From: an uncultured Gemmatimonadota bacterium
GTDB lineage: Bacteria > Gemmatimonadota > Gemmatimonadetes > Gemmatimonadales > Gemmatimonadaceae
NCBI GenBank assembly: GCA_902825965.1
Contig: CADEDA010000026.1
Coordinates: forward strand, 1 to 35,154
Length of the DNA stretch: 35,154 nucleotides
Direction: 5' to 3'
Position numbers and translations under genes: made by a program. The notes beneath the pieces were generated by a model that saw only the letters and a program-made list of their open reading frames with translations, searched no databases and was not told where the DNA came from. Below, in pieces: positions 1 through 35,154 of this stretch (its first letter is position 1; each line of letters begins with the position of its first letter).

Positions 1-1
1 C

Positions 2-1411
2 TCGGCGCAGGTCGGCATGTGGTGGCTGTACTTCAAGTGGCAGTGGCTGCGCGATCCGCACAACCAGCAGCCCGGGATCCAGACTGGGCTGGCGGCGTTG
101 TTCCTGGTGCTGGGACTGCTCGGTGGCTGGGTCCACTACCGACGCGATCCCCGAAGTTTCGCGTTCTTCGGGCCGCTGATGGCGACGCTCAGCATCTTCC
201 TCATCTACTACCTGAACTTCAAGTACGGAGCCTCGCAGGCACCCGAGCTCGGCGACACCGTCGCCCGCGAGGTTCGCGACCGCGACTACTTCTACCTCTG
301 GAGCTTCTCGGCCTGGAGCGTGTGGGCAGCGCTGGGACTCGTGTACCTCTGGGAGTCGCTCGCCGTGGTGATCGGCAGCGAGAAGGTGCGCGTGGGTACC
401 GAGACCTTCGACCTGCCCACCAAGCGCAGCTGGCTGCTTACCACCCCGCTGCTCGCCATCGCCTTCGTCCCGATGGTCGGCAACTGGCAGGCGAGCTCGC
501 GCGCCGGCGAGACCGACACCGCCGACTTCGCCATCGACCTGCTCAACTCCGTCGAGCCCTACGGCATCCTCGTGACCGTCGGCGACAACGACACCTTCCC
601 GCTCTGGTACGCGCAGGAAGTGCTCGGCGTCCGCAAGGACGTGCTCGTCGCCAACACCTCGCTGCTCAACACCGATTGGTACGTGCGCCAGATGATCCGG
701 CGCCCCGTCTACGACTACGACGAGGCCAACGGTCCGTCCGTGTTCCGCGGCAAGCAGTGGACCAAGCCCACCGGCTCGGCGCTCAAGATGACCATGGACG
801 AGGCCGACCGGCTGCCGCCCTACCAGGAAGTCACCACCGCGCAGCGCTTCGGCAAGGGACAGTTCAGCACGATCATCCGGCCGCAGGTGCTCGCCAAGGC
901 GGACATCCTCGTGCTGCGCATGCTGCTCGACAACGACGACCGGGCGATCCACTTCAGCCGCACCTCCGGCGGCCTGGCCGAGCAGCTGGGGCTCGGCGAG
1001 TTCGCCGTGATGCAGGGCCACGTGCGCAAGGTGGTGACCGCGCCGATCGTGGAGTCCGCGAACATCATCCGCGTGCCCGGCGAGGGCTACGTGGACCTCG
1101 AGCGCTCGACGTCGCTGTGGAAGGAGATGAAGGCGCCCGAGTCACTCATCAAGAAGGGCGACTGGGTGGATGCCCCGTCCAAAGGCATCCCCTTCCTCGT
1201 GGTCTCCACCGGTGTCGCCACGGCGGAGGCGTTGCTCCGCGCGGGTCGCAACGCCGAGGCGGACTCGGTGCTTACGCGCAGCCGCAACGTGGCCGAGGCC
1301 ATGAAGTTCGGGAACATCGTGAACCAGCTGGTGGCGCCGCCGCCGGCACCGACCGGCGATTCGATCCTGCGCACGCCGGTACCGCTCAGACCGCAGCCGC
1401 AGCAGCCCTAA
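2..1411 (+). CDS. DUF2723 family membrane protein, C-terminal part (5' end outside window)
   Basis: The frame is open from base 2, so the start lies outside the window; about 469 residues remain. The visible part has about four hydrophobic helices (near residues 30-45, 60-80, 100-125 and 140-160), then a soluble C-terminal domain. The stretch GDNDTFPLWYAQEV followed by GVRKDV and a TDWYVRQM segment is typical of DUF2723 proteins. These are polytopic membrane proteins distantly related to GT-C mannosyltransferases of the TMEM260 type, common in Bacteroidota and Gemmatimonadota. The protein ends in a Pro/Gln-rich tail. It converges with the Hpt gene. Family assignment is good. The enzymatic role (lipid-linked sugar transfer to exported proteins) is inference from the family; no catalytic residue is in the visible part. 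Confidence 0.8.
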   Translation, partial: SAQVGMWWLYFKWQWLRDPHNQQPGIQTGLAALFLVLGLLGGWVHYRRDPRSFAFFGPLMATLSIFLIYYLNFKYGASQAPELGDTVAREVRDRDYFYLWSFSAWSVWAALGLVYLWESLAVVIGSEKVRVGTETFDLPTKRSWLLTTPLLAIAFVPMVGNWQASSRAGETDTADFAIDLLNSVEPYGILVTVGDNDTFPLWYAQEVLGVRKDVLVANTSLLNTDWYVRQMIRRPVYDYDEANGPSVFRGKQWTKPTGSALKMTMDEADRLPPYQEVTTAQRFGKGQFSTIIRPQVLAKADILVLRMLLDNDDRAIHFSRTSGGLAEQLGLGEFAVMQGHVRKVVTAPIVESANIIRVPGEGYVDLERSTSLWKEMKAPESLIKKGDWVDAPSKGIPFLVVSTGVATAEALLRAGRNAEADSVLTRSRNVAEAMKFGNIVNQLVAPPPAPTGDSILRTPVPLRPQPQQP

Positions 1412-1429
1412 CGCAAAGGCCCTAAGGCG

Positions 1430-1780
1430 TCACGTCGTCGACAAGGCTTCGAGCCAGGGGCGCGCCTGATGGAAGGCGCGCCCCACGTCGTTGGTGGCCT
1501 CGACGAACCCGACCACGTCGCCGCCGCGCGCGGCGAGTTCCGCGCGGGAGCAGGCATCGCCCAGCGTCACGGCGCCGAGCTGGCGCGCACTGGATTTGAA
1601 CGTGTGCGCCAACACGGCGCCCTGCTCGAGCTCCCCCGAGGCGGCCGCCTCGTCGAGCCGTGAGACCTGCGTCTTGCCGAACATGAGGAACGTGCGCGTC
1701 ATCTCCTGCACCAGCTCGTCACCGCCGATGAGGCGGAGTTCAGCGATGGCCGGGAGCGCGTCTGGGGGCGTGAGGACCAC
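1430..1780 (-). CDS. Stand-alone histidine phosphotransfer (Hpt) domain protein
   Basis: A 116-residue protein that is almost entirely one Hpt domain. The signature AHTFKSSARQLGA holds the phospho-accepting His in the H-x-x-K-S-S arrangement, within an all-helical sequence. Hpt proteins relay phosphate between a hybrid sensor kinase and a response regulator in the cytoplasm. No kinase or receiver gene is nearby, so its partners must be encoded elsewhere. The start is GTG at 1780; no clear Shine-Dalgarno precedes it. The upstream leader carries a 12-bp direct repeat and a TATACT box. An alternative reading frame at 1699-1896 shows no family features. Confidence 0.85.
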   Translation of the reverse strand: MVLTPPDALPAIAELRLIGGDELVQEMTRTFLMFGKTQVSRLDEAAASGELEQGAVLAHTFKSSARQLGAVTLGDACSRAELAARGGDVVGFVEATNDVGRAFHQARPWLEALSTT

Positions 1781-1798
1781 GGGAACGGGACGGCAGGG

Positions 1799-1856
1799 GT
1801 GTCGCGTGCAAACGTGTCGCGTGCAGCGGAAGTCTCTCTAGTGTCGGCACAGTATA
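1799..1856 (-). promoter_or_regulatory. Putative Hpt promoter: -10-like box and two 12-bp direct repeats
   Basis: On the minus strand TATACT (complement of 1851-1856) could be a -10 element about 70 bp before the Hpt start. I see no convincing -35. Between it and the gene, the 12-mer GTGTCGCGTGCA (plus-strand sense) occurs twice, at 1799-1810 and 1814-1825. The 15-bp period is compatible with binding by a dimeric regulator. Function is inferred. Confidence 0.3.
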
Positions 1857-2015
1857 CCACTTCGTCAGTCGGCACGCCCGTGCGGGAGTCGATCACTCAC
1901 CGGCACACGCTGCACCCGTCGAGCACCACACTGCGCCGCCACGTGCGCCCGCAAGCGGTTGCTGCATAAGGGGTTCCCGTGTTACCGTGCGGTGCCCGCG
2001 GGAGTCTTCGCGCTT

Positions 2016-2098
2016 GGAGGGTTGGCAGAATGGCTAATGCAGCGGTCTTGAAAACCGCCGACCGAAAGGTCTTACAGGTTCGAGTCCTGTACCCTCCG
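2016..2098 (+). tRNA. tRNA-Ser(UGA)
   Basis: The acceptor stem GGAGGGT (2016-2022) pairs with ACCCTCC (2091-2097), followed by discriminator G at 2098. The anticodon stem GCGGT/ACCGC encloses a 7-nt loop with anticodon TGA at 2049-2051. A long variable arm (ACC-GAAA-GGT) marks a class II tRNA, and the T-loop GGTTCGAGTCC is normal. The CCA end is not encoded. The next gene starts only 17 nt downstream. Confidence 0.97.
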
Positions 2099-2115
2099 TT
2101 CCCCCTACAGCACCG

Positions 2116-3051
2116 ATGATGCGTCGTTTCCTGCAGGCACTCGCCCTCCTGGTGCTGGTCGGCGTCGCCGGGGCGCTGATCTACGGCGCCCGCGTGAATC
2201 CGGAATCGTTGCCGCTCGACGACGCCGCACGCGCCAAGGCGCCGGGCCGCTTCGTCGCCTCCGCACGGGGCATGACGCACTACGAGGTCGCCGGTCCGGA
2301 CAGCGGCCGCCCGGTGGTGCTCGTCCACGGCTTCTCGGTGCCCGCCTACATCTGGGACTCCACGTCCGCCGCGCTCGGCGCGGCCGGGTACCGCGTCATC
2401 CGCTACGACGTGTTCGGGCGCGGATGGTCCGACCGCCCTGACGTCGCGTACGACACCGAACTCTTCGTCGGCCAGCTCCGCGACCTGCTCGACTCCCTGC
2501 GGATCTCGCAGCCGGTGGACCTCATGGGCCTCTCGTTCGGCGGCCTGATCACGGCGCAGTTCGTCGCCGCACACCCGCAGCGCGTGCGCACCTGGACCAT
2601 GGTCGATCCCGTAGCCGCACGCCGCGACCTGCCGGCGGTCCTCCGCGTGCCGCTGCTCGGCCCCTGGATCTGGCAGAGCACCGTGGTGCCGGGTATGGCC
2701 GAGGGACAGGCGAGCGACTTCCTGCAGCCCGAGCGATTCCCCGGCTGGGCCGATCTGTATCGCCCGCAGATGCAGTACCGCGGCTTCGGGCGCGCGCTGC
2801 TGCGCTCCGCGCTCTACTCCACCACCGTGGACCTCGAGTCGCTCTACACCACCGCCGGACGGACCGGCGTGCCCACCATGCTGGTGTGGGGCAAGGAGGA
2901 CCAGACGGTGCCGGTCGCGCACGCCGCGATGGTGCGCCGAGCCGTACCGCAGACGGAGTACGTGCTCGTGGACTCCGCCGGCCACCTGCCCAACATCGAG
3001 CGCGCGGGTGTGGTGCACGCACGCATGCTGGGTTTCCTCGCCGCGCACTGA
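2116..3051 (+). CDS. Alpha/beta hydrolase, membrane-anchored or exported
   Basis: A 311-residue alpha/beta-hydrolase-fold enzyme. An N-terminal hydrophobic helix (residues 5-24) suggests an anchor or uncleaved signal. The oxyanion HG motif is at 71-72 (LVHGF). The nucleophile elbow is GLSFGG with Ser140, the acid is probably Asp262 (GKEDQTVP), and the base His290 (AGHLPNIE). It resembles C-C bond hydrolases and epoxide/ester hydrolases of the HGF class; the substrate cannot be told. Two ATGs in tandem (2116, 2119) lie 17-20 nt after tRNA-Ser, with no Shine-Dalgarno, so it may share the tRNA transcript. Confidence 0.85.
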   Translation: MMRRFLQALALLVLVGVAGALIYGARVNPESLPLDDAARAKAPGRFVASARGMTHYEVAGPDSGRPVVLVHGFSVPAYIWDSTSAALGAAGYRVIRYDVFGRGWSDRPDVAYDTELFVGQLRDLLDSLRISQPVDLMGLSFGGLITAQFVAAHPQRVRTWTMVDPVAARRDLPAVLRVPLLGPWIWQSTVVPGMAEGQASDFLQPERFPGWADLYRPQMQYRGFGRALLRSALYSTTVDLESLYTTAGRTGVPTMLVWGKEDQTVPVAHAAMVRRAVPQTEYVLVDSAGHLPNIERAGVVHARMLGFLAAH

Positions 3052-3182
3052 GCCCGCCGTCGGGAGAGGCGGTCGAAGCAGGCGATCGGAACAGGCAGTC
3101 GTAGTACGCTTGCGTTGGTGGCTGTTGCGGTCCCCCGCTGCGGGCGTCCTTCTTGCGACCCCCACCAGCGAGCCGCACCACC

Positions 3183-3848
3183 ATGTCCGTGCAGGAATCC
3201 GCCCCCACCGCGGATGACCCGGTCGCAAAGGAGCAGGACCGCCGCGAGCGCGACGCGCGGCGCTTCGAGCGCGATTCCGGCCGCCTCGAGCCCGAGCAGC
3301 GCTACCGCGCGCTGCTCGCGATCCTCAAGATGGAGACCGACTTCCTTGACCTCGCCGACAAGAAGGCGCGCTTCGCGCTGGTGATCGTCGGTGTGCTCAA
3401 TGCCGTGGCCGTGGTGTTCGTGGTGCGCGGTGGTGTGGACATCCTGCCCACCGCCGGCGCCTGGGCGCTGGTCATCCGCACCGAACTGGCTGCGTACGCC
3501 GTCGCCACGGTCTACTACATCTGGCAAGCCATCGAGTCGCTGCGCCCCCGGGGCAGCCTCGGCCGCCCCGTGAGTGCCCTGCCCATGGCCATCGTCCCCG
3601 GCGAGTCCATGCGCGTGGTGTTCCACGCCGACATCGCGCAGCGCGACCGCCTCGCCTTCCGCGGGCTCTGGGACCAGCTGCGCATGGACAACCTCAACAC
3701 CGAGCTCGCGGACCAGCTGTACATGGTCTCCCGGATCAACGTCGCCAAGTACGACGCGCTCGCGCGCCTGTACCGCGGCGTCGGCGCCATGACGATCCTG
3801 CTGAGCGTCCTCGTGATCACGGTCGGCGCCTACCAGCTGGTCCGCTGA
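3183..3848 (+). CDS. PycTM-like (DUF5706) two-helix membrane protein
   Basis: A 221-residue protein from ATG 3183 (an upstream in-frame ATG at 3153 adds ten Pro/Arg-rich residues and is less likely). A charged N-terminal helix is followed by LDLADKKARFALVIVG, a first hydrophobic segment, and a second around VIRTELAAYAVATVYYIW. A cytosolic part follows, then the helix DQLYMVSRINVAKYDAL running into a last hydrophobic helix. The 'ADxKA' entry into the first helix and the 'Q-x-SRI-x-x-KY' entry into the last match the family of Pycsar effectors (PycTM, DUF5706), which disrupt the inner membrane on sensing cyclic pyrimidine nucleotides. No nucleotidyl cyclase lies nearby, so a defence role is unproven. 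Confidence 0.6.
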   Translation: MSVQESAPTADDPVAKEQDRRERDARRFERDSGRLEPEQRYRALLAILKMETDFLDLADKKARFALVIVGVLNAVAVVFVVRGGVDILPTAGAWALVIRTELAAYAVATVYYIWQAIESLRPRGSLGRPVSALPMAIVPGESMRVVFHADIAQRDRLAFRGLWDQLRMDNLNTELADQLYMVSRINVAKYDALARLYRGVGAMTILLSVLVITVGAYQLVR

Positions 3849-3861
3849 GCCGGCGGCGCGG

Positions 3862-4365
3862 CTACGCCTTGGGCGCCGCGTCCACCCCGCGCCAGAGGTT
3901 CGACGTGTTCAGCTCCACGCGACCGCAGGACTTGCAGTAGAGGAACAGCTGCGTCCGGTACGCGATGTAGTTGCCGAGCAGGCTCTGCACGAGGAAGGCC
4001 CCGCGCGTGGACTTGCGGCCGAACATCTCGATCTCGGCGCGGAAATCGGCGTCGCTCATGTCCGCCAGGATCGCCGCGAACTCGGCCTTCTGTTGCTCGA
4101 ACATCCCCATGAGCCCATCCACGTCCTTGCCGTCGGCCACCTGCTGCGCGGCACCCCAGGCGGCGCCATCGAAGGCCCCCGCCTTGGCCGACGTCAGCAG
4201 CACCGGGCCCTGCACCACCAGGTAGCGCAGCAGCTCGATCGTGCTGCGCTGCTTGGGCGTGGGCCGGTAGTCGAGTTGCGCCCGGTCCACCTTGCCGGCG
4301 AGGTGGATGCAGATGTTGAGCTCGTGCTGGAGCGCGGTGAGCAGTTCGGACTTGGTGAAGACCAT
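3862..4365 (-). CDS. DinB-like four-helix-bundle protein
   Basis: A 167-residue predicted all-helical protein. The first helix (KSELLTALQHELNICIHLAG) and the later 'YRPTPKQRSTIELLRYLV' segment resemble DinB/DUF664-type metal-binding helical bundles, which include bacillithiol- and mycothiol-dependent transferases and many uncharacterised members. The usual three metal-binding histidines are not all obvious, so activity is uncertain. Start ATG 4365 is chosen because this is where the family-like sequence begins. The frame stays open further upstream, but only through the minisatellite and tRNA-Ser(GCU). It converges with the PycTM-like gene, leaving 13 bp between them. Confidence 0.6.
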   Translation of the reverse strand: MVFTKSELLTALQHELNICIHLAGKVDRAQLDYRPTPKQRSTIELLRYLVVQGPVLLTSAKAGAFDGAAWGAAQQVADGKDVDGLMGMFEQQKAEFAAILADMSDADFRAEIEMFGRKSTRGAFLVQSLLGNYIAYRTQLFLYCKSCGRVELNTSNLWRGVDAAPKA

Positions 4366-4433
4366 GGTGGTGCCTGGGTTGGGTGATGGGGTGGGAGCGC
4401 AGGGTGAAGCTACCGAGAAAGCCCGGCCGGAGC

Positions 4434-4524
4434 CGTCGGGTTCCCGCGTCGGGTTCCCGCGTCGGGTTCCCACGTCGGGTTCCCACGTCGGGTTCCCACG
4501 TCGGGTTCCCACGTCGGGTTCCCG
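4434..4524. repeat. 13-bp minisatellite, seven tandem copies
   Basis: Seven consecutive copies of CGTCGGGTTCCCR, where the last base is G in copies 1, 2 and 7 and A in copies 3-6. The array lies in the 246-bp gap between the start of the DinB-like gene and tRNA-Ser(GCU), so it could affect transcription of either. Copy number is likely to vary between strains. Confidence 0.95.
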
Positions 4525-4611
4525 CGCGGCGTCCGCCTGCCGAACACCGCGTGCGCCTTGCCCAGCAGCGTCGCCGCGACGATCTTTCGGGTCGCTCGGG
4601 GCAACCCGAAG

Positions 4612-4702
4612 GGAGACGTGGCCGAGAGGCTGAAGGCGGCGGTTTGCTAAACCGTTATACGGGGTTAAACCTGTATCGAGGGTTCGAATCCCTCCGTCTC
4701 CG
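4612..4702 (+). tRNA. tRNA-Ser(GCU)
   Basis: The acceptor stem GGAGACG (4612-4618) pairs with CGTCTCC (4695-4701); discriminator G is at 4702. The D-arm reads TGGCCGAGAGGCTGAAGG. The anticodon GCT (4646-4648) sits in a 7-nt loop, a long variable arm (TATACGGGGTTAAACCTGTA) follows, and the T-arm is GAGGGTTCGAATCCCTC. This is a second class II serine tRNA, 2.6 kb from the first. CCA is not encoded. Confidence 0.97.
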
Positions 4703-4704
4703 TC

Positions 4705-4743
4705 ACACGGGCCTGCCGGGGAATTCCACCGGCGGGCCCGTGT
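4705..4743 (+). terminator. Rho-independent-type terminator of tRNA-Ser(GCU)
   Basis: A 15-bp stem (4705-4719 with 4729-4743, one G-U pair) encloses a 9-nt loop containing GAATTC. It begins two bases after the tRNA. The following run CGTTTCC is only weakly T-rich. The position and very stable stem support termination between the tRNA and gltX. Confidence 0.75.
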
Positions 4744-4783
4744 CGTTTCCGGCCGCACCCGCGTCACCCCTCCCGCCCCGTCG

Positions 4784-6247
4784 ATGAGCGCCTCACCCCT
4801 GCGCCTCCGCTTCGCCCCCTCCCCCACCGGCTATCTCCACGTCGGCGGCGCACGCACGGCCCTCTTCAACTGGCTCCTGGCCCGCAAGACCGGCGGCAAG
4901 TTCCTGCTCCGCATCGAGGACACCGACAAGGCCCGCTCCACCGACGAGTCCACCCGCGCCATCTTCGAGGGCCTCACGTGGCTCGGACTCGACTGGGACG
5001 AGGAGGTCGTGTTCCAGGGCGCCAACCTCGATCGGCACCGCGCGGACGCCGAGCGCCTGCTCGCCACGGGCAAGGCCTACCGTTGCTTCTGCACGGCCGA
5101 GGAACTCCAGACGCGTCGGGCCGCCGCCGAGGCCGCCGGGGGCGCGTTCGTGTACGATCGGCGCTGCGATGCGCTCCCCAAGGACGAGATCGCGCGTCGC
5201 GTCGAGGCCGGCCACGCCTTCGTGGTCCGCTTCCGCGTCCCTGCCGGCGACACCTCCTGGGACGACCTCGTCCACGAGCGCATCACCTTCCCCAACAAGG
5301 ACATCGACGACTTCGTCATCCTGCGCTCCGACGGCACGCCCATCTACAACCACGCCGTCGTGTCCGACGACATCGCCATGGGCATCACCCTCGTGATGCG
5401 TGGCGACGACCACATCTCCAACACGCCCAAGCAGATCCTCCTCTACGAGGCACTGGGCGCCGCGCTGCCGCGCTTCGGCCACCTGCCGATGATCCACGGC
5501 ACCGACGGGAAGAAGCTCTCCAAGCGCCACGGGGCGACCGCCGTCGGCGACTACCAGCACCTGGGCATCCTCCCGCAGGCGATGGTGAACTTCCTCGCCC
5601 TGCTCGGCTGGTCGCCGGGCGGTGAGTTCGAGGAAGTCATGACGATGGAGCGACTCGTCGCCGCGTTCTCCACCGATGGGCTGCTGCGCAAGGCGTCGGT
5701 GTTCGATCCAAAGAAGCTCGAGTGGATGAACGGGCAGCATCTCGCGCGGTTGCCCATCGCCGAGGTGGCGGCTCGGGTGACGCCGCTGGTGGTGGCGGCC
5801 GGCTACACCACCGAGGCCGACCTCGAGGCACGTCGCGAGTGGTGGCACACGCTGCTGGAGCTGCTGCGCGTGCGCGTGCGACTGCTCGATGAGATCGTGC
5901 CGATGGCGGAGACCTACTTCCGCGAGGCAGTCACGTACGATCCCGACGCGGTCGCCAAGCAGTGGAAGGATCCGGCGGCGCTCGGCCCGCTGCTCGCGGC
6001 CACGCGCGAGACGCTCGCCGCCCTGCCCACCTGGGAGGCCGCGCCCATGGAAGCGCAACTGCGCGCGCTGGCCGAGCAGAAGGGTGTGGGGACCGGCAAG
6101 CTGTTCCAGCCGCTGCGCGTCGCCCTCACCGGCCAGGCGACTTCGCCCGGCCTGTTCGACGTGATGCTGGTCCTCGGCCGAGAGCGCAGCCTCGCGCGCG
6201 TGCGTGCCGCGGAGCAGGTCCTCGCCGGCATGGTCGCGGCCGGCTGA
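4784..6247 (+). CDS. gltX: Glutamyl-tRNA synthetase
   Basis: A 487-residue class I aminoacyl-tRNA synthetase that charges tRNA-Glu in the cytoplasm. The Rossmann fold opens with APSPTGYLHVGGARTALFNW, whose HVGG (residues 19-22) is the HIGH motif. The KMSKS equivalent is KLSKR at 244-248, after IHGTDG. Paired cysteines in YRCFC and YDRRC mark the zinc-type insertion. The length is normal, and the C-terminal anticodon-binding helices end in an Ala/Arg-rich tail. Whether it is discriminating or non-discriminating cannot be told here. Its stop overlaps the next start by one base (TGATG), so the LexA-like gene is translationally coupled. Confidence 0.97.
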   Translation: MSASPLRLRFAPSPTGYLHVGGARTALFNWLLARKTGGKFLLRIEDTDKARSTDESTRAIFEGLTWLGLDWDEEVVFQGANLDRHRADAERLLATGKAYRCFCTAEELQTRRAAAEAAGGAFVYDRRCDALPKDEIARRVEAGHAFVVRFRVPAGDTSWDDLVHERITFPNKDIDDFVILRSDGTPIYNHAVVSDDIAMGITLVMRGDDHISNTPKQILLYEALGAALPRFGHLPMIHGTDGKKLSKRHGATAVGDYQHLGILPQAMVNFLALLGWSPGGEFEEVMTMERLVAAFSTDGLLRKASVFDPKKLEWMNGQHLARLPIAEVAARVTPLVVAAGYTTEADLEARREWWHTLLELLRVRVRLLDEIVPMAETYFREAVTYDPDAVAKQWKDPAALGPLLAATRETLAALPTWEAAPMEAQLRALAEQKGVGTGKLFQPLRVALTGQATSPGLFDVMLVLGRERSLARVRAAEQVLAGMVAAG

Positions 6248-6870
6248 TGGAGGGGCCGCGCGCGCCCCTCTCGTCGGTGGAGGCGAAGCTCTACCGCTAC
6301 CTGCTCGACTACCTCGCCGAGCACACGTTCCAGCCCAGTGTACGTGAGATCGCGCGCCACTTCCGCATCCCGTCCACCAAGACCGTGACGGACCTGCTCG
6401 CCGTGCTCGAGCGCAAGGGCTACATCCGGCGCACCGCGGGGCGCTCGCGCGGCGTGGTGCTGATCGGCTTTGCCGGCAGTGGCGGGACGATGCCGGTGCC
6501 CGTGGTACGACTCGGCCCCGATCGCCGCTTCCAGGAGGAGGAGCAGCTCACGCTGGACCGCAGCCTCGTGCCGAGCGAGGAGGCCTTCCTCGTGCGCGCC
6601 CTCATCGAGGACGCACCGGCGCACGGCGTGAAGGAGGGTGACCTGTTGATGGTGCACCCCGGCGCGCGGGCCGAGGAGGACGCGCCGGTGGTGGTGCGCG
6701 TGGGCGGTGCGGTGCTGGTGCGCGCGCTCGAGCGGCGCGGCACGCTGCTGCAGTTGCTCGCACCCCGGCCGGGTGGGGAGACGATCGAGTTGGGGGCGAC
6801 GGATGACTTCGAGATCCTGGGGCCGTTGGCGGGGGTGCTGAGGATCACGCGACCGATGACGCGGGGCTAG
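6247..6870 (+). CDS. LexA-like repressor lacking the self-cleavage residues
   Basis: A 207-residue protein with LexA architecture. An N-terminal winged helix (about residues 10-70, with QPSVREIARHF as recognition region and LERKGYIRR before the wing) is followed by an S24-type domain with EGDLLMVHP and a LexA-like C-terminal end (ILGPLAGVLRI). Compared from memory with E. coli LexA, the scissile Ala-Gly region reads LGPDR. Ser119 corresponds to Asp122 and Lys156 to Arg159. All three requirements for RecA-stimulated autoproteolysis therefore seem absent. It is probably a DNA-binding regulator whose C-terminal domain serves only for dimerisation or ligand sensing. It is coupled to gltX by one overlapping base. 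A standard LexA is probably encoded elsewhere. Confidence 0.8.
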   Translation: MEGPRAPLSSVEAKLYRYLLDYLAEHTFQPSVREIARHFRIPSTKTVTDLLAVLERKGYIRRTAGRSRGVVLIGFAGSGGTMPVPVVRLGPDRRFQEEEQLTLDRSLVPSEEAFLVRALIEDAPAHGVKEGDLLMVHPGARAEEDAPVVVRVGGAVLVRALERRGTLLQLLAPRPGGETIELGATDDFEILGPLAGVLRITRPMTRG

Positions 6871-6871
6871 G

Positions 6872-6888
6872 CGCGCGCGAAGCGCGCG
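6872..6888. terminator. Possible bidirectional terminator hairpin
   Basis: CGCGCGC-GAA-GCGCGCG forms a perfect 7-bp stem with a triloop, two bases after the LexA-like stop and 20 bp before the end of the converging lipoprotein gene. There is no T-run, so termination is inferred from position and stem only. Confidence 0.35.
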
Positions 6889-6908
6889 GCCAACCGCCAC
6901 CACTCCCG

Positions 6909-7361
6909 TTAGGGCACCGCGGCGCGAATCCGGCGATAGAGCACCTCGCGTTGCTGGCGAGGTCGCAAGGCGACGCCGCCCTGAACGATCTCGTACCACC
7001 AGCGGAGCGCGACCGCAGCGCAGTTCTGTCCGGCCGGACACTCCCACAGTAGGCCGATCGAATCTCCCTCGATTCGATACGTGTACGTCTCCTGAACGAC
7101 CTCAGGAGTCGTGTCGTTCCCCGCGAGTCGCCAGCGCTCGACCCACACCCTTCGCGACGCACTGCGATCCGCGTTGAGGGTCAGGGTATCAGCCAGCACG
7201 CGCACAGCGAGCGAGTCGGACACCACCGTTGGCATCGGCGCGACAAGCGCGAACTCGCCTGCGAGGTCGCGCGGGGCGAGCGGCTCTGTGCATGCGGCGC
7301 CGAGAGCGACGACAAGGATGGTCAGCGCGCGTGCGACGTTGCGGAGACAATTCGTCACCAT
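6909..7361 (-). CDS. Hypothetical lipoprotein
   Basis: A 150-residue protein. The N-terminus is Arg-containing and then hydrophobic (ALTILVVALGAAC), ending in a lipobox with the lipid-acceptor Cys at residue 24, so it should be a cell-envelope lipoprotein. The rest has alternating beta-type segments with a TYTYRIEGDSIGLLWEC stretch, as in small beta-sheet lipoproteins that cluster in Gemmatimonadota genomes. The mature part holds two more cysteines (WECPAGQNC). I recognise no family. ATG 7361 is preceded by CGGAG. It converges with the LexA-like gene and has no operon partner. Confidence 0.7.
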   Translation of the reverse strand: MVTNCLRNVARALTILVVALGAACTEPLAPRDLAGEFALVAPMPTVVSDSLAVRVLADTLTLNADRSASRRVWVERWRLAGNDTTPEVVQETYTYRIEGDSIGLLWECPAGQNCAAVALRWWYEIVQGGVALRPRQQREVLYRRIRAAVP

Positions 7362-7596
7362 CGACTCCGGTTCTTGGCGTGGTGCGGGGAGACTTCTCCG
7401 GTCGCGCCACCGTCAGGTTGCGCCGTGGTCGGTCGACTAGATACGGGAAGGCCATCGGTAACCACCCGTCGTCAGGCGACGATCAACAAATTCGCACGGC
7501 GATGACACGTTCGCATCACCCAATAGCTGCGGTTACCCCCGCGAGCCCGCCGAAGCGCCGAGCTCCCTCGACGGCCCACTCGCGCCATGCGCCTCG

Positions 7597-10500
7597 TCAC
7601 CGCTGACCGGTCTCGTGCGCCTGCCGAAGCACGACCCGCCGCACGTTGTTCGATCGCTCACGGTCGATTCGACGGATCCAAGGATCGATCTCCACCGACC
7701 CCGGCATAGCAGACAGCGCCATGGACAGACTCGCGCCGCGGCGGGACGCCACCACGCTGCCCCGATGCAGGACTGAGTCTGCGCCATCGCGCACCGCGAC
7801 GTCGAACCGCTGCCCTTCGGCGGGCTCGTCACGCTCGCCGCCATCCGTGAGCCGCACCCGCACGGCATGGAACTCCGCCCGAAGTAGGTATCCGTCAGGA
7901 CGCGGCTCCACCCATGCCGAGTCCACCCGCAGGTCGTACAGCACCCGCTCGGTGAACCACTCGTCCACCAGCGCGCGATCGCCTTCCGTGACCGCCTCTG
8001 ACCGCAGCAGCGCGTGCAACTGCGGCGCCGTCGCTGCGCCGTGTGGTCCTCCCTCCGTCGCCACGAGTGTGCGAAGCGCACGCTCGACGGCGGAGTCGCC
8101 CAGCGCACCGCGCAGCGCGTGCATGGCCACAGCACCCTTGCCGTAGTAGAGATAGTCCTGGCCGGACGACTCAACGAGCGTCGGCTCCGGTTCGGCGTCC
8201 CACACGCGCCCGGAGAGGTAGCGGTCGTGGTCGTACGCGATGAGCTGCGGGAGTGCGGCGGCACCTCGTGTGTGCTCGACCGCCAACTGCTCCGAGTACT
8301 TGGCGAGCGTCTCCACGATCGTCGTGGCGCCCCGTACCTCGAGCGGGCTCACGGCGTAGCCCCACCATTGATGTGCCACCTCGTGCGCGACGCGCCGGGT
8401 GAGGAGATCCACGTCGTCGACGCGGGCGTCGGTGAGCACGCCTCGACCCTCGTTGAACATGATCATGCCGCTCAGGGCGAATCCGGCGAAGGGCCAGCGA
8501 CCGGGGACCTCGATGAGTCGTAGGTTCTTGTGCGGGTACCGGCCGAAGCGGGCGCTGAAGAGGCGCAGCGACGCCGTTGCCGCGTCCACGAAGCGTTCGG
8601 CATTGCGCCCGTGGTCCGGGTGGTGCCAGAACTCCACGAGCACGCCGTCCGCGCTGTCGCGCCGTACCGCGTACTCTGCCGAAGTGAACCCGAAACGGGC
8701 CGGCATGCGGTCGTCCACCCGGTACTCGAAGTAGCTGCGGTCCGCTGCCTTCCACGACCGGACCAGCGCACCGGGACCGAGGGCGGTCTGCCCGGACGTG
8801 GTGGACAGCGTGGCCCGCAGGGTGAGCCACGCATCCGACTGCGCCTCGGCACGAGCGACGCGCGTGAGGGAGTCGATGGCCGCGTGGGGCGACAGCCCTG
8901 CCGACCCGGGTGGGAGGCCGCGCCGGGTGCGCTCGCGCGACTCACCCAATTCGTACGAAGCGCGATAGCCGAACGACGGCATCGCCACGAGCATCGTGAC
9001 GTAACTGCCGTTGGATGACACATCAGGGTTGTAGCCGTCGGCGCGAATACCGTCCGACGCGATGCTGAACGAGTACTCGATGGTGGTGCTGTCTCCCGGC
9101 AGCAACGGCGACCCGAACGCGAAGGCCCGCACGCCGAAGCGCGGATCGTGATGCACCTGCGCTCCTTCGCGTACCGCGACGCGCACGTCGCGCGCTTCGC
9201 GTCGGAAGGTGATCCACACGGTGTCGATGGCCGAGGACGTGCGGTTGCGCACCGAGAGCGCGCCGCGGATGTCAGCGCGCCGCGCCCTCGGGGTGAAGTC
9301 GACCGCGATATCCACGTGGGACACCGAAGGCTGTGGTGTGCCGGACAACCGACGGTACGCACGCTCGTAGTCCACGCGCCACGCGACACTCGCGTCGCTG
9401 CTTTCCCAGGCTTGCCGCACGTTGGTCTGGTAGAAGACCGCGCCGCCTGTGGCCACGGCGAGCCCGCCGGCCACGACCATCATGCGCCGGGCCGGTGCAC
9501 CGCCGCGAAGCAGTGCGTCCATACGGCCACCTCCCGCCGGGCGCCGGCCTCGAGGCCACACCGCCCAGGCCATCGCGGTGAGCAGCAGCGCCACGGTCGT
9601 CCAGTACAGCATGAACGCGGCGAAGCTCGCAGCCGCCGCCCCGTAGCCGTCGAACTCCGAGAACGACAGCTCGGGTGCCGACGCGAAGCGCAGCAATGGG
9701 TGTTCCACTCCGACGAGCGAACCCGCCGCCGCCAGTGCGATGAGCAGCACGGAGAGCAGCATGCCGACCCAACGGTTCCCCGAGAGCACCTGCACGGCTA
9801 CTACCAGAAGCGCCGTGAGTGCCAATGGGTACCCGACGTACCAGAACTGCGACCCATACACCCACGGATCGATCGGCAGGCCGTCGCCCACTAGCTGTAC
9901 CGCCGCCGCCACGAGGAGTCCCAGGGCGAGGAGGGCCGTGGGCACGAGCACAAGTGCGAGCAACTTCGAGAGAACGAAGGCGCCGTTCGAGGCAGGCGTG
10001 GCGTCCACGAGGCCATCGATGCGGACGGCTCGTTCCCGCCACACGAGCTCCGCGCCGAAGTACACCAGCGCGAGCAGCGCGAACAGACGGAGTGGGATCG
10101 CGCCGACCATCTCTCCACTGCTGGCCAGTATCCGTGTGCCATACTCGGCGTTCAAGAGGCGCGTGTACGTCTCCACCGCCGTGATGAACACGAACAACAG
10201 CAGCAGTGCCTGGACGACGCGCGCCCCGAACAGCTGCTTGAATTCCAGCCGGACGCTCGACCCAACGGCTCGAAGCAGGTGCCCGCGCGATGCGCCCGTG
10301 GGCATGACCGGTGCATACGGGAGGGTCGGTGCAGCTGCGGCTGCCACCGGTGCGTCCGGTCGAGGGCGATTGCGGCGCGCGCCCGCCCCGAGCACGAGGT
10401 GGCGCGTGGCCATCACGATGGTGAGCGCGGCGACCACCAGTACACTCAGTCGATTGTACAGATAGTGCCCGGTCAGGGACACGAGTCTCAGGTTGCGATC

Positions 10501-11193
10501 GTCGAGCGTCCAGTAGCGGGACTGCTCGAACACCGCTGACAGCCCGAACGGATCCATCAGCGCGGCGCGACCGAGCCCCTCCGCCGTGACGGGCGTGCTG
10601 TTGGCCATGAGCGGCGAGTCGCCAAGCATCGCCGCGGTCATGTAGAGCGCGAAGATCGCCACGCCGCCGACGTACGTGGCGAGCGAGCTGCGCGTGCGCC
10701 AGCCCACCGCACACAGCAGCGCCGACACGAGCAGCAGGTTGGGCAGGATGAGTGTGCACAGCGCCTGTGCGTACGGAGCGATGCGGATCGCTCCGAGGGT
10801 GTCCGGCTCGAGTGGCAAGATGAGCGGTGCGAGGAACAGCACGCCGATGGCGAGCGACATCGCCAGCAGGCCGGCCAGCACGACGCCGAGATAGCGCGTG
10901 GCCACGTAGACCGCCCGGGACACCGGTCGCGAGAAGATCAGCTCGCGCATGTTGTACTCGTCGTCGCGCAGGACGCCGCTCGCCGCGAAGAGCGTCTGCG
11001 AGAAGAGCAGCCACAGCGACAGCAACCCACTCGCGCGCATCACGGCGTATGGGGAGTTCACGTGCGCCGACTCGGCGCCGTAGCCCGTTTGCACCAGCAT
11101 GAGTGCCAGACCGCACACCGTCAGCGTGACCAGGGCGAACGGGATGCGCCGCGTGTGGTAGCGCAGCTCGAAGTTCACGAGTTGCGTGAACAT
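7597..11193 (-). CDS. ABC-2 permease fused to M1-family metallopeptidase
   Basis: A 1198-residue two-part protein. The N-terminal half carries a first block of about six membrane helices (residues 15-265), a second block (about 310-560) starting after the juxtamembrane segment FKQLFGARVVQALLLLF, and one more helix near 573-590. This resembles duplicated ABC-2 permeases. The second half is an M1 (aminopeptidase N-like) domain, with the zinc motif HEVAH at 937-941 and a third ligand Glu at about 961 (VETLAKYSE). A downstream YYGKGAVAMHALR segment matches the M1 region around the catalytic Tyr. The peptidase part should lie outside the membrane. Its ATPase partner ends one base upstream. The substrate is unknown; export plus processing or degradation of peptides is an inference. 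Confidence 0.9.
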   Translation of the reverse strand: MFTQLVNFELRYHTRRIPFALVTLTVCGLALMLVQTGYGAESAHVNSPYAVMRASGLLSLWLLFSQTLFAASGVLRDDEYNMRELIFSRPVSRAVYVATRYLGVVLAGLLAMSLAIGVLFLAPLILPLEPDTLGAIRIAPYAQALCTLILPNLLLVSALLCAVGWRTRSSLATYVGGVAIFALYMTAAMLGDSPLMANSTPVTAEGLGRAALMDPFGLSAVFEQSRYWTLDDRNLRLVSLTGHYLYNRLSVLVVAALTIVMATRHLVLGAGARRNRPRPDAPVAAAAAPTLPYAPVMPTGASRGHLLRAVGSSVRLEFKQLFGARVVQALLLLFVFITAVETYTRLLNAEYGTRILASSGEMVGAIPLRLFALLALVYFGAELVWRERAVRIDGLVDATPASNGAFVLSKLLALVLVPTALLALGLLVAAAVQLVGDGLPIDPWVYGSQFWYVGYPLALTALLVVAVQVLSGNRWVGMLLSVLLIALAAAGSLVGVEHPLLRFASAPELSFSEFDGYGAAAASFAAFMLYWTTVALLLTAMAWAVWPRGRRPAGGGRMDALLRGGAPARRMMVVAGGLAVATGGAVFYQTNVRQAWESSDASVAWRVDYERAYRRLSGTPQPSVSHVDIAVDFTPRARRADIRGALSVRNRTSSAIDTVWITFRREARDVRVAVREGAQVHHDPRFGVRAFAFGSPLLPGDSTTIEYSFSIASDGIRADGYNPDVSSNGSYVTMLVAMPSFGYRASYELGESRERTRRGLPPGSAGLSPHAAIDSLTRVARAEAQSDAWLTLRATLSTTSGQTALGPGALVRSWKAADRSYFEYRVDDRMPARFGFTSAEYAVRRDSADGVLVEFWHHPDHGRNAERFVDAATASLRLFSARFGRYPHKNLRLIEVPGRWPFAGFALSGMIMFNEGRGVLTDARVDDVDLLTRRVAHEVAHQWWGYAVSPLEVRGATTIVETLAKYSEQLAVEHTRGAAALPQLIAYDHDRYLSGRVWDAEPEPTLVESSGQDYLYYGKGAVAMHALRGALGDSAVERALRTLVATEGGPHGAATAPQLHALLRSEAVTEGDRALVDEWFTERVLYDLRVDSAWVEPRPDGYLLRAEFHAVRVRLTDGGERDEPAEGQRFDVAVRDGADSVLHRGSVVASRRGASLSMALSAMPGSVEIDPWIRRIDRERSNNVRRVVLRQAHETGQR

Positions 11194-11194
11194 G

Positions 11195-12097
11195 TCAGGA
11201 CGTCGCGCCTGCGGCGGGACGCTCGGCGCCGGCCGACGTGAGCGCGCGGAAGTACACGTCTTCCAGCGTCGGTGACGTCGGCGCGAAGTCCTTGTCGGGC
11301 ATGGAGTCGGACAGCACCCGGATGCGCGAGCGCCCGGCGTGCAGTTGCGACGAGAGCACGCGATGCTGGCGCGACTGCGCGGCGAGCGCGTGGCGATCGA
11401 CGGTGCGGGTCCACAGCTGTCCCTCGAGTCCGGCCGCGAGGTCGTCCGGCACTCCCTGGCACACCACGCGACCGTCGGCCATGATGGCCATGCGTGTGCA
11501 GATCTGGCGGACGTCTTCCACGATGTGCGTGGAGAGGATCACGACCATCTCGTCACCGAGTTCGCTGAGCAAGTTGTAGAAGCGGCCGCGCTCGGCCGGA
11601 TCGAGCCCCGCCGTCGGCTCATCGACGATGACCAGTGTCGGGTTCCCTAACAGCGCCTGGGCAATGCCGAAGCGTTGCCGCATCCCGCCCGAGAATCCGC
11701 TGACCGCCCGCGTGCGATGATCCCAGAGATTGACCTGCACGAGCAGCGCGTCCACCTGTTCTCGCCGGCTGCGTCGGTCGGTCAGTCCCTTGAGCAGGGC
11801 CAGGTGGTCGAGCAGTTCGCGCGCCGACAGCCCGGGGTAGACACCGAAGTCCTGTGGGAGGTAGCCCAGCCGCCGACGATGCGCCGAGACGTCGTCGAAG
11901 ATGGAGAGGCCGTCGAAGCGCACCGTGCCGGCATCGGGACGCTGCAGCGTGGCGAGCGTGCGCATCAGCGTTGACTTGCCCGCGCCGTTCGGGCCCAGCA
12001 GACCGAACAGGCCGTTGCCGATGGACAAGGTGACGCCCTGCAGGGCGCGCACTCCGTTGTCGTACTGAATGGAGACTGCTTCGATCTCGAGTTTCAT
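11195..12097 (-). CDS. ABC transporter ATP-binding protein
   Basis: A 300-residue ATPase of the ABC-2/drug-exporter class. Walker A is GPNGAGKST (35-43), the Q-loop Gln is in LPQDFG (82), the signature FSGGMRQR is at 135-142, and Walker B is LVIVDEP (Asp159, Glu160). The H-loop follows in LSTHIVEDV. A C-terminal extension of about 80 residues follows, as in exporter ATPases. Start ATG 12097 places the first beta strand normally; an upstream GTG-type extension is Pro/Arg-rich and unlikely. Only one base separates its stop from the permease/peptidase start, so the two form one transporter and are translationally coupled. The LysR gene diverges upstream. Confidence 0.95.
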   Translation of the reverse strand: MKLEIEAVSIQYDNGVRALQGVTLSIGNGLFGLLGPNGAGKSTLMRTLATLQRPDAGTVRFDGLSIFDDVSAHRRRLGYLPQDFGVYPGLSARELLDHLALLKGLTDRRSRREQVDALLVQVNLWDHRTRAVSGFSGGMRQRFGIAQALLGNPTLVIVDEPTAGLDPAERGRFYNLLSELGDEMVVILSTHIVEDVRQICTRMAIMADGRVVCQGVPDDLAAGLEGQLWTRTVDRHALAAQSRQHRVLSSQLHAGRSRIRVLSDSMPDKDFAPTSPTLEDVYFRALTSAGAERPAAGATS

Positions 12098-12206
12098 GGC
12101 GAGGTCACCGTGCGATGGGAATAGGCGAGGCGGCGCGACGAGCGGTTCGGTGGCTCGTACGCCGATGGGCACATGTAGTTTCAGGTGACGATTGCTAATG
12201 TTTGCC

Positions 12207-12221
12207 TTAAGTTGTGCTTAA
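12207..12221. promoter_or_regulatory. LysR-type operator-like palindrome (T-N11-A)
   Basis: TTAAG-TTGTG-CTTAA is a perfect 5-bp dyad with a 5-bp spacer. It fits the T-N11-A rule for LysR-type binding sites. It touches the LysR start codon and lies in the 123-bp gap shared with the divergent ABC operon. This position suits autorepression and control of the transporter. Confidence 0.5.
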
Positions 12222-13126
12222 TGCTGACATCATCTGACTTTCGATTCTTCCTCGTTCTGGCGCGGTCCGAGTCGCTTGCGGCGGCGGCGCGCGAGCTCGA
12301 CGTGACGCCATCTGCGGTGACGCAGCGACTGCAAGAGCTGGAGCATCGCGTGGGCGTGCGGTTGGTCGTGCGGAGTGGTCGCCGACTGCTGCTCACCGAC
12401 GAAGGCGAGCTGCTGGCAGACCGCGGCCGAGACATCACCGACGAGATCGCGGAGTTGAGCGAGACGTTGGTGGCCCGGCGCGGCGAGGTCGCCGGACACC
12501 TGCGCGTCATCGCGCCGCTCGGCTTCGGACGTCGCTACGTGGCACCGGTGGCCGCGGCATTCTTGGCGGAGCATCCGGCGGTGACACTCGACCTGACGCT
12601 GTCCGATCGCCTCGGCTGGTTTGCCGACACGTCGTGGGATGTGGCCGTGCACATCGGCGAGACCCGGCCCGCGGGATTGGCGGCTCAGACGCTCGCACCG
12701 AACCGTCGTCTGCTGTGCGCGTCACCGGCATTCGTCGAGCGTTACGGATCTCCGGCGTCCCCGACGGCGCTCCGTGAGTTCCGCTGCATCGCGCTGCGCG
12801 AGAACGACGAAGACGTGACGATGTGGCGGTTCACCAATGCCGCGGGCGAGACGTCGCATGTGCGCATCGATCCCGAGCTCGCGAGCAACGACGGCGACGT
12901 CGTCCGCGAATGGGCGATCGGGGGACACGGCGTGGTCGTTCGCTCGGAGTGGAGCGTCGCCGACGACGTGCGGGCAGGTAGACTGGTGCCGCTGCTGGAG
13001 GACTACGCACTCCCCTCGGCGGATGTGCTGGCGCTCATGGGACCGAACAAAGGACGCTCGGCGCGGACATCGCAGCTGGTCGCGGTGTTGCGCGACGCGC
13101 TCACGCCTACGCCCTGGCGTGCGTAG
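12221..13126 (+). CDS. LysR-family transcriptional regulator
   Basis: A 301-residue regulator. The N-terminal winged helix-turn-helix (SSDFRFFLVLARSESL, then AARELDVTPSAVTQRLQELE and the wing GRRLLLTDEGE) is classic LysR. It is followed by a linker helix and a periplasmic-binding-protein-like effector domain (HLRVIAPLGFGRRYVAPV onwards). The sequence resembles the DsdA/CrgA-like subgroup with a 'PxxFxxxHPxVxLDL' segment. ATG 12221 starts the protein five residues before the first helix, as usual; a GTG at 12185 would add 12 residues. It is divergent from the ABC/M1 operon, which is its most likely target. The inducer is unknown. Confidence 0.93.
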   Translation: MLTSSDFRFFLVLARSESLAAAARELDVTPSAVTQRLQELEHRVGVRLVVRSGRRLLLTDEGELLADRGRDITDEIAELSETLVARRGEVAGHLRVIAPLGFGRRYVAPVAAAFLAEHPAVTLDLTLSDRLGWFADTSWDVAVHIGETRPAGLAAQTLAPNRRLLCASPAFVERYGSPASPTALREFRCIALRENDEDVTMWRFTNAAGETSHVRIDPELASNDGDVVREWAIGGHGVVVRSEWSVADDVRAGRLVPLLEDYALPSADVLALMGPNKGRSARTSQLVAVLRDALTPTPWRA

Positions 13127-13231
13127 GCGGCCAGGCGCACGGTGACGGACTCGTGTCCACACTACGAAGGCTCGGCCAAAGAACACAACCTCCCACACTC
13201 ACGGCATCCCGAGGTGCAGCGCATCGCGCCG

Positions 13232-13544
13232 TCAGGGGAGCCCCACGTCCTCCTGAGACGACGGCGTCGGCGTGTGGTAGATTCCGCTCCCGCCGATGCC
13301 AAAGGCGAGCGCACGTTCTACAGGATCATTCTTCAAGATGATCTCACCGAGCTTCGCGTGCAGCGCCGTCGAGCCACTGCCCGCGCCACTGCCCGCGCCA
13401 CTGCCCGCGCCACTGACCGGTCTGGCAGGTGCGCAGCTCAACGCGCTTCGCGAGCTCGGCCAGCGTGGCATCGCCTTTGAGCGCGGCGAGTGCGACCTTG
13501 GCCTTGAAGGCCGAGGAGTGATCGCGACGCGGACGACGGGGCAA
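13232..13544 (-). pseudogene. IS3-family transposase OrfA remnant (frameshifted)
   Basis: On the minus strand, FKAKVALAALKGDATLAELA (about 13510-13450) is the OrfA helix-turn-helix of IS3 elements. It ends in a repeated GQWR run. The expected next part, LHAKLGEIILKNDPVERAL (about 13360-13305), resembles the OrfA leucine-zipper region but is in a different frame. The frame break falls at or near a 12-bp tandem expansion. No OrfB catalytic domain or clear terminal repeats are seen. This is a dead insertion-sequence fragment; it occupies most of the 713-bp gap between the LysR gene and the serine hydrolase. Confidence 0.75.
13374..13416. repeat. 12-bp tandem repeat inside the IS3 remnant
   Basis: Three full copies of CCACTGCCCGCG plus a partial fourth (CCACTG). 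On the minus strand they encode repeated Gly-Gln-Trp-Arg within what would have been the single QW segment of OrfA. The expansion probably arose by slippage in the decaying element. Confidence 0.9.
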
Positions 13545-13839
13545 GTGGGTTCCGGTGAAGTGAGCGGAACGTCGCTCAGGGAGCCCGGCTGTCTACAGCG
13601 CGTGCTGTCCGAAGAACCGGGGCCACTTCAATTCAGCGTGGGGCGAGGATGTCAGGCAACCTCGAAACGTAGGACTTGGACGCGGATGCTCCTGTCGCAC
13701 CTGGAGGCAAGGGACGGAAAGACGATGCCGCGGGATGGCGTTCTTCCAATCCGGAATCCCGCGACCATATCCTGCGTACGGGCATCCCACGGATCGGTCA
13801 CCTGATTGACCACCGACCCACTGAACTCTGGAGAGTGCA

Positions 13840-15345
13840 ATGCTGCCTCGTACCGCTCGTGTGCTGGTCGTCGCCATGATGCTGTGGGCGCAGCCCACCT
13901 TGGCGGGTCAGGGCGAGTCGCTCTACCACGAGGCCTTCCGGAAGCTGCATGAGGCCGGCCAGTTCAACGGCGCCGTCCTCATCACCAAGGGCGACACGGT
14001 CGTCCTCGATGCCCATTTCGGTGACGGCGACAAACTCGAGGGGACGCGGCTCACGACCAACTCCCTCTACCGCCTCGCCTCCGTCTCCAAGACCATCACC
14101 TCGGCGGCGGTGCTCTCGTTGGTCGACGCCCGCAAGCTCTCGCTCGACGATCCGGTGCAGAAGTTCCTGCCGGCGTTTCCCTATCCGGACATCAGGGTGC
14201 TGCACCTGCTACAGCACAGCAGCGGGTTGCCGGAATACATCTTCGGGGTGGGCGACTACTGGAAGGACCGCACGGCGATGATGACCAACCGTGACGTGGT
14301 CCACTGGCTCGTGGACACGAAGCCGGAACTGGCCTTCACCCCGGGCCAGAGCTGGGATTACTCCAACACCGGGTATGCCTTGCTGCCGCTGCTTATCGAG
14401 GCCGTCACCAAGGAGCGGTATGCGGTCTACCTCCGGCGCGCGGTCTTCGCGCCCGCCGGCATGCGGAGCAGCTACCACATCTCCGAGCTCGGGCCGGCGG
14501 AGCGGGCCCGGATGGCCCGGGGACACGGCTTCGACTACGGCGCAGGGGTGGATGTCCGGGTCGACCGGCATCCCGTGCTCGGTGCCGCATTCACGGCGGA
14601 CAGTATCTACGGTGCTGGCGATGTCTTCTCGACCGCACGCGACCTGCTCGCCTTCGATCGGGCCCTGAAGGCCGGCAAGCTCATCTCGCCCGCGCTGCAG
14701 GCCGCAGCGTACACCTCGCTGATGCTGCCCGAGGGACTTCCTGCGGGCTATGGACTCGGATGGCAGGTGGCGGAATCCGACTTCACCGGACGTATCATCC
14801 ATCATCACGGCCAAGGTGATGGGTACCGCACGCGGTACTATCGTTTCCTCGACCGAGGCATCACGATCGTCACCCTGCAGAATGCGCGGGAGAGGTACGC
14901 CGACGAGGCAGTGCGGATCGCCCAGCAGCTGGCCTTCAAGGGGGCCTACACGTTGCCGGGCGTTTCGCTGGCCGAGGCGCTGAGCCGAACAATGGTCAGT
15001 AAGGGGGTGGAGGCAGCCCTGTCGCAGGTGGCCGAGGTCGCCAAGGCGCCCGGGCAGTGGTCGGTCGTCAAGCGAGACCTGGACAACCTCGCCCTGACCC
15101 ACTGGTTCCGAGGCGATCGGCCACTCGCCATCAGGTTCTTCCGCAGCTACCTCGCTCTGGCGCCCGAAGAGCCCGGACCGTACGCCACGCTCGCCGAAGC
15201 ACTGGGCGACATGGGACGAGCGGAGGAGTCGCGGGCGGAGTATGCCAGAGCGCTGGAAGTCGCGAACAAGGATCCGCAGCGATGGGCGCGCGAGATCACG
15301 CAGATCAGGAAGGCGATGGGGGACAAGGAGGAGGCCTCGCCATGA
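13840..15345 (+). CDS. Exported beta-lactamase-fold serine hydrolase with C-terminal TPR-like repeats
   Basis: A 501-residue protein. The signal peptide (residues 1-22, ending TLA-GQG) directs it to the periplasm. The class C beta-lactamase/PBP-like domain has SxxK as SVSK (81-84), YxN as YSN (174-176) and a His-Gly motif near 321-326. This catalytic set also occurs in esterases, D-aminopeptidases and the LACTB family. About residues 385-490 form helical repeats of TPR type (FFRSYLALAPEEPGPYATLA, then EESRAEYARALEVA). This arrangement is common in 'serine hydrolase' family proteins that are not true beta-lactamases, so resistance should not be assumed. GGAG at 13830-13833 precedes ATG 13840. 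Confidence 0.92.
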   Translation: MLPRTARVLVVAMMLWAQPTLAGQGESLYHEAFRKLHEAGQFNGAVLITKGDTVVLDAHFGDGDKLEGTRLTTNSLYRLASVSKTITSAAVLSLVDARKLSLDDPVQKFLPAFPYPDIRVLHLLQHSSGLPEYIFGVGDYWKDRTAMMTNRDVVHWLVDTKPELAFTPGQSWDYSNTGYALLPLLIEAVTKERYAVYLRRAVFAPAGMRSSYHISELGPAERARMARGHGFDYGAGVDVRVDRHPVLGAAFTADSIYGAGDVFSTARDLLAFDRALKAGKLISPALQAAAYTSLMLPEGLPAGYGLGWQVAESDFTGRIIHHHGQGDGYRTRYYRFLDRGITIVTLQNARERYADEAVRIAQQLAFKGAYTLPGVSLAEALSRTMVSKGVEAALSQVAEVAKAPGQWSVVKRDLDNLALTHWFRGDRPLAIRFFRSYLALAPEEPGPYATLAEALGDMGRAEESRAEYARALEVANKDPQRWAREITQIRKAMGDKEEASP

Positions 15346-15575
15346 GCCACCCCAGGAAGCTCGGCGGCGAATAGGCGATGTGACTGGCGTCGTTGACTGC
15401 CATCTCGCTGGCGCTCTTGGTGGAGATGGCCCCGGCCCAGTCCGTGCTCACCCGACGCCTCGAGCGGGGTACGCACCCGGTCGCCGTCCCGCCCAGCGCC
15501 GCGGCCGAGTTCCTGTTCTCCTTACCGGGGACATAGGTAACCCTGCTCGTGTGGCACGTAACCGGGGAGGTTGCG

Positions 15576-16133
15576 ATGCCGTGGCAGGAGATTCGACCAA
15601 TGGACTAGAAGAAGAAGTTCGTTCGAGAGTACCGGCGCGGGCTGTACACGATGACGGAGCCGGCGGAGCGCTACGCCAACAGCCGGACGGCGGGCTACGC
15701 GCTTGTGCGACGGGTCGAGGAGCTCGGCGTGGCCGGCGCTGCTGCTCGCGGAAAAGCGCGCACACCCGGCGTGGGGCCCCGGGATGTTGCTGCACTGGCT
15801 CGAGCCGCGGCATCGCGCGATCCGGCACTGGCCGCCGTTCGTGACGCGGGCGCTCTGCGGGCTCTCGCATCTCACCGTGTGGTGGATGCGCCTCGGCGTT
15901 CCGTACTAGCGTTTCCATCCGGCGTCGCCACAGGAGAACGGGGTGCACGAGCGAATGCATCGGACCTTGACGCGCGAGGCGATCCGCCCGCCGCGCAAGT
16001 CTCCGTCGCGCATCCCACGACTCGCATACCCAGGGCACTAGACGGTGAAGCGCGTGACGACCGTCGGCACCTTCCGCTTCAAGACGAAGCTGCTCTTCAT
16101 CGCACACGCCCCGCGCGGCTCTCACATCGGGCT
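15576..16133 (+). pseudogene. IS481-family transposase remnant (stop, frameshifts, central deletion)
   Basis: The start reads MPWQEIRPMD, then an in-frame stop, then KKKFVREYRRGLYTMTEPAE, which is the N-terminal HTH of IS481 transposases. After a frameshift comes AHPAWGPGMLLHWLEPRH (from about 15755), the usual 'AHPxWGPKKLL' region. From 15910, in another frame, come FHPASPQENGVHERMHRTL and LAYPGH, a stop, and KRVTTVGTFRFKTKLLFIA. These are the C-terminal catalytic-Glu and tail segments. Most of the DDE core between them is missing. Homology stops around 16133, where the cassette array begins. The element is dead and strongly decayed. Confidence 0.85.
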
Positions 16134-16142
16134 GCGTGTTAT

Positions 16143-16586
16143 CTATCTCCCCGGCTGTTCACCCCGGTCGCGCGGGCCCGCGAGGAACTCGTGGACGCGT
16201 CCGGCGTCGAGGCCACGCGCGACGAACGGCTGGCGGGCGAGTGCATCCGGGCTGCCGAGCACGCCGAAGAGCAGATGCTCGCACGCGACCTGGTCGGTGC
16301 CCAGCGCGTGCGCCTCGACCATGGCGCGCTCGATGACAGCCTTCGCGGAGGGCGTGTACGGGATATCGAAGCGATCCTCGGGCGTGCGTCGGTCCGGCGC
16401 CAGCGACCGCTCGAGCTCGGCGGCCACGACGTCCGGTGGCGCGTCGGCAAGGAGGCGCGTGATAGCGGTCGGGGCTGTCCGCAACACGCCGAGCGCCAGG
16501 TGCGCGGGCCGGACGTGGTCGTGGTGCAGCCGATGCGCCTCGGAGCGAGCGGCGGCGAGCGCGAGCTTCAGGTCATCCGTGAACAT
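16143..16586 (-). CDS. Stand-alone Clp N-terminal-domain protein (cassette gene)
   Basis: A 147-residue protein consisting of two Clp N repeats. The first runs LKLALAAARSEAHRLHHDHV, then PAHLALGVL. The second runs YTPSAKAVIERAMVEAHALG, then ACEHLLFGVL. This is the substrate- and adaptor-binding domain of ClpA/ClpC with no AAA+ module. Such proteins may modulate or mimic Clp substrate docking; that is inference. ATG 16586 is preceded by GGAGG at ideal spacing. It is the last cassette gene: its start lies just after the R' core of the first attC-like site (minus strand). Its stop TAG directly adjoins an ATAAC sequence. Confidence 0.85.
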   Translation of the reverse strand: MFTDDLKLALAAARSEAHRLHHDHVRPAHLALGVLRTAPTAITRLLADAPPDVVAAELERSLAPDRRTPEDRFDIPYTPSAKAVIERAMVEAHALGTDQVACEHLLFGVLGSPDALARQPFVARGLDAGRVHEFLAGPRDRGEQPGR

Positions 16587-16611
16587 GGCGAGCCTCCGAA
16601 CGCGCGTGCAG

Positions 16612-16747
16612 GCATAACGTGTGCTTGTGCTGCGAGCGCTCCCATAAAATGCGGTTGTGGGGCCTCGGCAAACCCATATAGAAGATGAAGCCGAGGCCCC
16701 ACAACCGCTACCGCCCCCGCGCTCGTCGGCAGCAAGCGTCGTTAGGC
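16612..16747 (-). repeat. attC-like site 1
   Basis: Minus strand: the core GCCTAAC and end core GTTATGC flank a long imperfect palindrome. The central stem 16651-16669 with 16690-16708 is 19 perfect base pairs around a 20-nt loop. Outer segments GCTTGCTGCCGACGAGCG and CGCTCGCAGCA pair imperfectly with unpaired bases, as in attC sites. It follows the gene at 16786-18045. Confidence 0.82.
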
Positions 16748-16785
16748 CCCGACGCACGATGCCCGTGTGGCGTTGAGTCCCGACG

Positions 16786-18045
16786 CTACGGGATGCGCTC
16801 TGAGTCCAAGTCCGACTGAGTGCAGCTGCGTCCGTCAGTATTGTCATAGGTCCGCGCGGCGTTCACGCGAAGCGCGTTAAATCGCACGGTGACATATGAG
16901 TCTGCGCCGGGGCGCAGGCGAAACGGGACGGCGATGTCCTTATCGAGCACGATTCGTCTCGAGCCGCATTGGAACTCCTCCAACAGAACCTGAAGCCTTC
17001 CTGCGTGAGTCTTGTACGGAACTCCCCAGCCATCGGGCTGACTTCCGTGCTCGAAGCTCGATATCCATTTGTTCCGTGCGAGTCGGAAGCCATGACGACC
17101 GGTTAGGTAGCGTTGTCGCGCCTCATCCCAGACTCTAACGAATACGCGTCCAGCAACGGAGTCTGGCAGCGTGTCGCGTACTCGGACGCGCGGAGGAGGT
17201 GGCAGCGGAAGGTGTCCCGCATCCTGAGACTCGCGCACCATGCTGAAAGTCCCGTCCGCTCCACAGCAGTAGGCGCGTTGAATCCACGTCCCGTCGATCG
17301 TGTCACCGTGCAGACGCCCCGCAAGCGATAGGCCGCCGTGCGATATGCGCGGCACGAAGTCGATGTGTACGGAATCGCCGTGGAAGATCACGGCTTCCGT
17401 CTCGCGAGCGAAGAGCGAGTCGACGCTGCCAAACACTGTTGTTGATACATCGCTTGCGATCTGTGAGCCGAAGAACGGCGCGAGATCAACCCAATGCAGA
17501 CCGCTCACTGCCGAGACCTGATCGTCACGTGCGCCGCGCGCCTCAAAGGGACTGGGGTAAGTCCGGCTTAGCGCGACAACGCCGACGGCGGTACGCGCAG
17601 TCGGTTTCTGGTCGCTGCCCGCGGAGTCGAGAGTGAGCACGATGCGCCAGCGACCGTCGAGCACACAACATGGGAGCGGCGCTCGACGCAGTCGTACCAG
17701 CACTTGAGTCTCTTGAGGCGGATGCACCGTCGCCTGAATCGAAGTCTGCACGTAGCCGCGCTTTGCAACTCGAAGACTTTGCGTTCCCGCTGGCACGTGA
17801 GGAACGTCGAACCGCCCCGTGGAGTCGGTGTCTCCTCCCGTGAACTCACCGAATACAGAGGCATCTCTCACAGGGAGGCCGGTCGCGTCGTCAACGACCA
17901 CTCCAACCACGCTCGCGGTGGTGTCGCGCAAGGCCGCTTGGTGCGCAAAGATTCGGTCAAGCTCGCGATCTCTAGCAGATCGTGCGCATCCGACAAGCGG
18001 CATCGTCAGGACGAGCGCAATCAGCGCGTTGTTGAGTATTCGCAC
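16786..18045 (-). CDS. Lipoprotein with carboxypeptidase-regulatory-like domain (cassette gene)
   Basis: A 419-residue protein from GTG 18045, preceded by an AGGA-type Shine-Dalgarno. The signal peptide ends in a lipobox (ALVLTMPLVGC), so it should be anchored in the envelope. Residues about 40-110 form a carboxypeptidase-regulatory-like beta domain (VVGVVVDDATGLPVRDASVF, then TDSTGRFDVPHVPAG and RVAKRGY). The remainder, with CCVLDGRWRIVLTLDSAG and CCGADGTFSM segments and a Pro-rich linker, belongs to no family I recognise. It is unusually long for an integron cassette. GC content is a little lower than in the flanking genes, as expected of cassette genes. Function is unknown. Confidence 0.75.
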   Translation of the reverse strand: MRILNNALIALVLTMPLVGCARSARDRELDRIFAHQAALRDTTASVVGVVVDDATGLPVRDASVFGEFTGGDTDSTGRFDVPHVPAGTQSLRVAKRGYVQTSIQATVHPPQETQVLVRLRRAPLPCCVLDGRWRIVLTLDSAGSDQKPTARTAVGVVALSRTYPSPFEARGARDDQVSAVSGLHWVDLAPFFGSQIASDVSTTVFGSVDSLFARETEAVIFHGDSVHIDFVPRISHGGLSLAGRLHGDTIDGTWIQRAYCCGADGTFSMVRESQDAGHLPLPPPPRVRVRDTLPDSVAGRVFVRVWDEARQRYLTGRHGFRLARNKWISSFEHGSQPDGWGVPYKTHAGRLQVLLEEFQCGSRRIVLDKDIAVPFRLRPGADSYVTVRFNALRVNAARTYDNTDGRSCTQSDLDSERIP

Positions 18046-18065
18046 TCTCGGAGTCCTGGCCGTGG

Positions 18066-18200
18066 GCCTAACGTGTGCTTCTGCTGCGAGCGCTCCCATA
18101 AGATGCGGTTGTGGGGCCGCTGCAGACCATCTGTACAGTAGAGCAGCGGCCCCACAACCGCTACCGCAACCGCGCTCGTCGGCAGCAAGCGTCGTTATGC
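18066..18200 (-). repeat. attC-like site 2
   Basis: Minus strand: core GCATAAC, end core GTTAGGC. The central stem 18105-18123 with 18143-18161 is 19 perfect base pairs around a 19-nt loop. The apical part of the stem (CCGCTGC/GCAGCGG) differs from site 1 (CCTCGGC/GCCGAGG) but keeps full pairing. It follows the gene at 18195-18812, whose TAA stop lies in the core. Confidence 0.83.
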
Positions 18201-18812
18201 GCCGCGCGCCTCAGCCCTCACGCGGTCCGCCTTCGACGTCACCGCAAACGCTGGGCTCGGGATTGGAGGTAGCGCAGGATACTCGGCGGGCGTCCACTCC
18301 TCCGTGTGGTCGACGACACCGCCTTCGTTCTTCAGCGCGCGCACCGCTTCTACGAGCATCTGCAGTGCGAAGCCGGCGTTGACGCGCAGCTCCCACTCGA
18401 GTTGATCAGGAGTGCGCAGAGGTGACTTCTTCATCTGCGGAAGAGACTCGTAGCTTGCCATCAAATGATGGTAGCGGCGGTAGAACTCGGAAATGGGCTG
18501 AATGGAGGGTGCGGCGAAGAAGCGCACTTCGCCTGCTAGGTACGCGAAGTAGAGCGGTGTGCGTGAAGGCACATAGCGGCTCGGCTCATCATCATGGAAG
18601 ATCTCGTTCAGCTGCTGCTCCAGTATGCGCATGTCCTGTAGGAGTGCGCTCGCGACAGTGCTCCGATGCCGCGCGCGTTCGCGCGCTTCGTCAGCTGCTC
18701 GTTCGGCGCGCTCGCGCTGAGCCTTCCGCAAGTCAAAGATGTATGTACCGCCCACGCCAAGAGCAGCGCCAAGAACGGTCAGTGCAGCGCCAGCCAGGAC
18801 GCTATCGGCCAC
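18195..18812 (-). CDS. Membrane-anchored protein of unknown function (cassette gene)
   Basis: A 205-residue protein from GTG 18812, with AGGA seven bases upstream. One N-terminal membrane helix (VLAGAALTVLGAALGVGGTY) is followed by a highly charged helix rich in Arg/Glu/Ala (residues 28-50), likely a coiled coil. A mostly helical cytoplasmic domain follows, with PSRTPLYFAYLAGEVRFFA, RYHHLMASYESLP and ELRVNAGFALQMLVEAVRAL. This 'one helix plus coiled coil plus helical domain' plan is common among small bacterial proteins of unknown function, some linked to phage defence; no family was identified. The stop TAA lies inside the attC-like core, typical of cassette genes. Confidence 0.75.
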   Translation of the reverse strand: MADSVLAGAALTVLGAALGVGGTYIFDLRKAQRERAERAADEARERARHRSTVASALLQDMRILEQQLNEIFHDDEPSRYVPSRTPLYFAYLAGEVRFFAAPSIQPISEFYRRYHHLMASYESLPQMKKSPLRTPDQLEWELRVNAGFALQMLVEAVRALKNEGGVVDHTEEWTPAEYPALPPIPSPAFAVTSKADRVRAEARGA

Positions 18813-18857
18813 GTGTTTGTCCTAGTCCGGTGAAGGACGACGATGTCAGTTCAGTGC

Positions 18858-18994
18858 GCATAACGTATGCTTCTGCTGCAAGCGCTCCCATAAAATGCGG
18901 TTGTGGGGCCCCAGCAGACCGTAGGCCAAAGATGAGGCTGGGGCCCCACAACCGCTACCGCACCTGCGCTTGTCGGCAGCAAGCGTCGTTATAC
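18858..18994 (-). repeat. attC-like site 3
   Basis: Minus strand: core GTATAAC, end core GTTATGC. The central stem 18897-18915 with 18937-18955 is 19 perfect base pairs around a 21-nt loop; its apex (CCCCAGC/GCTGGGG) again differs with pairing kept. In the outer arms GACAAGCGC faces GCGCTTG, where site 2 has GACGAGCGC and GCGCTCG: a compensatory G-C to A-T change. It follows the gene at 18989-19471. Confidence 0.83.
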
Positions 18995-19471
18995 GGCCCC
19001 GCGCCGATCGCTGACAAACTGTTTCAGCACCCGCACGCCGCCGGGCGCGGCGGGCCACAGGAGGAGGTGGTACTCGTCGCTGCCCTCGATGCCGAGGTCG
19101 TCGACCGTCTGCAAGCCGGCCATGCAGACGCGGACGCGATAGTGCGCGGGGGCTATGGCGATGCGTGCGGCATCCGGGAAGTAATCCGTACAGCCGGCAA
19201 CCACGAGCCGTGGGCCCGAGACCGTGAGGTCACATTCCACCACGTGATCCCATTGCTTGAGATCGAGACCGGGGGCGCGGTCCTCGATGCGCACCATCAC
19301 TGGAACGTCGCGATTGCGAACCGTGCCCACGCCGACGACGCCTGGGGCGACCGCAAGCAGGCGCCGCGTGGCATCTGGGCCCCACGCGTCGGACAGGTCG
19401 CCGCTGATCGCCTCGTCTTGGACGTAGAACTGATGGTAGTCGGCGAAGAGTGTGAAGCGATGAGCTGTCAT
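18989..19471 (-). CDS. Hypothetical protein (first cassette gene)
   Basis: A 160-residue soluble protein (MTAHRFTLFADYHQFYVQDE...) with segments DLTVSGPRLVVAGCTDYFPD, YRVRVCMAGL and EYHLLLWPAAP. No signal peptide or membrane helix is seen. The sequence resembles a widely scattered 'competence protein ComJ-like' or unnamed soluble family only in general style; I do not assign a family. ATG 19471 lies seven bases after the GTTATAC core on the minus strand, so translation may depend on an upstream leader. The frame is open upstream as far as 19684, but that would read through the recombination core. The TAA stop is inside attC-like site 3. Confidence 0.7.
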   Translation of the reverse strand: MTAHRFTLFADYHQFYVQDEAISGDLSDAWGPDATRRLLAVAPGVVGVGTVRNRDVPVMVRIEDRAPGLDLKQWDHVVECDLTVSGPRLVVAGCTDYFPDAARIAIAPAHYRVRVCMAGLQTVDDLGIEGSDEYHLLLWPAAPGGVRVLKQFVSDRRGAV

Positions 19472-19477
19472 CGGTCC

Positions 19478-19484
19478 GTATAAC
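19478..19484 (-). other. Cassette-array boundary core (possible attI or attC end)
   Basis: The minus strand reads GTTATAC, complementary to the GTATAAC core of attC-like site 3, so this is the 5' junction of the first cassette. The sequence beyond it (19485 onwards) shares only TAACGTGT with the attC-like sites and forms no long palindrome. It is therefore a candidate attI half or the scar of a lost integron platform. Confidence 0.5.
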
Positions 19485-20006
19485 GTGTATTGGACCGACC
19501 TATCTAACACCCGTCCCACGCTGTTACACAGGTCTGTATATCCCAATGTCCAGCGCGTACCACCCCCCCGCAAGACGTCGCAAACCGCCACCCCGCCCCG
19601 CCTTACGGTCAGCGCCCCCGATAGACCGGTCAGCATAACCTCGTCCGACAAAGCCGCGAGGCCATCGCATGGCGATACCAGCACGAACGGCCAACAGGGC
19701 GTCCCGTGCTGGCCGTTACCGTTCCCCGCGACTCCTTCACCGCGCCACAGAGTCGAAGCGGTCCGCGCGCGCCGCGTCGCGCGAGCTGTGCCGCCGCCGA
19801 CGGCACCGCGCGATCCTCAGCGTCGAGAAGCCGCTCTCCGTCACCGCGTTGTCCCTCTCGTTGCCCGCGCGCCACGCCCTGCACGTCCACCGGCCGGACC
19901 CCACGGTGTTTTGCAGTGACGCCGAAGTTCGCGTCAGCTCCGCGGGCGTCTGCCACCTGCCCGGCACAACGTGTCCACACACCCACTCAGGCGTACCCGG
20001 GGTCTC
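19485..20006. other. 522-bp region with no recognisable gene; two interlocked inverted repeats
   Basis: Open frames here give compositionally skewed proteins with no family resemblance, and I call no gene. The region separates the cassette array from the end of the ten-gene operon, so it would hold any array promoter and the operon terminator. Two 8-bp inverted repeats compete: 19678-19685 with 19705-19712 (CCAGCACG/CGTGCTGG) and 19686-19693 with 19710-19717 (AACGGCCA/TGGCCGTT). They overlap by three bases, so both cannot form fully. Confidence 0.5.
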
Positions 20007-20897
20007 CTACTCCTCTCGATCCGGCGGCACCGTCCCCGCAGCCCGCGCCTCCGCCTCGCGCCGCTCCTTCTCCTTCCGCTCCCGCAGCGCCCGCACGGCC
20101 GAGTAGAAGTCATCGTCGCGCTGCCGCCGCTCGGCTTGCTCGATGATCTCCGAGCGGAACGAACTCAGCCGACGCGCGCGGTCCATCGCGGTCGGGTTGC
20201 CCTGCAGGTTGTTCATCGGCAGCAACGCCAGCAGCGCCGTCGGGATCGCGAAGTCGCCCAACCGGATGAACTTCTGGTCCACGCCGTACTTCTTGCCGCC
20301 GCGCGAGAACGTCCAGTCGCCCGGCGCACGGCCAGGCTCGGCGGCGAAGCGGCGCAGCGAGTCGAGGTACTCGGTGGTCGTCGCGTTGAGCAGGATCTGC
20401 AGCGAGTCCGCGCGCGTGAGCGGGATGATCGGCGCCTGCACCACGTCGGAGTTGTAGGTCCACAGCCGCGGATCGTTGAACGATGGACGCAGCCCCTGCG
20501 CCGGTCCCCCACCACCGATCAGCGGTCCGGTGCCTCCGGGTGCGGCGCGTTCGCTCGTGGGCGCCGCGGCCGGCACACCACTGGGCACCTCACTGGGCGC
20601 CACCACCGGCGGCGCCGACTCGGCCGCCGGATTGCCCGTCACCGGGCGGTCATCGCCGCCATCGCGCGGCGCTTCGCGGCTCGGGCCGGTGCTGGGCGGG
20701 ACCACCGTGATGTAGCTGACGCGGTCCGGCATCACGGGACGGCCGCGATCGTCGCGCAGCAGCTCGAACGCCACCGGCACCACGAAGCTCGGCACGACGA
20801 TGAACATCACCAACAACTGCAGGAAGAACGCCGCCACCGACGCCTGCGGGTCGCCGCGGCGCGTCGGAAGGAGACGGATCCTCCGGGGCTGCTTCAC
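20007..20897 (-). CDS. Pro-rich single-pass membrane protein of unknown function
   Basis: A 296-residue protein from GTG 20897. A basic N-terminus (RRIRLLPTRRGD) leads into one membrane helix (SVAAFFLQLLVMFIVVPSFV). A Pro/Ala/Gly-rich linker of about 90 residues (roughly 65-150) follows, then a C-terminal domain with DSLQILLNATTTEYLDSL and KKYGVDQKFIRLGDFAIPTA segments and a strongly charged final helix. The layout recalls TonB-like periplasm-spanning proteins, but no TonB motif is visible. Its GTG overlaps the FAH stop by four bases (GTGA), so it is translationally coupled as the last gene of the long operon. Function is unknown. Confidence 0.75.
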   Translation of the reverse strand: MKQPRRIRLLPTRRGDPQASVAAFFLQLLVMFIVVPSFVVPVAFELLRDDRGRPVMPDRVSYITVVPPSTGPSREAPRDGGDDRPVTGNPAAESAPPVVAPSEVPSGVPAAAPTSERAAPGGTGPLIGGGGPAQGLRPSFNDPRLWTYNSDVVQAPIIPLTRADSLQILLNATTTEYLDSLRRFAAEPGRAPGDWTFSRGGKKYGVDQKFIRLGDFAIPTALLALLPMNNLQGNPTAMDRARRLSSFRSEIIEQAERRQRDDDFYSAVRALRERKEKERREAEARAAGTVPPDREE

Positions 20898-21508
20898 GCG
20901 TCAGCCACCACGGGGCTGCGCACACTGCTCCATCCCACCACCTCGACCTCCACGACGTCCCCCGCCTGCAATGGGCCTACCCCTTCAGGCGTGCCCGTGA
21001 TCACCACGTCCCCCGGCTCCAGCGTCATCGCACCCGAGATGAAGCTCAGGAGATCGGGGATCGCGAAGAGCATGTCCTTGCTCAGTCCCCGCTGCCGTAC
21101 CGAACCGTTTACCCGCGTGATCAGTTCGAGGCCGGCGAAATCCGGGGTCCCTTGCTTCTCGGGTCCCATGGGGCAGAACGTGTCGTAGCCCTTGGCCCGC
21201 CACCACTGCACGTCCGACTTCTGCAGGTCGCGGGCACTCACATCGTTCACGGCCACCACCCCGCGCACGCCCTGCGCTGCCTGCCCGGGCGTCGCCTTGC
21301 GGAGCGTGGAGCCGATCACCAGGCCGATCTCGCCCTCGAAGTCGATCCGCCCCACCCCGCCGGGCAGCACGATGGCCTCCCCGCTGGCCACCACGGAGGA
21401 CGGGGGCTTGAGGAAGACCACTGGCGTGGTCGGGACCTCGTTCCCTAGCTCCTTGGCGTGCTCGCGGTAGTTCCGGCCCACGCACACGATCTTCCCCGGG
21501 CGTCGCAT
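20894..21508 (-). CDS. Fumarylacetoacetate hydrolase (FAH) family protein, acylpyruvase-like
   Basis: A 204-residue protein comprising just the FAH catalytic domain (KIVCVGRNYREHAKELGN at the start). The metal site is in the DFEGEIGLVIG segment (E-x-E) with a later Asp in NDVSARDLQ, and TGTPEGVGPL closes the active site. This length fits the FAHD1/YcgM group, which hydrolyses acylpyruvates or decarboxylates oxaloacetate, rather than the longer tyrosine-pathway enzyme. The actual substrate is not determined. ATG 21508 begins eight bases after the DinG-fusion stop, and its stop overlaps the next gene's start. Confidence 0.92.
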   Translation of the reverse strand: MRRPGKIVCVGRNYREHAKELGNEVPTTPVVFLKPPSSVVASGEAIVLPGGVGRIDFEGEIGLVIGSTLRKATPGQAAQGVRGVVAVNDVSARDLQKSDVQWWRAKGYDTFCPMGPEKQGTPDFAGLELITRVNGSVRQRGLSKDMLFAIPDLLSFISGAMTLEPGDVVITGTPEGVGPLQAGDVVEVEVVGWSSVRSPVVADA

Positions 21509-21516
21509 GCCTGAAT

Positions 21517-24039
21517 CTACCCCGCGGGCCGGGTTTCGGCCTGCTCATAGAAGGCCTTGAGTTCCTGGCGGAGCATGGCCCACGGGCCCTGGATCCGGGC
21601 GGCCGGCGGCAACCCCTCGATGAGCCGCCGTCCGTACGCCTTGGTCACCACGCGCGGGTCGCAGATCACCACGGCCCCGCGGTCGTCGGCGGTGCGGATG
21701 AGCCGGCCGAAGCCCTGCTTGAGCCGGAGCGCGGCGTGCGGGATCATGTACTCCGCGAACGCATCGCGCCCGTCGGCCTCGATGGCCTCGCACTGCGCGG
21801 CGGTGATGGGTTCGGTAGGCACCCGGAACGGGATCTTCCCCAACAGCAGCCCACGCAGCGCCCGTCCCGGCACGTCCACGCCCTCCCAGAAGCTCGCGGT
21901 CCCCACGAGCACGGCGTCGCCGTGGTCGCGGAAGCGCCGGAGCAGGTCGTCGCGTGGTGCCTCCCCGTGCACCAGCAGCGGATGGGCAGCGGCCACCCCC
22001 TTCTCGCGCAACACCCGCGCCGCCTCCTTCACGTCGCGATGGCTGGTGAACAGCAGGAACACCCCGCCGCCCGAGTACGCGATCAGGTCCATCGCGGCGT
22101 CCATGGTCCGCCGGAAGTGTGCGGCCCCGTCGGCGTTGGGCGCCGGGAAGTCGCTGGGGATGGCCAGCATCGACTGCCGCGGGTAGTCGAACGGCGAGGC
22201 CAGCGAGGCGGTGAGCGGTTCGAGCTCCTCGTCGTCGAGTCCCAGCCGCTTGGTCATGAAGCTGAATCCGTCGCCCACGGCGAGTGTGGCGCTGGTGATG
22301 ACCGCGGTCTCCACACGACGGAACAGGTCCTCGCGGAGGATGGGCGCGAGGTCGAGCGGCACGGCGGTGGCCCCGACGTTGCGCTCGCTGCCACGCACCT
22401 CGAGCCAGCGCACGCGTGGTGCGCCCTCGCGGTCGGGCTTGAGCGCGGCGCGCAGGGCGTCGCCCGCGGTCTGCAATCGGCGCGCGACGCCGCGCACCTC
22501 GTTGAGCAGCGGTGCGAGTTCGTCGGCGCGCTTCTCGTCGGTCTCCAGGCGGTCGCGCACCATGCGGAGGCCGTCGCCGAGCAGCTCGACCTCCTTCAAG
22601 AGGTCATCGAGCGCGGCGCCAAGGCCGGCGCGCCAGATGGGATCCTCGTCGAACGCATCGGTGAGCCGCACCTGCGACTCACGACGGTCCCCCAGCCAGG
22701 TGCCGAGCAGGTCGCAGAGCTGCGCACTCTTCTCGCGCGCGGCATTGAGCGAGGGCACGAGGCGCGCGCGCACGAGGTCGAGGCTCGCCACGCTGAGGAG
22801 GTCGCTGCTCCGGCCGAGGGCGCGCTCGAGTGCCGGCAGCAGTCCCTTGCCCCGTCGCTCCAGGCGCGAGAACAGGCGGTCGAGCCCGCGGCGCGAGACG
22901 GTCTGCCCCAGGTGATCGGCGGCGGCGTCCTCCAGATGGTGCCCCTCGTCGATCACGAGGCGCTTGTACGCCGGGAGCACGGCGGCCTCGTCCCAGCGCT
23001 GCGAGGCGCGCCGCACCGCGAGGTCGGCCATCAGGAGATGGTGGTTGACCACGATCACATCGGCCTGCGCGGCCGCGCGACGCGCCTTGAACACGAAGCA
23101 GGCCTCGAAGTGCGGGCATTTGAGGCGGGTGCAGAGGTCGCCCTCGGCCGCCACCTCGTCCCACACCTCGCCCTTGGGCGGCGCCGGCAGGTCCGCCAGC
23201 GAGCCGTCCGTGGTCTTCTCGGCCCAGGCCTCGAGCATCGCGAGATCATCGGCCGCCCCATCGTCGAACAGTGCCGGGCCCTGCAGCCGCGCCTGCTCGA
23301 GGCGCTGGAGGCAGAGGTAGTTGCGCCAGCCCTTGAGCAGCGCAAAGCGCACCTTCTGGTCGCTGAGCGTGGCGCCGAGGAACGGGAGGTCCTTGCCGGT
23401 GAGCTGTTCCTGCAGCGTGATGGTGTTGGTGCTCACCACGGTGCGTTCGCCGCTCTCGTGCGCCCAGCGCAGTGCCGGCACGAGATAGCCGAGCGACTTG
23501 CCCACGCCGGTGCCGGCTTCGATGAGCCCCACACCACCGTGCGAGAACAACTGCGCGATGAGTCGCGTCATCTCGCGCTGGCTGGGGCGGTCCTCGTAGC
23601 GGCCCAGCTTGCGGGCGATCGGTCCCTCGGGGCCCAGCAGCGCCGCCACGTCGCCCGGCGCGAGTGCGCTCCGCTTGGGCGCAGCCGGCACCTCCACCAC
23701 CACGTACAGGTGCGAGGCCTCGTTGTTGATGATCGCGAAGCCGATGCCGTCGTCGTGCATCTTGGCGGCGACGGCGAGGTCCGCGTTGCTCGGCTCGAGC
23801 CAGCCGCTCGGATGGTTGTGCACGAGCAGTTCGCCGCGGTTGGCGAAGCCCGGCAGGGCGAGCACGGAGCTCACGTCGCCGCGGGCGGCCACCCGCGCCG
23901 TCTGCACCACGCCCTCGTCGTTGACCGTACACACGAAGCAGACCTCGCGGCCCCCGGCGAGCCGGATGGCGCTGCGGATCGCGTTGGCCGCCCCGGGTGC
24001 GAGGCGGCCGGTCTCCCCGTGGCCGACCTCGCCGCTCAC
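21517..24039 (-). CDS. JAMM metalloprotease domain fused to DinG/XPD-type DNA helicase
   Basis: An 840-residue protein from GTG 24039. Residues 15-120 form a JAMM/MPN-like domain with a complete metal motif: Glu32, then H74-x-H76-x7-S84-x2-D87 (HNHPSG as in RadC). Residues 150-835 are a superfamily 2 helicase of the DinG/XPD class. Walker A is EAGTGVGKS (Lys181), the DEAH-type box is DEGH (364-367), and four cysteines (243, 303, 308, 314) sit where XPD-type helicases bind an iron-sulfur cluster. Motif VI is in QGFGRLIRTADDRG. The helicase should unwind 5'-3' at damaged or structured DNA. The role of the JAMM part is unknown. GTGA overlaps with the upstream gene's stop. Confidence 0.9.
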   Translation of the reverse strand: MSGEVGHGETGRLAPGAANAIRSAIRLAGGREVCFVCTVNDEGVVQTARVAARGDVSSVLALPGFANRGELLVHNHPSGWLEPSNADLAVAAKMHDDGIGFAIINNEASHLYVVVEVPAAPKRSALAPGDVAALLGPEGPIARKLGRYEDRPSQREMTRLIAQLFSHGGVGLIEAGTGVGKSLGYLVPALRWAHESGERTVVSTNTITLQEQLTGKDLPFLGATLSDQKVRFALLKGWRNYLCLQRLEQARLQGPALFDDGAADDLAMLEAWAEKTTDGSLADLPAPPKGEVWDEVAAEGDLCTRLKCPHFEACFVFKARRAAAQADVIVVNHHLLMADLAVRRASQRWDEAAVLPAYKRLVIDEGHHLEDAAADHLGQTVSRRGLDRLFSRLERRGKGLLPALERALGRSSDLLSVASLDLVRARLVPSLNAAREKSAQLCDLLGTWLGDRRESQVRLTDAFDEDPIWRAGLGAALDDLLKEVELLGDGLRMVRDRLETDEKRADELAPLLNEVRGVARRLQTAGDALRAALKPDREGAPRVRWLEVRGSERNVGATAVPLDLAPILREDLFRRVETAVITSATLAVGDGFSFMTKRLGLDDEELEPLTASLASPFDYPRQSMLAIPSDFPAPNADGAAHFRRTMDAAMDLIAYSGGGVFLLFTSHRDVKEAARVLREKGVAAAHPLLVHGEAPRDDLLRRFRDHGDAVLVGTASFWEGVDVPGRALRGLLLGKIPFRVPTEPITAAQCEAIEADGRDAFAEYMIPHAALRLKQGFGRLIRTADDRGAVVICDPRVVTKAYGRRLIEGLPPAARIQGPWAMLRQELKAFYEQAETRPAG

Positions 24040-25382
24040 GTCTTGAGCGGCTTCTTCTTGGCGGCCGGGAAGAGGACGTTGTTGAGGATGAGCCGGTAGC
24101 CCGGCGAGTTCGGGTGCAGTGCGAGGTCGGTGGGCGGTGCGCCGATGTTGTGCTGCGGGTCCTCGGGGTCATGCCCGCCCAGGTACGTCCACGAGCCGCG
24201 GCCGTAGCTGCCGTGGATGTACTTCACCCAGGGTGCACCTTCCTCGTGCGCGAGCACCGTGACCCCGGGCTTGAGCACCTTCCGCATGAACGAGGTGGTC
24301 ACGCCGAAGTAGTCGGCGATCACGGTGCGGTGGTTCTGCACGAGCATCGACGCGACGGGGTCGAACTTGGCCGAGAAGCCGAACAGCGTGAAGGTGCCCA
24401 GCGGTTGCCGCCGCGCCGGGACGTTCACCTGGTGGCCGTCGATGTCACTCATGGCGTTCACGCCGCCCGCGAACTCCAGGCGGGCCCCCTGCACCGCGAA
24501 CGAGCGGTCCCACTTCAGCTTCGCGTCGGCGTCCGGGTCCATGGGTGTGCCGTCCGCGAACGGGCCGGCGATGTCGACGTTGAACGCGGCCACCGCGAGT
24601 TCGAGGGTCTCCGTCGCGCCGCACATGGCGAAGAGGAATCCCCCGCGCTCCACGAACGCGCGCAGCCGGTCGGCTACCGCCTTCTTGAGCGCCGGGATGT
24701 CTGCCAGGCCATGGCTGCGCGCCATCGCGAGGTCGCGGTCGCGCGCCTGGATGAACCACGGCGCATCGCGGAACCCGAGGAACAGCTTGTTCGCCTGTCC
24801 CGTGAAGTCCTCGTGGTGCAGGTGGATCCAGTCGAACTGCGAGAGGTCGGTGTCGAGGACGTCGTCGTCCCAGATCTTCTCGTACTTGATGCCGGCGTAC
24901 GTGAGCGCCAGCGTGACGGCGTCGTCCCAGGGCGGCGAGTCGGGCGGCGTGTAGACGGCGATGCGCGGCGCCTTCTCCAGCGGCACGGCATCCATGTTGC
25001 CCTCGGCGATCTCGCGACGCATCTGCGAGACGCGATCGGGGCCGACCGCCTCGAAGCTCACCCCGGCCAAGGCCGCGGCGCGGCGCAGGTTGGGCACGTC
25101 GGGCAGCAGGAACGCGCCGCCGCGGTAGTTGATCAACCACTCGCTGCGCACGCCGTCCACCAGCGCGCTGAACGTCACGCCGTAGGCCTTGAGATGGTTG
25201 GTCTGCACCTCGTCCATGGGGACGAGCAGGTGCTGCGCGGCGAGCGCCGCCGGCGCGAGCGTGAGGGCCGGCAGCAGGAGCGCGCCGAGCAGGCGCGCGC
25301 CGAATGGGAGCGCGCCGAGCGCGATCGCGCGGCGGGCCCGGCGGTTCGGCGACGATGACATCAGCGGATGGTCCACGTTCAC
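24036..25382 (-). CDS. Exported protein of the 'asparagine synthetase B'-labelled family (function unknown)
   Basis: A 448-residue protein with a long signal peptide (hydrophobic about residues 20-48, ending ALAAQ). Mature sequence begins QHLLVPMDEVQTNHLKAYGV and continues with LINYRGGAFLLPD. Relatives in Bacteroidota and Gemmatimonadota are often labelled asparagine synthetase B, but I see neither the Cys-1 glutaminase nor the PP-loop of true AsnB, so the label is misleading. FVERGGFLFAMCGATETLE resembles glutamine-amidotransferase/ThuA-like folds, as does the DUF4159 protein of the same operon. The start is taken as GTG 25382, overlapping the previous stop (GTGA); ATG 25361 is an alternative. 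Function is unknown. Confidence 0.75.
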   Translation of the reverse strand: MNVDHPLMSSSPNRRARRAIALGALPFGARLLGALLLPALTLAPAALAAQHLLVPMDEVQTNHLKAYGVTFSALVDGVRSEWLINYRGGAFLLPDVPNLRRAAALAGVSFEAVGPDRVSQMRREIAEGNMDAVPLEKAPRIAVYTPPDSPPWDDAVTLALTYAGIKYEKIWDDDVLDTDLSQFDWIHLHHEDFTGQANKLFLGFRDAPWFIQARDRDLAMARSHGLADIPALKKAVADRLRAFVERGGFLFAMCGATETLELAVAAFNVDIAGPFADGTPMDPDADAKLKWDRSFAVQGARLEFAGGVNAMSDIDGHQVNVPARRQPLGTFTLFGFSAKFDPVASMLVQNHRTVIADYFGVTTSFMRKVLKPGVTVLAHEEGAPWVKYIHGSYGRGSWTYLGGHDPEDPQHNIGAPPTDLALHPNSPGYRLILNNVLFPAAKKKPLKT

Positions 25383-27157
25383 TCGGCGGTGCCCATGCGG
25401 AGTGCATCGAGTTCGCGCCGCGCCTGCGGCACCAATGCACTGCCGGGATAGGTCAGGATGAGATGTTCAAGATGCTCGCGTGCGCCCGCGCTGTCACCAC
25501 GGCGCTTGAGGCCGCGGGCCCATTCCAGCTGGGCCTCGGGCGCCTCGGGGGCGGTCGCGTACTGCGTCGCCACGCGCTGCCAGAGCGCCAGCGCCCGGTC
25601 CTCGGCCTTGCGGGCCGTCTCGATGCGCGCCGCGAGGGTCACCACCAGCGACGCCGCGTCGTTCACTTCGCGCGCCGATTCCTCGAAGCGCCGGGCGGCG
25701 GTCGCCGAGTCGCCACGCGCGAGCGCCAGGAACGCCGAGCCCACCACCGGCGCACGCGCCACCGTGGTGCGGTTGAGCAGCGACAGCGCCGTCACCACGT
25801 CCTGCCCCGGCGCCTCGGTCGTACGCAGCGCGGCCTTCGCGGCGACGAGGTCGCCGTCGAACAACGCGAGCCACCCCGAGACCGCATCCTCCACCGCGAG
25901 TGGTGCGTCGGCGAGGGCGAGCCGCGCCTTCGCGATGTCACCGGCGCGGATCCAGGCCCAGGCCAGCGTGCGCGAGAAGCGGCGCACCCCTTCCTCGCCG
26001 AGGGCGGGCACCGCCTCGCGGACCAGCTGCTCGGCCTCGCGCGCGCGGCCGAGCCGGGCCAACGCCTCGAGCTCGGTGGGCAGCACCTCGGCCAGGCGAC
26101 GCGTCGCGTCCAGTGGTGCGGCGCCTTCGCGCGCCAGGGCGAGCGCCGTCACGGCGTCATCGGCCTTGAGTGCCGCCTCGGCAGCCCGCAGCGCCGTCGC
26201 GGCGTCCGGACGCGCCTTGTGGATCGCGACCAACGCGTCGCGCAGCGTCGGCCAGGCCTTGGCACGCTCCGCTTCGTCGGCGAACTGCTTCCAGATGAAG
26301 ATCACGGTGTCCGAGGGCGCCAGCACCGCGAGGCCCTGCCAGCCGAGCCGCGCGGAGCCCCACGCGATCTCGAGGAACGCCAGGGCCTGCGCCGCGCCGA
26401 TCGGTGCCCCGGTCTTGCGCAGTTCCGTGCGGATGCCGTCGCGCGCCGTGGCGGGCGCCGGCTGCAGCGAGAACACCGTGGCCGACTCGTAGTACGGTTC
26501 CTCCGCCATCGCTTCGCGCCAGGACTCGGCCGAGAGCGCCCACTGGCCGAGCCCGGCGCGCATCTGCGCGATCTCGAGCACCAGCGCCCGCGTGTTGCCG
26601 AGCGCCGCCGTCGCCTGGCGGAGCACCGTGTCGGCCGCGGCCGCGCGATTGTGGAACAGCAGCACACGTGCGTAGTCGCGGTACGGCGCGACGTCCGTGG
26701 GCTGCAGGTCCCGCCACTCGCCGAACGCGCGCGCGGCCTCGTCGTGCCGACCCAGCGTCACCAGTGTCCGCAACTGCGCGGAGCGCAACTGCGCCTCGCG
26801 CGGGAAGCGCGGCATGATCGAGTCGAACACCGGGAGCAGCGAATCCTCCTGCGCGAGGATCGAGAACATCCGCTCCAACCCGAGCACCCCCGGCACCACG
26901 GCCCCGGCGGCGAGCACCTTGCGCCAGCCGTCGATGGCCTCGCGGTTGCGTCCCGACGACTCCGCCTCGAGCACCTTGGACATCAGCGCCGCGAGCGGGT
27001 CGTCGCGCTGCACTTGCTGCGCCTGCAGTGCCTGCAGCGCACCGCGCGCGCCGGTCCAGGCCGGGAGCGCGGCGGCGGCGCTCGTCGCGACCACCGCCGA
27101 GAGCAGCAGGCGCCGGGCGATGCCGCGCGCCATCGCGCGTCGCCGCCCGCGCGTCAC
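25379..27157 (-). CDS. Exported TPR-repeat protein
   Basis: A 592-residue protein from GTG 27157, chosen because it overlaps the previous stop (GTGA). ATG 27133 would serve equally well for the signal peptide. After a hydrophobic N-terminus (RRLLLSAVVATSAAAALPAW) nearly everything is Ala/Leu/Arg-rich helical repeats of TPR type. Examples are SSGRNREAIDGWRKVLA near the start and REHLEHLILTYPGSALVPQA, a typical final 'YPxS' repeat, at the end. It probably serves as a periplasmic protein-interaction scaffold. Partners are most likely the DUF4175 and DUF4159 proteins encoded just upstream. The specific role is not known. Confidence 0.85.
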   Translation of the reverse strand: MTRGRRRAMARGIARRLLLSAVVATSAAAALPAWTGARGALQALQAQQVQRDDPLAALMSKVLEAESSGRNREAIDGWRKVLAAGAVVPGVLGLERMFSILAQEDSLLPVFDSIMPRFPREAQLRSAQLRTLVTLGRHDEAARAFGEWRDLQPTDVAPYRDYARVLLFHNRAAAADTVLRQATAALGNTRALVLEIAQMRAGLGQWALSAESWREAMAEEPYYESATVFSLQPAPATARDGIRTELRKTGAPIGAAQALAFLEIAWGSARLGWQGLAVLAPSDTVIFIWKQFADEAERAKAWPTLRDALVAIHKARPDAATALRAAEAALKADDAVTALALAREGAAPLDATRRLAEVLPTELEALARLGRAREAEQLVREAVPALGEEGVRRFSRTLAWAWIRAGDIAKARLALADAPLAVEDAVSGWLALFDGDLVAAKAALRTTEAPGQDVVTALSLLNRTTVARAPVVGSAFLALARGDSATAARRFEESAREVNDAASLVVTLAARIETARKAEDRALALWQRVATQYATAPEAPEAQLEWARGLKRRGDSAGAREHLEHLILTYPGSALVPQARRELDALRMGTAE

Positions 27158-30100
27158 GGCGTCTTTTCGGCGTTGAGGCGGCGGAAGTACTCGATCACGA
27201 GCCGGCGCTCCTCGGCGCTCAGCCCACGCAGTTCTTCCCACGTCGGCACCGTGAACCGCTCGGCGTCCTTGCCGCGCTGCGGGCCGTTGGGCGGCGTGAA
27301 CCGTTCGGCCCCGCGGGCCGCGCGCGATTCGCGACGCTGGCTCTCGTCCTTCTGCTCCTGCTCCAGCGACCGACCGGCGTCGAGCATGCGCCGGAACAAC
27401 CGCTCCTGCCGCGCCTGCGTGGCCGGGTCGGCGATGCCCTGGTCGAGCACCTGCGCCAGCACACGCGCCTCGCGCGCCATCTCCTGCGCGCGCCCGGTCG
27501 GGTCCTGGTCCGCGATCTCGTCGAGCGCCCGCGCCACCTCGCGCTGCGAGCGCGCGAGCTCGCGCGCCTTGTTGCGCGTTGCAGCGTCGATCGCCTGCTG
27601 CGACTGGTTCTGCCCCGTGGGGTTGGGGAACAGCCCCTGCATCTGCCCGTTCAACTCGCCCTGCTGCTGCGCGAGCTGCTGCATCTGCTGCATCATCTCC
27701 GGCAGGCCCGAGGCCGACTGCGCGCTGGCAGCGCGGTCGCGGTCGCGCGTGAGCTGGGCGGCGGCCTGCCGCAACGCGTCCGCGGCCTCCTGCATCGCCT
27801 GGGGCGACTGGCCGCGCTGCTGCTGCGCGGCCTCCTTGGTGGCCTGCTCCACACGCTGGTTGGCCGCATCCATCATCTGCTGCGTGCGGGGCGAGACCAG
27901 CGCCGACTTCTGCCCTTCCTGGTTGAGCCGCTGCTGCGCCGTCTGCACGCCCTGCTGCAGCGCCGACTGCCGGGCGCGCAGGTTGGGATCGTTGGGGTTC
28001 TGCTGCGCCTGCTGCGCGAGCTGGTCCTGTTCCTTGGCCAGCTGCAGCATCTCCTGCACCGACTTGTCGAGTGCGTCGGTGAGTTCACCCTTCCATTCCT
28101 TCACCTGGCCGTCGCGCGCCTGCTGCATGGACTGCGCGGCCTGCTGCATGGCGTTGGCCGCCTGCTGCGCCGCCTCGCCGGCGCGCTGCTGCGCCTGCTG
28201 TCGCTCGGCCCCGCTGGCGTTCTCCGCCGCCCGTGCCTGCTTCATCGCTTCGTTGAGCGCCGCCTCGCTGCGCCGCGCCTCGGCCTCGGCACGCTCCGAC
28301 TGGTCGGCGCCCGTCTGCGCACGCTCCTGCTCCAGGCGCTCCTTGAGCGCCTGCATCTGCTGGCTCAGGTCCTTGGTCTGGCGCGCCAACTGCTCGGCGT
28401 TCTTGCTGTCCGGCGGTCCGCCCTTGGAGCTGTCCGCGAACTCGCGCTGCTGGTCCGCCAACTCGCGCGCCTGGTCACCCATCGTCTCCATCGCGCCCTC
28501 GAGGGCGGCGCGCTGCAGCATCTTCGCCGACTTCTCGAGTGTCTCGCGCAGCTTCTTCTGCTGGTTCGCCAGGTCCTGCAACGACTGCCGCGTGCGCTCG
28601 GCGTTCAGGTTCTGCGAGTTGGACTCCAGCTGCTGCATGGCCTTCTGCATCTCGGGCGTCATCGCCTCGCGCAGCAGCTTCTGCGCATCCTGCAGCTGCC
28701 GCGCGAGCGACGTGTCGAGGGCCCCCGCCGCCCGCAGTCGGTCCTCCATCTCGCGCGCGGCCTCCTCCAGTCCGGCCACCCGGTCCTGCAGCGCGCGCTG
28801 CTGCTCCGCGATCTCCTTGGCCTTCTCGGCGTTCTCGAAACCCATCGTCGGGTTCGCGGTCGCGTTCGCACCCGGCTGCCCCTTGCCGGTGGAGTCCTTC
28901 TTCGCGTTGGGCGAGTTCGCCTCGGCCGCACGATCGGCGCGCGTGCGCGCCGCCGTCTCGGTCTGCTGGTTGAGCTGTGCCTGCGCCTTGAGCGCCGCGT
29001 TCGCGGCCGCGACGGCCGCATCACTCGCCGCCCGCGCCGCCGCCCGCTCCTCGCTCGTGGTCGGGATGCGCAGCACCAGCGGGCGGCTCACACCTTCGCG
29101 GGTCTCGGGCGCACCCGGCGCGGCGTCGCGCGCCGCCGCCACGAGCCGCACGGTCCACCCCGGTGCCAGTCCCAGCGTCGAGAGATCCTGCACCACGCCG
29201 CCGATCCACTCGCCTTCGCCGCCGGCGGAGACGCGGAACTCGTCCTCCTTGCGGACCTTGCCGGTCTCGTCGGTGACGGTCCGCCGCACCCACACGCCCG
29301 CGAGGCGATGGTCGTCCTGCGCCAGCAGCTCCACCGGCACCCGGTCGCTGATCTGCACCAGCACCTCGCCCACCGGCTCGAGGATGTCCACGCGCGGCAG
29401 TGAGTCGATCAACACCTCGATCTCCAGCGGCGCCGGGAGGTCGGCGAACGCCGTGCGCTCCCCGCGCGCCTCCCAGTCGAGGATCATGCTGCGCGTCGGG
29501 GCCAGCGCGCCGGTGAACCGCGTGCCCTGCGCGCGGAGCGGTAGCCGGAACCCGCCCTCGAACAGCGTCACGCTGGCCAGCGGCTCCGACGCATTGCCCT
29601 CGATGGCGAGCCGCGTGCCCGCCGGCACGCGGAGCGGCTGGTCGGCCGCCAACCGCTCGCTCGGGCGTCCGAGGTACGCCGGATAACTCGCGAGCACCGA
29701 CACATCACCCACGAAGGGGCGATCCACCACGCGGATGTGCGCCGTGTCGCTCACGGCGCGTCCGTCCGCGACCACCAGGGCGAGGTCCGCATCCACCGGC
29801 GAGATCACCGCCCGGGCGCGGCCCGTCGAGTCCACGGCCAGCGTGGTGTCGCGCCAGTCGGCGCCGAGCGCACGCCAGCGCAGCGTCACCGCACGGCGTC
29901 CGCTCGCACTGAGCGAGACCTGCGCCGTGCCGCCACGCGCCAGGCGCGACGGCGCGTCGTCGATCGTGAGTTCCGGCAGCAGCGTGCCGCGCCACGCCTC
30001 GACCGGCTGCAACAGCGCCCGCCAGCCGTCGGCGCGCAGCGCCCACGAGGTGTTGGCCAGCACCAGCGCCGAGCCGAGCGCCGTCGCCCCCGCGATGACA

Positions 30101-30528
30101 CCGCGGGCGAGCCGGCGGCGGAAGCGCGGTGCCGGCTCGGCCGCCACGGGCGCCAGCGTCGCACCGAGCATCTCGGCCGCGTTCTGCACGAACGCACCGC
30201 CCTGATCGGCCACTTCGAGCAGCCCGGTGAGCGAGCCGCGCCGCAGGCGCTGCTCCTCCTCGATGGCCTGCGCCACGGCGTTGGACGAACTGCGCTGCCG
30301 CGCGCGGCGATGCACCAGCCGTGCGACGACCACCGTCGCCACCGCCGCCAACGTCCACACGAGGAACGGCACCACCGGCGGCAGCGCCAGCCAGCGGCCG
30401 CGCGCGAGCACCATCGCACCGAGGGTCAGCAGTGCGATGCCCAGCGCGGTCGGCACGACGAGCCGCAGCAGGCCGGCGAGTCGGCCGGCGCGCGAGGTCT
30501 CGCGTGCGACGAGGTCCAGGACGCTCAT
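27154..30528 (-). CDS. DUF4175-like membrane protein with very long Gln-rich coiled coil
   Basis: A 1124-residue protein. Three membrane helices lie at about residues 20-43, 50-70 and 145-165, with a small helical cytoplasmic segment between the second and third. Beta-rich segments (about 190-490) follow, including a 'SYPAYLGRP' motif typical of DUF4175-type proteins. Residues about 505-1070 are an almost continuous Gln/Ala/Glu coiled coil. A short globular tail ends ELRGLSAEERRLVIEYFRRL. In related clusters such proteins accompany MoxR ATPases, DUF58 and von Willebrand-type proteins; none is seen here. It is flanked by 4-bp overlaps with DUF4159 (ATGA) and the TPR gene (GTGA). It probably organises an envelope complex. 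Confidence 0.8.
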   Translation of the reverse strand: MSVLDLVARETSRAGRLAGLLRLVVPTALGIALLTLGAMVLARGRWLALPPVVPFLVWTLAAVATVVVARLVHRRARQRSSSNAVAQAIEEEQRLRRGSLTGLLEVADQGGAFVQNAAEMLGATLAPVAAEPAPRFRRRLARGVIAGATALGSALVLANTSWALRADGWRALLQPVEAWRGTLLPELTIDDAPSRLARGGTAQVSLSASGRRAVTLRWRALGADWRDTTLAVDSTGRARAVISPVDADLALVVADGRAVSDTAHIRVVDRPFVGDVSVLASYPAYLGRPSERLAADQPLRVPAGTRLAIEGNASEPLASVTLFEGGFRLPLRAQGTRFTGALAPTRSMILDWEARGERTAFADLPAPLEIEVLIDSLPRVDILEPVGEVLVQISDRVPVELLAQDDHRLAGVWVRRTVTDETGKVRKEDEFRVSAGGEGEWIGGVVQDLSTLGLAPGWTVRLVAAARDAAPGAPETREGVSRPLVLRIPTTSEERAAARAASDAAVAAANAALKAQAQLNQQTETAARTRADRAAEANSPNAKKDSTGKGQPGANATANPTMGFENAEKAKEIAEQQRALQDRVAGLEEAAREMEDRLRAAGALDTSLARQLQDAQKLLREAMTPEMQKAMQQLESNSQNLNAERTRQSLQDLANQQKKLRETLEKSAKMLQRAALEGAMETMGDQARELADQQREFADSSKGGPPDSKNAEQLARQTKDLSQQMQALKERLEQERAQTGADQSERAEAEARRSEAALNEAMKQARAAENASGAERQQAQQRAGEAAQQAANAMQQAAQSMQQARDGQVKEWKGELTDALDKSVQEMLQLAKEQDQLAQQAQQNPNDPNLRARQSALQQGVQTAQQRLNQEGQKSALVSPRTQQMMDAANQRVEQATKEAAQQQRGQSPQAMQEAADALRQAAAQLTRDRDRAASAQSASGLPEMMQQMQQLAQQQGELNGQMQGLFPNPTGQNQSQQAIDAATRNKARELARSQREVARALDEIADQDPTGRAQEMAREARVLAQVLDQGIADPATQARQERLFRRMLDAGRSLEQEQKDESQRRESRAARGAERFTPPNGPQRGKDAERFTVPTWEELRGLSAEERRLVIEYFRRLNAEKTP

Positions 30529-31226
30529 CGGGTGCCTCCGCTCGTGACGGCGTAGACGAAGAGGTTCACCCCCATGCGCAGCGCCGCCTCATGGGCCTCG
30601 GGCGGATCGTCGGCGTAGGTGCCGAGGTCCTCCCAGCCGTTGCCGAGGTCGCTCTCGCTGGAGTAGAAGACCGCGAGGCGGTCGCCGATGAATATCCCGT
30701 AGCCACGCGCCGGCTTGGCGTCGTGCTCGTGGATCTTCGGCACACCCTGCGGGAACGGATACACGATCCGGTAGATCGGATGGTCGAGCGGCACGTCCAC
30801 CAGCGGGCGGTCGGGGAACACCTTGGCGATCTCGCGCCGGAAGTGTTCATCGAGGCCGTAGTTGTCGTCGGCGTGGAGGAAGCCGCCGCGCAGCAGGTAA
30901 TCCCGCAGCCGCGTGACCTCGAGCTCGCTGAACTTGAGCGAGCCGTGCCCCGTCATGTGCAGGAACGGATAGTCCCAGAGCTTCTCGTCGAGCAGCGTGG
31001 TGCGCACCTCGCGCGGCTCCACCTGCAGCGTGGTGCGCTCGCGGATGGCGCGGATGAGGTTGGGCAGGCTCGACGGATTCGCGTACCAGTCGTCGCCCTC
31101 GTACTGCAGGCGCGCCACCGCCAGGCGCGGGGCCGTCACGCGCGGGGCCGCGCGGCGCGCGTGGTCCGGGGACCCCGCGGCGACGAGCACCGGCAACGCG
31201 ATCAGGAGCAGACGACCAGCACGCAT
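30525..31226 (-). CDS. DUF4159 domain exported protein
   Basis: A 233-residue protein with a signal peptide (AGRLLLIALPVLVAAGSP). The DUF4159 domain is recognisable from ARLQYEGDDWYANPSSLPNL, through PFLHMTGHGSLKFSE and LRDYLLRGGFLHADDNYG, to the late segment YADDPPEAHEAALRMGVNLF. The fold is related to glutamine-amidotransferase-like ThuA domains, but catalytic residues are not evident. DUF4159 genes typically neighbour MoxR/DUF58/DUF4175 genes. ATG 31226 is chosen because GAGAG lies seven bases upstream; GTG 31232 is an alternative. It overlaps the DUF4175 start by four bases. Confidence 0.9.
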   Translation of the reverse strand: MRAGRLLLIALPVLVAAGSPDHARRAAPRVTAPRLAVARLQYEGDDWYANPSSLPNLIRAIRERTTLQVEPREVRTTLLDEKLWDYPFLHMTGHGSLKFSELEVTRLRDYLLRGGFLHADDNYGLDEHFRREIAKVFPDRPLVDVPLDHPIYRIVYPFPQGVPKIHEHDAKPARGYGIFIGDRLAVFYSSESDLGNGWEDLGTYADDPPEAHEAALRMGVNLFVYAVTSGGTR

Positions 31227-31238
31227 CAGCACACTCTC

Positions 31239-32144
31239 TCAGTCACGATTCGCCACGCCCCCATCATCCGCCGTCCCGCGCCCGCTCGCCATCGCCCCGC
31301 TCGCCAGGTGGCTCGCCACCCGGTACGCCACGTTCCGCGGCGCGTCGTGCCGCTCCATCAATACGCGCGTGATGTCGCGAGCGCTCATGCCCGTCGCGCG
31401 CAGCGCGGCCGCCTCCTGCGCCAGCGCCGCCTCGTCCAGCACCGCCGGCGGCGCCCCGCCCAGCACGATCACCACTTCGCCCCGCGGCTCGTGTGCTGAA
31501 TAGTACGCAGCCAGCTCCGCCACCGTTCCTCGGCGGAACTCCTCGTACTGTTTGGTCAACTCGCGTGCGACCACCGTTGCCCGGGCGCCGGCGCCGGCCT
31601 CGGCCAGCTCGGCGAGGGTGTCGCCCACGCGGCTCGGGCTCTCGTAGAGCACCGCCGTGTGTGGCAGGCTGCGCAGCTCGGCGATCGCCCGCGTGCGCTC
31701 GGCGCCCTTGCGCGCCAGGAAGCCGTAGAACGTGAAGCGGTCCGTCGGCAGGCCGGCACCCGCGAGTGCCGCGAGCAGCGCCGAAGCGCCCGGCACCGGC
31801 GAGACCGTGATGCCGGCCGCGATCGCCGCCTCCACCAGCCGACTGCCCGGGTCCGAGAGCAGCGGCGTGCCGGCGTCGCTCACCAAGGCCAGCGACTCCC
31901 CGGCACGCAAGCGGGCCACGAGGCGCGGCACGGACTCCGCCTCGTTGTGCTCGTGGTAGGCCACGAGCGGTGTGCGGATGTCGAAGCGTTCGGCCAGGGT
32001 CCGGGTGTGCCGCGTGTCCTCGGCCAGGATCGCGGCCGCGGCGCGCAGCACCTCGACCGCCCGCGGGCTCAGGTCGCCGAGGTTTCCGATGGGTGTGCTG
32101 ACGATGTGTAGGGTCCCGGGCGTCGTCGCGCCATCGGGAGTCAC
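31239..32144 (-). CDS. rsmI: 16S rRNA (cytidine(1402)-2'-O)-methyltransferase
   Basis: A 301-residue SAM-dependent methyltransferase of the tetrapyrrole-methylase fold that modifies C1402 in the ribosomal decoding centre. It has the family signatures TLHIVSTPIGNLGDLSPRA, AEDTRHTRTL, SLALVSDAGTPLLSDPGSRL and SPVPGASALLAALAGAGLP, plus GFLARKGAERTRAI. The start is taken as GTG 32144 because it forms a GTGA overlap with the upstream stop and has GGAAGG seven bases before it. A GTG at 32159 would add five residues. An adjacent mraZ or yraN neighbourhood is absent. Confidence 0.95.
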   Translation of the reverse strand: MTPDGATTPGTLHIVSTPIGNLGDLSPRAVEVLRAAAAILAEDTRHTRTLAERFDIRTPLVAYHEHNEAESVPRLVARLRAGESLALVSDAGTPLLSDPGSRLVEAAIAAGITVSPVPGASALLAALAGAGLPTDRFTFYGFLARKGAERTRAIAELRSLPHTAVLYESPSRVGDTLAELAEAGAGARATVVARELTKQYEEFRRGTVAELAAYYSAHEPRGEVVIVLGGAPPAVLDEAALAQEAAALRATGMSARDITRVLMERHDAPRNVAYRVASHLASGAMASGRGTADDGGVANRD

Positions 32145-33121
32145 CACTGGACCTTCCACGGCAGCGCGTCGAACAGCCCGGCCGCCTGGAACACATGGCG
32201 GCGCGCCGTGGTCAGCTCCTTGAGGATCTGCTCGGGTGGGCGCTCGGGTGCGGCCGCGGCCTTGAGCACCTCGTGCAGCCAGCTCCCCACGGCCTTGGTG
32301 AGCGTCGCCGTGTCGGTCACGGGGTCGCGGGTCGTCGGCAGCGCCGGCGAGAACTTCTCGAGCAGCGCGAACCGCGGCACGTGCGCCCGGCGTACCGTCT
32401 CCACGAGCTCCTCCGCCCGGGCCAGGCCGTGGGTGCGCAGGCCGGCACCCAGGGCCGTGATCAGGTCGCGGTACGCCTGGATGAGCGCTGGCGCCGCCTG
32501 CGCCGGCAAGGCATCGGCCCGCGGCCAGAGCCGCACCAGCGGCTTGGTCGCGTGCGCCGTGGGCGCGAGCAGCGCCTTCACATGGGCCGAGAGATCGCCC
32601 GGGCGGTTGTCGGAGAAGTAGCCGCGCAGCGGCGCCCCCGAGGAGATCACCACGTAGTGCACGGACCCGTCCACCTGGATCTCGAGGGCGCCATCGTGCA
32701 TGGTCGCGTACAGGAACGCGAGCATCGCATCGCCGTCGTCGATCTTGAGTTCGCGCGGCCAGGCGAGCGGCGTGCCCGTCTGCGTGGCGAACATCGTGTC
32801 GAGTTGCTCGTCGGCCGCCTCGTGGAAGCAGATGCTGCCGTACTCGGCCGAGTTGGGGACGTGGGCGATCGCCTCGGAGATGGCGATCGGCGAGAACTTG
32901 AGGCCGTCGGTGGACGAGGTGGCGTTGACGACCTCGCCTTCCTCGAGGAACAGCGTGATCAGCTCCTCGGGCAGCCAGACGGCGACGTACCCGTAGACGC
33001 GGGCCGCGCGGTCGCGCTTGGCGTCGGTGAGCAGGTTGCGCAGATGCACGTACGCCAAGCGGGTCCGGTGCAACAGGACCCGCTTGGCGGGATACCGCAG
33101 GGCGTCGCGCGAGAGCCCCAT
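32141..33121 (-). CDS. Protein of unknown function (326 aa)
   Basis: A 326-residue soluble protein with no signal or membrane helix. The N-terminal third contains GYVAVWLPEELITLFLEEGE followed by VVNATS. This recalls DUF4388-type domains, in which a small beta module couples a 'LPxELLxxLF' helix to GxIV-A, as in some gliding and regulatory proteins. The middle (IDDGDAMLAFLYATMHDGAL, EIQVDGSVHYVVISSGAPLR) is a beta-alpha region, and the last third is helical with a PPEQILKEL segment. I cannot name a family. ATG 33121 lacks a Shine-Dalgarno; 16 bp separate it from trxA. Codons 11-23 lie in a strong hairpin. Confidence 0.75.
   Translation of the reverse strand: MGLSRDALRYPAKRVLLHRTRLAYVHLRNLLTDAKRDRAARVYGYVAVWLPEELITLFLEEGEVVNATSSTDGLKFSPIAISEAIAHVPNSAEYGSICFHEAADEQLDTMFATQTGTPLAWPRELKIDDGDAMLAFLYATMHDGALEIQVDGSVHYVVISSGAPLRGYFSDNRPGDLSAHVKALLAPTAHATKPLVRLWPRADALPAQAAPALIQAYRDLITALGAGLRTHGLARAEELVETVRRAHVPRFALLEKFSPALPTTRDPVTDTATLTKAVGSWLHEVLKAAAAPERPPEQILKELTTARRHVFQAAGLFDALPWKVQW
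33053..33089. repeat. 14-bp perfect inverted repeat inside a coding region
   Basis: The arms 33053-33066 (CGCCAAGCGGGTCC) and 33076-33089 (GGACCCGCTTGGCG) pair perfectly around a 9-nt loop. It lies 30-70 bases inside the 326-aa gene, just downstream of trxA on the transcribed strand. No T-run follows on either strand. Confidence 0.9.
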
Positions 33122-33137
33122 GCGTGCGCGCGGCGCG

Positions 33138-33464
33138 TCAGGCCGCGTGTTGCTCGAACTTCGCCGCCAGCACCGGCTTCGGGACCGCGCCGATCACCTG
33201 ATCGACCAGCTTCCCGTTCTTGAAGAACAGGAGTGTGGGGATCGAGCGCACCTGGAAGCGCATGCCCGTCCGCTGGTTCGCGTCCACATCCAGCTTGGTC
33301 ACCTTCACGCGGCCGGCGAACTCCTCGCTCAGCTGCTCGAGGATCGGCGCGATCATGCGGCAGGGGCCGCACCAAGTCGCCCAGAAATCGACCACCACGA
33401 GCCCGGACGCCTGCTCCACCTCACCCGCGAAGTTGTCGTCCGTCACCACTACCGTCTTCGACAT
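33138..33464 (-). CDS. trxA: Thioredoxin
   Basis: A 108-residue cytoplasmic thioredoxin, a general protein disulfide reductase. The active site is FWATWCGPCRM, the cis-Pro loop is IPTLLFF, and the C-terminal helix ends the domain as usual. ATG 33464 has GGGAG nine bases upstream and starts the classic first strand (KTVVVTDDNF). It is the first gene of the ten-gene minus-strand run and diverges from the epimerase gene; the shared 106-bp gap must hold both promoters. Confidence 0.96.
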   Translation of the reverse strand: MSKTVVVTDDNFAGEVEQASGLVVVDFWATWCGPCRMIAPILEQLSEEFAGRVKVTKLDVDANQRTGMRFQVRSIPTLLFFKNGKLVDQVIGAVPKPVLAAKFEQHAA

Positions 33465-33570
33465 CGGTTCGTGCTCCCTGGAGTACGGCGGCCGGTGCCG
33501 CGCACCGAACGCGCCTGCTAACGTTCCGGCATCCTCTGCGAGTCTCCTCGCCACCGAAGACACCAACGGT

Positions 33571-33981
33571 ATGTCCACTGCTGCCCCCCGCGGGACCCGT
33601 ATCGCGCACATCGGCATCGCGATCGATTCCATCGAGCGCATCCTGCCGTTCTACAAGGACATCCTCGGCATGCCCGAGGTGCCGTTGAACGACGAGGACG
33701 GCGCCCGCATCGTCGGCCTCGCGGCCGGCGAATCCCTCGTGGAGCTCCTGCAACCACACGTATCCGATTCCCCCGTCGGGCGGTTCCTGTCCAAGCGGGG
33801 GCCAGGGGTGCATCACATCTGCTTCCAGGTCGAGGACCTCGACGGCACACTCGACAAGTGCCGCCGCGCGGGACTCCGGCTCATCGACGAGGTCCCGCGC
33901 ATCGGCGCGGAAGGCAAACGCATCGCCTTCCTCCATCCGCACTCGACCGCCGGCGTGTTGGTCGAGTTCACTGAATACTAG
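33571..33981 (+). CDS. mce: Methylmalonyl-CoA epimerase
   Basis: A 136-residue vicinal-oxygen-chelate enzyme interconverting (R)- and (S)-methylmalonyl-CoA in propionate and odd-chain or branched-chain carbon metabolism. It has two betaalpha-beta-beta-beta modules. Metal ligands are visible as His in RIAHIGIAI, His in PGVHHICFQV and Glu in VLVEFTEY; YKDILGMPEV and LVELLQP are typical family segments. The length is standard. ATG 33571 has no evident Shine-Dalgarno. No methylmalonyl-CoA mutase gene lies in the window. Confidence 0.93.
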   Translation: MSTAAPRGTRIAHIGIAIDSIERILPFYKDILGMPEVPLNDEDGARIVGLAAGESLVELLQPHVSDSPVGRFLSKRGPGVHHICFQVEDLDGTLDKCRRAGLRLIDEVPRIGAEGKRIAFLHPHSTAGVLVEFTEY

Positions 33982-34000
33982 GAATACTAACGCGTCCGGC

Positions 34001-34468
34001 TCAGTCGACGCCGGGCGGACGGCTGGTGCTGCGGGCACCATCCGCGCAGATCGGGGCCAGCGGCTGCAGGTTGATGTCCTCGACGAAGAACCGGCCCGTC
34101 TTGGCGTTCCGCACCGTGGTGAAGGGCGCGAGAGCGGTCCGCGTGCCCGACTTGAGCTCCACGTCGTAGATCATGCGGCCACCCTCTGCCGCCTTCGACG
34201 TGAGGATGCGAAATTCGTCGTGCCGGAGGTGGCACATCATGATCAGCACCCGCTTCTCGACCTCCTCGCGGGAGTACATCTCCCGGGTCGGTGCCGTCGC
34301 GTTGCCCCAGACCGCGGAGACCGCCTGCAGGTCCTGCTTCTTCGCGGCCGCCAGCATCTGCGACACCGCCCCTTCAGCCGACGCCGCACCCGCCTGAGGC
34401 CCGCCGACCGGCGGACGGCAGCCCGCGATCAGCACCCCGAGTCCCACCACGCACCACGCACGTCTCAC
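34001..34468 (-). CDS. Hypothetical lipoprotein
   Basis: A 155-residue protein. GTG 34468 is chosen because GCGGAG lies about eight bases upstream and a compact signal follows (RRAWCVVGLGVLIAGC); a start at 34501 would add eleven residues. The lipobox Cys is at residue 17. The mature part begins with a Gly/Ala-rich linker, then EGAVSQMLAAAKKQDLQAVS, followed by a beta-rich domain (RMIYDVELKSG, RFFVEDINLQPL). This looks like the small NTF2/DUF4878-type fold of exported proteins, but no family is certain. It is divergent from pdxJ, with 35 bp between the starts, and converges with mce. Confidence 0.7.
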   Translation of the reverse strand: MRRAWCVVGLGVLIAGCRPPVGGPQAGAASAEGAVSQMLAAAKKQDLQAVSAVWGNATAPTREMYSREEVEKRVLIMMCHLRHDEFRILTSKAAEGGRMIYDVELKSGTRTALAPFTTVRNAKTGRFFVEDINLQPLAPICADGARSTSRPPGVD

Positions 34469-34503
34469 TGGTTCGCTCCGCAGCTGAGGATGACCGAGCA
34501 AAG

Positions 34504-35154
34504 ATGACCCGCCAACGGCTCTACATCAACATCGATCACGTCGCCACCGTCCGTCAGGCGCGACGCGCGCCGTACCCCGATCCGGTCGCCGCGGCACGCC
34601 TGTGCGAGGACGCCGGCGCCGACGGCATCACGGCGCACCTGCGCGAGGACCGCCGGCACATCCAGGATGCCGACATCGAGGCGCTGGCCCAGGGCGCGCG
34701 GACCCCGTTCAACCTCGAGATCGCCGCCACCGACGCCATGACCGCACTGGCCGTCCGTCTCCGACCCCATCAGGTCACATTGGTGCCCGAACGCCGCGAG
34801 GAGATCACCACGGAAGGCGGCCTCGATTGCCTCCGCGACCCCGCGCGGCTCGCGGCGGTCGTGGGGCGCCTGCACGCGGCCGGCATCCGCAGTTCGCTGT
34901 TCATCGATCCGGACCGTCGCCAAGTGGATGCCGCCGCCGCGCTGGGGGTGGCCGCGATCGAGCTGCACACCGGGACCTACTGCCACCACCCCGCCGACGG
35001 CGCGCCGCTGCGTGCCCTGCAGGACGCGGCCGCGTACGCCAAGCAGCGCGGCCTCGCGGTCCACGCCGGACACGGCCTGACCCTTGAGAACGTCGGCCCG
35101 GTGGCCGCTATTCCGGAGTGTGAGGAGCTCAACATCGGGCACGCCATCGTCGGC
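34504..35154 (+). CDS. pdxJ: Pyridoxine 5'-phosphate synthase, 3'-truncated by window end
   Basis: 217 codons are visible and the frame is still open at the last base; the family is normally about 240-250 residues. PdxJ condenses 3-amino-2-oxopropyl phosphate with deoxyxylulose phosphate to make pyridoxine phosphate in vitamin B6 synthesis (TIM barrel, cytoplasm). Signatures are LYINIDHVATVRQARR at the start, ITAHLREDRRHIQD, VTLVPERREEITTEGGLD, AIELHTGTY, HAGHGLTLENV and ELNIGHAIVG. ATG 34504 directly precedes the first strand; no strong Shine-Dalgarno is present. The missing C-terminus lies beyond the window. Confidence 0.96.
   Translation, partial: MTRQRLYINIDHVATVRQARRAPYPDPVAAARLCEDAGADGITAHLREDRRHIQDADIEALAQGARTPFNLEIAATDAMTALAVRLRPHQVTLVPERREEITTEGGLDCLRDPARLAAVVGRLHAAGIRSSLFIDPDRRQVDAAAALGVAAIELHTGTYCHHPADGAPLRALQDAAAYAKQRGLAVHAGHGLTLENVGPVAAIPECEELNIGHAIVG

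What the first reader, a model, noticed from the sequence alone, without database searches (positions are those of the whole stretch)
16134..19484. Integrase-less integron cassette array with three long, near-identical attC-like sites
Three 135-137 bp palindromic sites alternate with four same-strand genes. The junction cores obey the integron rule: the TTRRRY-side start of each complete cassette is complementary to the core that closes it (TTATAC/GTATAA, TTATGC/GCATAA, TTAGGC/GCCTAA). The sites resemble each other more than the unrelated genes between them, and two genes have their stop in the core. No integrase is within the window, so this is CALIN-like or the tail of a larger chromosomal integron. 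Cassette arrays in this kind of organism are little described.
Basis: partly seen in the sequence, partly recalled or inferred. Interest (0 to 1): 0.92.

Follow-up and report, generated by a model that had tools for sequence, protein, structure and literature searches.

The report
attI-headed integron array lacking its integrase
This is a genuine stretch of movable integron gene cassettes with its own entry site (attI) but no integrase beside it; the same genome encodes a single integron integrase elsewhere, and sister species show the same one-integrase, many-entry-sites layout, so arrays usually read as dead leftovers may still be used.

Summary
Three attC sites (18858-18994, 18066-18200, 16612-16747, minus strand) separate four same-strand genes. 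The complementary-core rule holds for all three closed cassettes. It is not a REP or MITE element. The window is one contig of a Gemmatimonadota MAG that carries one intact IntI on another contig and more than 20 further attC sites. The array is not the tail of a larger integron. It starts at its own attI-like site (cut at 19484), and 221 bp of that head recur (83%) before another intI-less array of the same genome. In the genus, the attI core YAAYMCACG^TTA occurs 17 times in six genomes, and 16 of these sit at integron platforms or array heads, with or without intI nearby. A single-contig genome, by exact size Pseudogemmatithrix spongiicola, has one intI and three attI-headed arrays (87 attC). 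In it and the window, 66 of 70 neighbouring core pairs are perfectly complementary, against at most 15 in shuffles. Two intI-less loci lie at the same chromosomal place in different species. Best reading: a satellite array, filled in trans by one IntI. Recombination was not tested. CALINs are known, one with its own attI; a genus-wide multi-attI arrangement was not found in the papers searched.

The parts
19484..19704 (-). attI-like head of the array (attI core at 19481-19492, cut G^TT at 19484)
   Evidence: CAATACACGTTA, identical at the intI-linked attI of contig C32; 221 bp ending at the cut are 83% identical to the head of the intI-less array on C4
18989..19471 (-). cassette 1 gene, 160 aa, no Pfam, NCBIfam or PADLOC match; stop lies in the attC core
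18858..18994 (-). attC closing cassette 1 (137 bp)
   Evidence: core GTATAAC complements the cassette start GTTATAC at 19484
18195..18812 (-). cassette 2 gene, 205 aa, no family match; stop lies in the attC core
18066..18200 (-). attC closing cassette 2 (135 bp)
   Evidence: GCATAAC complements GTTATGC
16786..18045 (-). cassette 3 gene, 419 aa, lipoprotein-like N-terminus, carboxypeptidase-regulatory-like domain
   Evidence: PF13620, E 2.6e-9; GTG start chosen by reading
16612..16747 (-). attC closing cassette 3 (136 bp)
   Evidence: GCCTAAC complements GTTAGGC; 92% identical to an attC of species G015
16143..16586 (-). cassette 4 gene, Clp_N-domain protein, 147 aa, without a recognisable closing attC
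   Evidence: PF02861, E 9.3e-9; no attC in full-model scan
15610..16137 (+). frame-shifted transposase remnant (IS481/IS3-like by reading) that ends where cassette 4's attC would begin
   Evidence: three-frame translation; family assigned by eye, not by a profile search
6871..20006 (.). 13.1 kb present here between lexA and the gene at 20007; in 8 other species of the genus these two are immediate convergent neighbours

Best explanation
The stretch is an integron cassette array of four genes, three of them closed by attC sites. It was built at a chromosomal attI site that has no integrase gene beside it. The genome's only recognisable IntI (contig C32) most likely supplies the enzyme in trans. 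Under the established integron mechanism IntI binds the folded attC bottom strand of a circular cassette and joins it to the G^TT of an attI. Here that attI can be the one next to intI or one of at least three further copies, this one included. Shown here: cassette boundaries and the core rule, structure-constrained attC sites, one intact intI in the genome, the same attI core at intI-linked and intI-less heads, and conserved positions of some intI-less heads in sister species. Inferred: that IntI acts on these sites in trans, that the head region carries a cassette promoter, and that the last cassette lost its attC when a transposase remnant arrived.
For: IntI on C32:1616-2641 aligns end to end with the solved V. 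cholerae integron integrase (2a3v; 272.7 bits) through the IntI-specific region and the C-terminal catalytic motifs. Its array obeys the same core rule. In P. spongiicola (G011) and the window, 66 of 70 neighbouring core pairs match 5/5, against 5% within a site, 6.8% at random and a maximum of 15 in 10,000 shuffles. The core rule points independently to the array start in 16 arrays, and 15 of these starts have the attI-like core upstream of the cut. YAAYMCACGTTA occurs 17 times in six genomes, 16 of them at integron platforms or array heads (G011 3/3, G004 5/5, G000 4/5, G009 2/2, G015 1/1, G010 1/1); the reversed control pattern occurs once. Heads of intI-less arrays within one genome share 185-252 bp (G004) or 221 bp (G000) up to the cut, while intI-linked heads share only 25-48 bp with intI-less ones. 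Orthologous intI-less loci: G004_D = G011_B, 4.7 kb upstream at 78%; G002_C13 = G011_C, 4.1 kb at 84%. intI and attC presence agree across 17 genomes (11/11 against 1/6, Fisher p = 0.001).
Against: No recombination, excision or strain-level cassette turnover was seen; each species is represented by one genome. attI function is inferred from position and sequence. G000 is a draft of 73 contigs, and several of its arrays end at contig ends. The array here is short and its last cassette lacks an attC, as expected of a decaying array. Heads of one G005 and two G010 arrays were not located by the core rule, and the C17 array start has a different upstream sequence.
Confidence: 0.78

Rival explanations
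1. Degraded integron: the array and attI are what is left of a second complete integron, or a duplicated one, whose intI was lost; it is now inert.
For: CALINs are generally proposed to be degraded integrons (PMC9024848). The array is short, its last attC is missing and a transposase remnant abuts it. Heads keep more than 150 bp of common upstream sequence, as a duplication would.
Against: No intI remnant was reported on the window contig by the whole-genome profile search. The intI-linked and intI-less heads of one genome share only the last 25-48 bp, so the intI-less heads are not simple copies of the intI platform. The attI core is kept at all heads found in G011 and G004 and at four heads in G000. 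Some intI-less loci are conserved between species. The core rule is intact in a large intI-less array, 27 attC in G011_B.
Confidence: 0.17
2. Off-target insertion: cassettes were inserted by IntI at a secondary genomic site (attG) with no attI.
For: Known as one proposed origin of CALINs (PMC8618304). The locus has no array in eight relatives.
Against: The site upstream of the first cassette is not arbitrary: CCAATACACG is identical to the intI-linked attI and lies within a 221-bp block shared with another array head.
Confidence: 0.03
3. The palindromes are REP, MITE or terminator-like dispersed repeats, not attC.
For: Long palindromes, many copies in the genome.
Against: Asymmetric ends that obey the cassette core rule, one orientation along each array, co-occurrence with intI across species, cassette bodies of about 0.6 kb between them.
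Confidence: 0.01

Closest known systems
[quoted passage not shown] IntegronFinder)
   Different: This and most sister arrays start at a recognisable attI shared with the intI-linked array; IntegronFinder does not detect attI outside class 1 (PMC9024848)
CALIN with its own attI in Shewanella prophage M16-3 (PMC9892861)
   Same: A complete integron and an intI-less array, each with the same Shewanella-type attI (end CTAATAAAATGTT, comparable with CTAATCCACGTT here)
   Different: A single prophage case; here up to five attI-headed platforms per chromosome in several species, some at orthologous loci
Sedentary chromosomal integrons / superintegrons of Vibrio and Xanthomonas
   Same: Long arrays of similar attC sites; Xanthomonas also has CALINs at conserved chromosomal loci (PMC12444791)
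   Different: The passages read describe the attI beside intI only; here intI is codirectional with the cassettes and several attI sites exist
Treponema integrons with intI transcribed towards attI (PMC3607928)
   Same: Same layout: intI upstream of attI and in cassette direction in 7 of 7 loci examined here
   Different: Other phylum; [quoted passage not shown]

Membership tests
integron cassette array | attC sites: imperfect palindromes with R''/R' cores and structure kept by compensation | tested here: met
integron cassette array | start of each cassette complementary to the core that closes it | tested here: met
   3 of 3 closed cassettes in the window; 66 of 70 pairs with the P. spongiicola arrays
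integron cassette array | IntI tyrosine recombinase with integron-specific domain in the genome | tested here: met
   TIGR02249 412.7 bits, cut-off 265; full-length match to 2a3v
integron cassette array | site-specific insertion and excision of circular cassettes | not testable with these tools
   needs a recombination assay or several isolates
complete integron | intI adjacent to attI and array | tested here: not met
   no intI on the contig; met on C32
CALIN | at least two attC sites without neighbouring intI | tested here: met
   three attC and no intI on the 35 kb contig
attI | conserved core at the insertion point G^TT directly before the first cassette | tested here: met
attI | IntI binds and recombines the site | not testable with these tools
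   no biochemical data
REP/MITE repeat | dispersed copies without cassette boundaries | tested here: not met

The most novel reading that the evidence does not exclude
In this genus the integron is a multi-locus network: one IntI serves up to five attI-headed arrays at separate, partly conserved chromosomal places. intI-less arrays are then working satellite platforms rather than leftovers, and attI itself, as a 150-250 bp head, has been copied to new loci such as the lexA region here.
Probability: 0.55. Interest if true: 0.78.

Novelty: new variant of a known kind. Interest (0 to 1): 0.64.

Why it matters
intI-less attC clusters are about as common as complete integrons in sequenced genomes (2961 against 2760 in PMC9024848) and are usually read as debris or off-target insertions. 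Here they can be recognised as attI-headed. That gives a simple test for whether a CALIN may be a live platform, and a system with an available cultured isolate in which insertion in trans at several attI sites can be measured. Large arrays (about 80 kb and 56 attC beside intI, 87 attC in all) in P. spongiicola are not mentioned in its description: the word integron does not occur in PMC11271474.

Tried and rejected
The Rfam search found only two tRNAs. First coordinates for IntI and cassette 3 were out of frame and were corrected. A search for a closing attC of cassette 4 with the full model found none; the weak likeness of GATAACACGC near 16137 to an attC start was judged chance-level. A common cassette promoter at the heads was looked for: GTGGTA-N17-TATACA here, TTGGTA-N17-TATACG on C4 and TTGGTG-N17-TATACA on C32 are suggestive, but no consensus spans species, so it is not claimed. 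PADLOC and NCBIfam gave no function for cassettes 1 and 2. No homologue of the four cassette proteins was found in other fetched arrays. Paper searches for 'multiple attI' gave nothing; a search for attI variants was swamped by the word attitude. The attI core in four other genera of the family was chance in three cases as far as seen and an array head in one.

Full report
What was checked. The three palindromes and the core relations are exactly as described. Sites lie at 18858-18994, 18066-18200 and 16612-16747 on the minus strand, 84-85% alike. They fold as single-stranded DNA far better than shuffles, and the plus strand, which is the attC bottom strand, folds slightly better than the top strand in all three. 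The bottom-strand folds show single-base bulges on one arm, as attC sites have. The long central stem varies by compensation between the three sites. On 13 sites of the same genome, compensatory cells number 73 against 26 in shuffles, and sliding the partners destroys the pairing.

Where the window lies. It is contig C26 (35,154 bp) of G000, a 4.07 Mb draft of 73 contigs, 95% complete. Its IntI is closest to that of a Gemmatimonadetes MAG (63%). A single-contig genome of the same genus, G011, is 3,257,781 bases long, exactly the size given for a strain of Pseudogemmatithrix spongiicola in PMC11271474. The genus name rests on that match of size.

The integrase. The genome holds one match to the integron integrase family over its cut-off (C32:1676-2620, 412.7 bits against 265). 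The protein (C32:1616-2641, minus strand) aligns end to end with the solved V. cholerae integron integrase, 2a3v. The other matches score far below the cut-off and are probably XerC/XerD relatives, since the same search also rings in all 14 control genomes below the cut-off. intI lies upstream of its attI and points the same way as the cassettes in 7 of 7 loci of the genus, the layout known from Treponema (PMC3607928).

attC sites elsewhere. A covariance model built from 13 sites of this genome finds more than 20 further sites in G000, many near contig ends. In the genus, 12 of 17 genomes have attC hits and 11 of 17 have intI. All 11 intI genomes have attC; only one of six without intI does (Fisher p = 0.001). 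G011 has 56 sites over 80 kb beside intI and two intI-less arrays of 27 and 4 sites. G004 has roughly 110 sites. Scores of the 13 training sites are high by construction, but the hits in other species are not.

The core rule. IntI exchange implies that the first bases of a cassette complement the core that closes the same cassette, and that the two cores flanking one attC belong to different cassettes. In the G011 arrays and the window, 66 of 70 neighbouring pairs match at all five variable positions. Cores within one site match in 5%, random pairs in 6.8%, and the best of 10,000 shuffles gave 15. This separates integron cassettes from any dispersed palindrome.

The head of the array. Using the core of the first attC as a probe, the start of the first cassette was located in 16 arrays. 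In 15 of them it lies right behind an attI-like core, (C/T)AA(T/C)(A/C)CACG^TTA; the exception is the C17 array of G000. The window's core, CAATACACGTTA at 19481-19492, is identical to the one beside intI on C32. Genome-wide, the pattern occurs 17 times in six genomes. Sixteen are at integron platforms or array heads: 3 of 3 in G011, 5 of 5 in G004, 4 of 5 in G000, 2 of 2 in G009, 1 of 1 in G015, 1 of 1 in G010. The reversed control pattern occurs once. The fifth G004 site was unknown before the pattern search and proved to head a one-cassette array with matching cores GTTAAGCG/CGCTTAAC. In another genus of the family, one of four pattern hits is likewise an intI-less head with matching cores GTTAGACC/GGTCTAAC. 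Two of the 16, beside intI in G009 and G010, have no attC close by or no closing core found.

Relations among heads. Within G004 three intI-less heads share 185-252 bp at 86-94% up to the cut. Within G000 the window and C4 heads share 221 bp at 83%. The intI-linked heads share only the last 25 bp (G004) or 48 bp (G011) with intI-less ones. The cut-proximal core is thus the common element, and the intI-less heads form their own families. Two intI-less heads occupy the same chromosomal position in two species each: G004_D and G011_B share 4.7 kb of upstream DNA at 78%, G002_C13 and G011_C 4.1 kb at 84%. The window's head is different: in eight other species lexA and the gene at 20007 are immediate neighbours, and 13.1 kb, the array included, sit between them here. 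The nearest relative, G016, has other genes there.

Contents. Cassettes 1 and 2 encode proteins without family matches, cassette 3 a lipoprotein-like protein with a carboxypeptidase-regulatory-like domain, cassette 4 a Clp_N-domain protein. Cassette 4 has no closing attC. A frame-shifted transposase remnant begins there; that it removed the attC is an inference.

Interpretation. The simplest account is that one IntI acts in trans on several attI sites, and that this array is one of its smaller stores. The main rival is decay of a second integron. The preserved attI cores, the intact core rule in a long intI-less array and conserved positions speak for use, or at least for recent use; the missing last attC speaks for local decay. 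Neither was tested by experiment. Prior work says that integrons typically have one attI close to the integrase (PMC9024848), that CALINs may arise by loss, off-target insertion or rearrangement (PMC8618304), that Xanthomonas CALINs sit at relatively conserved loci (PMC12444791), and that one Shewanella prophage has a CALIN with its own attI (PMC9892861). The genus-wide arrangement was not found in the papers searched, which are only open-access ones.

Noticed in passing
L142:114-1017, L145:18483-19385, L148:17691-18325 (species G004): Runs of attC sites spaced by about 269 bp with near-identical short bodies: tandem copies of a very short, possibly gene-less cassette.
   Followed up: no
window 13840-15345 and L159:12440-13873 (species G015): The same serine hydrolase (67% identity) lies just beyond the end of the array in both species, in opposite orientation relative to the array; an attC of that G015 array is 92% identical to the window's third attC.
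   Followed up: partly
window 6909-7361 (minus): The gene next to lexA has a 34% identical relative directly before the first attC of a G015 array (L159:118-525), so it may be a former cassette gene.
   Followed up: partly
L016:11515-11614 and L019:3444-3543 (G000 contigs C17 and C18): Nearly identical 100-bp palindromes with GTACAACTT ends, a MITE-like element unrelated to attC.
   Followed up: no
L014:1440-1610 (G000 contig C32): Short direct repeats (CTGCAGACC and similar) between the end of intI and attI.
   Followed up: no
L014:2700-3600 (G000 contig C32): A long low-complexity repeat coding region beside intI, with a similar stretch on contig C4 upstream of its array head.
   Followed up: no
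window 6250-6870: The insertion carrying the array lies directly downstream of lexA, the regulator that controls intI in other integrons; probably coincidence.
   Followed up: no
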